A stretch of 64,000 nt of DNA, from the NCBI RefSeq assembly GCF_002003665.1, contig NZ_JATM01000003.1, positions 62,001 through 126,000 of the forward strand. Direction: 5' to 3'. Below the pieces are notes generated by a model. That model ran no database searches and was not told the DNA's origin. It saw nothing but the letters and a program-made list of their open reading frames with translations. Made by a program: the position numbers and the translations under genes. Below are positions 1-64,000 of this stretch, one piece after another (positions within the stretch are counted from its first letter, which is position 1; each line of letters begins with the position of its first letter). This stretch comes from Bombella intestini. Lineage in GTDB: Bacteria; Pseudomonadota; Alphaproteobacteria; Acetobacterales; Acetobacteraceae.

Positions 1-117
1 TGTGGAGTATGGTTTTCATTATAGAGCCTGATGGTACAAGGTTCAGTCGTCAGATTCGGTGCCCATTCCCAACGAGGTGGGAGCCGCCATTTTTCAGGAA
101 AGAATAGGAATAGGGGC

Positions 118-453
118 ATGAAACATCTGGTGCTGTTTGCCGTTTTTGCGCTGGCTTTGTCCGGTACGGCACGGGCCGAGGCTATCTATCTGAGGAATGA
201 GGATGGGTCTTTCACCATTGATCCCCCCAAGGCTGATGAATTCCTGCATAAGGCCTATTCCAATAAGCGGATTGCCGATAACGCCTATGACGTATTGGTC
301 AATAAAAGGCGAGGTAATTGCTATGATGCGGTGATTCACTTGTTGAGATATTTTGATGATGGACCGGGTAACGTGCCGAAATATTGTTACAAGCCCGATT
401 TGGCTAGTGATGATACAATTACGGACCACCCAGAAGGGATGAAAATGCCCTGA
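118..453 (+). CDS. small secreted protein, unknown function
   Basis: This 111-residue product starts at the ATG at 118, chosen because AGGA lies 8 bases upstream and a classic signal peptide begins exactly there (basic MKH, hydrophobic core, cleavage after a TARA motif near residue 20). An in-frame extension back to 31 would bury the signal. The mature part is about 90 residues with two cysteines (GNCYD and KYCYK) that could form a disulfide. I do not recognise a family. It is the first of three consecutive + strand genes for exported proteins that face the prophage late operon head-on. It may be a moron-type cargo gene or an ordinary host gene; the sequence does not decide. Confidence 0.6.
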   Translation: MKHLVLFAVFALALSGTARAEAIYLRNEDGSFTIDPPKADEFLHKAYSNKRIADNAYDVLVNKRRGNCYDAVIHLLRYFDDGPGNVPKYCYKPDLASDDTITDHPEGMKMP

Positions 454-521
454 GGGCAACACTCAGCCACAAAATTGTCAGACTGCCAGCCCTACATGCT
501 GGAGCCAGATTGGAGAGGGGG

Positions 522-549
522 ACGGTATGCGCTACCGTTTCCACTTTTT
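522..549 (+). terminator. weak terminator-like hairpin
   Basis: A 6-bp stem (ACGGTA/TACCGT, 522-527 with 533-538) with a 5-base loop is followed by a pyrimidine stretch ending in five T (545-549). It lies between the first two secreted-protein genes and could separate them. The T run is interrupted, so this is a modest call. Confidence 0.3.
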
Positions 550-575
550 GAGGCATAATGCGGGAACCTTGCTTT

Positions 576-944
576 ATGAAACATGTTCTTTTTGTAGTTG
601 TAGCTGCTGCTGTATGGGTCGGAGTGGCCAATGCAGATGAACTAAGCCATATGCCGGAAGTCAAAGGAACTTTGTCTCAGGCTTTGCATAGTGCCAGAGT
701 GGAGAGCCATCAGGCATCAAACCAGCAGGAAAAGTTGACGGATGAAGAGAATTTGCGCCGTATTGGGCTTTCTGCCGAGACGGTAAGGGATGGCCTGTGG
801 GCTGTTGCTCATCGCCCTCATTCCCCTTGTGCCCAGTATATTCGCCAGTTAACAGCGGACGCAAAGGGCAACTCAGCTGCTCTGTTACAGAGTGACCAGC
901 GGTTGGTTGTCTATGTTGAAAATTCTGGAATCTGTGAACGGTAA
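576..944 (+). CDS. small secreted protein, unknown function
   Basis: The product has 122 residues when started at the ATG at 576 (GGAA 9 bases upstream). It opens with MKHVLF, much like the MKHLVLF opening of the gene before it, and has a signal peptide ending near the ANA motif at about residue 20. The mature domain is largely polar and helical-looking, with two cysteines (SPCAQ and GICER). No family is recognised. The similar leader suggests the two genes may be related in origin, but the mature sequences show no obvious homology by eye. An upstream in-frame ATG at 558 has no better ribosome site. Confidence 0.6.
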   Translation: MKHVLFVVVAAAVWVGVANADELSHMPEVKGTLSQALHSARVESHQASNQQEKLTDEENLRRIGLSAETVRDGLWAVAHRPHSPCAQYIRQLTADAKGNSAALLQSDQRLVVYVENSGICER

Positions 945-1025
945 GATCTGGCCAGCGGCTTTACCCGGTAGGGGTGGCCCGTTACCCTGTCCTTTTATTC
1001 TGGCAGGATGAGGGAAAGGAAAGTG

Positions 1026-1598
1026 ATGATGCGGAAAACATTATGCATGACGGGCCTGAGCCTGATGCTGCTGGGTGGTGGTCTGAAATCGGCATGGGCA
1101 CAAGCCCCGCTGGAAGTGTCACAGGATGGAACAGTGACAACCAATGGCGTGGCGGCGGTTGGTGTTTCTCCTAATGGCGGCCAGCGTCTGGGGCAGACTG
1201 GCAAATGGCAGACGTTGGAATTGGACCATACGCTGACAGCGCTTTTGGCAGAGAAAGATGTTCTGTTTTCCATTTCGCCACGCCGGGGTGGAGATGTGTT
1301 CATCATGTTCGTTCTCAAGGGGCACGAAGTCCCTCAGCCGGGTTTGACCATTCATTTCTCCAACGGGTATGAGGTGAAAGGCTTCCATTATACTGGCACG
1401 ATCAATCGTGGCTCGCAGTGGGGAGGCTACATTTCCGAGATGGAAGGTCGTGCCTTGTTTGATGCTCTGTCAGCTAGTAATTCCGTGAGCATGTCATGGG
1501 CAGGGGGTGCTGGTCATATTGATTATGACCGTGGCAGCGAGTTCGTGCATGAGCTGGAACAGACTGCCGCACATGGGCATATGCCGTTCCCGAAATGA
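1026..1598 (+). CDS. secreted protein, unknown function
   Basis: The start at 1026 follows AGGAAAGTG closely and gives a 190-residue preprotein with a signal peptide ending in AWAQA (about residue 26). The mature part mixes beta-rich segments with a C-terminal stretch (ALFDAL...VSMSW) that loosely recalls the IalB-like layout of periplasmic proteins of alphaproteobacteria, but this is too weak for assignment. It ends four bases before the convergent stop of the phage spike gene, so its 3' end abuts the prophage late operon. It could be a phage-borne cargo gene or the host flank. Confidence 0.6.
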   Translation: MMRKTLCMTGLSLMLLGGGLKSAWAQAPLEVSQDGTVTTNGVAAVGVSPNGGQRLGQTGKWQTLELDHTLTALLAEKDVLFSISPRRGGDVFIMFVLKGHEVPQPGLTIHFSNGYEVKGFHYTGTINRGSQWGGYISEMEGRALFDALSASNSVSMSWAGGAGHIDYDRGSEFVHELEQTAAHGHMPFPK

Positions 1599-1602
1599 TG
1601 CC

Positions 1603-2232
1603 TTATTGCGGGGGTGCGCTAGCCCCCGCTCCAGTCTGAACCCCGCCATGGACATGCTGTTTTAACGAAATGCCACCTGCGCGGACATCGCCAGAAGTAG
1701 TAATGTCGCAGTTGGCTTCAATGTGGCTGGCTTCTATGGTGACAGAACCCGGTGTCACGATCCTCCAGCCGTGGTCCGTAGCCTGAATGAACTGGTCGGG
1801 CCCGTTATTGAGGAAGCCTCCTACATAGACACAATCTTGCATAGAAAATTGCCGGAATGAGGCAGGCGGGGCGGGCTTACGGGTTGTAACGGCATGTGTA
1901 TGGTCCCGCCCTGAGATAATGATGAAACCTATATCCCCCGGTTTGGGGTCGATGATGAGAGCCGAGCTTCCGCCCTGTATGCGTAGATAGGGTACATTAT
2001 GGATGATATCATGCGGCAGGGGGCGGGAGAGCGCATCTTGTTGCTGCACCATGGGGCGCACGGTGACTTTGCCTGTAAGGGACGCCGCACTGGCAGTTAC
2101 GGCTTCTACCTGAACGAGCATGGAAGGGCCAAGCTGGTTGATGTGGCTGGCAATGAGTGAATCCAATGCGCCTTTTAGGCTGTTTTTTCCCGTATTGGAG
2201 CGCAGGAGATAGGGCGTGGCTGTAGTGGGCAT
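1603..2232 (-). CDS. phage membrane-puncturing spike (Gp138-type, gpV-like)
   Basis: This 209-residue protein is probably the central tail spike that pierces the outer membrane. An N-terminal segment (about 25-115) has the OB-fold-like pattern of baseplate V/Gp138 proteins. A beta-helical stretch (about 165-190) follows, and near the C-terminus there is a histidine-containing KQHVHGGVQTG motif of the kind that binds metal at the spike apex in related proteins. AGGGA lies upstream of the ATG. It is the last phage gene on the left; wedge and fibre genes, which normally follow the spike, are not seen. Function is inferred from family features and position after the hub gene. Confidence 0.75.
   Translation of the reverse strand: MPTTATPYLLRSNTGKNSLKGALDSLIASHINQLGPSMLVQVEAVTASAASLTGKVTVRPMVQQQDALSRPLPHDIIHNVPYLRIQGGSSALIIDPKPGDIGFIIISGRDHTHAVTTRKPAPPASFRQFSMQDCVYVGGFLNNGPDQFIQATDHGWRIVTPGSVTIEASHIEANCDITTSGDVRAGGISLKQHVHGGVQTGAGASAPPQ
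1608..1629. terminator. GC-rich hairpin at convergent gene ends
   Basis: GCGGGGG (1608-1614) pairs with CCCCCGC (1623-1629) around an 8-base loop. The hairpin lies between the + strand stop at 1598 and the body of the convergent spike gene, whose last codons it occupies. There is no T run on either side, so it is a candidate pause or end structure rather than a proven terminator. Confidence 0.3.
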
Positions 2233-2278
2233 AAAAGCTTCCCTGTGAGGCGTATTTAGGCGTGGGTGTGGGAGGGCA

Positions 2279-3310
2279 TTACCGTTTGCCTAAGGTGGTG
2301 CGGATGCAGTCCATATGTGTATGCCAGGGGCCATGTGGGGTCTCTGTGCTTATGTCGTGCCAGACAAATGTTGCCAGCCACAAACCGTTCCACGGTGGGG
2401 TGCCGACCATGCCGGTTTCTGCTGGGGAGATAGGCAGGTAGGTACTATCCAGCATTAGAGGGTGCCAGAAGGTAATGTCCGGTCGTAGAAGTGTTGTTAA
2501 GGAAATGCCGGAACTGCTGTAACGGGGATAACCGATCATACCTGTTTTGGAGGATATGATAGGCACGGTTTGTTCTTGCCCGACTTGTGGAAGGCCAGTG
2601 AATGTCGGCCCCCATATTTCCAGAAGGCCTTTATAGGGGATGGCTTTCTGACCATTGGCCATTGGTATTATCTGATTTTCACCTTTTATAGGACTAAAAG
2701 GTGAAAAACTGAAGATTCCTTTCGTAGCTGTCAGGATGGTTTGTATCTGGTTTAGAGCTGTTCCCCATCTGTAATGATTTGTCAGGCTTGCATGGCGTTC
2801 CCATCCGCCGTGGTCCAGAAGCTGAAATCCAGCATCTCGGCATATGTCTTCCAGTAGCGTGGTGACATCTTGAGGGCCGTCATAGCCTTTCGCTTGTGGC
2901 AGAATGGACGCAGGAATGGTGCTTGTCATGGCGTGGACATGAAAGGGAATGTCTAGATCGTCATAATCCGTATAGGCCCTGTCGATCGTGCCAGTGAACA
3001 GGATGGCCAGAGGGGTACCTTCGTCACCAGCCTGAATAGTGATGACGGTCTTGCCTGCTGTTGTCGTGTTTAGGTTGTCCCATGTGGGATGATCGGGAAT
3101 GATGGAGAGACTGTTTCTGTCTGCGTGGGAAAGCCCCTTGATGCTGACCTCCGCTTCGGAACCCGTGGTAAAGCCTGCATGTTTTATGATGGCCTGTATG
3201 GCGTGCCCCTGACCTACCGTGAAACTGTCGAAAGAGCCATCTGGTCCGGGTACGAAGAAGGTGACGCTAATTTGTTTACGGGTAAAGCTCGGTGTTGTGG
3301 TGGCTATCAT
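2279..3310 (-). CDS. phage baseplate hub protein (gpD/gp27-like)
   Basis: The 343-residue product fits the baseplate hub that connects the tail tube to the spike. Evidence is mostly positional: it lies between the plug and spike genes, as in Pam3- and Obolenskvirus-like baseplates, and has the beta-rich mixed layout and length of such hubs. Its ATG overlaps the plug gene stop in an ATGA junction, so translation is probably coupled. No catalytic motif is visible. Confidence 0.65.
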   Translation of the reverse strand: MIATTTPSFTRKQISVTFFVPGPDGSFDSFTVGQGHAIQAIIKHAGFTTGSEAEVSIKGLSHADRNSLSIIPDHPTWDNLNTTTAGKTVITIQAGDEGTPLAILFTGTIDRAYTDYDDLDIPFHVHAMTSTIPASILPQAKGYDGPQDVTTLLEDICRDAGFQLLDHGGWERHASLTNHYRWGTALNQIQTILTATKGIFSFSPFSPIKGENQIIPMANGQKAIPYKGLLEIWGPTFTGLPQVGQEQTVPIISSKTGMIGYPRYSSSGISLTTLLRPDITFWHPLMLDSTYLPISPAETGMVGTPPWNGLWLATFVWHDISTETPHGPWHTHMDCIRTTLGKR

Positions 3311-3606
3311 GATGTATCGTCTTCGTAATGAAGCAGAAAACGGGAGCCTAAGCCGGAAAAAACAGGGTCATCATGGCCCTGTGTATCGCTGAAATACAGG
3401 CGACCGGGTAATAGGCTTGCGGGATTGCGGATGAGATCGGTGGCGTTTTGGCAAATAATGCCACGCAGAAGGGGTATGGTATCGGCTGTTAGGTCCAGAT
3501 ACAGCCCTGTGGCAAGTTGCCGAAGCCATATCTGACATTGCAGTCCGGCGATTGGACAGGTCAAACTTTGGGCTGCTGTAGGCCGAAGCGGGACGGTATA
3601 GATCAT
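3307..3606 (-). CDS. phage baseplate plug protein (Pam3 gp18-like)
   Basis: This 99-residue protein begins with a YTVPL segment and contains the short beta repeats and a PLLRGI motif typical of the plug family that seals the baseplate tube. AAGGGA is 5-6 bases upstream of the ATG. It overlaps the hub gene by four bases and follows the Dit-like gene by two, so it belongs to one tightly packed baseplate cluster. The assignment rests on motif resemblance, size and position. Confidence 0.7.
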   Translation of the reverse strand: MIYTVPLRPTAAQSLTCPIAGLQCQIWLRQLATGLYLDLTADTIPLLRGIICQNATDLIRNPASLLPGRLYFSDTQGHDDPVFSGLGSRFLLHYEDDTS

Positions 3607-3608
3607 AG

Positions 3609-4301
3609 CTATCCCTTTGTCTGGAGTGAGACAGGGCCAGTATTGCGGGTTTGTGCGCCTTGGGGATATCGACTTCCAGCCCAGCGGGATGTGCTGCTTT
3701 GGCGGACTTCTTGAATAGTAATATTGGCGGTGATGACATCCACACCATTTTCAGCCGTGCGGGTAAAGCTGTACCCGGTGATGTTGGCGTTTTGGTATAT
3801 TCCTTCCGGTGTGGCAACAAAGTAAAGGTTCGTGTCTTTCACCAAGCGTGAGAGTGTTTCTAGAAAGTCCTTTCGCACTGTGTCAGGCCCAAGACCGATG
3901 ACACTGCGTATGAAACCCGGCAGCATGTTTTCTCCTAGTGAGCCTGTTTCTGATCCATCACAGATCATGCGGATCACCGCTCTGTAGGGAGAAAACACCT
4001 TATTGTAGCTCGTAAAGGTGCCGTTTTCTTGTGGAGCGGTGCAGATGTCGGATTGTTCATCTACCCGCAGGGATTCAACATGAGCAGCGGAGAGAACTCG
4101 TTTGGGAGCTTGGCCAAATAGGGTACTGAATGGCCCGTCTGAGGAGCGATTGAAACTCGATGCTGTAGTGGTGCTAGATTGCTCTGCTGTTGGGCGATGG
4201 AATATGCCCCATTGGCGGGCAGCTCGCTGTACAGCCCAGTTTTCCAATGCTGCGCCACCAAAGGCGGAAGCCGAGGCCCGAAGAGATGTCAGGGTGGACA
4301 T
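3609..4301 (-). CDS. phage Dit-like baseplate/tail protein
   Basis: The ATG at 4301 is preferred because AGGAG lies 6 bases upstream; a TTG two codons earlier lacks this. The 230-residue product has a middle and C-terminal part with the alternating pattern of Dit-like N-terminal domains found in phage tail proteins (an early target-angle segment VESLRVDEQSD, then YQNANITGYSFTRT, ending in ITIQEVR). Such proteins sit between tape measure and hub. It follows the tape-measure gene by 21 bases. Confidence 0.6.
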   Translation of the reverse strand: MSTLTSLRASASAFGGAALENWAVQRAARQWGIFHRPTAEQSSTTTASSFNRSSDGPFSTLFGQAPKRVLSAAHVESLRVDEQSDICTAPQENGTFTSYNKVFSPYRAVIRMICDGSETGSLGENMLPGFIRSVIGLGPDTVRKDFLETLSRLVKDTNLYFVATPEGIYQNANITGYSFTRTAENGVDVITANITIQEVRQSSTSRWAGSRYPQGAQTRNTGPVSLQTKG

Positions 4302-4322
4302 GGGCAACTCCTGTAGGAAAAT

Positions 4323-5501
4323 TCATCCGGTTTGGGTGAGTGTCTGACGGGTAAGGGCATGGATAGTGCTCGTTTCCACTGCCCGGGCAATATCCTGCGG
4401 TCTGCTATGGCCAGCCTGCACTGTGATGTGAATGTTTGGGCTATGGGTGGTCGTATTATGGGTCGTGATATGGCGTGACCGAGGGGTAGCTTCAACATGC
4501 CTGACAAGCTGGGCAGCAGGCTGGTTAAAGGCTGACTTATTCGGGATGAAAGAGGAAGAGGTCGGGCTTGGATCAAGCTGCATCTGGGATAAGGTCTGCT
4601 CTGTATGGGTTAGAACTAGCGACAGACGTTTCAGCGGATTTTCCTGTTGTGCAGAGGAGACATTGCGTTCCCCTGATGTGGCCTCAATTAAATGAGGCGA
4701 CAGGGTAGACAGATGGGGCATGATTGGCTGAACCGGTGTGGATGTCTGCCCGCCAATGTCGTCACGAGGTGAAGAGGAATTACCCGGAGCGTGAAGGCCT
4801 AAAATGCTGGTAGGCTGATACGGTGCGGATGTCTGCCTGTTGATCTCGCCATGGGATGAAGAGGAATTACCCGGAGCGTGAAGGCCTAAAATGCTGGTAG
4901 GCAGACACGGTGCGGATGTCTGTCTGTTGATCTCGCCATGGGGTGAAAAGGAATTGCTCGGAGCATGGAGACCCAGAATGCTGCGGGCTGTCATCGTGGC
5001 AGAGAAACCTTGAAGGAGAGTGGCCGGGTCCGTTCTGGGGCGTGTTTTATCGCTCTGTCGTGCCTGAAGATGGAGGAAACGGGTCAGGGATTGTTCGGCA
5101 TTTTGCAGGGTTGGTTCTACTTCTTTCAGGGCCTGACGGGTGAGGCGATCCTTGTGCGCTAGCAGGGTGGACCAGTCCTGAGATGCTTGTGTTACGGGAA
5201 GTAATCCCATCTGGGGAGCCGGCCCTTGAAGGGCTGGCTTTTGTTCCGCATGTTCGGGGTATTCCCGGAAGGTGGGTGGCTCTGGTGCTGCTGTCAGGGC
5301 GGGAGGAGGTGTGTCGGTAACATGGGGGTCTGTTTTGTCGGTGTCTCTCCGGCCTGGATGGGCCAGAGAGCGTCCTCCCGTGAAAAGGGCTAAAGCCCCC
5401 ATGAGCTCTTGCCGGAAGGATGCAGCATCCTGCTCCCGGCGGGGCTGTGCTGGGAGGCCAAGCCGTGATGACTGGGCAATCATTGTATCAAGAATGGCCA
5501 T
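4323..5501 (-). CDS. putative short tape-measure protein with 29-residue repeats
   Basis: This 392-residue protein lies directly after the tail-assembly chaperone, the usual place of the tape-measure gene. Its C-terminal segment (IHITVQAG followed by a PQDIARAVE helix) matches the common C-terminal pattern of tape measures. It is short for the family (often over 600 residues) and lacks visible membrane segments. Residues 174-260 are three tandem 29-residue repeats beginning SILGLHAP, proline- and serine-rich. By the rule of about 0.15 nm per residue it would specify a tail near 55-60 nm; that is an estimate. It may be truncated or belong to a genuinely short-tailed particle. The start overlaps the end of the frameshifted chaperone. 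Confidence 0.5.
   Translation of the reverse strand: MAILDTMIAQSSRLGLPAQPRREQDAASFRQELMGALALFTGGRSLAHPGRRDTDKTDPHVTDTPPPALTAAPEPPTFREYPEHAEQKPALQGPAPQMGLLPVTQASQDWSTLLAHKDRLTRQALKEVEPTLQNAEQSLTRFLHLQARQSDKTRPRTDPATLLQGFSATMTARSILGLHAPSNSFSPHGEINRQTSAPCLPTSILGLHAPGNSSSSHGEINRQTSAPYQPTSILGLHAPGNSSSPRDDIGGQTSTPVQPIMPHLSTLSPHLIEATSGERNVSSAQQENPLKRLSLVLTHTEQTLSQMQLDPSPTSSSFIPNKSAFNQPAAQLVRHVEATPRSRHITTHNTTTHSPNIHITVQAGHSRPQDIARAVETSTIHALTRQTLTQTG
4722..4982 (-). repeat. three tandem 87-bp in-frame repeats
   Basis: The period is exactly 87 bases, seen by aligning GAGGAATTACCCGGAG-type segments at 4774, 4861 and 4948 on the + strand. Copies one and two (in + coordinates) are nearly identical over about 45 bases, and the third has diverged more. 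The period is a multiple of three, so the repeat changes protein length without breaking the frame. Confidence 0.9.
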
Positions 5502-5640
5502 TTATGCGCTCCACGGCCGCAACTTCCCAGAGAAGCCACATGTCTTCGCTGTCATAGAGGGTCTTTAGCTCATGCAATGTGGCTAACCCTGCATTGATGA
5601 CAAAAGCCATCGGGCTGGAGAGGTTTACGCAGCAGGCGGG
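5488..5640 (-). other. -1 frameshift extension of the tail-assembly chaperone
   Basis: A run of seven G on the + strand (5638-5644) reads C CCC CCG in the chaperone frame on the minus strand, a fitting X XXY YYZ slippery site five codons before the chaperone stop. Slipping back one base after codon 150 opens 50 further codons to a TGA at 5490-5488, giving a product of about 200 residues. The extension reads ATLHELKTLYDSEDMWLLW and resembles the C-terminal domain of gpGT-type chaperones. It ends 11 bases inside the tape-measure gene. An internal ATG (5610) has no ribosome site. Frameshifting here is established for the family; its use in this element is inferred. Confidence 0.7.
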
Positions 5641-6089
5641 GGGGCCTCGTCTGGCTGTGTCTCCCTCAGCAGGGCGATGAGAGGATAGATCTGGTAAATT
5701 GCGGCCTTGAAAAAATCCACATTCAGCCGAAAGGCCTCCGTCCGCAGGGCGGGTAATGTGTTGGGGTCTGTAATATCTGCCTCGATGAGCGGTGCAGGAT
5801 CAATGGCCCGGTTGTTAGGGTCCCGGCGAATTGTCACGCAGTCTAGCAGGCCAGAGAAAGCGCGGTCGCAGTCATCATCGCTCATATGGCCGAACAGGGC
5901 CATGCTTTGGCCGGAGAGACCAGCAATACCGCTTTGTAAGGCTTCCCGTGGTGTGTTGGCTCCAGCACGGGCGAGGGCACGGACAACATGCCGTGCCCAG
6001 CGGTCCGCTGTGAAGGCCGACATACGGGTAATGATAAAACATTTGCCCGCATCAGGGCCTTCCTGAGGGGTCCATTCGATGCTCTTCAT
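5625..6089 (-). CDS. phage tail-assembly chaperone (zero-frame product)
   Basis: The 154-residue zero-frame product lies between tail tube and tape measure, the conserved chaperone position, and would coat the tape measure while the tube polymerises. It is helical, begins KSIEWTPQEG and ends in a proline/alanine tail translated from the slippery C run. Its own stop at 5627-5625 comes shortly after that run, as in gpG of lambda-type pairs. AAGGCG precedes the ATG. Confidence 0.75.
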   Translation of the reverse strand: MKSIEWTPQEGPDAGKCFIITRMSAFTADRWARHVVRALARAGANTPREALQSGIAGLSGQSMALFGHMSDDDCDRAFSGLLDCVTIRRDPNNRAIDPAPLIEADITDPNTLPALRTEAFRLNVDFFKAAIYQIYPLIALLRETQPDEAPPPAA

Positions 6090-6101
6090 GGTGTGTTCGC
6101 C

Positions 6102-6545
6102 TTACAGGCCCGCGGGGAGGACATTTTCCCATGTGATGTTCACGCTTCGGTTGCCCAGCGTGGTGTCCCCTGCCGGAACAGGGTCATAATCTGTCAGACA
6201 GCCATTGGTGAAGGTAAAACGCCGCCCTAGCCCATGCAGCAGAAGCTCCCCGTTTAGTTCATATACTGTTCGAGCCTGTCGGGATGCCGTGGCTATGGCG
6301 TCAAAAACAGGTAGAGAACGGGATGCTGCCGAAAAATTGAGGGTCATGTGATAGGCCGAAGGGACAAACCCTTTATTGAGGCGGCCATCAATAGAGAGAC
6401 TGGTTGTGGCTAATTTCAGCTTCTGGGCCCCGCTCCAGCCATGATCTGTTGCCCAGTTTTCCAGTGTGATGGGGGCATTGAAAAGGGTTTTGACCGTGAG
6501 GGTAAAAACGGCGTCTGCTGATGTGATGAGTGCATTGCCGGACAT
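6102..6545 (-). CDS. phage tail tube protein (DUF3277-like)
   Basis: This 147-residue protein sits directly between the sheath and chaperone genes, as tube proteins do in contractile phages. It is beta-rich, consistent with the conserved tube fold, and matches the size of the DUF3277 family. It would form the inner channel through which DNA passes. It follows the sheath stop by three bases and shares the late operon. Confidence 0.75.
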   Translation of the reverse strand: MSGNALITSADAVFTLTVKTLFNAPITLENWATDHGWSGAQKLKLATTSLSIDGRLNKGFVPSAYHMTLNFSAASRSLPVFDAIATASRQARTVYELNGELLLHGLGRRFTFTNGCLTDYDPVPAGDTTLGNRSVNITWENVLPAGL

Positions 6546-6548
6546 GGT

Positions 6549-7718
6549 TTACTGAACCTCGATGGATGAGAGATGAATGGACTGGACCGACTGACCATCC
6601 GTGTACCAAAAGCGGCAGGGTGGGCTTTTTCGAGCGACCCGAATGTCTGCGGCTGCGGTGGAGGCATTGGGTTGGAAATACCAGCCACGGCTCTGTACCG
6701 TATCGCTGATGGTCGTGCCGGCACTCTGGTCGATTTGCTGCTTCTGAAGGGCTGTCAGGGTCACGCCAGGGCGGATGGCCCCGAACCGGAGTGCCTGGTT
6801 GATGGTGTCCTGCACGCAGGCAGAGATTAGCCCATCTCCGATGCTGTCATAAGGAATCTGCCCGGATTGCAGCAGAAGTGTTGTCAGGTCAGACTGGAAT
6901 GATGCATTGAGCCATACTTGATTGATATAGCTGTCCGCCCAGAGGAAAGAGCCGGATACATGTCCATCCTCCAGCCACTGGAAGCGTCCTAGCCCGTTGG
7001 CATAGGCTCCGTAAAAATTATAGCCATTGCTGCGGAGGGTGGAAGCCGTGATAGCATCGGTCACGCTGGGGGTTAGTAGTCCACTGCGGCGGAAGCATAG
7101 GTTTGTCCGGCCATTCGTAGCGCTGAAATCAAGGGAGGCCATCCACCCTAGGCAGAAAGATGCTGCTAGTGGGTCTTGGTAGAGCAGGGTCGTGCCGTCA
7201 ATATTCTGATTTTGCAACCATGTACCGAAGCTGGCACTGTTTTGGCTATTGAGAGCCTGCTTATCCGTATCCCATGGAACGTACCAATAACGGTCCGCTT
7301 TGCCAGCTACCCATGCGGCAAAGGCCTGTTTCTGTGCCAGGGTGGGCTCCCAAATCGTGGTGAAGCCGGTGAAGTCCTGGTTTTGGCTGGTGATTAGCTC
7401 CATTAGGCTGGTGGGGTCTGCCAAATGGGCGGGGTCTGCCATATGGATTAGCAGCGTAGCGGGTATTTGCGCAGCATCATCGTGGCTGGCGAAATAGACA
7501 GCCGCCATTCGGGCTTCCAGACTATCGGCTGGGAAGTCTTTTATAACGTCTGTCAGGGAACTGTATTGTTTTATCTGGCCCACACTCAAGGCAGCCGCAT
7601 CGGATGGTGTCGTAATGAGAAGCCCGTTCATGAAGGGAACGCTGTTTGCCGTGCCGAGTGTGGCAGGGTTGATGCTGACAGTCTGAGAAAGAGGGATGGT
7701 GCCGGTCAGGGAGACCAT
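6549..7718 (-). CDS. contractile tail sheath protein (DUF3383-like)
   Basis: The 389-residue product has the DUF3383 layout: an N-terminal segment with GLLITTPSDAA, a middle alpha/beta domain containing YWYVPWDTD and YNFYGAYANG, and a C-terminal domain. These proteins form the contractile sheath around the tube. Its presence marks the element as a myovirus-type particle. The ATG at 7718 has AGGA about 10 bases upstream. Confidence 0.85.
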   Translation of the reverse strand: MVSLTGTIPLSQTVSINPATLGTANSVPFMNGLLITTPSDAAALSVGQIKQYSSLTDVIKDFPADSLEARMAAVYFASHDDAAQIPATLLIHMADPAHLADPTSLMELITSQNQDFTGFTTIWEPTLAQKQAFAAWVAGKADRYWYVPWDTDKQALNSQNSASFGTWLQNQNIDGTTLLYQDPLAASFCLGWMASLDFSATNGRTNLCFRRSGLLTPSVTDAITASTLRSNGYNFYGAYANGLGRFQWLEDGHVSGSFLWADSYINQVWLNASFQSDLTTLLLQSGQIPYDSIGDGLISACVQDTINQALRFGAIRPGVTLTALQKQQIDQSAGTTISDTVQSRGWYFQPNASTAAADIRVARKSPPCRFWYTDGQSVQSIHLSSIEVQ

Positions 7719-7750
7719 GAGGCAATGTCCTTGTTTATTGAGTACGGGGA

Positions 7751-8332
7751 TCAGGGAGCGGATGGCCGAAGGAAATTGGCCGTTGTGGCTTCTGTTATGG
7801 AGGCCAAACCAAGGGCTGTAGCGGTTTCGGTAGAGCGGGTTATGGAGGTCATCAGGATGAGATGCAGCGGCAGTGTGGCGGAAGATTCATACTGCTGCTC
7901 TGCATTGGTGAAATCCTGCTGCGTAAGAGGTCCGGTATCGCTGGGGGCTATGTCATTCCGTTTCTGTTGGAACCAAGCCACGGTTTGTCTATCCCGCCAG
8001 AGTGTGCTGATGCCTCCCAGCACTGTCAGGGCATCAGGGCCACGGGCAGTGAGCTGGATGGTTAGCTCTACAGGCTGGGAGATGGTGACACGCTCTGCGG
8101 TGTAATTGTGGTTGTTAGTGGCTAGCGGGCGGCGGGAGGTCACCTGCATGATAAGGTAGCTTGTCTGAGGTGTGGGGAGGCGGTTCTGTTGGCCTTGAAA
8201 CAGGTCCCAATCGGCAGGGAGAACCATTTCTTTAAGCCAGTCCCCCAGTAGCTGCATGACAGTGCTTTCCGTTGGTGTCAGTTGGTACTTTGCCGAAAGG
8301 GAGTCTGGCGTGTGACGATCAGGCGGCACCAT
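7751..8332 (-). CDS. phage neck/tail terminator protein (gp12-like)
   Basis: The ATG at 8332 is preferred (GGGGA 8 bases upstream), giving 193 residues; a GTG at 8374 is the alternative. The protein resembles neck terminators that cap the tube before head joining: an early helix, a YLIMQVTS strand, and the SQPVELTIQLTARG segment typical of such tail-completion folds. It overlaps the preceding gene by 55 bases and precedes the sheath gene. Confidence 0.65.
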   Translation of the reverse strand: MVPPDRHTPDSLSAKYQLTPTESTVMQLLGDWLKEMVLPADWDLFQGQQNRLPTPQTSYLIMQVTSRRPLATNNHNYTAERVTISQPVELTIQLTARGPDALTVLGGISTLWRDRQTVAWFQQKRNDIAPSDTGPLTQQDFTNAEQQYESSATLPLHLILMTSITRSTETATALGLASITEATTANFLRPSAP

Positions 8333-8667
8333 TGATTGGTTCCCCATTGTTCGAGAATTTTCGTGACGAGCCACTCCGATCCTTCAAAAAGGAGCGTATC
8401 GCCCCCTGTTTGCAACGGGCGGCTGAGGGTTTGGGCACTACCCTGCATGAAGATGGCCCGACTCTCCCCTTGTTGGGCGATATCGCCAATGAGTTGAAGG
8501 AGAGCAGCAGGGGCGGGCTGAATGGCGATCATCACCGGGATGTCTTCATAGAGCGGGGTTGTGCTGTAATCAGCGGCCAGTTGAGTTCCGGTCATCCGGC
8601 GTAGGTGGGCGGGCTGAAGCGGGTTGATGACGGATGTCATGGTACCGGCGAGAGAGAGGAGGTTCAT
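8278..8667 (-). CDS. phage neck-region protein, unknown function
   Basis: The 129-residue product lies between the DUF4054 connector and the terminator protein. In related phages this position is held by a small head-completion or collar protein of similar size, which is the best guess. The C-terminal half (EGSEWLVTKILEQW then CRLIVTRQ) looks like a small beta barrel. No ribosome site is obvious at the ATG. The late operon is interrupted just upstream by a + strand gene. Confidence 0.55.
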   Translation of the reverse strand: MNLLSLAGTMTSVINPLQPAHLRRMTGTQLAADYSTTPLYEDIPVMIAIQPAPAALLQLIGDIAQQGESRAIFMQGSAQTLSRPLQTGGDTLLFEGSEWLVTKILEQWGTNQWCRLIVTRQTPFRQSTN

Positions 8668-8804
8668 GATGTCTGGCTCTCTGCGTGTGGTGAAAAGGTC
8701 GGGTAGGCGTGGATTGACGAACGTGCACGACTACGCCACCTTACGCTCAATTTTGGCTGAATGGCGGGTGTATGTTCAGCCTTGTGGGACAGGAGTAAGG
8801 TCGT

Positions 8805-8996
8805 ATGTATGGTGCTGTAACCGGCAAAGTTGTGCTGTTTGCTGTGGTACTGATTCTGTGTCTGCTCTCTCTGACACGGACCATTTTCCTGATGATGCGA
8901 GCAAGTGATGGTGAAGGCTTTACGTTTGGGGCGTTAATCCGCCTCGTGATACCGTTTCTCTTTACTTATGTCGTCTGGTGGTTGCTCTGGCATTAA
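8805..8996 (+). CDS. 63-residue two-helix membrane protein, opposite to the late operon
   Basis: This gene is read against the phage late operon and lies between two structural genes. AGGAG stands 9 bases before the ATG. The product has two strongly hydrophobic helices (about residues 8-30 and 44-62) joined by a short polar loop (RASDGEGF), and ends with Trp residues at the membrane interface. A strong terminator follows its stop. A TTGACG hexamer at 8714-8719 could be a -35, but no good -10 is found. The arrangement (own ribosome site, own terminator, reverse strand) is that of a phage moron. Lysis, superinfection exclusion or host membrane modification are all possible; none is shown. Confidence 0.65.
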   Translation: MYGAVTGKVVLFAVVLILCLLSLTRTIFLMMRASDGEGFTFGALIRLVIPFLFTYVVWWLLWH

Positions 8997-9013
8997 TGTT
9001 GCCGACGTGATGA

Positions 9014-9041
9014 AAGCCCGCTTTTAGAAGCGGGCTTTTTT
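9014..9041 (+). terminator. intrinsic terminator of the + strand small membrane gene
   Basis: AAGCCCGCTT (9014-9023) pairs perfectly with AAGCGGGCTT (9028-9037) around a 4-base loop, and T continues to 9041. The T run exists only in the + direction, so the leftward late operon should read through. Confidence 0.85.
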
Positions 9042-9044
9042 ATA

Positions 9045-9512
9045 TCATGGCCAGAGGCGTGCCGGGTGTGCTTGGCCGGGTAGGAAGCGCATCTGGCGGT
9101 AGGGTGCTGTGGCCTGCCAGAAGATCAGCCCATATTGTGTCTGGCTGAACCATCCAGCTTGTTTGGGTAGAGCACTGCCATCCAGAGTGATGGAGACGGC
9201 CCCCTGTGTGGCGGAGGATATCCGCCCAACAGGTGCAGCCATCGGGGGCTCCACGGTGGCACTGCCAGCCTGTACCGTCCTATTTGTGGCGAAGAGCTGT
9301 GCCTGATGTGCCACAAGCAGCCAGAGCAGTGTCCTGCGCTTTGCTATATCTCGGATAGGGGAACTGCCTGTGTTGTTGAGGATGAGTTCAGCCAGTTGGA
9401 AGAACCCTTCTGCCTGTTCCGCACTGATATGGCCTGTAAAGGCTGGATAAGTCGCCTGCCAGTCCTGATAGGAGAAAGAGACCTGCCCTGAGGGCGGAGA
9501 AGAGTCTGTCAT
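9045..9512 (-). CDS. phage head-tail connector (DUF4054-like)
   Basis: The ATG at 9512 has AGGGGA 8 bases upstream and is preferred over a GTG at 9560, giving 155 residues. It opens with a [13 protein letters not shown] segment, followed by helices ([29 protein letters not shown]), the layout of DUF4054 head-completion proteins that join capsid portal to tail. Position after the capsid gene supports this. The C-terminus carries a QYGLIFWQ segment common in the family. Confidence 0.75.
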
Positions 9513-9577
9513 GGAAGCATTCCCCTGTTGGTGTGCCCGTGCTGCGTTGGTTGAAATCACGTGGCACGGGCAAGCTG

Positions 9578-9991
9578 TTAGGCTGCTTTTTGCATGGGGG
9601 TGACGCCATCCGTCAGGGTGGTGGGATCGGCCCCCTCTAGCCCTGTGCGTTCTTTGGCCAGTTCAGTCATGGCGTTATCGGCACGCGCAGGTGTGTTTTC
9701 GGCAAAGATGATCTTTTTGGTGATAAGATCGCTCTGTTTGTTTTGCTCCAGCCATGCTTTCCAAAAATCCGTTGGCACGGTGGTGCGTCCGGCCCGGCCA
9801 AGTAGGCGGTTTTCTGCTGGGTGATAGAATGGGTCCTGCCGAATACCATTCAGCAGGATGGAGGACCGTGCCTGTGGTGGGGCCATGATGGGTGCTGTGG
9901 CCTGCGTCCGTTCGCTTAGGCTTGCGAGGTCGTGCAGGTCGAGCCGGATGCCGGAAGGCAGGCGGCAGAGGACGATAACGGTATCAGCCAT
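9578..9991 (-). CDS. phage protein of unknown function after the capsid gene
   Basis: This 137-residue protein follows the major capsid gene by three bases, so it is almost certainly co-translated in the head operon. It contains an early beta segment ([12 protein letters not shown]), a proline-rich stretch and a C-terminal half with [17 protein letters not shown]. The FWKAWLEQN pattern is seen in small head-associated phage proteins, but I cannot name the family. Confidence 0.6.
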
Positions 9992-9994
9992 GTG

Positions 9995-11020
9995 TTAGAT
10001 TCCTGTCATGGTGACGCAAGCCACCGGGTAGAACCAGATGGTTCCCCATGTGCCTTGGGATTTCTTCTGGCGGATGTAAGAGCTGTAACGCTCCACGGCA
10101 TGGGCGCGCAGCTTTTCGGTGAAGGCAGTTGTCACACTTTCTTGCCCGTCCACTTCTCGTAGGAAGAGCTGCATTTGTGTGACCTTGCTAAGACCACCGG
10201 AAAGTGTTCCGCCTGCTTCCGGGAGGGTTTCGATCTTCAGGTTAGGTAGGTTTTCTCGCAGCAAGTCTCGCAAGGAGGTGCGGAACTGGTTGGTATAGAG
10301 TAGGCACTGCTGCCGCTCTGTTGGAATGACGAGAGTCAGCGGGCTTTCCAGCGTGACATTCCCGCCCATCTGTTCGGAAAGCTGCTGGAAGGCTTTGAGA
10401 ATATCGGCATAAACCTGCACAGGGTCGGTGATGCTCAGCCAGTCATTGCTACCCGTTGCCGCACCGGAGGGTGCAATCTTGGGTGTGGGCTGAATGGCGG
10501 GTGGCAGGGCTGTGTCGTTGAGGGCACCACGCAGCTGAAGCCCTTCCATTCCGAACAGGCTGATACGGTTGCTCGTCTTGTTTAGGATGGAGATGGAAGC
10601 CTCATTTTTGCGGGAAACCCAGTCGAGACGGGCAGCCCCCATGCGTTCCGCTTCTCGCTCACCCCAGCGTGTCCATGTCTGGAAGTGGAAGGACTGACGC
10701 TGCACCCAGTTGGCGTTGACGTCACTGTCACCAGAGCTGTCATAATCGCTGTAGGATACTGTCTGGCCAGAGAGTTCGACAAAGGGGAACTGTGCCGTAT
10801 CGGTCAGCCAGTCACCTTTCTGGCCCTGACCATAAATAGCCTCTGCCCGGATGGGTGTGATGAGGGCCTTGATGGTCCGGGGATCGGTATAGGTGGAGAA
10901 AATGGACGGAATGCCGGAATTGGGAGCCGTCACGGTACTGTCAAACGCCAGAGTATGGTCAATCACGCCATGAATACCGAAGTCACGTTTCAGCATGGCG
11001 GAGGAAATGGAGTGGGGCAT
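9995..11020 (-). CDS. phage major capsid protein (DUF2184-like)
   Basis: The 341-residue product matches the DUF2184 capsid family in length, in position after cement and protease genes, and in layout: an N-terminal arm, then ARLDWVSRKNEASISILN in the spine-helix region, and a C-terminal AVERYSSYIRQKKS segment. AAGGT precedes the ATG. These proteins adopt the HK97 fold and build the icosahedral head. The frame is intact over its whole length. Confidence 0.8.
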   Translation of the reverse strand: MPHSISSAMLKRDFGIHGVIDHTLAFDSTVTAPNSGIPSIFSTYTDPRTIKALITPIRAEAIYGQGQKGDWLTDTAQFPFVELSGQTVSYSDYDSSGDSDVNANWVQRQSFHFQTWTRWGEREAERMGAARLDWVSRKNEASISILNKTSNRISLFGMEGLQLRGALNDTALPPAIQPTPKIAPSGAATGSNDWLSITDPVQVYADILKAFQQLSEQMGGNVTLESPLTLVIPTERQQCLLYTNQFRTSLRDLLRENLPNLKIETLPEAGGTLSGGLSKVTQMQLFLREVDGQESVTTAFTEKLRAHAVERYSSYIRQKKSQGTWGTIWFYPVACVTMTGI

Positions 11021-11079
11021 GGTGATACCTTATGGATGGTTCTGGTCAGAAAGGGAGATGGCTGGCAGTGGGGGATGCA

Positions 11080-11580
11080 TTAGGCTGTCACAGGGTGCAT
11101 GGGGCCAGAAATGATGATTGGCTCTCCCGCATCACCACCACGGGCGACAATCCAGCCGGTGGAGACTGTCCCCTGTGGGGCATTGCCCGCCGGTGCTGTC
11201 TGGAGACTGCCATCAGCCGTTGAGGCATAGACGGCCTGACCCGTGCTGGCTGCGGTGGAAGCTATGGCCCAGAAGTCTCCGCCTTCTGCAATGCTGGCCA
11301 TGAAGCCCTGTGGCAGAGTCATGGTGGCGGACTGAAGATACTGTGTCGTTAGTCCCTGCTGTGTACGGTAGAGGAAACCCGCCGGAATACCGGCCCCCGT
11401 ATTGCTCAGGCTTAGCCCGTCTTCATTGCGCCAGACAAAATGGGCGATGGTCAGGCCACCTGCTCCAGCAATGAAACCCCCTTCCGGTGCGATGGCCGTG
11501 CGGATGGGGTTGGCACTGGCTGGGGCACCGGGAAAACCCTGCGGCCATGTGTAAGAAACGCTCTGCTGAAAATCGGACAT
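11080..11580 (-). CDS. phage structural cement protein (Gp24-like)
   Basis: This 166-residue protein lies between the prohead protease and the capsid gene, where DUF2190/Gp24-like head-decoration proteins sit in related phages. It is beta-rich, with GFIAGAGGLTIAHFVW and a C-terminal TGWIVARGG segment typical of capsid cement proteins. It would stabilise the expanded head from outside. Confidence 0.7.
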   Translation of the reverse strand: MSDFQQSVSYTWPQGFPGAPASANPIRTAIAPEGGFIAGAGGLTIAHFVWRNEDGLSLSNTGAGIPAGFLYRTQQGLTTQYLQSATMTLPQGFMASIAEGGDFWAIASTAASTGQAVYASTADGSLQTAPAGNAPQGTVSTGWIVARGGDAGEPIIISGPMHPVTA

Positions 11581-11618
11581 GGATGTGCTTTCTGTAAAGG
11601 CTGAAAGGATTGTGGGGT

Positions 11619-12548
11619 TTAGTAACGGCGGGGGGCTGTGTAAGGCGTAGTGGCGCCGTCAGCAGCTAGCGGATGCGGGGCCGGAGTAATCATGGCCGCT
11701 AGACGGGTATGGACAAGTGCCCGCAGCCCAGCCTGATTGATGTCGGCAAGATTGTCTGCGGCCATACCGCTGTGCTGGAGGGCATAGCGATAGACGGCAT
11801 CGGCACTGTCCATCCCGTGAACATCTCCTACCAGTGGGCGGACAAGGCGGCGGGCGTCTTCCGTGGCCTGACGCAGGGCACGGTCAGCGGAGAGGGCCTT
11901 CTGAATGGCTTCATTCAAAGCAGCTTCAGTCTCTTCATGGTTGGATGCTTTGGTCGTGGGCGTTTCGGCTGTTTGTGTCATGGTGGTGGACGTCCTGTTG
12001 TCTGTTGAGGAATCATGGACCAGCACATCAGGGCCAGCTCGTCCCTTTGTTACGAGAGCAATATGATTCCCCCGGATATTGATCATGCGCCCGTCATAGG
12101 GCTGGCCGTCATAAGTGCCGGGTGTCATGTCGGCTTCGTAGGCATAGCCGCAGGAAAGCTCTTTCTGATCACCGCTCTGGATGCGCTGGATGGCGGGTCC
12201 ATCGAAAATGACCATGCCGACTGTCAGGTAAGGTGACTCGAAACGGGCATTATCCATAGTGGAGCCGACTGTCAGTTCCCGAGGGTGAGCATCCGCACTG
12301 GTGGGGACGTGTTCCTCCAGAACAGGCAGGGAGTTGAAACTATCGGCCGCCTTTTCTAGTTCTTTCGGGTCCCGTAGGAGGCGGTAAGGCTGGTCCGGCT
12401 TCAGGCCGAGCCGGACATGATCTGGGATTTCTCGGCCCTGATAGATGCAGATATTGGCTTTACTAATGGGCGTCCGCTCGACACGGAGCCGCCCGTTATC
12501 ATCAAAACTGCGGACGGAGCCGGTGCGGTCATAGGCGAGAATGGTCAT
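11619..12548 (-). CDS. phage prohead protease (DUF2213-like)
   Basis: The ATG at 12548 overlaps the portal stop (ATGA) and has GAGG 5 bases upstream, giving 309 residues; a TTG at 12587 is less likely. Residues about 15-175 match the DUF2213 family: TPISKANICIYQG, LEEHVPTSAD, DQKELSCGYAYE and NHIALVTKGRAG. The H (EEHVP), S (LSCGY) and H (NHIAL) fit the catalytic triad of herpesvirus-like phage proteases. The C-terminal third (from about 195) is helical and may serve as a scaffold domain fused to the protease, as often occurs. Confidence 0.8.
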   Translation of the reverse strand: MTILAYDRTGSVRSFDDNGRLRVERTPISKANICIYQGREIPDHVRLGLKPDQPYRLLRDPKELEKAADSFNSLPVLEEHVPTSADAHPRELTVGSTMDNARFESPYLTVGMVIFDGPAIQRIQSGDQKELSCGYAYEADMTPGTYDGQPYDGRMINIRGNHIALVTKGRAGPDVLVHDSSTDNRTSTTMTQTAETPTTKASNHEETEAALNEAIQKALSADRALRQATEDARRLVRPLVGDVHGMDSADAVYRYALQHSGMAADNLADINQAGLRALVHTRLAAMITPAPHPLAADGATTPYTAPRRY

Positions 12549-13990
12549 GAGGCCTCGGATGGCTGTGGTTGTGTGGTTTGCTGCCAAAGGGGATTGAAGC
12601 TGATCTCCAGCGCAGGGTCGGTCTCACCCCAGAGGTTGAGCTGGAGCAGCGTGAGCAGGCGGTTCAGGACAGGCCGCATATGTGCTTCCTGGAAGGCGGC
12701 AATTTCATCGTAGAACACCCGGATTTCTCCGGCGGATGAGGCATTCAGTCCGTTTGGTGTGATGCCGAACAGCTTGACCAGTGGAATACCGGGGATGGAG
12801 GCCATGGCCTCCATAGACTGCGCCTGAAGGTCTGCCAGCCCTGCGAGGGGGGTGGCTACGATGGAAACATCTTCATTCTGTCGGTCGGCCACGATGATGT
12901 CCTGACCTTCAGAAATCTTCTGCATGAAGGAGGCACGGCCTGTGATGGAGGTTGTCGGGTCCGCTTCCTCGCCTGTACCAGTAGCCATGAGGCCGCCCAT
13001 GTCGGTTTTTAGAACGAGCTTGGAGAAATTGGCCGTAATGTTGCTGATGCTGTTACGGGTCCGTAAGAAGTTGTGAACATAGGGCCGTAGCTGCTGTGTC
13101 AGGCTCATGCCGCCAAAATTGAATGACGGCTTAAAGAGATCGGACACGCCATAAGGCACCATGCTGATGAGTCTGTCACGATGGACAAGACAGCCCTGAA
13201 CCCACCAGTTGCGGGGCCGGTAATAGTCGTCCTGCAAAGGGGAGTCAGCATTATAGGCGTTGGGTGTGGTCCAGACTGGTTCAATGGTTTTCAGCCCAGC
13301 CAATGTTCCTTTGCGAACGCCATTAGGCGTTAGAGGAAGCGGGAGTGTCTGCCCGTAAGTCGTGCGGGGTGTGTCCGCCATGTTAAGCCAAATATGGCCG
13401 ATACCGTAGAGTAAACTATCCAGAATCTGCTGATGAAGCAGTTCCCGAATGTTCAATCGTTTCATCTCGACTTCCAGCGCATGGAGGCGGGCTGCGGGGT
13501 CTGAGGGAATGGCAGGGGCGGTATGGTCTGCGGGGTTGTGGGTACTGAGGCTAATCCATTCCCGTGTAGCCTCCCGTGCGATGACATCACATGGTTTGCG
13601 GAATTCTGCCCGCTGGGCCATCTGGGCGAGGGTTGGGTAGCCCAGAAAGCCGAGGCCATCTGCTATCCAAGAAGGTTGGGTGGCTGTTTGTGCCATAGCC
13701 CAGCTTGAAATGTCCGTCATGCTGGTGGTAGCGGAATCGGTGCCGAGGGAGGTAGGGCGTTCGTACCCTTTCGGCACGACACCCGGTGGTGGCTGATAGG
13801 AGGAGAATGTTGTGGCACATCCCCCATCAGCAGCGGGCAGGTGATGCGCAGCACGCCATAGGCGGGTTAGCCAGTGCGGACTTGTCTTCTTGTTCAAACT
13901 GGTGTGACGTGGGGCCTCAGGTTCCTGCCGAGGGCATGAGGTTGCAGCGGGCTGCCCTTTAAACAGACGTGAGGGAGAAAAACCAGACAT
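12545..13990 (-). CDS. phage portal protein (DUF1073-like)
   Basis: The 481-residue protein fits the DUF1073 portal family. Characteristic segments are RAEFRKPCDVIAREATREW, LDSLLYGIGHIWL, FMQKISEGQDIIV and the C-terminal IPLVKLFGITPNGLNA. Portals form the dodecameric ring through which DNA enters. The first 85 residues are basic and low-complexity. It lies between terminase and protease genes in the standard order. Confidence 0.8.
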   Translation of the reverse strand: MSGFSPSRLFKGQPAATSCPRQEPEAPRHTSLNKKTSPHWLTRLWRAAHHLPAADGGCATTFSSYQPPPGVVPKGYERPTSLGTDSATTSMTDISSWAMAQTATQPSWIADGLGFLGYPTLAQMAQRAEFRKPCDVIAREATREWISLSTHNPADHTAPAIPSDPAARLHALEVEMKRLNIRELLHQQILDSLLYGIGHIWLNMADTPRTTYGQTLPLPLTPNGVRKGTLAGLKTIEPVWTTPNAYNADSPLQDDYYRPRNWWVQGCLVHRDRLISMVPYGVSDLFKPSFNFGGMSLTQQLRPYVHNFLRTRNSISNITANFSKLVLKTDMGGLMATGTGEEADPTTSITGRASFMQKISEGQDIIVADRQNEDVSIVATPLAGLADLQAQSMEAMASIPGIPLVKLFGITPNGLNASSAGEIRVFYDEIAAFQEAHMRPVLNRLLTLLQLNLWGETDPALEISFNPLWQQTTQPQPSEAS

Positions 13991-14026
13991 TGGAAGGGCC
14001 TATCTGTAACGGAAGGGAAATGATTC

Positions 14027-14161
14027 ATGATGTGGATTGATTGGAAAGCATCGCCGCAGCGTATCGCCGGACGGCTGTTTCTGCTGGCTTTGCTTAGTGG
14101 AGGTATACTGGGCGGCATCGTGGGCTTTTGGCTGCTTTGGGCGTTGTGCCATCCCGGATGA
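14027..14161 (+). CDS. 44-residue single-helix membrane protein
   Basis: A short + strand frame lies between the leftward portal and terminase genes. GGAAGG is about 10 bases before the ATG. The product starts MMWIDWKASPQRIAGR, then has one long hydrophobic helix (about residues 17-40) and ends CHPG. It stops 10 bases before the convergent terminase stop. Basic N-terminus plus a glycine-rich helix suggests an inner-membrane microprotein. It resembles in placement the other reverse-strand membrane gene at 8805. Being so short, it needs expression evidence. Confidence 0.45.
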   Translation: MMWIDWKASPQRIAGRLFLLALLSGGILGGIVGFWLLWALCHPG

Positions 14162-14171
14162 TTGCTCCGTG

Positions 14172-15401
14172 TCAGGTTGGTGGAGCGAAGCGTGAGAAGT
14201 CCGGCAGGGGGGAACAGTTGGTGATGAGGCCATCTAAGGCATAGCGTAGGGCATCAATGTAATGATTGTTCGTGTCCTCTATCTGCGGGAGGATATCACC
14301 TGTCAGAGGGTCGGTCCTGTAGCGGTAGAGGCGGAACTCTCTGGCCGTTTCCGTGCAACGGGGATGGATGCGAATGGCATGGAAAGAGCGGAGCCGTTCG
14401 ATACCGTCTTTCACGCTTCCGGGCCATTTTCGCGCGGCACTGATACGGAAATGATGGCGGGTTTTTAGATAATTGATGGTTTCTGGTCGGGCACTGTCCG
14501 CCCGGATAGGCCAGCGGCGGATAGCGGGTATCTTGTCGAACAGGGTGGGCAGGTGGTCCAGCGGGATATGGGTGCCGCCTGCCTCATGGTCGATATAGAG
14601 GATATCATCATGGATGAAGCAACGTATGATGGCCGTAGGGTCCCGTGAGAAGCCCCAGTCCACACCAAAATAGAACCGGCTGTTTTCTGGGGTAGAAAAT
14701 TCCTCAATGATAATACGGTCGGGGAAGATGAGCGCTTCATGATGTTGCTGGTAGTCTCCCTCCCAAATGTGGTCATAATCTCGTGGTCGCTGTTTCTGAT
14801 CCCATTTTCGTTCCAGATTCAAAACATCTGGAAACCATGGATTATCTGACCAGTTGGCACAAATAGTCACGAAGGAAGGGTCATTTTTTGTGTCAGCTCC
14901 CCGCATGAAGGCATCTACAGGATCGGAGGGATGGTTGGGGTTCCAGCTAAACCATATCTCAGAATGAGGCTTACGGATGGTCGGGCGTAGGAGCTTCAGG
15001 GATGTTGCTGAAAGGGATTGCGCTTCTTCCACCCAAGCGATGTCCATGCCTTCTAGTGATTTGATGGTTTCCGCATTATGGGTCTGCATTCCCTGAAACA
15101 GAATGACACCTCCGCCGGGTGTACGGATTTCCCTCTCCAGCACTGTGAAGAGGTGGGAGAGGTTTAGACGTGCAATGGTGTCCCGCAATAGCTGATGAAC
15201 GGACATGGTGAGGGATTTCTGGATTTCCCGGATGCAGACAGCCCGCAAGCCGGGTCGTAGCGTAGCCTGCTCTATCAGCAGCTCTGCAAAGAAATGTGAT
15301 TTGCCAGATCCTCGCCCTCCCCAGATGCCTTTATAGCGGGCGGGCCGGAGAAGGGGTGCAAAGGCACGGGGAGTCATGATGGTCAGTTGGTCTGTGGTCA
15401 T
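14172..15401 (-). CDS. phage terminase large subunit
   Basis: This 409-residue ATPase-nuclease pumps DNA into the head. The Walker A is GGRGSGKS at residues 28-35, the Walker B IAWVEEA at 121-127, followed by a coupling region and a WFSWNPN segment. The C-terminal nuclease shows the three acidic sites: GVDWGFSRDP, IRADSARPE and HYIDALRYAL. This is the PBSX/Terminase_3 type. All catalytic motifs are intact. It follows the small subunit gene with a 28-base gap. Confidence 0.92.
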   Translation of the reverse strand: MTTDQLTIMTPRAFAPLLRPARYKGIWGGRGSGKSHFFAELLIEQATLRPGLRAVCIREIQKSLTMSVHQLLRDTIARLNLSHLFTVLEREIRTPGGGVILFQGMQTHNAETIKSLEGMDIAWVEEAQSLSATSLKLLRPTIRKPHSEIWFSWNPNHPSDPVDAFMRGADTKNDPSFVTICANWSDNPWFPDVLNLERKWDQKQRPRDYDHIWEGDYQQHHEALIFPDRIIIEEFSTPENSRFYFGVDWGFSRDPTAIIRCFIHDDILYIDHEAGGTHIPLDHLPTLFDKIPAIRRWPIRADSARPETINYLKTRHHFRISAARKWPGSVKDGIERLRSFHAIRIHPRCTETAREFRLYRYRTDPLTGDILPQIEDTNNHYIDALRYALDGLITNCSPLPDFSRFAPPT

Positions 15402-15429
15402 GATGTGCCTGCACGGTGTGTCAGTCTGC

Positions 15430-15966
15430 CTATTCGGGGGGAAGATGCTGTCGTTCTGGCGGCGTTGTGCCTGGTGTAGCGGGGTCTATGATGAGGCGTT
15501 GGATGCTGTGGAGGGGGCCGCCATCTTGACCGGTATGTTCCACGGTCTGCCGTTCGCCATAGCGTTTCGGGGCACGGCGAGCCATAACCCAACGCAGCAT
15601 ATCAAAGCGCAGCTTGAAGAGACTAACCGTTGCGTTATCGGCTTTCTCCGGCATGGTTGCGATGTGGGAGAGGATAGTGCTTTCTAGGCTATCTGCAGAT
15701 AGTTCCCGTGCCTGACGGTAGCGGGGAAGCAGAGCCGGACTTTTTTGAAGCCAGCGATAGAAGCTGCGTAAGGTCGGACGATGTGGGCCGGCGCAGATAT
15801 CATGCAGGGGACGCCCCAGCATGAGGTCTTCCATCATGTCATCAAAGAGCTTCTGCGAGAAAATGACGGGTTTTTTGCGGCGGTTATGATCGGGCATGGC
15901 TGTGATGGAGGTGGCTACTGGCATGTCGGCCAGAGAAGAAAGGAAGTCGGGTACTTTCCAGAGCAT
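15430..15966 (-). CDS. phage terminase small subunit
   Basis: The ATG at 15966 with GGGAG 10 bases upstream gives 178 residues; an ATG at 16050 is in frame but has no site. The protein matches terminase small-subunit-like families: an HTH-like segment (LGRPLHDICAGPHRPTLRSFYRW), an alpha-helical core with SADSLESTI, and RWVMARRAPKRYGER before a flexible tail. It would recognise the packaging site. It overlaps the preceding gene by 83 bases. Confidence 0.8.
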   Translation of the reverse strand: MLWKVPDFLSSLADMPVATSITAMPDHNRRKKPVIFSQKLFDDMMEDLMLGRPLHDICAGPHRPTLRSFYRWLQKSPALLPRYRQARELSADSLESTILSHIATMPEKADNATVSLFKLRFDMLRWVMARRAPKRYGERQTVEHTGQDGGPLHSIQRLIIDPATPGTTPPERQHLPPE

Positions 15967-16288
15967 TGATTTGCAACTCCCGGTTTGTGCGTAGGCGGAG
16001 CTGCGTGAGCGTAAAGGCAGAAAGTTTTTCCTGTTGCGGTGTGACAGCACTACGCTGTTTTAGAAAAGGGACGGCTCTCACAACGGCATTATGTTTTATT
16101 CCCAAAATGAGTTCATCACGCCAGCTTAGGGGAATGTCGGCCCTATGCGTTAGGTCAGGGGCCTTATATATCGGGCAGAGAACAAGGCGATTACCTTCTT
16201 CGGCAAGGACAGTGCAAAGACCACGTTTGGTCATGACAATACGACCGCATCCGAGTGGATGTCTGGTGGCGGGAGGCGTGTGAGCCAT
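15884..16288 (-). CDS. phage-region protein, unknown (possible PemK-like fold)
   Basis: The 134-residue frame reads from an ATG at 16288 without a clear ribosome site. Residues about 13-75 (CGRIVMTKRG; RLVLCPIYKA; NAVVRAVPFLK) faintly recall the beta-barrel order of PemK/MazF proteins, in which a promoter-proximal strand, a CPI-like strand and a VRA segment occur. This is only a resemblance. The tail is histidine-rich and overlaps the terminase small-subunit start. A GATAAT hexamer lies 6 bases before the ATG and could be a -10, which would make the message almost leaderless. Confidence 0.45.
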   Translation of the reverse strand: MAHTPPATRHPLGCGRIVMTKRGLCTVLAEEGNRLVLCPIYKAPDLTHRADIPLSWRDELILGIKHNAVVRAVPFLKQRSAVTPQQEKLSAFTLTQLRLRTNRELQINALESTRLPFFSGRHASSHLHHSHARS

Positions 16289-16474
16289 GAAATATTATCC
16301 GTTTTTTTATTAAAACGAGAGCCGTGTGCCTGTCATGGTGACGTACCGTGAATTTCCGGGTGGGGATGACAGAAACGGCGCGTAAGAGGCCAGACCATAG
16401 GCCCTGTGATGTCAGGCCGAGGGGTGACGCATCATGGAGAAAATAGGGAGGGGGCCTCTTCGGGAGGCGGCAAC

Positions 16475-16507
16475 AAAAAAGCCGTATACCTCTATGGGCA
16501 CACGGCT
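16475..16507 (-). terminator. intrinsic terminator, leftward
   Basis: On the minus strand AGCCGT pairs with ACGGCT (16502-16507 with 16480-16485), the stem extends by wobble pairs, and six T follow (16480-16475). It ends transcripts of the 215-codon gene to its right. The 16289-16579 stretch otherwise holds only a second small dyad (GCCTC/GAGGC near 16455-16468) and no gene that I can support. Confidence 0.65.
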
Positions 16508-16579
16508 CGTGATGATGTACTTTTTATAGAATAAGGCGGGTGAACTGTCAATAGGAAAATGGCAGAAAGGGAAGGTTTG

Positions 16580-17227
16580 TCAGCTGCGGAACTCCACAGA
16601 TGTGAGTTTTTGTGGCTTATTCATGATTTTCTCACCATGCTTTATAAGCCGATCAAGGCCAGTTGGAGCAATATTATAGCGATTGGATAATGTCGCTATG
16701 TCTATACCACTGTGGTGTTGGCGGGCGATGGAAATGGCCTGCCGGGCTTTCTTCCGTCTCTGTTCTTGCCAGAAGGCGGCCAGCATTTCTAACGTAGCGG
16801 CGCAGTCTTCCGAGGCTTTTTTGCGGGCATTATCCGGGTGCAGGTCAGGGTACAGTTTGGAACCAAGAGACGTGAACGACCATCCCAACCCCAGTATATT
16901 AACTAGAAGTTGATGTCGTGCCCGCCCTGCGTGACGGCGGAAGGCATTTAGCCGTCCCCAAGCCTTGCCCTGTAGTGCGTTGAAGGTGAAGACATTCCCT
17001 GCCAATGCCGGTGCTCCACCATTTTTCATGATGTCGAGGTAACCATGCTCGGCAAGCATCCAGTCCTTGATCCACTGTTCTGCTTCCGAAATAACTTCAG
17101 CTTTCAGGCGTGCAGCCAGTGTGCCGAGAGTATTGGCACGGCGACGCTTGCGGCCAATAGCTTCATAATCGGCCTTGTGGGTACGCTCCCGTGTGGGGGA
17201 GGTCGTGATATGGGCGATGCGAGACAA
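16580..17227 (-). CDS. phage-edge protein with C-terminal HTH-like segment, unknown
   Basis: The 215-residue product starts at a TTG with GGAG 7 bases upstream. It is rich in basic residues and helices. Residues about 165-200 (IARQHHSGIDIATLSNRYNIAPTG) look like a helix-turn-helix. The gene is divergent from the S24 repressor across a 240-base control region, the position of cro or an early regulator in lambdoid layouts, yet it is followed by a terminator and then terminase genes. It may activate the late operon or be a packaging or replication accessory. I do not recognise the family. Confidence 0.55.
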   Translation of the reverse strand: MSRIAHITTSPTRERTHKADYEAIGRKRRRANTLGTLAARLKAEVISEAEQWIKDWMLAEHGYLDIMKNGGAPALAGNVFTFNALQGKAWGRLNAFRRHAGRARHQLLVNILGLGWSFTSLGSKLYPDLHPDNARKKASEDCAATLEMLAAFWQEQRRKKARQAISIARQHHSGIDIATLSNRYNIAPTGLDRLIKHGEKIMNKPQKLTSVEFRS

Positions 17228-17467
17228 AGAAAATCTCCAAAAAATTGCGTGATAGTCCGCGATGGGACCTTAGGCCCATGGCAATAAGTCTTATGGAGAG
17301 GATGGCAGCAATGAGGGTATTCTTCCTTGGCAGATAAGTGTCGGAGAGCCTTTCTGAGGAAGTTTTCTCAAAATGCGGGGAAATGCCCTTATTGTCAAGA
17401 AAAATTAACAGGAGTTTCGTTGGGTTCACTCTGGACAACAAAGAGTTGGGAGGGATAATCCCCGTAT
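17228..17467. promoter_or_regulatory. divergent control region with candidate operator
   Basis: The region separates the leftward 215-codon gene from the rightward repressor. It contains a perfect 11-base palindrome ATAAG-T-CTTAT (17284-17294) and a second half site ATAAGT at 17334-17339, spaced 50 bases. Such sites would suit a dimeric repressor. No strong -35/-10 pair could be fixed on either strand. A TTGTCA at 17394 is a possible -35 for the repressor. Confidence 0.3.
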
Positions 17468-18223
17468 ATGTCTATTGAATCGCTGCTGCTACGCCTGGAT
17501 TCCTTATTGGAGGCCCGGAACCTGTCTGATAGGCGGGCCTGTTTGAAAGCCCGAGAGGTCAACCCTGCCGTAGGGGTGGACTTTCTGCGGGATATGCGCA
17601 GGCGTAAACACCTGCCTCGTACGGATAAGCTCGCTGCCTTGGCGCAAGTATTAGGGGTTCCTGTTGCTACATTGGTGGCCGAGATCAGCAATTCTGAAGA
17701 TAAGAAAGTGGAGGAACAGGCTGATGCATCCTCTAGCGTGCCGGTGTCGCAAGTGCAGGTCTGCGGGGAAGTGCAGGCAGGTGTTTGGAAGGAAGCTCAG
17801 GAATGGCCTGTTCCCGATCAGTATGAGATTACTATCCCTTATGATGCCGCCTATCCGGGCTTGAAGCGGTATGGGCTGACCGTGAAGGGACAGTCCATGA
17901 ACCGGGTTTTTCAGGATGGTTCGGTGGTGATTGTCATTAATTTTTCCGAGCTGGGACGTTTACCTCGTAATGGGGATTATGTCGTTGCCATGCAGCGTTC
18001 CAGAGTGTCGGATAGTTTCGAAGCCACTATAAAAGCGGTTCAGATCAAGGAAAGTGGGCAGATGGTCCTTTGGCCGCAAAGTACAGAGCCGGAGTTCCAG
18101 TCACCGATTATTCTACCTGCGCCGGGTGATACTGTTTGCCATAGTGCCGCTGAAAGCCCGGATGTGACGATTCTTGCGTTGGTTGTCGGCAGTTACATGC
18201 CGATGCCACGTGCTTCTTTTTAG
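17468..18223 (+). CDS. S24-family self-cleaving repressor (cI/LexA-like)
   Basis: The 251-residue protein has an N-terminal DNA-binding helix bundle (about 15-70) and a C-terminal S24 peptidase. The cleavage pair is Ala104-Gly105 in EVQAGV, the nucleophile Ser143 in GQSMN and the base Lys189 in ATIKA, with spacings like LexA. RecA-stimulated self-cleavage on DNA damage is known for the family. Upstream GGGAGG is about 13 bases from the ATG, slightly long. It is divergent from the phage gene at its left and followed by dinB. It may keep the prophage silent, regulate dinB, or both; chromosomal LexA is not in the window. Confidence 0.85.
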   Translation: MSIESLLLRLDSLLEARNLSDRRACLKAREVNPAVGVDFLRDMRRRKHLPRTDKLAALAQVLGVPVATLVAEISNSEDKKVEEQADASSSVPVSQVQVCGEVQAGVWKEAQEWPVPDQYEITIPYDAAYPGLKRYGLTVKGQSMNRVFQDGSVVIVINFSELGRLPRNGDYVVAMQRSRVSDSFEATIKAVQIKESGQMVLWPQSTEPEFQSPIILPAPGDTVCHSAAESPDVTILALVVGSYMPMPRASF

Positions 18224-18275
18224 GGAGGATGACGGGTTTTCGAGAGAGCTATCCTATCATTGGCGGGACTGAATC

Positions 18276-19370
18276 GTGAAAGAAGGCAGGGCTGACGATT
18301 CCGTAAGGCGGATTCTGCATGTAGATATGGATGCGTTTTATGCGTCCATCGAACAGCGAGACAATCCGGCATTAAAGGGCAAGCCAGTGGCCGTAGGGCG
18401 GCGGGCGGGGCGTGGCGTGGTAGCGGCAGCCAGCTATGAGGCACGTGTTTTTGGTGTACGTTCTGCCCTGCCATCACATATGGCACTGGAACGCTGCCCA
18501 GAGTTGATCTTTGTGCCACCCCGCTTTGATGTCTATCGTGCTGTCTCGGCACAGATTCATACCATTTTCCGGCATTATACGGAGGTTATTCAGCCTCTTG
18601 CACTGGATGAAGCCTATTTGGATGTAACGGAACAATGGCGTGCTTATGGGTCTGCGACTGCAGTTGCCGAATCTATTCGGTGGGATATCAAGCAGCAAAC
18701 AGGTCTAACGGCCTCTGCTGGAGTTTCCTACAATCGTTTCTTGGCTAAATTGGCCTCGGGGCAGAGGAAACCTGACGGGCTTTTTGTGATTTCACCTCGA
18801 CAAGGGGCGGCGTTTGTAGCGGATCTGCCCGTGGAGAAGTTTCATGGTGTCGGGCCGGCAACCACGAAGCGGATGCATGCGTTGGGGATTCACACTGGGG
18901 CCGACCTTAAAAGTTGGACAGTTCCGGAGCTGAGGCAGCATTTTGGCAGCTCTGCACAATTCTATCATGATATTGCCAGAGGAGAGGATCATCGGCCTGT
19001 AGAGGCCAATAGGCCGAGAAAGTCGTTGGGAACAGAAACGACATTCACGCATGATGTTGTTGAATGGGATAGATTGGCCGCTATCTTGAAGGACATTGTG
19101 CGGAAATTGGCTGCTGGCTGTGTGCAGAAGCGTATTGCTGGGCGGACTGTCACACTTAAGCTACGGTATGCCGGGTTTCATACTGTAACGCGTGCTCGTT
19201 CGGCGGCTTTTCCTACCGTTGAGGAGGGGGTGCTGTTGTCTATGGCTTTGGAGTTGTTGCGTAGTTTCTTTCCATTAGACAAGCCCGTGCGCTTGTTGGG
19301 GCTGACCATTTCTTCACTGGTTCCTTACGATGATGGCACTTTGCCCGTGCAGATGGGTTTGTTTGAATAG
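18276..19370 (+). CDS. dinB: DNA polymerase IV (Y-family translesion polymerase)
   Basis: The 364-residue product shows the Y-family core: HVDMDAFYASIE at the start (Asp17, Asp19) and LALDEAYLDV (Asp111, Glu112) as catalytic acids, the GVGPATTKRM thumb motif, and a C-terminal beta-clamp-binding QMGLFE. It copies past lesions with low fidelity. The start is a GTG at 18276 because the first ATG is inside the catalytic motif. It lies 52 bases after the S24 repressor in the same direction, so co-regulation by DNA damage is plausible. Confidence 0.93.
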   Translation: MKEGRADDSVRRILHVDMDAFYASIEQRDNPALKGKPVAVGRRAGRGVVAAASYEARVFGVRSALPSHMALERCPELIFVPPRFDVYRAVSAQIHTIFRHYTEVIQPLALDEAYLDVTEQWRAYGSATAVAESIRWDIKQQTGLTASAGVSYNRFLAKLASGQRKPDGLFVISPRQGAAFVADLPVEKFHGVGPATTKRMHALGIHTGADLKSWTVPELRQHFGSSAQFYHDIARGEDHRPVEANRPRKSLGTETTFTHDVVEWDRLAAILKDIVRKLAAGCVQKRIAGRTVTLKLRYAGFHTVTRARSAAFPTVEEGVLLSMALELLRSFFPLDKPVRLLGLTISSLVPYDDGTLPVQMGLFE

Positions 19371-19497
19371 ACGGTCTGACCTCTCCGGGTTGCATAAGGA
19401 ACAGCTTGCCTGTTCCTTCGGGAAGAGAGAGGATGAAGAGAAAGGCTATCACTGGTCAGACTGTGGGGCCGTGTCGTCCTGAAAGAGGGAGAGGGAT

Positions 19498-20334
19498 ATG
19501 AGTGATTTTCCCAAAGATGCAGCATCCTGCGTGCAGTTGAATGATGGTCATGTCATGCCGTGGATCGGTCTTGGTGTCTGGGAAACACCGCCGGACGAGA
19601 CAGCCAATGTTGTCAGAACTGCTATCGAACTAGGCTACAGGGCTGTAGATACGGCCCGGCTCTATCGCAATGAAGCGGGAGTCGGGGAAGGGCTGAAGGG
19701 TCATCCTGCCATGTTCGTCACCACCAAGGTTTGGAATGATGAGCAGGGATACGATGCTACCTTGAGGGCGTTTGATGAGAGTGCCCGCCTGTTGCAGCGT
19801 GATGTTGTGGATCTTTACTTGATTCACTGGGCTATGCCCCAGCAGGGGCTTTATGTGGAGACATGGAAGGCCCTAATCGAACTGAAGAAGCAGGGGCGTG
19901 TTCGATCCATTGGTGTGTCCAATTTTGAAAAGGATCACCTGCAAAGGATCATGGATGAAACGGGAGTTGTTCCTGCGATTAACCAGATCGAGATTCACCC
20001 TTTCTTCCAGCAGCAGGAATTGAGGGCATTTCATAAAAGCGTGGGAATCCAAACTGAGGCATGGCGGCCTCTGGGTAAGGGGACTGTGCTGAAAAATGAG
20101 CTGATTGGCGATATTGCCAAGCGGCATGGCAAAAGTCCGGCTCAGGTAATTTTACGCTGGCACCTTCAAAATGGGGTGGTAGTGATTCCTAAATCGGTGC
20201 ATCGGGAGCGTATGGCCGAGAATTTGGACCTGTTCGATTTTGTTTTGCCAGAACGGGAAATGGAAGCAATCGCTACGCTTCATCGTGCGGATGGTCGCAT
20301 GGGTGAGAATCCGGCGAATCCGGTGTTTGGCTGA
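19498..20334 (+). CDS. aldo/keto reductase
   Basis: This 278-residue NADPH-dependent oxidoreductase has the AKR catalytic tetrad in order: Asp and Tyr in VDTARLYRN, Lys in VTTKVWND and His in YLIHWA. The IGVSNF and VIPKSVHRER segments form the cofactor site. It most resembles 2,5-diketo-D-gluconate reductases (DkgA/B) and YtbE-like enzymes; acetic acid bacteria carry many ketogluconate reductases. GGGAGAGGGAT precedes the ATG. The substrate cannot be fixed from sequence. Confidence 0.88.
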   Translation: MSDFPKDAASCVQLNDGHVMPWIGLGVWETPPDETANVVRTAIELGYRAVDTARLYRNEAGVGEGLKGHPAMFVTTKVWNDEQGYDATLRAFDESARLLQRDVVDLYLIHWAMPQQGLYVETWKALIELKKQGRVRSIGVSNFEKDHLQRIMDETGVVPAINQIEIHPFFQQQELRAFHKSVGIQTEAWRPLGKGTVLKNELIGDIAKRHGKSPAQVILRWHLQNGVVVIPKSVHRERMAENLDLFDFVLPEREMEAIATLHRADGRMGENPANPVFG

Positions 20335-20340
20335 TGAGAA

Positions 20341-20375
20341 AAGGCGCATCCTGATTGATGGATGCGCCTTTTTTT
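20341..20375 (+). terminator. intrinsic terminator after the aldo/keto reductase
   Basis: An 11-bp stem AAGGCGCATCC/GGATGCGCCTT with an 8-base loop is followed by a T run to 20375. It separates the reductase from the convergent parE gene. Confidence 0.9.
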
Positions 20376-20394
20376 AGTTCCATGATTGGGAGAT

Positions 20395-22392
20395 TCAGAT
20401 ATCGAGCAGATCGACCGAGCGGGCCTGTTCTTGGATGAACTGGTAGCGCAGTTCCGGTTTGCGGCCCATGAGGCTTTCGATCCGTCTGCGGGTCATAAGA
20501 TTATCTTCCGCCGGAACTGTTACACGCAGAAGCGTGCGGCGTGCAGGGGACATGGTGGTTTCTTTGAGGTCAGAAACGGGCATTTCCCCCAGCCCTTTGA
20601 AGCGTGAAATCTCGACTTTAGCATTGGGCTTGAAGTCCGCCTTCAGGCGGCGGTCGCGGTCCAGATCATTCATGGCATATACGGTTTTGCTGCCATGGGT
20701 GAGCCGGTAGAGCGGTGGTTGGGCCAGATAGAGATGCCCTTGCCGGACAAGGTCTGGCATTTCCCGGAAGAAGAAGGTCATCAAGAGGGAGGCAATATGA
20801 GCGCCATCAACGTCAGCATCTGTCATGATGATGATGCGACCATAGCGCAGTTTCTCAAGGTTTAGAGACTTACCAAAGCCACAACCGAGTGCCTCGATCA
20901 GATCCTTTAGCTCCGTATTGGCGAGCAGTTTCTCTTGCGTAGCGGAGGCGACGTTGAGAATCTTCCCCCGTAGAGGCAGAACAGCTTGTGTTTCCCTATC
21001 ACGGGCCTGACGAGCAGACCCACCGGCTGATTCACCCTCTACGAGGAAGAGTTCTGTCTCATGGGCATTACTGCGGGAGCAGTCCGTCAACTTGCCGGGT
21101 AGACGTAGGCGTTTCGTAGCTGTTTTGCGGGTTGTTTCACGGGCTTCACGACGGCGTAGACGCTCTTCTGCCCGTTCAACAATATAGCCAACCAAACTGT
21201 CGGCCTGTTGGGGATTCCCGCCAAGCCAGTGGTCGATACGGTCCCGTAGAGCGCCTTCCACAAGGCGGCTGGCTTCCTGTGTGGTTAGCCTGTCTTTGGT
21301 CTGCCCTTGGAATTGTGGATTGCGGATGAAGACAGACAAGCGGGCATTGATAGTCCCAAGAACGTCTTCTGCCGTGATGGCATTGGCCCGGCGGATTTTG
21401 CGCTGGTCTCCCCAGTTGCGGAATCCTTTGACCAACGCCGCCCGCAGGCCATTTTCATGCGTACCGCCCTGTGGTGTAGGAATGGTATTGCAGTAAGAGA
21501 TGAGGGCGCTGCTGCCTTGGTCCAGAAAGGCGACAGCCCACTCCACCCGGCCACCGGGCTGGCCATCAGCAGCGGTGGGTAGCTCGGCATCACCGGCCCA
21601 AAGAGGGGTGAGCAGGGCTGGGGTGGGGCCAAGATCGGCGGTTAAGGCATCTTCCAACCCGTTGGGATAGGCGATAACAGCCTCAGCCGGTGGAGCATTC
21701 TCCCCTTTCAGAAGCTCCGGGGAGCAAGACCATGTGATGCTAACCCCACGGAACAACGCTGCCTTTATTTGGCATTGGCGATAAAGGCGGGCTGGAGAGA
21801 AGTGCAGAGCACCGAAAATCTCACTATCCGGCGTGAAACGGACCATCGTGCCCCGCCGTATAGCTGGCTTTGTGCTTTCTAGTGTACTGGTGGGTAGACC
21901 ACGGGAAAAGGTCTGCCGCCATCCTTTGCGGTTGCGGTAAACCTCAACCTCCAAATGGGAGGCTAGCGCATTGACGACAGAGCTGCCCACCCCGTGCAGA
22001 CCGCCCGAAGTAGCATAGGATTTCCCGGAGAATTTCCCACCTGCATGAAGCGTGGTGAAAATAACCTCAAGAGCTGACTTCTTGGGGAAGCGGGGGTGAG
22101 GGTCTGTTGGGATGCCACGGCCATTGTCACGGACCATCAGCGTGCAGGCATTTTCCAGCCGGACTTCAATGGTTGTTGCATGACCCGCCACGGCTTCATC
22201 CATGGCGTTATCAATGATCTCGGAGGCGAGATGATGGTAGGCTGCATCATCTGTACCACCGATATACATGCCGGGACGGCGGCGTACAGGCTCTAGCCCT
22301 TCAAGAACCTCAATGGCTCCGGCGTCATAATGGTCAGCTGGCTGTACATGGGAGGGGGCAGGTGTCGAATCCTGCTCGAACATATCGGCCAT
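20395..22392 (-). CDS. parE: DNA topoisomerase IV subunit B
   Basis: The 665-residue ATPase subunit decatenates daughter chromosomes with ParC. GHKL motifs are ASEIIDNAMDEAV, DNGRGIP and GGLHGVGSSVVNALA; the TOPRIM site has EGESAGGSA and MTDADVDGAHI, followed by PLYRL. Length and the PLRGKILNVASA sequence fit ParE rather than the longer GyrB. AGGATC precedes the ATG. A divergence to GyrB cannot be fully excluded without alignment. Confidence 0.9.
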   Translation of the reverse strand: MADMFEQDSTPAPSHVQPADHYDAGAIEVLEGLEPVRRRPGMYIGGTDDAAYHHLASEIIDNAMDEAVAGHATTIEVRLENACTLMVRDNGRGIPTDPHPRFPKKSALEVIFTTLHAGGKFSGKSYATSGGLHGVGSSVVNALASHLEVEVYRNRKGWRQTFSRGLPTSTLESTKPAIRRGTMVRFTPDSEIFGALHFSPARLYRQCQIKAALFRGVSITWSCSPELLKGENAPPAEAVIAYPNGLEDALTADLGPTPALLTPLWAGDAELPTAADGQPGGRVEWAVAFLDQGSSALISYCNTIPTPQGGTHENGLRAALVKGFRNWGDQRKIRRANAITAEDVLGTINARLSVFIRNPQFQGQTKDRLTTQEASRLVEGALRDRIDHWLGGNPQQADSLVGYIVERAEERLRRREARETTRKTATKRLRLPGKLTDCSRSNAHETELFLVEGESAGGSARQARDRETQAVLPLRGKILNVASATQEKLLANTELKDLIEALGCGFGKSLNLEKLRYGRIIIMTDADVDGAHIASLLMTFFFREMPDLVRQGHLYLAQPPLYRLTHGSKTVYAMNDLDRDRRLKADFKPNAKVEISRFKGLGEMPVSDLKETTMSPARRTLLRVTVPAEDNLMTRRRIESLMGRKPELRYQFIQEQARSVDLLDI

Positions 22393-22433
22393 ACTGTGAT
22401 CCTGTCTGTCGGGGCGTGAGGGAAGAGGGAGGG

Positions 22434-22970
22434 TTAGCCTCGGCGTTTACGGTGGCTCTTGACCCGATGCGGTGGCTGGGGAGCCGTGCAGCTTTCGTAA
22501 GAAGAAGGCTGAACGATGTCCTTAGCCTCAGCATAATGGGCAAGGTCGTTGTTCGAATCGTCCAGAGCTTCAATTTCATCATACATAGGCACACGCTGGG
22601 CGCAGAACGCCGTGCCGGATTTTAACCCGCCCAGAGACTGCACATCAGCCAGCTGCGTGATGTAGTCATCATGCTTCTTTTGTGCTTGGCGGCCAAAGGT
22701 ACGATGGAAGTAGGAATCAAGCCGCTTCTCAGAATCTGTCAGGATGGGACGGAAGCGCATGATGAAATGGTTGTAGCGGTCCTGCGTCTGGCAGGAGAGT
22801 GCTGTCACCATGAGTTCCGATTTCAGGCCGGCTAGATTGAAGGCCGAGTGGTCTTCTGCGGAGGAATGGCAAGCCGCCGCCCACGAGGCAGGCGCCAAGG
22901 CAAAAAAGGTCGCAGTGGCAAGGGCCAGCCCAGTTCTGCAAAAGGACAGGCTGGGAAACAGAAGAGACAT
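22434..22970 (-). CDS. secreted protein, unknown function
   Basis: The ATG at 22970 is preferred (GGGAG 8 bases upstream and start of a signal peptide); an in-frame start at 23042 is weaker. The 178-residue preprotein has a hydrophobic leader ending near SWAAA. The mature part is helical, with four cysteines (AACHS, LSCQT, AFCAQ, ESCTA) and a basic His/Arg-rich tail. It lies 41 bases upstream of parE in the same direction. No family is recognised. Confidence 0.65.
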   Translation of the reverse strand: MSLLFPSLSFCRTGLALATATFFALAPASWAAACHSSAEDHSAFNLAGLKSELMVTALSCQTQDRYNHFIMRFRPILTDSEKRLDSYFHRTFGRQAQKKHDDYITQLADVQSLGGLKSGTAFCAQRVPMYDEIEALDDSNNDLAHYAEAKDIVQPSSYESCTAPQPPHRVKSHRKRRG

Positions 22971-23229
22971 ATGAAAACTCCCGCTGACAGGTTCACTGCC
23001 TATATCATGGACATTTGGGAAAGTCTGCCCTGACACGAGCAATTCTTTGGTGGATATGACTGTGTGTTGATGAAGGAAGCGTTAAGCCTGACAGGCAGAG
23101 AAAGAAATATGGAAGACCTCATTCTCATGTCGGTGTTGAAAGCGTATCGTGCACACGGAAATTGGCGGATTGCGGGTAGGGCCCGGAGATGCCTTTTCCA
23201 TTTGTTTTTAGTTTTCTCTGGAGTGGACT

Positions 23230-23835
23230 GTGCAGCAGAGCAGGTTTCTAGTGCGGGCCGGGGTTGTGGGAGCAACTCTTCTGGCCCTTGGCGGTTGTGT
23301 CGGCCAGCAGTCAAGAGGGCCGAATGGCGTTGAGATTTCTCCCAATCCTTTTGCTAATGAGAAACGGGCTGCTCATTGTGAGGTATCGCCTGTGCAGACG
23401 GATGCCGCAACGGGCCGCATGGGTGTGAGCATGACTGTCAGTGCGGGCGATGGCGGCATGTGTCCGTTTTCTATCAGCAAGGGAGGCGGGGGAAGCTATG
23501 TTTCCTTCGGTCTGGTCCCGCCTCCTGAAAACGGCAAAGCCTTTCTTTACAACTATAACGGCCGCACCTACGTGGAGTATACGCCCTCTGTGGATTACAA
23601 AGGGGCAGACACTTTTACTGTGGAGCTGATTCCTGCTCATGCACAGCCTCGCCGTCAGCTTCAGGTCCATGTTCAGGTTGAGCAGGCTGCTGTTGCAGCG
23701 GCACCGGCGGCAGAGCCGGAAAAGAAAGCTACTGCATCCGTTGGAACAAAGACGGCTCACGCTGTCCACCATACGGCATCTCGGGCAGTGCATCATGCTG
23801 CTAGAGTACATACATCGGCAGCTCAGACAAAGTAA
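23230..23835 (+). CDS. lipoprotein with Ig-like beta domain
   Basis: A GTG start with GGAG 7 bases upstream yields 201 residues. The lipobox LALGGC puts the lipidated Cys near residue 23. Residues about 48-150 form a beta-rich domain ending in VEYTPSVDYKGADTFTVEL, the pattern of cadherin- or Big-like extracellular domains (PDYNGTDSFTY-type). A charged, alanine- and histidine-rich tail follows (about 155-201), perhaps a cell-wall or surface spacer. Location in the outer membrane is likely but not shown. Confidence 0.7.
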   Translation: MQQSRFLVRAGVVGATLLALGGCVGQQSRGPNGVEISPNPFANEKRAAHCEVSPVQTDAATGRMGVSMTVSAGDGGMCPFSISKGGGGSYVSFGLVPPPENGKAFLYNYNGRTYVEYTPSVDYKGADTFTVELIPAHAQPRRQLQVHVQVEQAAVAAAPAAEPEKKATASVGTKTAHAVHHTASRAVHHAARVHTSAAQTK

Positions 23836-23853
23836 TGGGCTGTAGCCGCATGT

Positions 23854-23896
23854 AAAAAAACGGGCCAGATGCACTGAAGAGTGCCTGGCCCGTTTT
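23854..23896. terminator. bidirectional terminator
   Basis: CGGGCCAG...GCACT pairs with AGTGC...CTGGCCCG around a 4-base loop (23861-23892), flanked by A7 on the left and T4 on the right, so it can serve both the lipoprotein gene and the convergent ompA-like gene. Confidence 0.8.
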
Positions 23897-23973
23897 CATT
23901 ATGGATACCTCATGGCTATGAGGAGCTGGCGAGTAATAAGATCAGGTCAGCCCCCAAAGCGGCAAATGGCAAA

Positions 23974-25122
23974 TTACTGGAGGTCGATTTCTACCCGACG
24001 ATTCTGGGCTTCAGCTTTGCCAGGACGGGTAGAGACGAGCGGCTTGGAATCACCAAAGCCGTGAACGTCAATCACGCCAGCCGGTACACCATCACGGATC
24101 AGCTCAGCTTTAACGGCCTGCGCACGGCGGAGAGACAGAGCCATGTTATAAGCTGCTGCTTTCTTACTGCCTGGGTGAGCAGCAGAGGAATCGGTGTGAC
24201 CGTTAACCTGTATCCGGGTGAACTGGGCCGATGTAGAGCTGCGAGCGGCTGTTTCAACAATGGCCCGTGCTCGGTCGGACAGGTTGTCCCGGTCCCAGTC
24301 GAAGAAAACAAGGTAGGTGCGGACTGGTGTCGGGGCAGGTGCAGAGGAGAAGGTTGGCTTCTGTGCTGGTGGTGGTGGAGCAGGATTGAACTCATACCTC
24401 AACCCGAGCATCAGGGAATGGTTGAAGTCCGTCCGGCTTCCCCGTTTGCCGCTAACAGGGCCACTTTCGGGGTTGGCGATATTGTAGGAGGCCGTGGTGT
24501 AATGCCTGTGATGGCCCGTAATAGTGTAGAAGCGGTATTCCATCGTTGTGGAAAGGCCAACAACCCAAGGCACTGGCAGAGAAAGCCCGAAGATACCCTG
24601 ATAGGCAAACCCACCGGCACTGTCGCGTGTCCGCTGCTTGTACCCTTTATCCGCTCCAGTTCCCAGGATGCGGGTATTCGTGAACTGGCTACCATAGCCG
24701 ATACCAGCCCCGAAGTAGGGGTAGATCCAGTTCTGGCCGATATCCATGTCGAACAGAGCATTGGCCATGCCACCATATTTCTGCTGGTGGCCATGGGCTG
24801 TGCTGCTGAAACCGGGGGAATGGAAGCGGGAGAGACGGTTATTGCGGTAGTTGCCTTCCAGCTCCACACGGAAGCCATCACCTAGCCCCCAGCCGATGCT
24901 GCCCAGACCGGTTATACCCGTTGCAAAGTCATCACGCCCATGGGCGAAGAGCTTCGTATGGGGGTTAACGGTCTGAGACTGGTTGAAGCTCGCTCCAGCT
25001 GCCCCGGCGACATAAAGGCCACGGACAGGCTGCGCCTTCGCCACACCAAACGCCATGGCTGACAGGCAGGCGACAAAGGCGCTGCGGGTCAGCAGTGATG
25101 TAATGGAGGTGCGTGCGATCAT
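23974..25122 (-). CDS. OmpA-family outer-membrane protein
   Basis: The 382-residue protein has a signal peptide (cleavage near AKA-QP, about residue 30), an eight-strand barrel domain (about 34-247: GLYVAGAAGASF, YPYFGAGIGYG, MLGLRYEF), a proline-rich hinge (PAPPPPAQKP) and an OmpA C-terminal peptidoglycan-binding domain with YLVFFDWDRDNLS, VNGHTDSS and NRRVEIDL. GGAGAG lies 7 bases upstream of the ATG. It anchors the outer membrane to the wall. It is probably a major surface protein. Confidence 0.9.
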   Translation of the reverse strand: MIARTSITSLLTRSAFVACLSAMAFGVAKAQPVRGLYVAGAAGASFNQSQTVNPHTKLFAHGRDDFATGITGLGSIGWGLGDGFRVELEGNYRNNRLSRFHSPGFSSTAHGHQQKYGGMANALFDMDIGQNWIYPYFGAGIGYGSQFTNTRILGTGADKGYKQRTRDSAGGFAYQGIFGLSLPVPWVVGLSTTMEYRFYTITGHHRHYTTASYNIANPESGPVSGKRGSRTDFNHSLMLGLRYEFNPAPPPPAQKPTFSSAPAPTPVRTYLVFFDWDRDNLSDRARAIVETAARSSTSAQFTRIQVNGHTDSSAAHPGSKKAAAYNMALSLRRAQAVKAELIRDGVPAGVIDVHGFGDSKPLVSTRPGKAEAQNRRVEIDLQ

Positions 25123-25321
25123 GTAATTACTCTCCAGCCAGACAGGTGGTTACCCTTTTCACTGAAAGTTGGAACAAACGCAATGGATTGCCCGGAAATA
25201 CCTGTACCGTTATCGCCTGAATCAGGGACGGATGTGTCCTATGGGTTACAGGTTAATGAAGCCCATACCAAAGTCTGTGGTAGTTTGTCATTTGCTCCAG
25301 CAGGGGAGGTGTTCCGACGGG

Positions 25322-25675
25322 TCAGTCATCACGGCTGAAGCGGCGTGTCGGCATCTCATTTTCCAGCGGATGGGCACTGTCTAGAACATCAACCTCAATG
25401 ATCCAGAGGTCGGGATCGTAGCGTTTCTGCCGTTCCAAATAGGCAGTTGCTTGCACCATGGCACTTTCTTCGCCGTTATCTTCAAAGGCTTGGCGATGCC
25501 ATGTTGCGCCTTGTTCCCGTACTACAGCGATTTTTCCGTCTCTGCCATTCAGTACAATAAAAACGCTGCCGGCGTCTTCATCACCTTTATGGGCGAGGAC
25601 AGCAACTAGACCATTTTGGTTGAGGTGTCGGAGGGTCGCCCGGACCCAGAATCCTGTTTTTAGACCATAAAACAT
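25322..25675 (-). CDS. DUF1491 family protein
   Basis: The ATG at 25675 with AAGGAA upstream gives 117 residues; an earlier start would intrude on the preceding gene. The pattern (LKTGFWVRATLRHLN, VLAHKGDEDAGSVF, YDPDLWIIEVD) fits DUF1491, a small alphaproteobacterial family of unknown role. It follows the S41 protease by 31 bases and may be co-transcribed. There is no signal peptide, so it is cytoplasmic. Confidence 0.75.
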   Translation of the reverse strand: MFYGLKTGFWVRATLRHLNQNGLVAVLAHKGDEDAGSVFIVLNGRDGKIAVVREQGATWHRQAFEDNGEESAMVQATAYLERQKRYDPDLWIIEVDVLDSAHPLENEMPTRRFSRDD

Positions 25676-25706
25676 AGGACGGTTTCCTTGAGGAGTGGAG
25701 GAACAG

Positions 25707-27653
25707 CTACGGAGTAGCCGGTGCTGCTGGATGGAGCATGCCACTGTCCGGAAGGGGTAGGATGGCCGTGTGGTAGGCATGAGGCAGGATAAAGAGTGCG
25801 AACGTGGCGGATAGATCAGCCGGACCGGGAGGGGCAGGCGGGCAGACCTGCCTTAGGGCAAGGCGTGTCTTTTCTGGGCTATCTGCGTGGATAAGGCGGG
25901 ATTGATGCAGCGTATCGGCCATAAGGGAATGTCCATCCCGGAGGGCTGATAGCTGTTCCTGTAGGGAGAACTGCCCTTGTGGATTGGTGCAGAGCTGGGG
26001 CAGTACGCCAAGCCCTTGCAAGGCCCAGCCTTGAGGGGCTGTAATGTGCGCCCATGTCAGAGAGAGGTGGCCACCATTGGGCATGATGGATGAGATTTGA
26101 ACCATGCCTTTGCCGAAGGTGCTGCTGCCCGTCACAACAGCCCGCTGCTGGTCGGCGAGTGCTGCGGCCAGAACTTCGGCTGCACTGCCTGTGTCTTGAT
26201 CGACCAGTAGGGCCAGAGGGGTATTATTAGTCAAATCCCCTCCCTGAATACTCCAGACGTGATTGGCTTCTGCAGCCCGCCCTTCGGTTGTGGCAATCAC
26301 GCCGTGGTCAAGAAAAAGGGCGGCTGTCATGACAGCTTGTTGCAGGATTCCACCGTGGTTGCCTCGCAGGTCCAATACCAGTCCGGGCAGGGGCGGTGCG
26401 GGGAGTGATTTGGGCGAGCTGTTGTTGGGAGGGGTATCTGGCAAAAGGGTGGAAAGATACTGGCTGACTTCCTCCGCCGTGCGGCTGGAGAAATGGGTGA
26501 CTCGTAATATGGGATAGCGACCTTCCCGTTCAGGGAAAACGCTTTCATCGGCCATGCGCCCACGGGTAAAACTCCGCATGAGGTGGTGACCATCTTGAGT
26601 ACGGAACTCCAACGTTACAGCACTGCCAGTAGGGCCAGTCAGCATGGACTGAAGGGCCGGGAGAGTCATTTGGCGTGTGCTTTGGTGGTCAAGACCAGTC
26701 AGGCTGTCGCCCGGTATGATGCCAGCATCCCATAGGGGACTATTGAGATTGAGTGCCGCAACAACAGGAAAATGCGCCCGTGTCCGGCGGAGGGTCAAAC
26801 CAACACTTGCGGGAGGTTCGGGTGGTGTTTGGTCATGTGTGATTGTGTCGGACCGGCTGGGCGGTGGTGGGGGGGATTGGTAACGGGAATAGGGGTCTAG
26901 TCTGGCTAGCATCCCATTTAAGAAGCGGTTCAGGAGGGTTTCATCACTCATGAGCTGGAACTGGGGAACATCCCTGCGCAAAAGAGCAATGAGCTGGAGA
27001 CTTAGATGGCTCCAGCCAGCCACGTCGTCTTTATCAGGTGTACGGGTGGAGAGTAGCAGGTGATGGTCGTAGAGCAGGCTCACACGGGCCGGGCTGAATA
27101 TAGTCCCCGGTTGGACTGTAAACGTGAAACTGGCTGACGGAACTTGCCCGTGGCCTGGTGCTTTCAAGGACTGGGGGATTTCCAACAAAGCTTGCATTCC
27201 CCAGAGGCACAGTTCCTGTGGGGTGTGTGGTGCCAGCGTCCGGGGCAGCATGAATGTGAGAGCTGTGGATAATGTCAGCTCTGCCTGCCGGTCCTCATCG
27301 GTAAAGTCCGGGAGTGCCGGGGGGACGGGAGCGGCTGTGCTGGTGGGGGCGGTAGGATTGGACGGCGGTGCGGGACTGGTTGCTGTTGTTAAGTGAGCTG
27401 CTTTTGCGGGCAGAGTCCCGGCCTGAGACAGGGACACGGCATTAGACGGGCTGACAAAATGATGGAGTAGCTGGTGCCAGAACGGATGGGCCTGCACAGG
27501 CTGTGCCGTAGCAGGGCCGGACATCAGCATCCCAGAAAGGGTGACCCCGGTAAGGGTTGTGCGGATGGAACGCAAGGGGCGAACTGGCATCATGGATGCG
27601 ATGGACCGGACTAATGAAGAAAAGGGAGGATGAAAAAACCGGTACGCTGCCAT
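25707..27653 (-). CDS. S41 family C-terminal processing protease
   Basis: The 648-residue exported protease has a signal/anchor segment near 24-50, a low-complexity alanine/proline-rich stretch, a PDZ domain (about 275-345: VGLTLRR, LWDAGIIPGDSL) and the S41 catalytic domain (about 365-600). The catalytic Ser is in DTGSAAEV and the Lys in STFGKGMVQ, spaced as in CtpA/Prc. The N-terminal region is unusually long and proline-rich. It cleaves periplasmic substrates at their C-termini in other bacteria; no substrate is indicated. It stops 31 bases before DUF1491. Confidence 0.85.
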   Translation of the reverse strand: MAAYRFFHPPFSSLVRSIASMMPVRPLRSIRTTLTGVTLSGMLMSGPATAQPVQAHPFWHQLLHHFVSPSNAVSLSQAGTLPAKAAHLTTATSPAPPSNPTAPTSTAAPVPPALPDFTDEDRQAELTLSTALTFMLPRTLAPHTPQELCLWGMQALLEIPQSLKAPGHGQVPSASFTFTVQPGTIFSPARVSLLYDHHLLLSTRTPDKDDVAGWSHLSLQLIALLRRDVPQFQLMSDETLLNRFLNGMLARLDPYSRYQSPPPPPSRSDTITHDQTPPEPPASVGLTLRRTRAHFPVVAALNLNSPLWDAGIIPGDSLTGLDHQSTRQMTLPALQSMLTGPTGSAVTLEFRTQDGHHLMRSFTRGRMADESVFPEREGRYPILRVTHFSSRTAEEVSQYLSTLLPDTPPNNSSPKSLPAPPLPGLVLDLRGNHGGILQQAVMTAALFLDHGVIATTEGRAAEANHVWSIQGGDLTNNTPLALLVDQDTGSAAEVLAAALADQQRAVVTGSSTFGKGMVQISSIMPNGGHLSLTWAHITAPQGWALQGLGVLPQLCTNPQGQFSLQEQLSALRDGHSLMADTLHQSRLIHADSPEKTRLALRQVCPPAPPGPADLSATFALFILPHAYHTAILPLPDSGMLHPAAPATP

Positions 27654-27771
27654 GCTGTTTCTTTCAGAGGCAGGACCGGGCAGGGTTAAATATACCCGTT
27701 ACGGACTGGAGACGCATCGTTGCAGAAGAACGCCCCCAGCCCATTATGCCGCATTGTAGGAAGAAGGGAAG

Positions 27772-30519
27772 TCAGAAAGGAAGGTCATCCTCGCTGATAT
27801 TTTTTTGTGGAGTATCCTTCTTGCGGGTAGTGCGTTTTGAAGTCGTGGCACTACTGGCCGTTTTCGTAGCAGCACTTTTCTTCTTCGTAGCGCTGGACGC
27901 TTTGGTCTTTGTAGTGGTTGCCTTTTTTGTGGTGCTCTTGGAAGTCGCATCCTTCTTGGTGGCAGTCTTTTTAGCCGCTGTCTTTTTCGTGGCTGTCTTG
28001 CGCCCCCCCTTCAGAGGTTTACCCTTTTCTTCCAGCAGGGTGAGGGCCTCTTCCAGCGTCACGTCATCCATCGAGTCTCCCTTAGGGAGGGTTGCGATGA
28101 TCTGCCCGTGTTGAACATAGGGGCCAAAGCGGCCCTTACGCACCATGACCGCCTCGCCATCCTTGGGATGCGCTCCGAGCGTGCGGATGGAGGCGAGCTT
28201 TTTGGCCAGAGCGTCAACCGCCCGGTTCAGCCCTATAGTCAGGACATCATCATCTTTACTGAGCGCACCATAGATGCTGCCCATCTTGACGAAAGGTCCA
28301 AAACGGCCAAGGCCCGCGGTAATCATTTCGCCCGTTTCCGGGTGGGGGCCGACCTCACGAGGAAGTGAGAGCAGGCCAATAGCCTCCTTTAGGGTCAGCT
28401 CTTCTCCATTTCGGTCTTTGGGAATGGTGGCCCGTTTCGGTTTGGCCTTCTTATCCTCCGGGTCTGGCTCGCCACGCTGGACATACAGCCCGTAAGGCCC
28501 ACGCCGGAGGGTGATGTCCTCACCCGTGGCAGGGTCATGGCCCAATAGGCGCATCCCATCGGGCAGGGCGGTTTCTTCACCATTATCGACCGTTAGAGGG
28601 CGGGTGACTCGACATTCCGGATAGTTGGAACAGCCAAGGAATGCACCATGCCGCCCCAGTTTGAGGCCCAGCCGTCCATCAGTGCAGGAGGGGCAGCTGC
28701 GTGGATCGCTGCCATCCGGACGGGTAGGGAAGAAGTGGTTGCCGAGGTCTTGATCCAGTGCATCAATAACATCGGAAATTTTCAGGTCTTTTGTTTTGGC
28801 GACCGTAGCGGAGAAGTCGTGCCAGAAGGCGGACATGACATCATGCCAATCAGCCCGTCCGTCTGAAATGTCATCCAGCTGTGTTTCTAGTGAAGCAGTG
28901 AATCCTGTATCCACATAACGCTGGAAGAAGGAGGTTAGGAAGGCCGTTACCAGCCGCCCCCGATCCTCCGGGACGAAGCGGCGGGCATCAAGACGCACAT
29001 AATTGCGGTCCCGCAGAACGCTGAGAATGGAGGCATAGGTGGAGGGACGCCCAATGCCGATTTCCTCCATCTTTTTAACCAGCGATGCTTCAGAATAACG
29101 GGGAGGCGGCTGGGTGAAATGCTGCTCGGCCTCTACGGTCTTTGTGCCCAGCTGGTCGCCTTCTTTCATGCTTGGGAGGAGGCGGTTCTGGTCGTCATCG
29201 CCGCCTTTCTCTTTATCGTCATGGCCTTCGATATAGAGCTTCAGGAAGCCATCAAAAGCGATGATGGAACCGGTAGCCCGTAGAAGAGTTTGTTCTTTTC
29301 CATCGCCAATGGTGATGGCTGTCTGGTCCAGTTCGGCGGACTGCATCTGGGAGGCTACAGCGCGTTTCCAGATCAGCTCATAAAGCCGTTTTTGATCGGC
29401 TGTGAGGACGGAAGCTACCGCCGCAGGCGTGCGGGCAACATCGGTCGGGCGGATGGCCTCGTGGGCTTCCTGCGCATTCTTGGCTTTTGTGGCGTAGGAA
29501 CGAGGCTTATCCGGGCAGTAGTCCTTACCGAAGGCGGAGCCGATGTGAGAGCGGATGGCCTGCACGGCCTCCGAGGCCATCGTGACGCCATCGGTACGCA
29601 TATAGGTGATGAGACCGACCGTTTCGCCATTTAGGTCCACACCTTCATAAAGCTGCTGGGCCGTCCGCATGGTGGTCTGGGCGCTCATGCCCAGCTTGCG
29701 GGAGGCCTCCTGCTGGAGGGTGGAGGTGGTGAAGGGCGGAGCCGGGTTACGGCGTGTCCGCTTCCGTTCGATTTTTCGCACGCTGAGGGCGGAGGAACGG
29801 ACCAGATCACGGGCTTTATGGGCTGTTTCTTCGTTGGGTAGAGCGAACTGGTCGAGCTTCTTGCCCTCTAGATGCGTCAGCTTTGCCGTGAAGTCTGCCT
29901 TGTCAGGAGTCGTGAAGAGGCCTTCCACGCTCCAATATTCTTTGGGCTTGAAGACCTCAATCTCCGCCTCCCGCTCGCAGATCAGGCGCAGGGCGACAGA
30001 CTGGACACGTCCTGCACTGCGGCTTCCCGGTAACTTACGCCAGAGGACGGGGGATAGGGTGAAGCCCACCAGATAATCCAGCGCACGGCGTGCTAGATAG
30101 GCGTCAATGAGAGGTTGGTCGAGCGTACGAGGGGCCTTCATCGCTGTGGCGATGGCATTTTTGGTAATCTCGTTGAAGGTAACCCGCTCGACCTCAATAT
30201 TTTTGAGGAGCTTCTTTTCCTCTAGGGCGCTGCGAACGTGCCACGAAATCGCCTCGCCCTCTCTATCCGGGTCGGTGGCGAGGATCAGTTTGCTAGCACC
30301 CTTGAGGGCCTTGGCAATGGTGGCGATCTGTTTGGAGCCACGCTCATCAGTTTGCCACGACATGGCAAAGTTCTCATCTGGGCGGACGCTGCCATCCTTG
30401 GGGGGAAGGTCCCGTACATGACCAAAAGAGGCGATGACGGTGTAATCGCTGCCGAGATAACGGTTGATGGTCTTTGCCTTGGCAGGGCTTTCTACAACCA
30501 CAACATTCTTCACTGCCAT
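27772..30519 (-). CDS. topA: DNA topoisomerase I
   Basis: The 915-residue type IA topoisomerase relaxes negative supercoils. It opens with the TOPRIM VVVESPAKAKTIN; the active Tyr is in GLITYMRTDG and a zinc-ribbon-like C-terminal repeat has CPSC...CSNYPEC. Several further C-terminal ribbon-like repeats follow (RRGPYGLYVQ, GRFGPFVKMG, GRFGPYVQHG). The last 80 residues are almost wholly K, T, A and S, a strongly basic tail seen in some alphaproteobacterial TopA. GGGAAA precedes the ATG. It lies 55 bases after dprA. Confidence 0.93.
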   Translation of the reverse strand: MAVKNVVVVESPAKAKTINRYLGSDYTVIASFGHVRDLPPKDGSVRPDENFAMSWQTDERGSKQIATIAKALKGASKLILATDPDREGEAISWHVRSALEEKKLLKNIEVERVTFNEITKNAIATAMKAPRTLDQPLIDAYLARRALDYLVGFTLSPVLWRKLPGSRSAGRVQSVALRLICEREAEIEVFKPKEYWSVEGLFTTPDKADFTAKLTHLEGKKLDQFALPNEETAHKARDLVRSSALSVRKIERKRTRRNPAPPFTTSTLQQEASRKLGMSAQTTMRTAQQLYEGVDLNGETVGLITYMRTDGVTMASEAVQAIRSHIGSAFGKDYCPDKPRSYATKAKNAQEAHEAIRPTDVARTPAAVASVLTADQKRLYELIWKRAVASQMQSAELDQTAITIGDGKEQTLLRATGSIIAFDGFLKLYIEGHDDKEKGGDDDQNRLLPSMKEGDQLGTKTVEAEQHFTQPPPRYSEASLVKKMEEIGIGRPSTYASILSVLRDRNYVRLDARRFVPEDRGRLVTAFLTSFFQRYVDTGFTASLETQLDDISDGRADWHDVMSAFWHDFSATVAKTKDLKISDVIDALDQDLGNHFFPTRPDGSDPRSCPSCTDGRLGLKLGRHGAFLGCSNYPECRVTRPLTVDNGEETALPDGMRLLGHDPATGEDITLRRGPYGLYVQRGEPDPEDKKAKPKRATIPKDRNGEELTLKEAIGLLSLPREVGPHPETGEMITAGLGRFGPFVKMGSIYGALSKDDDVLTIGLNRAVDALAKKLASIRTLGAHPKDGEAVMVRKGRFGPYVQHGQIIATLPKGDSMDDVTLEEALTLLEEKGKPLKGGRKTATKKTAAKKTATKKDATSKSTTKKATTTKTKASSATKKKSAATKTASSATTSKRTTRKKDTPQKNISEDDLPF

Positions 30520-30574
30520 GAGTTTTTCCCGGTCTCTGGTGTCCTGACGATAGGCTGCCTATGGCTGATGCCCG

Positions 30575-31810
30575 CTAGTGGAGACGTGTGATCTGTCCAT
30601 CTTCATGCCGTTGGACAGCCCCGTTAATCTCCAGTTCGATGAGTATTGCCGCAACTTCTGAGATGGACAACTGACAGCGTGATGCAATCTCGTCAACAGT
30701 GGAGGGGGTATGCGCCAGCAGGGAGAGGATATTTTTTTCGTCTGATGTCCAGACATTTCCCCCCGTTGCAGAGGTGTTTTGCTGGGTAGGCATGGCTGAT
30801 ATGGCGGGGTTTGATTCTGTCTTTCGCTGGATGGAATCGTCCATGGAGGCAAAAAGCGATGACTGGCGTGGAGGTGGTCTTTCCCAAGGTGCCAGCCCAT
30901 GGTCTGGCAGGGGGGCATCGTCTAATGCTGCGAGAATGTCCTCAAATTGTTCGACCAGTATGGCCTGATTTTGTTTCAATAGGTCATTCCCGCCGCTGGA
31001 ACGTGGGTCTCCGGGAAAGCCGGGTATAGCAAAAAGGAGTCGCCGGAAACTAAGTGCGAGTCGAGCCGTGATGAGCGTGCCGGAGCGTCTGGCTGCCTCG
31101 ACAAGCAGGCAACCACGGGAGAGACCGGCAATAAGGTGGTTACGGCGTGGAAAATGTCGGGCATTAGCAGGCATACCGGGTGGATATTCTGTAATCAGAC
31201 ATCCTTGCTGAGCGATGTCTGCCTGCAACCGGGCATGTTCGGGTGGGTAGGTGACATCCAGCCCACCGGGTAGGGCTGCGATAGTCCGACCAAAAGGAAG
31301 GGCACTACGATGGGCGGCACCATCAATCCCACGGGCAAGGCCAGACACGATAGTGAGACCGGCTTCTGCCAGACCGGAGGCAAAATCCTCGGTTAGTTTT
31401 AGAGCGGGGCTGGAGGCCTTACGGGCACCGACAATGGCAAGGGATGGTGATGATAGCAGCTTTGTCCTGCCCTGAGCAAAGAGCAGTACGGGGGCATTGG
31501 GTAAACCAGCCAGCAAACCCGGATAATCGGTATCCGAGCGCAATAGATGGCAGGCCCCTTGCCGCTCTAGTCGGGCGATTTCATCTTCTATTTGTGAGAG
31601 AGAGGGTATGGCGGGGACTGGGCGGCCAGAGAGGCGGGCACGGGCAGGCAAAGCTGCAATGGCCTGTTCTGCCGCTCCGTAAAGGCCCATCAGACGGCTG
31701 AATGTGGCACTGCCGATGCCTTTTGTGCGGGCCAGCCGCAAGCGGGCAAGACGTTCCGCTGTTGTCAGGCTGGCTTCTTGTGACGCAGCAGGATCATTTC
31801 TGCCCGACAC
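30575..31810 (-). CDS. dprA: DNA processing protein, natural transformation
   Basis: The 411-residue protein carries the DprA Rossmann core (about 95-300: LAIVGARKASS, IVSGLARGIDGAAH, NRGCLLVEA-like RGCLLVEAARRSG) and a C-terminal winged helix (about 345-405). DprA loads RecA on incoming single strands. It starts with GTG and overlaps plsY by 17 bases. comEC lies 4 kb away. Together these indicate a conserved DNA-uptake pathway, though the other competence genes are not in view. Confidence 0.92.
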   Translation of the reverse strand: MSGRNDPAASQEASLTTAERLARLRLARTKGIGSATFSRLMGLYGAAEQAIAALPARARLSGRPVPAIPSLSQIEDEIARLERQGACHLLRSDTDYPGLLAGLPNAPVLLFAQGRTKLLSSPSLAIVGARKASSPALKLTEDFASGLAEAGLTIVSGLARGIDGAAHRSALPFGRTIAALPGGLDVTYPPEHARLQADIAQQGCLITEYPPGMPANARHFPRRNHLIAGLSRGCLLVEAARRSGTLITARLALSFRRLLFAIPGFPGDPRSSGGNDLLKQNQAILVEQFEDILAALDDAPLPDHGLAPWERPPPRQSSLFASMDDSIQRKTESNPAISAMPTQQNTSATGGNVWTSDEKNILSLLAHTPSTVDEIASRCQLSISEVAAILIELEINGAVQRHEDGQITRLH

Positions 31811-32429
31811 GAGGTTCCGTTCCGCTACAAAGGCGGGCGATATTGCCGTAGTGGCGCAGAAGAATCAGTAGGGTGATTAGAGCTGCAGCAATAGGCCGTG
31901 CGGACATGATGGGCGCAAGAGAGAACGCCACCATCAGGAAAGGTGCTGCTAAAAACGCCAGCAACGCCCCAACAGAGGAAATTTTGCTAAGGCGTACCCC
32001 TGCTAGCCAGAGGATCGTGCAGAGCAGCCCGACCGGCCAGCACATGCCCCAGAAGACACCGATTCCCGTGGCGACACCCTTGCCACCTCGGAAACCTAGC
32101 CAAATAGGGAAGCAATGACCCAATACGACTGCACACCCTGCTACGGAGAGGCAGAGTGCCGTATTATGCGGCGAGAGTGCCTCTGCCAGCAGGACAGCGA
32201 GCAGCCCTTTGAAGGCATCTAGGAAAAGAGTAGCAGCAGCGAGGCCCTTACGTCCCGTCCGCAGCACATTGGTAGCCCCGATATTGCCGGAACCAATGCG
32301 CCTGATATCGCCTTGTCCACTCATTGCCGTGAGTAGGAGGCCAAACGGGATGCTCCCCAGAAGATATGCCACAAGGGCGATGACGGGCAGACTGGGGGGC
32401 ATGAGGGTCCAGGTCAGGATACCACTCAT
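31794..32429 (-). CDS. plsY: glycerol-3-phosphate acyltransferase
   Basis: The 211-residue integral membrane enzyme acylates glycerol-3-phosphate with acyl-phosphate, the first step of phospholipid synthesis. It has five or more hydrophobic helices and the three PlsY motifs: SIPFG, GSGNIGATNVLR and GFRGGKGVAT. Its ATG overlaps the pyrC' stop by four bases. It belongs to the gltX-pyrB-pyrC'-plsY-dprA transcription unit. Confidence 0.95.
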   Translation of the reverse strand: MSGILTWTLMPPSLPVIALVAYLLGSIPFGLLLTAMSGQGDIRRIGSGNIGATNVLRTGRKGLAAATLFLDAFKGLLAVLLAEALSPHNTALCLSVAGCAVVLGHCFPIWLGFRGGKGVATGIGVFWGMCWPVGLLCTILWLAGVRLSKISSVGALLAFLAAPFLMVAFSLAPIMSARPIAAALITLLILLRHYGNIARLCSGTEPRVGQK

Positions 32430-33703
32430 GAAGAGAGACCTTCAGCGGTGAAGACTTCCCTGCCGTGATGGAAGGTCCGCAAGATACGGCCTTTGAGCGT
32501 TTGACCATCAAAGGGAGTGTTCTGCGCCCGACCGGGCAGATCGCCCGCTGTAACTGTCCATTCTTCTTCAGGATTGAAGAGGCAGAGGTCAGCCGCCGCA
32601 CCGATGGCGAGCGTGCCGGCTTCCAGTCCTAGTAGACGGGCCGGGGCCACAGTGAGCAGACGCAAGGCATCCAGTAAGGGTAGGCCTGCCCGCAGTGTTA
32701 CTCCCAGCAGGGTAACAAGACCGGTCCCGCCAGCACGGGCTTGTGCGAAGGGGAGACGTTTGTCATCCGCATCGGCGGGGCTGTGGTCGGAGGCGATGGC
32801 ATCAATGGTACCATCGGCTAGACCGGCCAGCACAGCCTGTCGGTCCGCTTCCAGACGCAAAGGCGGGGAGAGTTTGGCATAGGTACGGAAGTCACCAATA
32901 TCCGCTTCCGTCATAGCAAAGTAGGGTGGTGCCGTGTCGCAGGTGACACGGATTCCCCGTTTCTTAGCTTCGGCAATTAGACCAAGAGCTTCGCCAGTGG
33001 AGACATGCCCGAAATGGATGCGTGCCCCGGTCAGTTCGGCTAGGCGGAGGTCACGGGCGACCATCATGGCCTCAGCACAGGCGGGAATCTGTGGCAGCCC
33101 CATCTTTACAGCCTGCGGGCTAGCTGTTGCACAGCCCCCTTTGGCGAGGGATGGGTCTTCCGGATGCAGGATGATAACTGTGTCCAAAAAGCCAGAATAA
33201 GCCAGCAGGTTACGCATCTGCTTGGTATCGGCAATGGCACGAGCTCCATCGGTGAAGCCAACCGCTCCGGCTTTTTTCAGTAGTCCGATTTCAGCCATTT
33301 CCACGCCGGCACAGCCTTTTGTCAGCGCACCGTAAGGGTGGATAGAGACAAGACCTGTCTCCTCACCACGGCGGCGGATGTAATGGACAAGTGCTGGATT
33401 ATCGATGGCTGGGTCAGTATCAGGAAGCAGAGCTAGGGAGGTAATTCCCCCCGCTACGGCAGCCTGAATGCCGGAATCAATGCTTTCCCGATATTCAGCC
33501 CCCGGTTCGCCAAAACTGGCTCGCATATCCACAAGGCCAGGGCAGAGGACTGCCCCCTTGCCATCCACAATACGGGCGGCCTTGGGGGCCTCCTTGGGGT
33601 CGATTGCGGCAATGCGGCCGTTTTCAACCAGCAGGCTTCCCTTGCCATCCCGCCCGGAGGCAGGGTCGATCAGTCGGACATTCTCAAAAAGGATACTGCT
33701 CAT
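32426..33703 (-). CDS. pyrC: dihydroorotase-like protein PyrC', probably non-catalytic
   Basis: The 425-residue protein has the class I dihydroorotase fold, with HPEDPSL, HFGHVST and SDHSPAD conserved. The first metal-binding site, HxH in active enzymes, is replaced: [14 protein letters not shown] has R and S instead. This is the hallmark of the PyrC' proteins of proteobacteria, which support assembly of the aspartate transcarbamoylase complex without catalysing the reaction. It overlaps pyrB by four bases, which fits a complex partner. A genuine dihydroorotase gene should lie elsewhere in the genome. The non-catalytic role here is inferred. Confidence 0.85.
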
Positions 33704-34638
33704 GCGGGATTCTTCATGCGGGAGAGACGGTCAAGCACGGCCATACGGACGGCTACGCCCATTTCGACCTGTTCGGAGATGACGCTCTGAGGCGAATCGG
33801 CAACAGCGGAAGCAATTTCCACACCTCGGTTCATCGGGCCGGGATGCATCACCAACGCCCCCGGTTTGGCTAATGCAAGGCGGCGGCGGTCTAGCCCGAA
33901 GAGGGAGAAATATTCCCGTGCGCTAGGAACAAGTCCGCTGCCCATGCGTTCCCGCTGGACACGGAGACACATGGCGACATCCGCATCTTTCAGGGCATCG
34001 TCAATGTTGTGGTGCAGGGTGACGCCGTTCAGCGTGCCGAGAGCACCGGGGAGCAGGGTAGGAGGGCCTGCTAGATGAATGTCATTGCCCATGGCCCGCA
34101 GAAGGTGAATATCCGACCGGGCCACACGGCTATGGGCGATATCCCCGCATATGGCGATTTTCAAACCGCTAAGGCGGCCGAAGTGCCGCCGGATGGTCAG
34201 GCCATCTAGCAGGGCCTGTGTGGGGTGTTCGTGCATTCCATCGCCAGCATTGACGACACTGGCCTCAACTTTCTGCGAGAGCAGGGCCGGTGCACCACTC
34301 TGGGCATGGCGAACCACCAGTAGGTCACAATGCATGGCATTGAGGGTGGAGGCCGTGTCCAGCAGGGTTTCCCCTTTGTTGACCGAGCTTGTGGCAACAG
34401 TCATGTTCACCACATCGGCACCCAGCCGCTTAGCGGCCAGCTCGAAGCTGGTGCGTGTGCGTGTACTGTCTTCAAAGAAGAGATTGATGACGGTGCGGCC
34501 CTGTAGCACGTCCCGCGGTGCATTGCGGGAGCGGCTGAGCAGGGCGTAGCTTTCGGCGAGGTCCAGAAAAGGAGTGATGTCCTTTTCTGTCATACCCTCA
34601 ATGCCGAGAAGGTGGGGGATGTGGTGTGTGAGGCTCAT
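33700..34638 (-). CDS. pyrB: aspartate carbamoyltransferase catalytic subunit
   Basis: The 312-residue enzyme makes carbamoyl aspartate for pyrimidine synthesis. Visible motifs are the carbamoyl-phosphate site [23 protein letters not shown], and HPTQALLDG, and [11 protein letters not shown] near the C-terminus. Length is typical. It overlaps gltX and pyrC' by four bases at each side, so stoichiometric translation with pyrC' is likely. Confidence 0.95.
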
Positions 34639-36038
34639 GCGGGCAGGACACTCCGGATGCGAGCAAGAACTTCATCCCGGCCTAGTGCGGCAAGGGTGAG
34701 GTCGATTCCAGGCGATGTTGTGGTGCCTGTCATGGCAGCACGGAGCGGCTGGGCAACAGCCCCCAGCTTTAGCTCATGCTCGGCAGCGAAAGCCCGCAGG
34801 GTGCTGTCGATTCCTTCAGCCGTGAAAGGTTCCAACGCGGCGAGTTTTTCTTCCAACCCGGCCAGAACCTTCTTTCCATCTTCGCCAAGATGCTTTTCAG
34901 CCTTAGGGGTGAAGCTCAATGGCAGGCGCAGGCCAGCAAAAGAGGCGTTTTCGGCGAGTTCTACGACTGTTTTGGCTCGTTCTTTTAGCCCCGGCATGAG
35001 GGCAAGAACACGGGCCCGGACCGTCTCGTCATGGTTCAGATCGTCACGCTGTTCCAGACGCTGCATAACCAGAGCGGTCAGCCGCTCATCATCGGCACGG
35101 CGCATCCAAATGCCGTTGAGGTGGCCGAGCTTGACGTAGTCCATCCGGGAGGGGGAGCGGCCAATGCCATCTATGTCGAAGAGTTTGATCTGTTCTTCAC
35201 GGTCCAGCACTTCCGCATCGCCATGCCCCCAACCGAGGCGCAGCAGATAGTTGCAGAGGGCTTCCGGCAGGATGCCTTCCTCGCGGAAATCGACAACAGA
35301 CTGGGCACCATGACGCTTGGAGAGCTTGGCCCCATCCGGCCCATGAATGAGAGGTAGGTGGGCGAATTCTGGCAGGTCCCAGCCCATGGCACGGTAGATC
35401 ATCGCCTGGCGGAACGTGTTCGTTAGATGGTCATCGCCTCGCATGACATGCGTGATGCCCATATCGTGGTCGTCCACCACCACGGCAAGCAGATAGGTCG
35501 GGGTGCCATCGGAACGGAGCAGGATGAGGTCATCCATTTCCGCATTAGCGACACGGACTTCCCCCTGTACGAGGTCCTTGATGATGGTTTCACCATCTTT
35601 TGGAGCCTTAAGGCGGATGGCATAAGGTACGCCTTCCGGTGCTTCAGAAGGGTCACGATCACGCCATGTGCCGTCATAGCGGGGTGGGCGTTTTTCGGCA
35701 CGGGCCTTTTCACGCATGGCGGCCAGCTCTTCGGGCGTGCAATAGCAGCGATAGGCCATGCCCTTTTCCATAAGTTGGGCAACGATCTCTGCATGACGCT
35801 CCTGCCGGGTCGCCTGAAAGACGGGTTCGCCGTCCCAGTCCAGCCCCATCCATTTCAGACCGTCAAAGATGACGTCTACGGCATGTTGGGTAGAACGTTC
35901 TCGGTCCGTATCCTCAATGCGCAGGACAAATTCTCCCCCGTGATGACGGGCGAAGAGATAGTTGAACAGGGCAGCACGGGCGTTGCCGATATGGAGCAGG
36001 CCGGTGGGCGAGGGGGCAAAACGGGTACGGATCTTCAT
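34635..36038 (-). CDS. gltX: glutamyl-tRNA synthetase
   Basis: The 467-residue class I synthetase has the HIGN signature (residues 16-19, in [12 protein letters not shown]) and a KLSKR loop (238-242), plus [12 protein letters not shown]. It charges tRNA-Glu. Many alphaproteobacteria carry two GltX copies, one acting on Gln-tRNA; which this is cannot be told here. AAGGCCTTCTC precedes the ATG. It heads the leftward operon, divergent from comEC. Confidence 0.95.
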
Positions 36039-36162
36039 GAGAAGGCCTTATAACATGCCGGGATGGGTCGGGCTATCCACTTCAATGTGTCACCATGGGC
36101 TTTATCACAGGCGGTGGCATTTATGGAATGGAGGGTAACGGTAGCAATGCAGGGAGCAGAGG

Positions 36163-38376
36163 ATGGGGACTGGCATAGTCGGGATGGTCGCTGGGGGGCT
36201 GGCCCGGCAGGGGAGCCGCCTGACCTGTTGGCTACCTGTTGGCGTTGCTCTGGGCATTGTGGGGTATTTTTCCTTCCCGGCTGAACCTTCCTGGGGATTC
36301 TGCCTGATGATGGGTATTCTGGCCCTCGTGGGGGTGTTGCTGCTGGTCTGGAGCCGCCGGATGGTGGCCGTGACGGAATGGGTCGCAAGCTGGCAGATTC
36401 TGGCTCGTTGTCTGGGGGGTGTTTTTCTGTCGGTCGGGCTAGGGTTTCTGCTGGCCTATGGGCAGGCCATCCGTCAGCCTCCCATGCCACGTTTGCCGAT
36501 GGAGTCCGTCTGGTTGGAAGGGCGACTGGCCGTGCTGGAACCGCTTTCAGGCCGGCGTGAGGGGCAGAGACCTGGCTGGCATATCGGAGTGGATAGCGCC
36601 GTTTTTGACTCCCCTTGGTATGAAGGTATGCTCCCTTTGTCACGGCGTGTGAGTGTTACGTTTTTACCCAAAAAGGGGCAGGAGGAGAGCCTGACAGGTC
36701 TGGCGATTGGGCAGTCTGTGAGGCTACGAGCACTTCTACGTTCGCCTGCTCCGCCGCTTTGGCCGGGAGGGTATGACGGGCAGAGGGCTGCTTGGTTTTC
36801 GGGGCGTGCTGGGGCGGGTCTGGCCCTCTCTTTCCCACAGCCTGTGACGCTCCCGCAGAAAAGAGGTTTTGTTGCTCGTTGGGGTGGAGAGTTGGCGCAT
36901 CTACGCCAAAGAGTCGGCCAGCTTATTGAGGCCACGCTACCCGGGCAGGAAGGGGCTGTAGCAAAGGCCGTGTTATGTGGGGAAACCGGTAGCCTTTCTG
37001 CAGAGACGAGGCAGAGCTACGCAGCATCTGGTCTGGCGCATCTTCTGGCTGTGGCGGGGTTGCATTTAGGGTGTGTCATGGGGCTGGTTTTTACTGTGGC
37101 CAGACGCTGCATGAGCCTGTCTCAGCGTTTGTCTTCCTATTGGCCCTGCAGAGAGGTCGCCATGATGGTCTCCTTTGTTGCCGGGGCAGGCTATGTCGCA
37201 CTGACAGGCCTGCATGTACCGGGGGTACGGGCGTTAGGTATGGCCGGGTTGGCTGTGTTGGCCTTGCTGTTGGGAAGACGGGCTGTCTCCATGCGGGGGC
37301 TTGCACTCATTTGTCTGGCATTGGAGGGCACGTCACCTTGTCTGGTATTGGATGTATCTTTTCAGATGTCTTTTGCGGCTGTGATGGCCCTAGTTGCTGG
37401 GTATGAGGCGTGGCGTGGCTGGTTGCTCTGGCTGGGCGGCCATAATGGGCAGAAGTCTCCGGCCTTGTGGCGGCGAGTAGCTGTTCTGGTGGCAACATTG
37501 GGTATGACATCCCTGTTAGCTGGCCTTGCGACCCTGCCCCTCAGCATGGCGTATTTTGGGGCTTTTCAGCCGTGGTTTGTCATAGCGAATCTGCTAGCGG
37601 TGCCGTTGATGGGTGTGTGGGTGATGCCCTCTGGCATGGTAGCTTTGCTGTTGATGCCTCTTGGTTTGTCTTCTGTTCCGTTGCGGGTAATGGGGCGAGG
37701 CATACGGTTTATCGGCTGGCTGGCGTGCCGTGTGGCATCTGCGCCGTTGGCTTCATGGCCGGTGCCATCTTTCCCGGTGTGGAGTGTGGTTCTGTTCATG
37801 TTGGGGCTGGCAGTACTGTGCTTGTGGCAGGGCCGGTGCCGTTTGGTCGGTGTTGGTGCGATGGCGGCGGCACTGGTGGCGGTTTGGCTGATTGACCGGC
37901 CTGTGATGCTTCTTGTGGAGCCAGGGCCTGTTCTGGCTGTCCGGCAAGCGGGGGAGATGCGTGTGTTGGAAGGGCGACCCAGTTCTGGGCTTGTTGTGCA
38001 GGAGATGCAGCGTGCCTTCGGCTGGAGAGCGCAGAATATCGGCATGCCGGATTGTACGGCAGGTGTGTGTCATCTCCGTTTACGGGGAGATCGGATCATT
38101 CTGTGGCGGGGTGTGACGGGGCCGGATGAGGTTGCGGAGGTGTCATGCAAGGAGGTCGTGTTGGAGGTCCGTTTGGGAGAGCAGCATCCGCTCTGTCCCT
38201 CCGTCCGGCAGCTTGGAGCGGCTGATAGGCGGCGTGAGGGCAGTTGGGCTGTTTATGATACAGGTACTGATGATGTTCGGCTTGTATCGGACAGGATGGC
38301 GCAGGGAGACCGCCTTTGGTCCGATGCGGAGCGGCTTCAGCAGGTTGCGCCTTTTCCGTTAGCACCAGCGGAGTGA
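36163..38376 (+). CDS. comEC: ComEC/Rec2 DNA-uptake channel
   Basis: The 737-residue inner-membrane protein has the ComEC competence domain with AVAGLHLGCVMG, the DVSFQMSFAAVM helix and about ten membrane segments. It follows an N-terminal OB-like part (about 110-240). The C-terminal region after the last helix (about 590-737) is short compared with the full metallo-beta-lactamase domain of the longest family members, and lacks an HxHxDH motif. That reduced form is common in alphaproteobacteria. GGGAG is 6 bases before the ATG. It moves single-stranded DNA into the cytoplasm. Confidence 0.9.
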   Translation: MGTGIVGMVAGGLARQGSRLTCWLPVGVALGIVGYFSFPAEPSWGFCLMMGILALVGVLLLVWSRRMVAVTEWVASWQILARCLGGVFLSVGLGFLLAYGQAIRQPPMPRLPMESVWLEGRLAVLEPLSGRREGQRPGWHIGVDSAVFDSPWYEGMLPLSRRVSVTFLPKKGQEESLTGLAIGQSVRLRALLRSPAPPLWPGGYDGQRAAWFSGRAGAGLALSFPQPVTLPQKRGFVARWGGELAHLRQRVGQLIEATLPGQEGAVAKAVLCGETGSLSAETRQSYAASGLAHLLAVAGLHLGCVMGLVFTVARRCMSLSQRLSSYWPCREVAMMVSFVAGAGYVALTGLHVPGVRALGMAGLAVLALLLGRRAVSMRGLALICLALEGTSPCLVLDVSFQMSFAAVMALVAGYEAWRGWLLWLGGHNGQKSPALWRRVAVLVATLGMTSLLAGLATLPLSMAYFGAFQPWFVIANLLAVPLMGVWVMPSGMVALLLMPLGLSSVPLRVMGRGIRFIGWLACRVASAPLASWPVPSFPVWSVVLFMLGLAVLCLWQGRCRLVGVGAMAAALVAVWLIDRPVMLLVEPGPVLAVRQAGEMRVLEGRPSSGLVVQEMQRAFGWRAQNIGMPDCTAGVCHLRLRGDRIILWRGVTGPDEVAEVSCKEVVLEVRLGEQHPLCPSVRQLGAADRRREGSWAVYDTGTDDVRLVSDRMAQGDRLWSDAERLQQVAPFPLAPAE

Positions 38377-38383
38377 TTGGCTG

Positions 38384-39328
38384 TCAGGCTCCGCATAAGG
38401 TGCGAATCAGCGATGGGGCGATGCGACTGAGGCGTTGCTCCAGCGTGGCGGAGAGGCGGCGATAATGGCTCGCGCCGGGGAGTGTGGGGTCCTCCCACGG
38501 TTTGGCTCCTTCGGGAAATTGAATGATACAGCGTTTTAGCCGTTCGCGTTCTCGGTTTTTCTTCCAGTGTTCTGGTAAATGGAGGCAGAGATTTTCCGTC
38601 AGTTTACCGGTTAGGAAGTTCCAGCGTTCTGGCAGAAGATGGACATGGTCGTGAAAGACTTGATTGAGGATGTCCGTTCCTGGGCAGAGATAGGGGCGTG
38701 TGGCGAGGGTAAAACAGCGGTTGATTTGTGAAGGTGAGATGAACCGGGGGCGGAGCACCATCATGCTGCTGTTAAAATAGTCTTCCGGCCGAGACAGAGA
38801 CAGATGGCGGCGGGTATAGGCGGGCAGGGGGAGGTCGGGCAGACCAGCGGCGGGGGCATCGCCCAACAAGGTGTGAATAGGCACATTATGCTGGCGGAGA
38901 ATCTGGGCCACGGGGTCCGCCACAGCACCGATTCCTGCTTGCTGAGGAAAGCGGTTTAGAAGTGGGGCTAGAGACCCAGTAACAAGCAACGCATTGTCCA
39001 ACCAGAGAACATGGGCCGTATCCCGGAAGAGGACAGGAAGGTAGCAGCGGTAGAAGCATTCGTTGCGCCATCGCTGATGGGTATGTAGGCGGAGGGCTGC
39101 GGCCTTTTGCCCGACATCATGAAAAGTCAGATGACTATGAGTCGTTTGAAACAGCTCATTGATGATAAGCTGGAGAGCCGGGGCAACATTTGTATGAAGA
39201 ATGTGGAAGTCGAGCTTCGTATGAGGGTTGTGAGCCATGACAGACTGGATGGCACAGAGCGTGGCCCAAAGGTCTCTACCGTTTGTTCCAAAAACGATGG
39301 CCGTCTCTTCCAGTGAAGGCGATTTCAT
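38384..39328 (-). CDS. GT8-like glycosyltransferase with degenerate DxD
   Basis: The 314-residue protein resembles family 8 glycosyltransferases (LgtC/WaaJ-type): AIVFGTNGRDLWATLCAIQS at the start, RCYLPVLF, YFNSSMMVLRP and a final QFPEGAKPWEDP. The metal-binding DxD, usually LDAD or LDxDx, reads WLDNALLV, so the second acid is gone. The CPGTDILNQ site keeps an Asp. The enzyme may be inactive or may bind metal differently. It lies between convergent comEC and nth, with an AT-rich upstream region unlike its neighbours. Confidence 0.65.
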   Translation of the reverse strand: MKSPSLEETAIVFGTNGRDLWATLCAIQSVMAHNPHTKLDFHILHTNVAPALQLIINELFQTTHSHLTFHDVGQKAAALRLHTHQRWRNECFYRCYLPVLFRDTAHVLWLDNALLVTGSLAPLLNRFPQQAGIGAVADPVAQILRQHNVPIHTLLGDAPAAGLPDLPLPAYTRRHLSLSRPEDYFNSSMMVLRPRFISPSQINRCFTLATRPYLCPGTDILNQVFHDHVHLLPERWNFLTGKLTENLCLHLPEHWKKNRERERLKRCIIQFPEGAKPWEDPTLPGASHYRRLSATLEQRLSRIAPSLIRTLCGA

Positions 39329-39382
39329 GGTTTATCTCATGGATTGATCATATTTTAGTCTTAAAATGGTCTTTTATAGAGT

Positions 39383-39398
39383 TTTATTTTAAAATAAA
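39383..39398. repeat. AT-only 16-base palindrome
   Basis: TTTATTTTAAAATAAA is a perfect palindrome inside a 60-base AT-rich tract upstream of the GT8-like gene and downstream of nth. It could lie in the GT8 promoter or bind a regulator. No function is assigned. Confidence 0.5.
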
Positions 39399-39426
39399 GG
39401 CCTTCATGTTGCGTTTGGCCTTGGGG

Positions 39427-40125
39427 TCACCGTTTGGGCGGTATCTTGTTCTTGTCTTTGAAGAGACACCATTCCGTAACGGGGCAACGCCAACATTCCG
39501 GTGTGCGGGCCTTGCAGACATAACGGCCATGAAGGATAAGCCAGTGATGGGCTGGGCGGAGCATCTCTTTGGGGATGCGGCGGACCAGCTCATCCTCCAC
39601 GGCTCGGACGGTTTTGCCCGGGGCAAGGCCTGTACGATTGCCGAGGCGGAAGATATGGGTATCCACCGCCATGGTTGGCTGGTCGAAGGCGATGTTGAGG
39701 ACGACATTAGCCGTTTTCCGACCTACGCCGGGCAAGGCTTCCAACGCTTCACGGTTATCGGGTACCTGACCGTTGTGTTTTTCCAGCAGTTGCTGGCAGA
39801 GCAAGGCCACGTTATGGGCTTTGGACCGCCAAAGCCCTATGGTGCGGATATGTTGGGCGATGCCATCCTCACCTAATGCGGCCATGCTGGCGGGATCGGG
39901 GGCTTCTTCATAAAGGGCACGGGTGGCCTTGTTGACGGAAACATCCGTTGCCTGTGCCGAAAGTACAACGCTGACAAGCAGCTCGAACGTGTTGTTATAG
40001 ATCAGTTCGCTGCGGGCATCAGGGTGCGCTTTGTCCAGCGCATTGAGAAAAGCCCGGACGGCTTTTAGGCTCATGCGGGGCTGGGTTTTTGTCGTGCGTG
40101 TGCGGGGTGTGCTGGAAGAAGCCAT
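39427..40125 (-). CDS. nth: endonuclease III
   Basis: The 232-residue base-excision glycosylase removes oxidised pyrimidines. The helix-hairpin-helix LPGVGRKTANV contains catalytic Lys137, and Asp155 lies in VDTHIFRLGNRTG. The [4Fe-4S] cysteines are Cys204, 211, 214 and 220 with the family spacing 6-2-5. A basic, disordered N-terminal extension of about 20 residues is present. Confidence 0.95.
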   Translation of the reverse strand: MASSSTPRTRTTKTQPRMSLKAVRAFLNALDKAHPDARSELIYNNTFELLVSVVLSAQATDVSVNKATRALYEEAPDPASMAALGEDGIAQHIRTIGLWRSKAHNVALLCQQLLEKHNGQVPDNREALEALPGVGRKTANVVLNIAFDQPTMAVDTHIFRLGNRTGLAPGKTVRAVEDELVRRIPKEMLRPAHHWLILHGRYVCKARTPECWRCPVTEWCLFKDKNKIPPKR

Positions 40126-40248
40126 GAGGAATGGATGGTCCGGCCATTGTGGGAAAATTCTGTCTGTTCCTAAGGGGAGTTGGGTTTTTCTTCAAGCGGC
40201 GGGGCAATGAGGTATGTTTGATAGGTCTTGATGGATGGAGGGACAGGC

Positions 40249-42060
40249 GTGGCAGAAAGTAAGGACGGGCAGCGCAGCATGAAGACGCTCTCTTTTGGAG
40301 CAATATTGTCTTTTGTGATGACCCGCTGGGTACGGCATCCGGCCCTGCTGGCATGGACCTTGAGTGGCGTTGCGCTGGCAACGGTAGCAGATATTTGTAC
40401 ACCTTTGCTGGCTGGGCGTCTGGTAGGGGATATTTCCACCTCCTCGGCAGAAAGTGGGCGGGGACATCTGCTGCATGATGCGCTGTTGATGGTGGGCGGC
40501 CTATTGGTTCTCGGGCTGGTGGGTGTACTGGGGAGACGCTCTTCTTATTTGGGGATTAGTAAACTCAGCCTCGCTGTCATGCGCCGGGTCTTGGATGATG
40601 CTTTTGCCCGTGTGCAGCGTTTTTCGTCAGACTGGCACGCCAACAGTTTCGCAGGTTCTACTGTACGGCGTATCACCCGTGGCATTTGGGCCATTGATAC
40701 ACTGGACGACACATTGCTTCTGCTCATCCTGCCTGAGGTGTTGGTCCTGCTGGGTACAACGCTCGTTTTGCTGGTGCGGGCACCGCTCATGGGGCTGGTG
40801 CTGGCGATGATGGTTGGGCTGTTTGCCTGTATCTCCATCTGGCTGGCTCTGCGCTATGTGGCTCCTACGGCCCGGGTCTCCAATGAGTGGGATTCCAAAA
40901 TGGGGGCCGTGTTGGGTGATGCTGTTACCTGTAATTCCGTTGTGAAGAGTTTTGGTGCTGAGGAGCGGGAAGAGGGGCATCTTCATGCCGTTGCTCGTAC
41001 ATGGGCGGAGAAGACCTATTATAGTTGGTACCGGGGCACGAACAGTGCCAATTTTCAGGCCTCTTACACGTTATTGATGCGTGTAGTGATGATCGGTCTG
41101 GCGGTGCTTCTCTGGTGGCGTGGCACGGCTGGGCCGGGCGATGTGGCCTATGTGTTGACGATGATGTTTCTTATTCAGGGCTATTTGCGGGACCTTGGCC
41201 AGCAAGTGAGTCAGGTTCAGCGGTCTGTTAATGAGATGGAAGAGCTTGTCGGGCTGTTCTCGACCGAGCCGAGCATTCAGGATGCGCCGGATGCCGCCCC
41301 GTTGGTGGTGAAGGCCGGGGCGGTTGATCTATCGGATGTGACTTTCCGCTACCCGTCGCAGGAAAAGCCGATCTATCAGGGGCTTTCTTTAAAGATTGCA
41401 TCGGGGAGCCGTATAGCGCTCGTGGGGGCCTCTGGGTCTGGTAAGACAACGCTGACACGGCTGCTTCAGCGTCTTTATGATGTGAATGAAGGGAGCATCC
41501 TGATTGATGGGCAGGATATTGCTCATGTTACCCAGCAGAGCCTCAGGCGTCAGATTGCCTTGGTCCCGCAGGAGCCTGTGCTATTTCATCGCACCTTGGC
41601 GGAGAATATTGCTTATGGGCGGCCTGATGCCTCGCGTGAGGACATTATACAAGCGGCCAAACGCGCCAATGCGGATGGGTTTATCACCCGTCTTGCTGAA
41701 GGGTACGATACGCTGGTCGGCGAACGTGGCGTGAAGCTCTCTGGCGGGGAGCGTCAGCGTGTGGCGATTGCTCGGGCTTTTCTGGTCGATGCGCCGATCG
41801 TGATTTTTGATGAGGCAACCGCAAGTCTTGATTCCGAGTCAGAAATGCTGGTGCAGGAAGCCATGAGCCGTCTGATGGAAAAGCGCACCGTGCTGGTTGT
41901 AGCGCATCGTCTGGCCACTGTGCGAGATTTGGACCGGATTTTGGTCTTCCATCAGGGACAGATTATTGAGGATGGCACGCATGAGAGCCTGATGGCCCTA
42001 CAGGATGGTACTTATCGGCGGCTTGTGTCGTTGCAGTCTCTTGAGGCCGCCAGTCAGTAG
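40249..42060 (+). CDS. ABC-type exporter, fused permease and ATPase (MsbA-like)
   Basis: The GTG at 40249 has GGAGG 7 bases upstream and is preferred over an upstream TTG or ATG, giving 603 residues. A six-helix exporter domain (about 15-320) is followed by an ATPase with Walker A GASGSGKTTL, signature LSGGERQR, and Walker B IVIFDEATASLD. It is a homodimeric half-transporter of the ABCB type. Lipid A/phospholipid flipping or drug export are both possible; the sequence does not choose. It is divergent from nth. Confidence 0.9.
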   Translation: MAESKDGQRSMKTLSFGAILSFVMTRWVRHPALLAWTLSGVALATVADICTPLLAGRLVGDISTSSAESGRGHLLHDALLMVGGLLVLGLVGVLGRRSSYLGISKLSLAVMRRVLDDAFARVQRFSSDWHANSFAGSTVRRITRGIWAIDTLDDTLLLLILPEVLVLLGTTLVLLVRAPLMGLVLAMMVGLFACISIWLALRYVAPTARVSNEWDSKMGAVLGDAVTCNSVVKSFGAEEREEGHLHAVARTWAEKTYYSWYRGTNSANFQASYTLLMRVVMIGLAVLLWWRGTAGPGDVAYVLTMMFLIQGYLRDLGQQVSQVQRSVNEMEELVGLFSTEPSIQDAPDAAPLVVKAGAVDLSDVTFRYPSQEKPIYQGLSLKIASGSRIALVGASGSGKTTLTRLLQRLYDVNEGSILIDGQDIAHVTQQSLRRQIALVPQEPVLFHRTLAENIAYGRPDASREDIIQAAKRANADGFITRLAEGYDTLVGERGVKLSGGERQRVAIARAFLVDAPIVIFDEATASLDSESEMLVQEAMSRLMEKRTVLVVAHRLATVRDLDRILVFHQGQIIEDGTHESLMALQDGTYRRLVSLQSLEAASQ

Positions 42061-42081
42061 ATGATTAGCCGGGTAGGGCAC

Positions 42082-42114
42082 CAGTACCGGATGAAGCGGA
42101 ATCATCCGGTACTG
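42082..42114. terminator. 13-bp hairpin between convergent genes
   Basis: CAGTACCGGATGA (42082-42094) pairs perfectly with TCATCCGGTACTG (42102-42114) around a 7-base loop. It lies between the ABC exporter and the convergent decarboxylase. No T run follows on either strand, so termination would need a factor, or the structure protects 3' ends. Confidence 0.5.
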
Positions 42115-42123
42115 ATGGGGCGT

Positions 42124-43263
42124 TTAGATGTAATGCTCATCCAGCGGTGGGAAACCGTTGAACCCAGTTGAGCAGTATGTGGAGACATAGGCTCCCGTAG
42201 CGAGGATATTGACCCTATCCCCCGTTTTCAGCTCTTCCGGTAGGGGGACGAGATTTTTCTCGTACAGCACATCCATGCTGTCGCAAGTCGGTCCGGCAAG
42301 GATGCAGGGGGAGCGACTTGCTGTATTTTCATCATGGGGAGTCTGAAAGGTGTAGCGGATGGATTCACCTTCTGTTTCTGCCAAACCGCCGAACCGTCCG
42401 ATATCCAGATACACCCAGCGGGGGGTATTGTCCCCGCCGCCCCGTTTGCTGGACAGTACGACCTCAGTATGCACGACGCCTGCGCTGCCAACCATATAAC
42501 GGCCCGGTTCCAGTAGGATGCGGGGTGCTCCCTCCGGGAAGTGGGTTGTCATGGCGGTGGCGATGGCTTTGCCGAACTGGTCGATACTGGGGATGGGGCT
42601 GTTGTAATAGGTTGGAAAGCCCCCGCCCATATTGATGAAGTCCAGCGTGATGCCTTGTTGGCGCAGGCGATGGTAGATTCCGGCAGCTTGAGCGATGGCA
42701 TCGCCGTAGGCTTCTGTGCTGGTTTGCTGGCTGCCAACATGGAAGGACAGTCCAGCTGGTTTTAGGCCTAGATCACGTGCTTGCTGAAGCAGGGTGAAGG
42801 CACTTTCCGGGGTGGTGCCGAACTTGCGGGAAAGGGGCCACTGCGCACCGGTATTGAGAACACCAAGGCGGCAGAAGACTTCACAGCCGGGGGCATGTTC
42901 GGCGAGTTTCCGTAGCTCTTCTATGCAGTCGAAGGCGTAGAGAGTCAGGCCCTTCTGATGGGCATAGGCAATAGAGCGTGCTGTCTTGACGGTATGACCG
43001 AAAGAGAGCTTCTGCGCCGGGATACCTGCCTTCATGCAGATGTCGATCTCGCCGGGGGAGGCAATGTCGAAGAATGAGCCGAGGTTGTTCAGCTCCTTCA
43101 GGATAGCCGGGGCTGGATTGGCTTTAACGGCGTAATGGATCCGGGAAGAAGGAAGGGCATCATGCAGGGCACGATACTGCCCGCGCACGCAGTCTAGGTC
43201 TACGACAAGGCAGGGTGTGGCGGGTTTCTGTTCGGTAAGAAAACGGGCGATTTTGGGAGTCAT
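42124..43263 (-). CDS. type III PLP-dependent decarboxylase (ornithine/diaminopimelate type)
   Basis: The ATG at 43263 gives 379 residues; an upstream TTG at 43293 is poorer. This is the alanine-racemase-fold group that includes eukaryotic-type ornithine decarboxylase and bifunctional lysine/ornithine enzymes. PLP Lys47 lies in YAVKANP, the phosphate site in NMGGGFP and EPGRYMVG, and the catalytic Cys in GPTCDSMDVL. It makes putrescine (or cadaverine) for polyamine synthesis. A long structured leader precedes it. Ornithine is the likely substrate, but family members differ. Confidence 0.88.
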   Translation of the reverse strand: MTPKIARFLTEQKPATPCLVVDLDCVRGQYRALHDALPSSRIHYAVKANPAPAILKELNNLGSFFDIASPGEIDICMKAGIPAQKLSFGHTVKTARSIAYAHQKGLTLYAFDCIEELRKLAEHAPGCEVFCRLGVLNTGAQWPLSRKFGTTPESAFTLLQQARDLGLKPAGLSFHVGSQQTSTEAYGDAIAQAAGIYHRLRQQGITLDFINMGGGFPTYYNSPIPSIDQFGKAIATAMTTHFPEGAPRILLEPGRYMVGSAGVVHTEVVLSSKRGGGDNTPRWVYLDIGRFGGLAETEGESIRYTFQTPHDENTASRSPCILAGPTCDSMDVLYEKNLVPLPEELKTGDRVNILATGAYVSTYCSTGFNGFPPLDEHYI

Positions 43264-43500
43264 GATACTCACGTCCCCTAAAAGTCTCCCCAATCAGTTA
43301 GGGGAGATGTTGCGAAACGGTCGAACGGACCGGCGAGATTCCGCCTGCCCCTTGCTGGCAAGGGGGTACGGGGCCAGAGCGCTTGACGTCGTTGCGTAAC
43401 CGCATGAGGGCCAGTGGCACGTGCGTTGCTGCGTGGAGTGCGTGACAATGCCCAGATTTTTTTTCAATGCAAGGGGAAACTGGAACAAGGGCACCAGCGC
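43264..43500 (-). ncRNA. structured leader of the decarboxylase gene (possible speF-type element)
   Basis: About 237 bases lie between the predicted promoter and the ATG. On the minus strand the leader contains an 18-base dyad CCCCTTG/CAAGGGG (43347-43364) and, near the start, CTCCCC that can pair with GGGGAG, where GGGGA/GTGAG-rich sequence precedes the ATG and could be hidden. A speF leader RNA is described upstream of ornithine decarboxylase genes in alphaproteobacteria. Whether this matches that family was not tested. No further gene is visible in 43264-43711. Confidence 0.4.
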
Positions 43501-43507
43501 ATGACTA

Positions 43508-43536
43508 ATCATAACGAAAAAGTGATATTTGTTCAG
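43508..43536 (-). promoter_or_regulatory. promoter candidate for the decarboxylase leader
   Basis: On the minus strand CTGAAC (43531-43536) and TATGAT (43508-43513) are spaced 17 bases, a good sigma-70 pair in the -10 but weak in the -35. Transcription would start near 43500. Confidence 0.45.
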
Positions 43537-43711
43537 GTCTTCGCAAGGCGTGTGTAGGGGATGCTTCCTTCTGTTTTTTCTGGTTTTCTCCTTTCCGTTT
43601 GGCCGGTAGCGGGCATATCGACGTTCCTACTTCTCCTCCATAAAGGCGTTCTGGTAACAGAATTGGTCTGCACAAACTGACTTGATGTGTTTTTTGTAGC
43701 TGGAGGATACA

Positions 43712-44467
43712 ATGAAGACAGGTTATCAGGGCAGGATGAAACGGCCCCTTCTTGTACGGGTTGGCAAGGCGTTGCGGCCTTGGTTCAACGGGCTGATCGC
43801 CAAAGGGTCATTAGTTCCCAATATACCTTTGTTAGATAATAGCCTGTTTCCTTGGGTCGCGGCGTTGGAGAAAGCAGCCCCGCTGATGCAGGAGGAGTTT
43901 CGGGCCATTATGGCGGAGCGCAACGCTATTCCGCCTTTGCGAGATCTCTCGCCTGACCATAAGCGCATTGCGCCTGATAGCCGCTGGAAGTCATTTTTCC
44001 TATATGGTTACGGCATTCCTGTGCCAGAGAATTGTGCCAGAGCGCCCGTTACGGCACAGCTTGTTGCCGGTATTCCCGGTCTTTGTTCAGCTCTTTTTTC
44101 CGTTCTGGAGCCCGGTGGAGAGATTCCACCTCATAAAGGGGTTACCAAAGGGATGCTGAACGCACATCTGGGCTTGGGGGTTCCACGAGATCGTGATAAT
44201 TGCTGGATCAAGGTCGCAGACCACACGCTGCACTGGGATGATGGTAGGATGTTCGTCTTTGATGATACCTACCAACACACGGTGCAGAATAACACCGATG
44301 AGGTGCGTGGTATACTGTTCATCCAGTTTGAGCGACCTACTCGTGGCCTGGGGCGGTTGATGCAGCGTCTCTTCCTTGGTGGGGTGAAGAAATCTGCCTT
44401 CGTCAAGGATGCCCAGAACAATATTGAACGTTGGAACCGTATTCAGGCTGAACTGGAAAAAGTGTGA
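43712..44467 (+). CDS. aspartyl/asparaginyl beta-hydroxylase family (LpxO-like)
   Basis: The 251-residue 2-oxoglutarate/iron dioxygenase-type protein has the family core: PPHKGVTKG (first metal His), NCWIKVADHTLHWDDG, FDDTYQHTVQN (second His) and EVRGILFIQF (2-oxoglutarate Arg). Size fits lipid A hydroxylase LpxO. GGAGG is 6 bases before the ATG. It probably modifies lipid A at 2-hydroxyacyl chains, a known acid- and stress-related change in acetic acid bacteria, though a protein substrate cannot be ruled out. Confidence 0.78.
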   Translation: MKTGYQGRMKRPLLVRVGKALRPWFNGLIAKGSLVPNIPLLDNSLFPWVAALEKAAPLMQEEFRAIMAERNAIPPLRDLSPDHKRIAPDSRWKSFFLYGYGIPVPENCARAPVTAQLVAGIPGLCSALFSVLEPGGEIPPHKGVTKGMLNAHLGLGVPRDRDNCWIKVADHTLHWDDGRMFVFDDTYQHTVQNNTDEVRGILFIQFERPTRGLGRLMQRLFLGGVKKSAFVKDAQNNIERWNRIQAELEKV

Positions 44468-44495
44468 TGATGGAGCCGTGGCCTGATGTCACGGC

Positions 44496-45500
44496 GTGAC
44501 AGGGAGAGGAAAAGCGCACCCCGTGCCCGACAAGACAGCGATGCCATTGGAGCCTCCACCACCACCCAAAGGCCTTATAGCCACATTCCGGCAGGTCATC
44601 AGTAACAGCGGGGACAGTCAGACGTCTCTCAGTGCGGCAGGGTGTGCCTTCTTTGCGACGCTCTCACTATTTCCCGCTTTAACAGCCTTGATCTCCGTTT
44701 ACGGGCTTGCCTTTGACGTGCAGACGGCTGAAGAGCAGCTGAGAGTTATCAAGCACATTCTTCCGCCTGCCGCTTATGACCTGATATTCGACAGGGTACA
44801 TGCTCTGGTTACTCAGCCGCAGTCTTCTCTGACCTTGGGGCTGGTGTTTTCTTTGCTCGTGGCACTTTGGTCAGTGACGGCAAGTAGCAAATCTATCTTG
44901 TCCGCTCTGAATATCGTGTATCACGCTAAAGAAACCCGTGGGTTCCTGCATTTTCAAGCTCTGGCCTTTGGGACGACCCTTATGGCTGTGATTGGAGCTT
45001 GTCTCACATTAGCGTTGATGGTGGCAGCTCCAGCTATTGTGGACTATCTGCCGCGTTATCTAGGTTATGTGGGCGTGACGATGGATAGTTTCCCTCCATC
45101 GCTGCATTTTTTGGTGGAACAGGGCACGCCTGTGCTTGTGCGCTGGCTGGCTCCGGCCATCATGCTCTTTTTTGTCTTCATGGCCTTGATCGTGTTGTAC
45201 CGTATCGCACCATGCCGGGACCGCATGACGTCTTGGCGTTGGATATTACCCGGTGCTTTTCTGGCGACCTTGCTTTGGGTGGGCGTTTCTATCGGCTTTT
45301 CATGGTATGTGTCGCACTTTGCCAGTTATGGCACCACCTATGGTCCACTAGGGGCTGTGGCTGCCGTCATGATGTGGCTATTCGTCAGTGCTTATGTGGT
45401 GTTGTTCGGTGCCGTGCTGAATGCTGAGCTGGAAGAGCGGGGCTACCGGCGGACAGTCCGTAAGGAAATGGGTGTTCCTGTCAAAGGAACGGATCATTGA
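44496..45500 (+). CDS. YihY/BrkB family membrane protein
   Basis: The product of up to 334 residues has six hydrophobic helices. The motifs GDSQTSLSAAGCAFFATLSLFPALTAL at the first helix (core AAGCAFFATLSLFPAL) and SFGWYVSHFASYGTTYGPLGAV near the end (core YGTTYGPLGAVAAVMMWL) identify the family. Its role is unsettled; it was once called RNase BN by mistake. The start could be GTG at 44496, GTG at 44523 or ATG at 44541; none has a clear site. It follows the LpxO-like gene by 28 bases and may share its message. Confidence 0.82.
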   Translation: MTGRGKAHPVPDKTAMPLEPPPPPKGLIATFRQVISNSGDSQTSLSAAGCAFFATLSLFPALTALISVYGLAFDVQTAEEQLRVIKHILPPAAYDLIFDRVHALVTQPQSSLTLGLVFSLLVALWSVTASSKSILSALNIVYHAKETRGFLHFQALAFGTTLMAVIGACLTLALMVAAPAIVDYLPRYLGYVGVTMDSFPPSLHFLVEQGTPVLVRWLAPAIMLFFVFMALIVLYRIAPCRDRMTSWRWILPGAFLATLLWVGVSIGFSWYVSHFASYGTTYGPLGAVAAVMMWLFVSAYVVLFGAVLNAELEERGYRRTVRKEMGVPVKGTDH

Positions 45501-45512
45501 AGCATAGGGCTG

Positions 45513-46112
45513 TCATCTAAGTGGGCTATCTTGCGCCACCCTCTCAGCCCGACGTGCTTCTTCCTGGAGAATGTCGTGCATATTGGTAGGGTGGCGGAAG
45601 CGGGAATGATGGCGGGGTAGCACTGTCACGGTAATGTGGCTGACACCGTGATTTCTGATCCCAAGGCTAACCGCTGCCCCTTCTGAAAGATCGAGAATCC
45701 TGTCGTTATCGACAGGGCCACGGTCATTGACTCGCACAATGACGGAACGGCCCGTGAGAGGGGAATGAATCAGCAGTTTTGTTCCCATAGGCAGCGATGG
45801 ATGGGCTGCTGTTAGAGCGCTGGGCTTGAAACGCTCCCCGCTGGCAGTCCGCTTTCCTGCCAGCTTTTTACCCCCATACCAGCTGGCTAGCCCGCTCTCG
45901 GTAACGGGTTGTGAGGCTGCGTCTGCATCATTTGCCATGGCTTCTTTACGAGGGATGGTTGAGGCCCTCGCAGGCAGGAAGCTCATAAAAATAGCTAGCA
46001 AAGCAAGGGTAGATAGATGCTTTAGAAAGGGGACTGCGGCAGGAGGATGTCCGTTTCTCCGGGGGGTAGAAACAGAGTCCATGGAAGCAGAGAAAGGGAG
46101 ATATACCTTCAT
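45513..46112 (-). CDS. rlpA: RlpA-like septal ring lytic transglycosylase
   Basis: The double-psi beta-barrel (about 100-185) shows GLASWYGGKKLAGKRTASGE, AAHPSLPMGTKLLI and VRVNDRGP...DLSEGAA, the RlpA hallmark with the Asp and His of the active cleft. The N-terminus has a signal segment (STLALLAIFMSFLPARA). No SPOR domain is present; the protein ends with a charged tail. Start codons at 46205, 46112 and 46082 are in frame, none with a good site; 46112 is a compromise. It cleaves denuded peptidoglycan in cell separation in other species. Confidence 0.85.
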   Translation of the reverse strand: MKVYLPFSASMDSVSTPRRNGHPPAAVPFLKHLSTLALLAIFMSFLPARASTIPRKEAMANDADAASQPVTESGLASWYGGKKLAGKRTASGERFKPSALTAAHPSLPMGTKLLIHSPLTGRSVIVRVNDRGPVDNDRILDLSEGAAVSLGIRNHGVSHITVTVLPRHHSRFRHPTNMHDILQEEARRAERVAQDSPLR

Positions 46113-46259
46113 GTTACCCACGGCAGTAGTGTTAATGATTCCGGTAAGTGTGTCACAACTTGGATAGATGGGCCACCATAAGGCTTTAAGCTGATGGTAA
46201 AGCATTGGATAATGGACGATGATTGTAGCATCCGACTGTACAAGAAGTGACTTTACCTG

Positions 46260-46739
46260 ATGAAGATGAAGATGCTATCAGCCGTCCGGATGAAGCGACC
46301 TCTTATTGTTGTCCTGAACGGACCGAACCTGAATATGCTGGGGCTGCGGCAGCCTGATATCTACGGCGAAGCGACACTGGATGATGTGGAGCAGCTGTGC
46401 CTTCAAGCTGCGGAGCGGCTCGATGTGACGATTGATTTCCGCCAGACCAATGGCGAGGGGGAGCTTGTGTCGTGGGTGCAGGAGTGTCGGGGCCGTGCAA
46501 GCGGTATCGTCATCAACCCTGCGGCTTATGGGCACACATCAATTGCTCTGCTTGATGCGCTGCTGGCTGTTGAGCTGCCGGTGATTGAGGTGCATATGTC
46601 TAACATTCATCGCCGGGAAGCATTTCGTCATCATACGTATGTTTCACAGGCAGCCCGTGGGGTGATCTGTGGTTTGGGGATACGCGGTTATGCCCATGCC
46701 CTTCAGGCGGTGGCAGATATGATTGAGGATGAAGGATGA
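46260..46739 (+). CDS. aroQ: 3-dehydroquinate dehydratase, type II
   Basis: The 159-residue shikimate-pathway enzyme has NGPNLNMLGLRQPDIYG with the catalytic Tyr and EVHMSNIHRREAFRHH with the catalytic His. Type II forms dodecamers. The ATG at 46260 is used; 46290 gives the usual family N-terminus, so the real start may be there. It overlaps accB by four bases, the usual arrangement in proteobacteria. Confidence 0.95.
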   Translation: MKMKMLSAVRMKRPLIVVLNGPNLNMLGLRQPDIYGEATLDDVEQLCLQAAERLDVTIDFRQTNGEGELVSWVQECRGRASGIVINPAAYGHTSIALLDALLAVELPVIEVHMSNIHRREAFRHHTYVSQAARGVICGLGIRGYAHALQAVADMIEDEG

Positions 46740-47191
46740 GCCGTATGCTCGTGGACAAGGAGGCCATTCGGGCACTGGCCGATATCCTGACGGATACAGG
46801 CCTGACCGAAATTGAAGTTTCCGAAGGCGACAGCCGCCTTCGTGTTGCCCGTAATGTGACCGTACAGGCTGCGGCTGCGCCCGTGGCTTCTGCTCCGGCT
46901 GCGGCTCCTGCTCCGGTGGCGGATGAAGCTGTGGCTCCGGCAGACTTGTCCTCTCATCCCGGTGCTGTTCCTAGCCCGATGGTGGGTGTGGCTTATCTGA
47001 CACCGGACCCGTCCTCTCCGCCGTTCGTGCAGGAAGGGGGACAGGTGGCTGCAGGGCAGACTATCATGCTCATTGAGGCCATGAAGACCTTTAACCAGAT
47101 CAAGGCACCTCGTGCAGGCAAGCTGGTGCGTTATTGCGTGGCCTCAGGCGACCCGGTCGAGTTTGGGGCAGTATTGGCGATCATCGAGTAA
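46736..47191 (+). CDS. accB: biotin carboxyl carrier protein of acetyl-CoA carboxylase
   Basis: The 151-residue protein has an N-terminal helical domain, an Ala/Pro linker (about 44-75) and a biotinyl domain (about 78-151). Biotin attaches to the Lys of IEAMKTFN, where most relatives have EAMKMMN. The stop overlaps accC in TAATG. Together with AccC and the carboxyltransferase (AccA/AccD, not in view) it starts fatty-acid synthesis. Confidence 0.95.
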
Positions 47192-48546
47192 TGTTTTCCA
47201 AAATCCTGATAGCCAACCGTGGCGAAATTGCCCTACGGGTGCTACGTGCCTGCCGTGAGATGGGCATCAAGACGGTGGCCGTCCATTCTACGGCGGATGC
47301 CGATGCCATGCATGTGCGTCTGGCAGATGAGGCCGTATGTATCGGGCCGCCTAGCTCTCGTGATTCCTATCTGAATGTTGCGGCCATTCTGTCTGCTGCA
47401 ACTATAACTGGGGCGGAAGCTATCCATCCCGGTTATGGGTTCCTCTCGGAAAATGCAGAATTCGCCGAGACGGTGGAAGAACACGGCATCGCCTTCATCG
47501 GCCCGACCGCCGAGCATATCCGCATGATGGGTGACAAGATCACCGCCAAAACCACCATGGAGGCCCTTGGCGTTCCACTGGTGCCCGGCTCTGACGGTGC
47601 TCTGCGGAGTCTTGATGAAGCCCGTGAAGTTGCAGCGAAGGTGGGGTACCCTGTGCTCATCAAGGCTGCTGCTGGTGGCGGTGGTCGTGGGATGAAAGTG
47701 GCCCAGACCGCTGATGAGCTGGAAGAAGCTTGGAGCGTAGCCCGAACAGAAGCCCGTGCCGCTTTTGGCAATGACGAGGTCTATCTGGAGAAGTATCTCG
47801 ATAAGCCCCGCCATATCGAGCTTCAGATTATGGGCGATATGCATGGCAATGTCGTGCATTTTGGGGAGCGTGACTGCTCTCTCCAGCGTCGTCACCAGAA
47901 ATTGCTGGAAGAGGCCGGGTCTCCCGTCATCACGCCAGAGCAGCGGAATGAGATCGGCAAGACGGTAACAGATGCCCTTTCACGCATGGGGTATCGCAAC
48001 GCCGGTACGCTCGAGTTCCTATATCAGGATGGGCAGTTCTGCTTCATCGAGATGAATACCCGCCTTCAGGTGGAACATCCGGTGACGGAAATGGTCTGCG
48101 ATGTGGACCTCGTCCGGGAGCAGATCCTTGTGGCGGCTGGTGAAAAATTGAGCTACCGGCAGGAAGATATCGTGATGTCAGGTCACGCCATCGAGTGCCG
48201 CATCAATGCTGAGGACCCGGAGACATTCGCTCCTAACCCCGGTCAGATTAAGGTGTTTCATGCGCCCGGCGGTCTGGGTGTTCGTATGGATAGTGCCTTG
48301 TTTGCTGGCTACAAGGTCCCTCCTTATTACGACAGCATGATTGCCAAGCTCATTGTCCATGCTCCTACACGGGCACAGGCTATTACCCGTATGCAGCGTG
48401 CTTTAACGGAATGCGTGGTAGAGGGCGTGAAAACGGTTATTCCTCTGCACCAAAAGATTTTGGCAGACCCAGAGTTCCAGAAGGGTGAATACACCATTCA
48501 TTGGCTGGAGAATTTCGTAGCCAAATTGCAGGCTGATAAAGCCTGA
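47191..48546 (+). CDS. accC: biotin carboxylase subunit of acetyl-CoA carboxylase
   Basis: The ATG at 47191 gives 451 residues, the family length, beginning [17 protein letters not shown]; earlier in-frame starts lie within accB. The glycine-rich ATP loop is GGGGRGMK, the catalytic region is [14 protein letters not shown], and the RINAEDP segment near the C-terminal part is present. It carboxylates biotin on AccB using ATP and bicarbonate. Confidence 0.96.
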
Positions 48547-48567
48547 CGAGGTTGCGGGTTATACCGT

Positions 48568-48609
48568 AAAAAGGGGCCGCTTCTGCTTGCCGGAAGTGGC
48601 CCCTTTTTT
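48568..48609 (+). terminator. intrinsic terminator after accC
   Basis: A GC-rich stem (AAAGGGGCC...CTTC with GAAG...GGCCCCTTT) is followed by T6-7. It ends the aroQ-accB-accC operon. Confidence 0.85.
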
Positions 48610-48710
48610 ATGGTTGGTCATGAATCACGCTGCATTGGCAACGTGTAATTCTTGCAGCATTTGTATTCTCTTAAGAATAGCCTCAGTACACGATGCTTGA
48701 TGAGGTGTGA

Positions 48711-50051
48711 TTAGGATTGTCCCTCTCTTAGGCTGATCCCGGCAATAAAGGGGCAGCTTGGTAAGGCCAGTAGGAAAAATGCGGCCAAGAGGCTGATATT
48801 AGTCATGCTGGCTGGTCCTGCTGGGGAGACGCAGGCCAATGTACCAAAAATCAGGGTAGGGACCATCAGCGGCAGTGTCAGAACGGGGAGCAACAGGCTG
48901 TTGCGGCGTGCACCTAGCGTTATGGCCGCTGTCATGCCTCCTATGAGAGATAGGGTCAGGCTTCCTAGCGCGAGACTGGCCAGAAGGATTGGAAGAATTG
49001 GGGCTGGCAGCTGGAAGAATACCGCAAGTAGAGGGGTGGCCAGCAGAATGGGCAGTCCGGTGGTCATCCAATGTATGAGTATTTTTCCCAGAGCGATGAG
49101 AGCCGGATGTAAGGTGATCTGAAGCATATCCAGCGATCCATCCTCGGCATCGGCATTATAGAGCCGCTCTAGCGGGAGTAGGCAGGCCAATAGGGTGCAG
49201 ACCCATAAAATGGCGGCACCAGTTTGCTGAAGTAACGTGGGAGACGGGCCGAGGGCGAGAGGGAACACTGTGCTGCACACGATGAGGAAGAGCAGCCCCG
49301 CTAGAGTTTCGGTACTGTTCCGGCAGGCAAGGTGCAGTTCCCGGCGGAGATGGTGCAGAAACGGATGATGCGTTTGCTCTTGTCGTCTGGAGCGTTGGTG
49401 CGGTCGTGATACGCCCGTTGCAGGTGTCAGGGTGAAGGTAAGAGGTGCTGGTGTACCAAGTGCAAGCTGGTGGTTGTCCGGCAGGGAGAGAGCAGTGTGG
49501 GAGGCTATGACGAGAGCACCACCGTAGGCACGATGCTCGGCAAGTATTGTCTCCAGTAAGGTAAGGCTGGCAGCGTCCAAAGCGTTGGCAGGCTCATCTA
49601 ATAGCCATAAGTCTGCATTGGATAGAATCAGACGAGCGAGCGACACACGGCGTTTTTGCCCTAATGAAAGCAGGCGGGTGGGGCAGTCCAGAAGGTGCAC
49701 TAAGGCCAAACGGTTCAGGACACTAAGGATGCTTTCCGTTTCGCAGGAAATGAAGAGGCGGAGGTTCTGTTCAACCGTCAGGGTGGGTTTTAGGGCATCG
49801 AGGGAACCTAGCCATGCGATGGTGCTTCTGCGGGTTACCGTACCTTTTGTTGGATGACAGAGCCCCGCTATCAGGCGGAGCAGGGATGATTTACCCGCCC
49901 CGTTGGGGCCGGTGAGGAGGAGGGCATCACCGGGGGACAGACTGAGCGAGAGGTCGGAAAATAGGCAGCGGCCCGCTCGTTCCAGCTGGATATGTTCCAG
50001 CTGGAGAAGAGGCGGTGGAGGGGGCGGTGCAAAAGGTGGGATAGGGGCCAT
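48711..50051 (-). CDS. fused haem exporter CcmA-CcmB
   Basis: The 446-residue protein joins two subunits that are usually separate. Residues about 15-210 are CcmA: Walker A GPNGAGKSS (48-56), signature LSLGQKRR (128-135), Walker B LWLLDEP (148-154). Residues about 234-446 are CcmB with its RRELHLACR start, AEDGSLDMLQI and six helices including SLIGGMTAAITLGARR. A linker of about 25 polar residues joins them. The complex releases haem-loaded CcmE in cytochrome c maturation. The frame is continuous with no stop between the parts. ccmC and later genes are not in the window. Confidence 0.85.
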   Translation of the reverse strand: MAPIPPFAPPPPPPLLQLEHIQLERAGRCLFSDLSLSLSPGDALLLTGPNGAGKSSLLRLIAGLCHPTKGTVTRRSTIAWLGSLDALKPTLTVEQNLRLFISCETESILSVLNRLALVHLLDCPTRLLSLGQKRRVSLARLILSNADLWLLDEPANALDAASLTLLETILAEHRAYGGALVIASHTALSLPDNHQLALGTPAPLTFTLTPATGVSRPHQRSRRQEQTHHPFLHHLRRELHLACRNSTETLAGLLFLIVCSTVFPLALGPSPTLLQQTGAAILWVCTLLACLLPLERLYNADAEDGSLDMLQITLHPALIALGKILIHWMTTGLPILLATPLLAVFFQLPAPILPILLASLALGSLTLSLIGGMTAAITLGARRNSLLLPVLTLPLMVPTLIFGTLACVSPAGPASMTNISLLAAFFLLALPSCPFIAGISLREGQS

Positions 50052-50256
50052 GCGGATGTTTCATGTGGAGCCGTATGGCCCGAATGGATGTGAAGGGCCG
50101 ACAGAAAATTATGTTCCGGCAGAAGGAAAATACAGAAATACAGAAAAGGATGTTTTGCTTAAAGGGCGGTTATGGTTAAGAAAGCGCATGGTGAATGACT
50201 ACAGGGTGGTTGCCACGCTGTAGCGTGCGGGAGGGTGTTCGGAACTGACTGATTGG

Positions 50257-51000
50257 GTGCTGAAGGCGACCGGTATCGCCAAGTCCTTCGCTGGAAATGA
50301 GATTCTGCGGGGGATTTCTCTAGATGTGGAACGTGGGGAGCTGATTTCCATCATCGGGCCGTCTGGCTGTGGGAAGTCAACATTTCTGCGTTGTCTCAAT
50401 TTTCTGGAACGTCCCGATGCCGGTGAAGTACGGGTGGAGGATGTAACTGTGTCCAGCACGGGCCATTGGCATCGTGCGGATGAGGTTCAGGCCCATCGCC
50501 TGCGAAGCCATGTGGGCATGGTCTTTCAGTCCTTCAATCTATTTCCGCATCGTACGGTGCTGGAAAATGTCATGCTGGCCCCCATGCAGGTTAAACGTAT
50601 GAGCGAGGCGCAGGCGGAGCATATTGCCTGTGAGCTGTTGGAGAAGGTCGGCCTTGCTGCTGTAAAGAATCGTTATCCGGATAGACTGTCTGGTGGGCAG
50701 CAGCAGCGTGCGGCGATTGCCCGTGCCTTGGCGATGAAACCTTCCGTCATGCTGTATGATGAGCCGACCTCTGCTCTGGACCCAGAACTCTCCGAAGAGG
50801 TGTTGTCCGTCATGCGGGCACTGGATGGTGAAGGCATGACCCAGCTGGTCGTGACGCATGATATGCGCTTTGCAAGAGCGGCTTCAGATCGTGTGTTGTT
50901 CATGGAAGCTGGGCAGATTGTTGAGAGTGGCGACCCTGATGTGATGTTCGCCAACCCACGTGAGCCGGGAACACGGCGTTTCCTGCGGACACTCCTGTGA
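50257..51000 (+). CDS. polar amino-acid ABC transporter ATP-binding protein
   Basis: The 247-residue ATPase matches GlnQ/HisP-type proteins: Walker A GPSGCGKST, Q-loop QSFNLFPH, signature LSGGQQQR, Walker B VMLYDEPTSALDP and H-loop VVTHDM. The start is a GTG at 50257 without a close strong site. It ends in a four-base overlap-like junction with the next gene, so the two form a two-gene importer for an amino acid that cannot be named. The upstream 205 bases contain no gene. Confidence 0.92.
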   Translation: MLKATGIAKSFAGNEILRGISLDVERGELISIIGPSGCGKSTFLRCLNFLERPDAGEVRVEDVTVSSTGHWHRADEVQAHRLRSHVGMVFQSFNLFPHRTVLENVMLAPMQVKRMSEAQAEHIACELLEKVGLAAVKNRYPDRLSGGQQQRAAIARALAMKPSVMLYDEPTSALDPELSEEVLSVMRALDGEGMTQLVVTHDMRFARAASDRVLFMEAGQIVESGDPDVMFANPREPGTRRFLRTLL

Positions 51001-51017
51001 CGAATGAGGGCATGGTG

Positions 51018-52607
51018 ATGAAGCGTGTGATTTTTGCGCTGGTTCTGGCCCTATGTGGGTTCTGGGGAGCAACCAGTCTAGATGGTCCTGCTCTCGCAGA
51101 GGGTACGGCCCCTGCGGAGGTAAAGGCCCCTTCAGCGGCCCCTTTGCGGGTCCCCGGTGCTACGGATGATCGGGATTTTCCTTGGGCCTCCGATGGTGAA
51201 GCCAATGTGCCATACGTTTTTCATGACCCAGCGCATGAAGGGCGGATGACGGGGTTTGAATATGACCTGATGCAGGCCATAAGTGCCCGGATGGGGCGGC
51301 ATGGGCGTTTCGTACAGAATGGTTGGGATGGATTGATCCCCGGCCTTTCTCGGGATCTGTACGCTCTGGTTATTGATGGCATCGAAATGACGCCAGAACA
51401 TAAAGCCGCTGTGCTGTTCTCTCGGCCTTATTACGTGACGGTAGATCGGATCGTCTTGCGGAATGAGGAAAAGGGGCTGGATACGCTTGATGCTTTGAAG
51501 GGCCATGTGGTCGGGACCATCAAGAGTACGGCAGCCGAGCGTCTTTTATTGGATCATGACCCTGCCAATGTGCGGTCTTATGATGAAGAGACGAATCTGT
51601 TTTCTGACCTGAAAAACGGGCGTCTTGATGCGATCCTGATTGATGAACCCATCGCCCTTTATTACCGCTCTGATGATCTGAAGCTCGTTGGCCCGCCGAT
51701 TGGTCGAGTGGCCTACGGGATTGCCTTCCCCAAGAACAATCCGGGCCTGCGTGATGCGGTGGATTCCGTGCTGGGTGACCTCATGAGTGACGGTACCCTG
51801 CATCAGATTCTAGCCCGCTGGAACCTCTGGACACCCCAGATGGCTGATTATACGGGGGATCAGACTTCTTCAAAAGTTCTACCAACCGCTTGGACGGATT
51901 ACCGCCAGACGATGGAACGGATGTCCGGCAGCAGTGTGCAGGCGATGGTCCATCGGTATATCAGCTTCTTACCGCTGATCGGCAGCGGGGCGTTGATGAC
52001 GCTGGGCGTGTCGGCTCTGGCGATGGTTCTGGCTGTGGCGATGGGGCTGGTTCTGGCTCTGGCCCGGGCTTATGGGATGGCACCGCTCCGCTGGTTGGCT
52101 GGACTATATGTCGAAATTGTACGAGGAACACCGTTGCTGATTCAGGTGCTCTTTATCTTTTACGGGCTGCCTGCTTTTGGTCTGCGTCTTTCGCCATTTA
52201 CCGCCGGTGTGTTGTCCTTAGGGCTGAATTATGCCGCATATGAGGCCGAGAATTACCGGGCAGGTCTTCTGTCTGTTCCTCGTGGTCAGATGGAAGCAGC
52301 CATTGCGCTGAATATGACCCATATGCAGGCTCTTCGGCTGGTGATTGTCCCGCAGGCCTTCCGTACGGTTGTGCCTGTTATGACGAATGATTTCATTGCC
52401 CTGCTTAAGGACAGCTCCCTCGTTTCCGTTATCACGCTAACGGAACTGAGCCAGACCTATATCCGTCTGTCATCAACCTATTATGACTATATTGGCACGG
52501 GGTTGATGGTTGGTATGGCCTATCTTCTGGTCGGTTTGCCCTTCGTGCGCCTCGCCCGCATGGCGGAGAAGCGCATGGGCCGTGTAGTGGCCAAAGGGCA
52601 TCATTAA
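51018..52607 (+). CDS. fused amino-acid-binding protein and permease
   Basis: The ATG at 51018 (GAGGG 7 bases upstream) starts a signal peptide; the product has 529 residues. Residues about 35-285 are a periplasmic type III binding domain (VPYVFHDP..., GFEYDLMQAI, LKGHVVGTIKSTAAERLL). Residues about 310-525 are a permease with five helices and the EAA-type contact loop. Such fusions tether the binding protein to the importer and are found in some bacteria. It follows the ATPase gene directly. Confidence 0.9.
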   Translation: MKRVIFALVLALCGFWGATSLDGPALAEGTAPAEVKAPSAAPLRVPGATDDRDFPWASDGEANVPYVFHDPAHEGRMTGFEYDLMQAISARMGRHGRFVQNGWDGLIPGLSRDLYALVIDGIEMTPEHKAAVLFSRPYYVTVDRIVLRNEEKGLDTLDALKGHVVGTIKSTAAERLLLDHDPANVRSYDEETNLFSDLKNGRLDAILIDEPIALYYRSDDLKLVGPPIGRVAYGIAFPKNNPGLRDAVDSVLGDLMSDGTLHQILARWNLWTPQMADYTGDQTSSKVLPTAWTDYRQTMERMSGSSVQAMVHRYISFLPLIGSGALMTLGVSALAMVLAVAMGLVLALARAYGMAPLRWLAGLYVEIVRGTPLLIQVLFIFYGLPAFGLRLSPFTAGVLSLGLNYAAYEAENYRAGLLSVPRGQMEAAIALNMTHMQALRLVIVPQAFRTVVPVMTNDFIALLKDSSLVSVITLTELSQTYIRLSSTYYDYIGTGLMVGMAYLLVGLPFVRLARMAEKRMGRVVAKGHH

Positions 52608-52619
52608 CGAAAGACTGGT

Positions 52620-53546
52620 TTAGGGAACCTGCGGGTCTGGAGTAATGGATAAGCCCTGTGATCGGTTTTCAAAACCGGATTGCAGGGCTTTCTGCCATTC
52701 TAGCGCCCAGCTGTGCATCTGGCTTAGGAACGTTCTGGCCTCAGGGTAAGGGGTTAGAGCCCTTTTTACCCATGCAGGAGGAGGGGCCAGTAATTGATGA
52801 GTCTGCTGGTCTAGCGGAGGAATGAGCGTGTCCATGAAGCCAACTTGCGCTTGTCCATCAGATGTTATGGTGACGTGCCGCCATTGGATTGCCAGAAACA
52901 GGGGAGGAATAGGAGTCACGCCAAGAGCCTGCAGACGGGCAATGGATTGATTGATGAGTGGGTTGGTACTGACATCATCGCCCTGTATCACGACAGTGCC
53001 AGAACCGATGCAATCTTCCCCAGCGGGGGTAACAGGCAAGCTGTGATTGAGGAAGTTACGGTCATCATGGCAGACACCGGTGGCATTGCCGATCCTGTCT
53101 GGCGGGATAGGCTGCTGCGTGGCCTGAGCGACGATGAGGCCCGTAATTGCCCCTTGATAGGTGCGGACAAGCGCAAGAAAAGAGAGTGGGGAATCGTTAC
53201 TGATCTGGGCGGATAGAATGGGGTGCCATTCCCCTTTGGGGAGGGGGAATGTGTGGCCGCCTAGTACAACGTGATCCCGTACAATTTCGGACATGCTAGG
53301 ATATTGCAGATTGAAGTGCGTCTGCTTAGTAGGCCCGTTCTCGGGACTGTCCTTATCGTCCGTAGGCGTATGAGGGGTTTTAGCATCGGGTAAGGCATGA
53401 CCGGGAAGCCAAGGAGCCTGTGTCTTCAGCCATGGCGTTGGGAAGAAAGCAGCTAGTGCCAATCCCCCGATGCCGAGAATGAAGCAGAACCGCCAGAGCG
53501 GTGCCTGCTTCCACAAAGAGACAAAGGTACCAAAGAAGGTCTTCAC
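52620..53546 (-). CDS. membrane-anchored protein, unknown; partner of the AAA+ gene
   Basis: The 308-residue product has one N-terminal membrane segment (about 17-37) and a large C-terminal domain presumably in the periplasm: beta-rich with VVLGGHTFPLPKGEW, SIARLQALG, and two cysteines (GVCHD, DCIGSG). Its ATG overlaps the stop of the AAA+ gene (ATGA), so translation is coupled. No family is recognised. The pair suggests the AAA+ ATPase works with this protein across the membrane. Confidence 0.65.
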   Translation of the reverse strand: MKTFFGTFVSLWKQAPLWRFCFILGIGGLALAAFFPTPWLKTQAPWLPGHALPDAKTPHTPTDDKDSPENGPTKQTHFNLQYPSMSEIVRDHVVLGGHTFPLPKGEWHPILSAQISNDSPLSFLALVRTYQGAITGLIVAQATQQPIPPDRIGNATGVCHDDRNFLNHSLPVTPAGEDCIGSGTVVIQGDDVSTNPLINQSIARLQALGVTPIPPLFLAIQWRHVTITSDGQAQVGFMDTLIPPLDQQTHQLLAPPPAWVKRALTPYPEARTFLSQMHSWALEWQKALQSGFENRSQGLSITPDPQVP

Positions 53547-54826
53547 AGGCTTGCCTTGTTCATACGATCTTGCGGCTCTTCACTTGTTTCAGCCCGGATG
53601 CGTCCTTCCCCTGCCATGACGAGATGAACATGGGTGCGCCCCTGCTGACGGGCCGTGATCAGGCTATCGCTGATCATATCCTCAATGGAGCGAAGAATAT
53701 CCCGAGCACTGGCCATACTGCCTAATTTTTGCTGGCGTTGGAGGATCTCGAAGAGGAGGGCAGGGTCAATACCGCCTGCTTCAACATTCAGCCCATACCC
53801 ACGGATCATCTGTTCTATTTCGAGAGCGGCCACACGGGCGAGGTCCAGCCCACGCAGAGCACGGAAGACAAAGATGCGGTCCAGCCTGTTCAGAACCTCA
53901 GGCGCAAAGCCAGCACGGCGGAGGGCTTCTGTCGATTCGGCTCTCATTTTCTCTGGCTCATCAGCCAGTCGGTCTGCAATGGCACTGAGAGCATCTGTTG
54001 CAATGTTGGAGGTTAGAACGAAAATGGCTCGTGTGGTTGGTACTAGCTCGTTGGTGGAAGCCTCCGTTACATGGCCGTCATTCCATGCCGTAAGGAACTT
54101 TTTGAAAACATCTGGATGGGCTTTTTCAATTTCATCCAGCAAAACGACAGCATCCGGATTTTCCTTGAGGCCACCCGTCAGCCGCCCAAACGTATCAGAG
54201 CCAACATAGCCTTTGGGAGAGCCAAAAAGCTGCGTGGCAGCATGAGGGCTAGACATCTGCGTCATATCAAAATGTAGCAGAGGGCGTTCCGTCTGACTGG
54301 CAATCTGTTTGGCTAGATAGGTCTTACCTGTACCGGGTGGCCCCGCTAGCAGAAAAACCCCGACAGGCCGGTCACGGTTCTGGAGAGCCAGACGGCGGCG
54401 CAACTGCTGGGCAATATCCTCACAAACCTGATCCTGCCCAATGACACGGGCGCGCAAGGCGGCGGCCAGTTCTTCAGCATTGATGGCACTTTCACGCTGT
54501 TGGCGGGCCAGCATTTCCTCCAGAGCAGTGCGGTTGGTCAGACGGCTGAGAACATCCATGAGAAGACTCTTTCTATGGCGTAGGCCCCGGCGGGCCAGAC
54601 GGTCGGATGAGAGACAGTAGAACACCCCGGCAAGTGAGAGGGCAACACCGATGAGGCCAGCTGGGAGATAGCCGGGGCGGGCCCAGTTCACAGCTACAAG
54701 TAGCCAATGCAGCAGGGCCGTAGGGGATAGATTGACCATCAAGGCCAGTTGGACAGCCGCAAGGATGAGGAAGGCTGCCATCATCAGTGGCATCATGCGG
54801 GACAGCCAGGGGATCAGGGTTTTCAT
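53543..54826 (-). CDS. membrane-anchored Clp-type AAA+ ATPase
   Basis: The ATG at 54826 (AGGAG 6 bases upstream; another ATG lies three bases earlier) gives 427 residues. Two N-terminal membrane helices (about 12-32 and 53-73) precede one AAA+ module of the ClpA/ClpB second-domain type: IGQDQVCEDIA, Walker A GPPGTGKTY (162-170), pore loop KGYVG (205-209), Walker B VVLLDEIEKAHPDVF (227 on) and sensor/Arg-finger LNRLDRIFVF. No ClpP-binding IGF/LGF loop is seen. It looks like an unfoldase or remodeller fixed to the inner membrane with its ATPase inside. I know no characterised protein of this form. Confidence 0.8.
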   Translation of the reverse strand: MKTLIPWLSRMMPLMMAAFLILAAVQLALMVNLSPTALLHWLLVAVNWARPGYLPAGLIGVALSLAGVFYCLSSDRLARRGLRHRKSLLMDVLSRLTNRTALEEMLARQQRESAINAEELAAALRARVIGQDQVCEDIAQQLRRRLALQNRDRPVGVFLLAGPPGTGKTYLAKQIASQTERPLLHFDMTQMSSPHAATQLFGSPKGYVGSDTFGRLTGGLKENPDAVVLLDEIEKAHPDVFKKFLTAWNDGHVTEASTNELVPTTRAIFVLTSNIATDALSAIADRLADEPEKMRAESTEALRRAGFAPEVLNRLDRIFVFRALRGLDLARVAALEIEQMIRGYGLNVEAGGIDPALLFEILQRQQKLGSMASARDILRSIEDMISDSLITARQQGRTHVHLVMAGEGRIRAETSEEPQDRMNKASL

Positions 54827-54911
54827 CATGGGCTCCTGCAATCCTGCCGGGTAAAGAAGGCCCTTTTTTCACTATCTGGCCGGGATGGGGTCAAGCCCTT
54901 TATCATAATCC

Positions 54912-55502
54912 TTACTGAACAATCATCGGAACAGCGAGGGAAGGGCTGGTTTGTGTAAGAGGTGGTAGAACCACAACGTTATTGAATATATTCAGCATAG
55001 CGATGGAAAGCGGCCCCAGTCTGGTAGGACCGGTACGGGTGAGCGTGACGATGCCTTCTTGTGCGATGGGGAGCAGAACTGTCTTAGCTTGTGGGCCAAG
55101 CACGACATATTGGCTGAATCCAGCCCCACTGACGACCACACTCTGCCCGGTGTGGCCAGAGGCATCAGCTAACAGCATAGCCGCCAGTCGGATCCGGTTG
55201 TCTTTCAGAGCAGCAAGAAGAGTGGTTTTCTGTTGGGTTGGAAAGTTGCTGCGGGCAATGGCTTGTGCCGCTTCATCCGGTGGCAGCATGGAAAGGGAAA
55301 GAGCCCCTTCAGTCATAGGAATAGCCTGTTCCGCTACTTTCGGCTGGAGTTGCGGTTTAGGTTGGGCCGTGTCCTGATGAGGGGCTGGCTGATTGTGTAA
55401 TACCAGCAAGGTCCCACCAAGCCCGACTGCGGCTGCGATCATTGCCGCTGGGCGCCAGAGAGGCTGTTTCTGTGGGGCAGGGGCTGGTGAGGGCTGTTCC
55501 AT
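54912..55502 (-). CDS. membrane-anchored protein upstream of the AAA+ gene
   Basis: The 196-residue product has an N-terminal Pro/Gln-rich cytoplasmic stretch, one membrane helix (about 17-37), a proline-rich spacer and a C-terminal beta-rich domain (about 115-196; GFSQYVVLGPQAKTVLLP, GPTRLGPLSIAML) likely periplasmic. It lies 85 bases before the AAA+ gene in the same direction, and shares with the downstream partner the one-helix-plus-domain plan. No family is recognised. No ribosome site is clear. It probably belongs to the same operon. Confidence 0.6.
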   Translation of the reverse strand: MEQPSPAPAPQKQPLWRPAAMIAAAVGLGGTLLVLHNQPAPHQDTAQPKPQLQPKVAEQAIPMTEGALSLSMLPPDEAAQAIARSNFPTQQKTTLLAALKDNRIRLAAMLLADASGHTGQSVVVSGAGFSQYVVLGPQAKTVLLPIAQEGIVTLTRTGPTRLGPLSIAMLNIFNNVVVLPPLTQTSPSLAVPMIVQ

Positions 55503-55656
55503 GATGAATATTTCGCATCATTTTTTATCGTGGAACAAGGCGATAAAGATGAAGTTTTTCTCATCATCTGCCCCATAGGCCTCGTAAGGGAAGTGCTTGC
55601 ATTGGGGGTAGCTCTGTCGTATCAGAGAAGTGTTTTCACTTTCCGTTCTTTTGGGG

Positions 55657-55682
55657 GGTGGCCCTGACGGGCCGCCTTTTTT
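55657..55682 (+). terminator. terminator-like hairpin in the rimP-nusA leader (possible attenuator)
   Basis: GGTGGCCC (55657-55664) pairs with GGGCCGCC (55669-55676) through a TGAC loop, followed by six T (55677-55682). The gene on its left runs leftward, so no rightward message would need ending here. The hairpin therefore sits in the rimP operon leader, just before its start codon. Confidence 0.7.
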
Positions 55683-55685
55683 GTT

Positions 55686-56348
55686 TTGGATCATTTTTCC
55701 ACATCGCCGGATCAGTCCGGTCCGTCCGCCTCACTTCATGATGGTGAGAGCTCTCATGGCATCCGTCGTCTGAGCGGGCTGGAAGCGCGCATTGCGGACA
55801 GGATCGCTCCGACTCTGGCCGATATGGGCTATGAGCTGGTGCGTCTTTCCGTTCTCGGGCACGAGACACCGACTGTCCAGATCATGGCTGATCGGGCGGA
55901 CGGGTCGCTTATCAGTGTTGAGGATTGCGAGCAGATCAGCCATGCCGTAGGCGCTGTTCTGGATGTGGATGACCCGATACCAGGTGCTTGGATGCTGGAG
56001 GTCTCGTCCGCCGGGATCGACCGCCCGTTAACCCGTGCGAAAGATTGGGAGCGTTTTGCTGGGCATTTGGCCAAGGTAGAGCTTGAAGTTCCGCTAGATG
56101 GTCGCAAACGCTTTGCCGGTATCGTCCTCGGGGAGCGGGATGGACTTGGCCTGCTTCGTCTGGATGACGGGCAGGAAGTTGCTCTGCCGCTGGATGACAT
56201 GCGCAAGGCACGGCTGGTCCTGACGGATGAGCTGATTGAGGCAAGTGCTGCGCTGGCTGGCGTGGCGCAGGAAGAAGAGGCCGAGGCTGACGGCAAACCC
56301 CGCCGTGCGCCAAAGCTGAAACCCAAAAAGCCGGGGAAGAAAAACTGA
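55686..56348 (+). CDS. rimP: ribosome maturation factor RimP
   Basis: The 220-residue product has the two RimP domains (about 30-110, [26 protein letters not shown]-type start; about 115-180) and a basic tail. It assists 30S assembly. The only workable in-frame start is a TTG at 55686, four bases after the terminator-like hairpin, with no clear ribosome site; the real start could be non-standard. Location before nusA is canonical. Confidence 0.88.
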
Positions 56349-56382
56349 TGACCCGTCTTCTGCTGGTTGGAGGTCCGATCTG

Positions 56383-57927
56383 ATGGACACATCTGTTACC
56401 CGTCCTGAGCTGCTTCTGGTTGCTGATGCGGTCTCGAGGGAAAAGAATATTGATCGTGAGCAGGTGCTCGAAGCCATGGAGCAGGCCATACAGAAGGCCG
56501 GCCGTGCAAAATACGGGCATGAGAAGGACATTCGTGCCACGATCGACCGCAAGACTGGCGAAGTTCGCCTGAGCCGTTGGACTGAAGTTGTCGCTGTGGC
56601 GGAAAATGAGGACACTCAGATTCCGCTGAAGATTGCCCGTAAGTTCAAGCCGGAGATTCAGGAAGGGGAGTTCATTGTTGACCCCCTGCCGCCGATCGAC
56701 TTCGGGCGCATTGCTGCCCAGACAGCCAAGCAGGTGATCGTCCAGCGTGTGCGTGAATATGAGCGCAAACGTCAATATGACGAGTTCAAAGACCGTGTAG
56801 GCGAGATCATCAACGGGACGCTCAAGCAGACGGAATACGGCAACCTTATGGTAGAGCTGGGCGGTCATGCTGAAGGGCTGCTGCGCCGTGACGAGATGAT
56901 CCCCCGTGAGGAGTTCCGCAACTCGGACCGCATCCGTGCCTATATCTACGATGTGCGGGATGAGCCTCGTGGTCCGCAGATTTTTCTCTCCCGTACCCAT
57001 CCGGGCTTCTTGGCCAAGCTGTTTGCTCAGGAAGTGCCGGAAATCTATGACGGGATCATCGAGATCAAGGCCGTAGCCCGCGACCCTGGTTCTCGTGCCA
57101 AGATGGCTGTCGAGTCTCGTGATGCCTCCATCGATCCGGTCGGTGCCTGTGTGGGTATGCGTGGCTCCCGTGTGCAGGCTGTCGTTGCTGAGCTGCAGGG
57201 CGAGAAGATCGACATCATTCCTTGGAGCCCACAGGCCGCTACATTCGTGGTGAACGCTCTGGCACCTGCCGAAGTGACCAAGGTTGTGATGGATGAGGAT
57301 GCTGGCCGTGTCGAGGTTGTGGTGCCAGATGAGCAGCTGTCTTTGGCCATTGGTCGCCGTGGGCAGAATGTCCGCCTTGCCAGCCAGCTGACTCGTTGGG
57401 ATATCGACATCCTGACCGAAGCTGAAGAATCCGAACGTCGTCAGGAAGAGTTCCGCAAACGTACCGGCCAGTTCGTTAATGAGCTGGATGTTGATGACGT
57501 GATCGCTGGTCTGCTGGTGACTGAAGGTTATCACACCATTGAGGATTTGGCTTACGCTGATCCGGCAGAGTTGCACGATATCGAAGGCTTCGATGAGAGT
57601 GTGGCTGAAGAGCTGATGGCCCGTGCTAATAATTATCTGGCAGGCCGTGAGCGTGCGCTTGATGAGCGTCGTCGTGAACTGGGTGTGAGCGACGATCTGG
57701 TCAATCTGGGTGTTTTCTCTCTTCAGGTTCTGGTTGAGCTTGGCGAGAAGGGCATCAAGACGCTGGATGATCTGGCCGACCTGGCTGCTGATGAGCTGAT
57801 CGAGATTCTGGGTGGTGATGAGCCGCTGGAGGAATCCGAGGCTAACGAGATTATCATGGCAGCTCGTGCACACTGGTTCGATGGTGGCGAGGGAGCTTCT
57901 GGTGAGGGAGACTCGGGTCACGACTGA
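56383..57927 (+). CDS. nusA: transcription factor NusA
   Basis: The 514-residue protein has the N-terminal RNA-polymerase domain, S1 (about 135-200, KQTEYGNLMVELGGHAEGLL), two KH domains (GACVGMRGSRVQAV and AIGRRGQNVRLASQL) and C-terminal acidic helical repeats of the alphaproteobacterial type. It controls pausing, termination and antitermination. GGAGG is 10 bases upstream of the ATG. The end overlaps the next gene by 26 bases. Confidence 0.96.
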   Translation: MDTSVTRPELLLVADAVSREKNIDREQVLEAMEQAIQKAGRAKYGHEKDIRATIDRKTGEVRLSRWTEVVAVAENEDTQIPLKIARKFKPEIQEGEFIVDPLPPIDFGRIAAQTAKQVIVQRVREYERKRQYDEFKDRVGEIINGTLKQTEYGNLMVELGGHAEGLLRRDEMIPREEFRNSDRIRAYIYDVRDEPRGPQIFLSRTHPGFLAKLFAQEVPEIYDGIIEIKAVARDPGSRAKMAVESRDASIDPVGACVGMRGSRVQAVVAELQGEKIDIIPWSPQAATFVVNALAPAEVTKVVMDEDAGRVEVVVPDEQLSLAIGRRGQNVRLASQLTRWDIDILTEAEESERRQEEFRKRTGQFVNELDVDDVIAGLLVTEGYHTIEDLAYADPAELHDIEGFDESVAEELMARANNYLAGRERALDERRRELGVSDDLVNLGVFSLQVLVELGEKGIKTLDDLADLAADELIEILGGDEPLEESEANEIIMAARAHWFDGGEGASGEGDSGHD

Positions 57928-58567
57928 GGATCATATCCCTGATGTAGATGATGGTCCGTCCGGGCGGGGGCGTCGTGCCCCTTCCCAGCGGCGGTGCCTA
58001 GTCAGCCGGACGCATGATGCCCCGTGTCATATGATACGGTTTGTCGTAGGGCCGGAGGGCAGTATTGTGGCGGACCTTGCCGCCCGTCTGCCTGGGCGTG
58101 GCATGTGGTTGAAGGCGGATAGGACCGTTCTGGAGGACGGACAGCTTGCACGGATTTTTTCCCGGGCAGCACGACAGAAGGTAAATGTGCCAGAGGGACT
58201 TTTGGAGTCTCTCAAGGATGGTTTGGCAAAGCGCCTTCTGGATGGTATCAGTCTGGGCCGACGCGCTGGTGAGGCGGTCTGTGGGTTCCAGAAGTGTCGG
58301 GAACGGATCGTTTCTGGCAGAGTCGGGGTTGTCATCTGTGCAGCAGGTGCGAGCCAGGATGAGGTGGCCCGTCTGCTGTCAGGCCAGCGAGAATTGCCGG
58401 TGGTCTGGGTGCCAAGGGCTGTTCTGGCAGCGTCTTTCGGGCGGGAACATGCGGTTTATGCCGTGATGGCCCCCGGTGCGCTGGCGGAGCGTCTGAAGGC
58501 AGAATATAAGAGATTTGCGGGGGTGGCCGAAGGTACGCTCCCGGGCCCTGATACGGTAGGGCAGTAA
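57902..58567 (+). CDS. YlxR/L7Ae-type RNA-binding protein
   Basis: The GTG at 57902 has AGGGAG 6 bases upstream and overlaps the nusA end; ATG and GTG starts at 57881-57884 are alternatives. The 221-residue product fuses a DUF448/YlxR domain ([20 protein letters not shown]) with an L7Ae-like domain ([35 protein letters not shown]). The arrangement occurs in alphaproteobacteria between nusA and infB. Its role in ribosome or RNase P function is inferred from homologues. Confidence 0.85.
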
Positions 58568-58583
58568 GGAACAGGCAGAAATT

Positions 58584-61331
58584 ATGAGCGACGGCAACGA
58601 GCGCAACCAGAACGGAACTCCAAAGGGGACGACTCCTAAAGAAGGACAGAGCAAGGGCTCTGGTCGCCTGTCCCTGCGTCCGGCAGGACGTAAGGACGTA
58701 GGGCGGACTGTGGAGGCTGGCTCTGTGAGACAGAGCTTCAGTCATGGCCGTTCTAAGGAAGTCCGGGTCGAGGTGCGCAAGCCTAAGAGAAGTGGGGCTG
58801 CAGGTGGTCGTGGTGGCCGTGCAACGGCTGGTGTCCGCGGTTTGACAGCCTCCGAGCAGGAGAAGCGGCAGCGCGTTCTGGCAGAGGCCGCCGCCGAGGC
58901 TGCCCGCCGTGAGGCCGAAGAAGCAGCCCGCCAGGAAGCCGAGAAGATTCGCATCCGTTCTGCTGCCGAGGAAGAAGCGCGCAAGCAGGCTGAAGCTGAG
59001 AGCCGTCGTGCTCAGGAAGAAGAGGATGCTCGGACTCGGGCAGCTGAAGAGGAAGGCCGCAAGAAAGCTGAAGCTGCTGCCCGTCGGAAGGAAGCTGAGC
59101 AGCGTGTGCCGCCACCGCTGACAGGTTCCACCGCAGGTGGCGTGCAGCTTGCCGAGCCGACCAAGCGTCTGCGCCCGCTGGCAGAGCGTGCCATTATGCC
59201 GAGCCGTCCGCTGAATACGGCAGCATCATCCCGGGCATCGTCTGCCCGCTCCAGCGCTGGTAATAGTGCTGCTAGCGAGACGCTGCATTTGCGGGGGCGT
59301 GTTGGCGGTGCTGATGATGAGGGAGCCGCTCCTAGCCGTCGTGGCGGCGGTGGCGGTGCAGGTGGTGCCCGTCGTTCCTCTCCGCCGTCCCGTCGCCCGT
59401 CTTCCCGCCGTGGCGGTGGCGGAGGGCAGGATCGCCGCTCTGGTCGTATCGATGTTCGTGCCGCTATCGAAGGTGATGATGGCAAGACACGGTCGCTGGC
59501 TTCCGTCCGTCGTCAGCGTGACCGTGAACGCCGGCAGGCCGAACTGGAGCGTTTGCGCTCTGATCAGGTCCGGGTTGTGCGCGATGTGATCGTGCCGGAG
59601 ACCATCACGGTGGGCGAGCTGGCCAACCGTATGGCTGCTCGTCAGGGTGAAGTCATCAAGATGCTGATGAAAATGGGCGTCATGGCGACTGCTGCCCAGA
59701 GCATTGATGGTGATACGGCAGAGCTGGTCGTGAGCGAGTTCGGTCATCGTATCAAGCGTGTGGCGGATAGCGACGTTGAGGTCGGCATCGAGGGTATCGA
59801 AGATAAGCCAGAAGACATGAAGCCCCGTCCGCCGGTTGTGACGGTGATGGGTCATGTTGACCACGGTAAGACCTCTCTGCTGGATGCTCTGCGTACAACA
59901 GATGTTGCTCATGGCGAGGCTGGCGGGATTACCCAGCACATCGGTGCCTATCAGGTGACTGTGGCTTCTGGCCAGCGGGTGACCTTCATTGATACACCGG
60001 GCCATGAGGCGTTTACCTCCATGCGTGCCCGTGGTGCCTCTGTGACGGATATCGTCATTCTGGTTGTGGCTGCTGATGATGGCGTCATGCCGCAGACGAT
60101 TGAAGCCATCAAGCATGCCAAGGCTGCTAATGCGCCGATCATCGTGGCTATCAACAAGATGGATAAACCGGGTGCTAATCCGGACCGTGTCCGCAATGAA
60201 CTGCTGAATCACGAAATCGTGGTAGAAAGCATGGGCGGCGACACGCAGGAAGTGGAAGTGTCCGCTCTCAAGCGTGATGGTCTCGACCGGTTGCTGGAAG
60301 CTATTCTGCTTCAGGCTGAGATTCTGGACCTGAAGGCAAATCCAAACCGGATTGCTGAAGGTGCCGTTATTGAGAGCCGTTTGGATCGTGGCCGTGGTTC
60401 CGTGGCGACTGTTTTGGTCCAGAAGGGAACGCTCAACCGGACAGATATCGTTGTGGCTGGGGCCCATTGGGGTCGCGTCCGTGCTCTGCTGGATGATCAT
60501 GGTAAGCAGATCAAGAAGGCTGGTCCGTCTGTCCCAGTCGAGATTCTGGGTATGAGTGGTGTGCCGGATGCTGGTGCGCCGTTCGTGGTGGTCGAAAGCG
60601 AAAACCGTGCCCGTGAGATCAGCGAGTTCCGTCAGCGCAAGGCCCGTGAGAAGGCTACGGCCATGCAGGTTGCTGCTCGTGGAACGCTGGACCAGATGCT
60701 GGCTCGGATTCAGGCCGGTGAGCAGAAGGAAGTGGCTCTGATCGTTAAGGCTGACGTGCAGGGTTCTGCCGAAGCTATTCAGGCAACAGTGGAGAAGCTG
60801 TCCCATGAGGAGGTGGCTGTTCGTGTGCTGAATGCTAGTGTTGGTCAGATCACTGAAAGTGATGTGCAGCTTGCCAAGGCATCCAATGCCGTCATCATCG
60901 CCTTCAACGTGCGTGCTACCGTGCAGGCTCGTGAGCTGGCACAGCGTGATGGCGTGGATATCCGGTACTATTCCATCATCTATCAGGTCTCTGATGATGT
61001 GGAGAAACTGGTTAAAGGCCGGATTGCTCCGAAGCACCGCGAGAAGTTCCTTGGTTATGCAGAGGTCCGTCAGGTCTTCAATATTACCAAGGTGGGCAAG
61101 GTCGCTGGTTGTTACGTCACCGAGGGTGTCGTCAAGCGTGGCTGTGGCGTACGTCTGCTGCGTGAGAATGTCGTCATTCATGAGGGCGAGCTGAGCCAGT
61201 TGAAGCGCTTCAAGGATGATGTCCGTGAAGTGGCCCATAACTACGAGTGTGGTCTTTCCTTTGCCGGTTATAACGACCTGCGGGAAGGCGATGTTGTTGA
61301 ATGCTATGAAATGGAAGAGATCCCGGCTTGA
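58584..61331 (+). CDS. infB: translation initiation factor IF-2
   Basis: The 915-residue GTPase has a long charged N-terminal part with Ala/Glu/Arg-rich helices (about 85-175) and Gly/Arg-rich stretches (about 240-290), then the G domain: GHVDHGKTS (G1), [12 protein letters not shown] (G3), NKMDKP (G4), then domains II to IV with the fMet-tRNA binding C-terminal. It places initiator tRNA in the 30S P-site. The ATG follows AGGAACAGGCAGAAATT. Confidence 0.97.
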
Positions 61332-61771
61332 AGACACGGCCTTCCTTTGATCTCCTCGGACCGGCAGGCGAAAGCTCTGTCGGTCCGAGCACCCGTCAGC
61401 TTCGTGTAGCAGAAGAGGTTCGCCACGTTCTGGCAGAGCTTTTTGCCAGAACGGAATTTCGTGACCCGGAGCTGTATGGCGTTACCGTCACAGTGACAGA
61501 GGTACGCATCTCTCCAGACCTCCGTCATGCAACGGTGTTTGTTACCCGTCTGGGGCGTGACGACATAGAAGCTGTCCTGCCTGCATTGAAGCGTGTCGCT
61601 TCTTTCCTACGTAAGCGGCTTTCTTCTGCTTTGCGTCTGCGCACTGTGCCGGAGTTGCATTTTCAGCCTGATACATCGTTGGAACATGCGATGGAGGTGG
61701 AAACTATTCTTCGGTCGCCAGAGGTTCAGCGTGACCTACACCGTGATTCAGCTTCAGATGATGCGGATTAA
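61328..61771 (+). CDS. rbfA: ribosome-binding factor A
   Basis: The 147-residue cold-shock-type 30S assembly factor has the RbfA pattern: [17 protein letters not shown], the [19 protein letters not shown] core and [15 protein letters not shown]. The start is a TTG that overlaps the infB stop (TTGA). It lies in the standard place after infB. Confidence 0.92.
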
Positions 61772-61788
61772 GGCTGTCTGGGACGCTG

Positions 61789-62763
61789 ATGGCACGTAAA
61801 AGAGGCAGAGACATCCACGGTTGGTTGATCCTCGATAAGCCCTTGGGCCCCAGTTCCACAACGATGGTGAATCGGCTTTTGCGTGCCTTTGATGGCCGCA
61901 AGGCTGGTCATGGTGGTACGCTGGACCCGTTGGCATCGGGTGTTCTGCCAATCGCTTTTGGTAAGGCCACAAGCACCATCCCCTATATCATGGACGCGAC
62001 AAAGCGTTATCGCTTTACCTTGTCCTTTGGGGAAAGTCGGACCACGGATGATAGGGAGGGGGAGGTTCTCGCCACTTCCGATATACGCCCCTCTGATGAG
62101 GAAATCAGGGCGGTGTTGCCTGCTCTCTGTGGGGATGTCATGCAGGTGCCACCGGTGTTTTCGGCTCTCCGGGTTGGCGGGCAACGGGCTTATGACCTTG
62201 CCCGAGCTGGCCGTCCGCCGGACTTGCCACCTCGTCCTGCCCGAATCGATTCGATTACTCTAGTGGACCGTCCCGATGCCGATACGGCCGTATTTGACGT
62301 ACAGTCCGGCAAGGGGGTTTATATGCGTTCCCTTGCACGGGATATCGCCCTAGCCTGTGGCACTGTGGGGCATATTTCTGTCCTAAGGCGGACGAAATGT
62401 GGGCCGTTTGATCTTTCCCATGCATATTCGGCAGAGCAGTTAGGGCTAGACAAACCGACCGAAACTAGAGACAAGGCATGTGCCCTTCCGGTTCCTCTGT
62501 TGGATGCGGCGACCGCGCTGGTCGACATCCCGGCGTTGGCCGTCACACAAGCAGAAGGAAAATCTCTGATCTGTGGGCAAGCTGTTATGCTGGCTCATCT
62601 TGAGGGGAACGTGCCTGATGGGGTGGAGGATGCTCCACTCTGGCGGGTTACGGTTGGGGGGCATGTTATCGGGCTGTGCCGGGCCGCTGAAGGGCGGTTG
62701 CGGGCAGTCAGAATGTTGGAAAACCATTTGTTTTTTGGAGAACAAGATGTCGATCACAGCTGA
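61789..62763 (+). CDS. truB: tRNA pseudouridine-55 synthase
   Basis: The 324-residue enzyme makes pseudouridine 55 in the T-loop. [13 protein letters not shown] is the start of the fold, and catalytic Asp46 lies in [25 protein letters not shown] and [13 protein letters not shown] follow. It extends beyond the typical length with a C-terminal PUA-like tail. It overlaps the rpsO start by 17 bases. Confidence 0.95.
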
Positions 62764-63016
62764 ACGTCGCAGCCAGCTCATTGCCGAATACCGTCGTGCC
62801 GAAGGTGACACGGGCTCCCCGGAAGTGCAGGTTGCCCTGCTGACCGAGCGTATCGTGAACCTGACCGAGCACATGAAGAGCCACAAGAAGGACTTCCACT
62901 CCCGTCGTGGTCTGCTGATGCTGGTTGGCCGTCGTCGTGCCCTGCTGGACTACCTGAAGCGTAAGAGCGAAGAGCGCTACAAGACGCTGATCGAACGTCT
63001 CGGCCTGCGCCGCTGA
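62747..63016 (+). CDS. rpsO: 30S ribosomal protein S15
   Basis: The ATG at 62747 with GGAG 6 bases upstream gives the standard 89 residues, beginning MSITAERR and with the [16 protein letters not shown] and [20 protein letters not shown] helices. It binds 16S rRNA in the central domain. A truncated long frame upstream is only truB sequence. Confidence 0.98.
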
Positions 63017-63027
63017 TATTCGACCAC

Positions 63028-63057
63028 TTCCCGGGGGAGAGTTCTTCCCCGGGGTTT
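63028..63057 (+). terminator. GC-rich hairpin after rpsO
   Basis: CCCGGGG (63030-63036) pairs with CCCCGGG (63047-63053) around a 10-base loop and is followed by only three T (63055-63057). It may act as a partial terminator between rpsO and pnp. Confidence 0.45.
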
Positions 63058-63092
63058 GGCCTTTGCTACGTTGCCAGTAAATGCTTGTGTCG

Positions 63093-63158
63093 GCGTTTCA
63101 GGCCACATGGTGTCATGACGTGTTTGATGCGTCATCCTCGCCATGCCGTCCGAAACGC
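63093..63158 (+). promoter_or_regulatory. long dyad in the pnp leader
   Basis: Nested complementary segments occur in order: GCGTTTC (63093-63099), CATGG (63106-63110), ATGACG (63115-63120), then CGTCAT (63130-63135), CCATG (63141-63145) and GAAACGC (63152-63158). They can form one long, bulged hairpin 55 bases before the pnp start. In enterobacteria an RNase III-cut hairpin at this place mediates PNPase autoregulation; a similar role is inferred. Confidence 0.5.
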
Positions 63159-63213
63159 TGTGTATAGTCTGGTATTGGCTGGGCCGTGATTATCTCTTCC
63201 GGAGGAAGACAGA

Positions 63214-64000
63214 ATGTTTGATAATTATTTCCGTAAAGAAATTGAATGGGCCGGTCGTCCGCTGGTTATGGAAACCGGCAAGATTGCCCGTCAGGCTGAT
63301 GGTGCGGTCGTGATCACCTATGGTGATACGGTCGTACTCTGCACAGCCGTTGGTGCTAAGACAGTGAAGCCGGGGCAGGATTTCTTCCCGCTAACCGTGA
63401 ATTACCAGGAAAAAGCCTACGCTGCGGGTAAAATTCCCGGAGGCTTCTTCAAACGTGAAGGGCGCCCGTCCGAGCATGAGGTGCTGTCTTCCCGTCTGAT
63501 CGATCGGCCGATCCGTCCGTTGTTCCCGGATAATTTCAAGAACGAAGTTCAGGTCGTTGCTACGGTCCTTAGCCACGATATGGAAAATGATCCGGCTTTG
63601 GTTGCTCTGATTGGCTGTTCTGCCGCTCTGACACTTTCCGGCATCCCGTTCTTCGGGCCAGTTGGTGCTGCTCGTATCGGTCGTATTGATGGTAAGTTTG
63701 TTGTCAATCCGACCCTTAGCGAGGTGAAGGAGAGCGCACTGGACCTCGTTGTGGCAGGTACATCTGAGGGTGTGCTGATGGTTGAGTCCGAGGCGCAGGA
63801 GCTCTCTGAGGATGAGATGCTCGAGGCTGTTATGCTTGGTCATACAGCTTTCCAGCCGGTGATTGATGCCATCATTGATTTGGCTGAGCATGCAGCCCGT
63901 GCACCGTGGGACCTGCCAGAAATCTCCAAGGAAGAAGTTGCTCTGCGCAAGCGTGTGGACAAGGTGGGCAATAAGCTGATTGCTGAAGCCTACAAGGAAC
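63214..64000 (+). CDS. pnp: polynucleotide phosphorylase (3' end beyond window)
   Basis: GGAGG stands 8 bases before the ATG; 262 codons are visible before the window ends. The N-terminal RNase PH-like domain shows [49 protein letters not shown]-type core ([14 protein letters not shown]) and [13 protein letters not shown]. The all-alpha domain starts near the end. It degrades RNA 3' to 5' by phosphorolysis. Confidence 0.97.

Follow-up and report, generated by a model that had tools for sequence, protein, structure and literature searches.

The tail chaperone gene of phage lambda undergoes a -1 shift near its end, so that a longer, minor product carries an additional C-terminal domain (G/GT; PMC5009743); according to the same review, mature virions contain neither of the two products. 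A tail gene of phage P2 undergoes a -1 shift at TTTTTTG, where no hairpin was found (E/E+E'; PMC3091744). A report of 2025 predicts a -1 shift for the TAC-N and TAC-NC proteins of the Vandenendeviridae and Andersonviridae (phage Adele), with a conserved GTTTTT near the end of TAC-N and an uninterrupted -1 frame (PMC12846349).

Here we describe a tail assembly chaperone locus within a 64,000-nucleotide stretch of Bombella intestini DNA (contig NZ_JATM01000003.1, positions 62,001 to 126,000; hereafter referred to as the window). The prophage chaperone gene very probably makes two proteins, a short form of 154 aa and a long form of 200 aa, by means of a -1 slip at the heptamer T TTT TTC. A preliminary description of this locus had proposed a lambda-type -1 frameshift at another heptamer, a C run close to the chaperone stop; the shift within the chaperone is well supported by the comparisons below, but the C run did not stand as its site.

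Results

The chaperone gene and its -1 frame extension

The open reading frame at 5625-6089 (minus strand; 154 codons, zero-frame stop at 5627-5625) encodes the short, gpG-like form of 154 aa and 16.9 kDa. Its match to the Pfam family Phage_TAC_15 lies just above the cut-off (E = 1.1e-4; 23.1 bits against a cut-off of 22), and it strongly matches phrog_1932, 'tail assembly chaperone' (2.8e-31); these two matches uphold the earlier identification of the gene. Upstream, on the same strand, are the genes for the tail terminator (7751-8374), the tail sheath (6549-7718; DUF3383, 1.6e-78; phrog_205 tail sheath, 2.8e-70) and a probable tail tube protein (6102-6545; Pfam E217_Gp32, 8e-16; phrog_1964 'virion structural protein', 1e-35; labelled 'putative tail tube protein' in a relative). 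The next ORF downstream (4323-5501, minus strand; 392 aa, ATG at 5501) occupies the tape measure position, at which four related records name a tape measure protein; the ORF had no match in Pfam, PHROG or NCBIfam. Three copies of an 87-bp unit lie within it, at 4726-4983, and such copies would alter the length of the product by 29-residue steps. The closest named relatives of the chaperone gene are in Bombella species (98% for B. favorum). The chaperone of Acetobacter phage phiAO1 shares 42% identity with that of the window; the paper on this phage reports particles with contractile tails, and its main text does not contain the word frameshift (PMC8566455).

The -1 frame remains open past the zero-frame stop, as the preliminary description had noted, and ends at a TGA (5490-5488) a short way into the next ORF; it encodes a conserved domain. 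Both the 51-aa -1 peptide counted from the C run (6.3e-11) and the 73-codon -1 stretch counted from T TTT TTC (6e-11) match phrog_3976, which places the extension far beyond chance. The 51-aa peptide also resembles, weakly (0.023), the end of the 170-position family phrog_18181, and 81 records of the phage collection encode a likeness to it at E values up to 1. Read from the predicted slip site, the -1 frame (5488-5709, minus strand; 73 codons plus TGA) comprises a linker followed by a conserved helical domain, as judged from phrog_3976, the alignments and an AlphaFold model.

A search for the extension in 209 loci gave 207 hits, representing 119 distinct sequences, of which 66 were non-redundant. 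Neither the heptamer and its codons nor the absence of stops served as a criterion for choosing loci. The 66 loci were, by contrast, chosen by their extension hits, which guarantees that they have the extension, and we therefore also counted from the chaperone side. Among 200 loci there were 203 chaperone ORF hits, and 199 of these have the extension downstream, always in the -1 frame (199/199); these counts are redundant, and some of the loci were found through the extension domain. The four hits without a detected extension are second copies in L016 and L038, together with L044 and L205. In L016 (2138-2539) and L038 (2174-2587), a second, diverged chaperone gene directly follows the first chaperone and its extension, and no extension was detected for either second copy. 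L044 (Acinetobacter phage Acjo_20) has a small hypothetical gene (2495-2656) in the place of a detectable extension after its chaperone homologue. In L205, a short fragment matched. As a separate observation, the zero frame of L023 reads on through the extension and beyond, as an open frame of 345 aa; its relative L024 has a stop.

A T TTT TTC heptamer conserved at the nucleotide level

The best-supported -1 site of the window is the slippery heptamer T TTT TTC at 5715-5709 (minus strand), which precedes the zero-frame stop by 29 codons and is read in the zero frame as GAT TTT TTC (residues 125-127). These codons, or variants of them, end an LHVDFF-like motif that is conserved across the homologues. 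A canonical heptamer is found at the D/G/S-F-F codons in 58 of the 66 non-redundant loci, as T TTT TTN in 53 and as G GGT TTN in 5. The list of 119 sequences includes one, L071, that was mis-anchored and was scored as being without the heptamer.

Codon choice at the motif departs from that elsewhere in the same genes. The first Phe codon of the 66 loci is TTT in 60 and TTC in 6, as compared with 58 TTT and 75 TTC (44% TTT) at upstream Phe residues. When Asp precedes this Phe, it is encoded by GAT in 37 cases and by GAC in none (163 and 190, respectively, for upstream Asp), and when Gly precedes it, GGT is used in 24 of 24 cases (60 of 284 upstream). At the second Phe, the wobble position of which is free, TTC prevails over TTT by 31 to 9; T is thus not preferred in general. 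The biased choice at Asp/Gly and at the first Phe thus indicates conservation at the nucleotide level and not only at the protein level. Quantitatively, 'T TTT' occurs in 31 of 34 representatives against 6.6 expected from the codon usage of each locus (P = 2.6e-24); this test covered 34 representatives of 43, with L050 left out because it had no anchor. The heptamer of the 58 loci stays on the motif even though the zero-frame stop lies anywhere from 8 to 48 codons downstream, and it does so in loci with short zero-frame tails (L041, L043, L045 and L049), where 7 or 8 codons separate it from the stop.

The T runs of 6 to 8 nucleotides present at the site in 53 of the 66 loci would also suit slippage by RNA polymerase, in which a base added or removed would give the long form from an edited mRNA. 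However, 44 of these 53 loci have only 6 T, and runs of 6 T are shorter than those known to make RNA polymerase slip well; in addition, the five loci with G GGT TTN only are compatible with tRNA re-pairing and not with slippage on a homopolymer. We consider the chance of polymerase slippage to be very slight.

The canonical heptamer is absent from the motif in 8 of the 66 loci, which have GAT TTT AT- (three), TTC TTC (three), GCT TTT GTA (one) or a Nankokuvirus-type sequence (one, L209); in the latter, G GTT TTT stands five codons before the motif. A canonical site leaves the other seven of these eight unexplained. In L031, L038 and L186, where GAT TTT AT- replaces the heptamer, the -1 frame of the extension stays open. 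An A-rich stretch at the zero-frame stop of L031 and L038 might act as an alternative signal.

A stop-free overlap that begins at the T run

The segment between the heptamer and the zero-frame stop (5628-5708, minus strand) would be dual-coded, specifying the zero-frame C-terminal tail and the -1 linker. Among the 66 non-redundant loci, not a single -1 stop occurs in this segment, over a total of 1,923 codons. This count ends at the end of the extension, since the zero frame of L023 runs past it. Conservation of the -1 frame in homologues, a check that the preliminary description had put forward, is thus borne out. For 34 loci, 0 stops in 997 overlap codons compare with 32.6 expected, and none of 400 synonymous shuffles reached 0. 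When the last ten codons were excluded, the count over 29 loci (672 codons) was still 0, with 17.5 expected. The 30 codons that precede the heptamer in the 34-loci set contain 72 -1 stops, close to the 64.0 expected, and in 18 of the 66 loci a -1 stop precedes the site by less than five codons. The absence of -1 stops after the T run therefore suggests that the -1 frame is read from this point onward.

Substitution patterns in 11 Bombella-group sequences were examined along the same region. Codons 128-144 show mainly zero-frame third-position change (z3 0.353, z2 0.106), the last ten zero-frame codons show about equal values (z2 0.347, z3 0.337), and the sequence beyond the zero-frame stop has the pattern of the -1 frame (z2 0.300, z3 0.177). 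The -1 linker accordingly seems to be weakly constrained and yet kept open.

These data bear on the possibility that the extension is a small gene of its own, with either an independent start or re-initiation following the chaperone stop. It is annotated as a separate hypothetical protein in four of the related records, and the window has an ATG in the -1 frame 98 nt after the heptamer. Some -1-frame start codon exists in the tested stretch of 42 of the 66 loci, but one accompanied by a 4-base Shine-Dalgarno match exists in only 2 of the 66, consistent with the original remark that no ribosome site supports independent translation. Moreover, the ATG of the window is a Leu codon in some 75-80% relatives (L006, L012 and L013), and a separate gene would not keep stops out of the -1 frame all the way from the T run. 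We see hardly any chance that the extension is expressed in this way.

The C run near the chaperone stop

The site originally proposed, C CCC CCG at 5643-5637 (minus strand; GCC CCC CCG in the zero frame, with a 7-C run at 5644-5638), is present in the window, 5 codons ahead of the stop, and conforms to X XXY YYZ. A slip there would likewise produce a 200-aa fusion, in which the zero-frame residues 128-149 would be retained. The comparison with homologues, which the preliminary description had also called for, went against this site by that description's own criterion for refutation, homologues that lack the C run. In-frame CCCCCCN is found in 2 of the 119 distinct sequences, namely those of the window and of a distant relative, L083. 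The heptamer is already broken in a 98%-identical relative, which has CCT CCC CCG; relatives of 90-91% have GAC CTC CCG or GCC CAC CTG at this position, and no such C run is left in those of 75-80%. Around the C run of L011 (90% identical), the zero-frame sequence DEAPPPAA is changed to DGAHLPTA and the -1 peptide keeps RRGPPA. A slip at the C run would also leave the stop-free -1 frame upstream of it unexplained. We therefore judge the C run to be incidental and a slip at it to be highly improbable. With T TTT TTC supported over the C heptamer, the junction is predicted after codon 127 instead of at codon 150, and the -1-encoded part amounts to 73 codons from the T run, not to the roughly 50 codons given before.

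Both heptamers are canonical and in frame in the window, and both might work, T TTT TTC as the ancestral site and the C run as a recent, strain-specific extra, giving two long forms with different linkers. Peptides of the LNVDFFQGR type and of the ETQPDEAPPACC type would then be expected together. The C run has no comparative support, and we regard this combination as very unlikely; a slip at T TTT TTC by itself is the reading that we adopt below.

Possible stimulators of the shift

The window contains no stable stem-loop closely after the heptamer. Over the 66 loci, the 50-nt segment that begins 3 nt past the heptamer had a mean fold z of -1.05 (SE 0.18), with 19 loci below -2; the mean fold z of five upstream windows ranged from -0.26 to 0.32. 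In 21 of 59 loci, among them L067, L165, L032 and L013, a GCCGCC/GGCGGC stem starting 3 nt after the heptamer has 8-9 of its 9 pairs, with some swapped pairs. The sequence type of the window (L002) has 5 of the 9 pairs, and the stem is not formed in its clade. The mean number of pairs was 6.39, compared with 5.87 in synonymous shuffles (maximum of 300, 6.25). This stem may explain the better-than-shuffled folding in a sub-group, possibly as a lineage-specific feature, and we take it as suggestive because both of its arms lie in Ala codons and its excess over the synonymous shuffles is small.

We also considered a Shine-Dalgarno-like GGAGG at 5735-5739 (minus strand), 19 nt before the heptamer, as a candidate stimulator. 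Its spacing is kept in the window-type sequences and some others, and it is absent from many of the 34 loci; it was rejected as a general stimulator. A search of 5400-6200 for known RNA families returned none at E values up to 1.

Predicted products and their structures

From either heptamer the long form would have 200 aa, about 22 kDa, and the alternative products would differ only at residues 128-149. The predicted junction peptides are LNVDFFQGR for a slip at the T run and ETQPDEAPPACCVNLSS... for a slip at the C run.

The AlphaFold model of the 154-aa product has a mean pLDDT of 81, with a mostly confident core and residues 144-152 below 50; the slip codons lie inside a helix of this model (residues 111-134). 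The model of the 73-codon -1 part has a mean pLDDT of 82, with helices at 32-39, 45-51 and 55-70 and a less confident linker. Taken together, the two models suggest that the shift would swap a loose tail for a linker and a second domain.

Among predicted viral proteins, a Foldseek search with the chaperone model gave 6 matches at E <= 0.001. The top matches include a 'tail assembly chaperone protein' and AB1gp01, the latter, gp01 of Acinetobacter phage AB1, being the best structural match (E = 1.2e-6, 30% identity). Against the PDB, the chaperone model had no match at E <= 0.001 (the HK97 chaperone, 2ob9, appeared at E = 4.6), and the fold search with the extension gave nothing below E = 4.

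Discussion

Sequence comparison gives good support to a programmed -1 frameshift in this tail assembly chaperone, and likewise to placing the locus with the lambda G/GT and P2 E/E+E' kind of frameshifted chaperone. The homologues compared here show directly that the -1-encoded domain exists and is conserved, as is the heptamer, and that no -1 stop interrupts the overlap; the slippage itself, its frequency and the function of both forms we infer.

As in lambda gpG/gpGT, the predicted shift occurs late in the chaperone gene and adds a C-terminal domain to the long form. Unlike the lambda case, it would operate in a prophage of the contractile-tail type, on a U-run heptamer and with a 29-codon overlap; the slip site of lambda differs from a U-run heptamer. 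The resemblance to P2 E/E+E' lies in a T-run -1 shift in a tail gene with, in the window, no close hairpin. The P2 proteins have 91 and 142 aa, as compared with 154 and 200 aa here. The Vandenendeviridae offer a further link, as Nankokuvirus phages of this family combine a recognisable relative of the window extension with G GTT TTT, the motif published for the family. Adele itself is a lytic Pseudomonas phage with the GTTTTT motif, whereas the kin of the window mostly have T TTT TTN.

We propose that a single start would give rise to two proteins. Most ribosomes would terminate at 5627-5625 and release the 154-aa chaperone. A minority would slip back by one base on T TTT TTC at 5715-5709, their two Phe tRNAs pairing anew with TTT TTT, and would add 73 codons of the -1 frame after Phe127, generating the 200-aa form with its helical C-terminal domain. 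On the model of lambda gpG/gpGT, binding of the tape measure protein would fall to the domain common to both forms, and recruitment of tail tube subunits to the additional C-terminal domain.

It is conceivable, although we offer this only tentatively, that the slip site is anchored at an ancient Asp/Gly-Phe-Phe point around which the zero-frame tail and the downstream stimulator are replaced over time. The GCCGCC/GGCGGC hairpin would then be carried by some lineages and be missing from the Bombella clade of the window, and L031, L038 and L186 would have lost the heptamer and need another signal.

A search of the open-licence literature found no paper that ties a frameshift to DUF3383, Bombella or Bcep781, and TTTTTTC gave a Plasmodium paper. 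The present case illustrates that the slippery-looking heptamer nearest to the stop can mislead, as comparison with homologues led to a site 72 bases further upstream. None of 14 related phage records joins both frames in the stretch shown; public records thus overlook the frameshifted chaperone, the range of which the present case would widen to include these related phages and the prophages of acetic acid bacteria.
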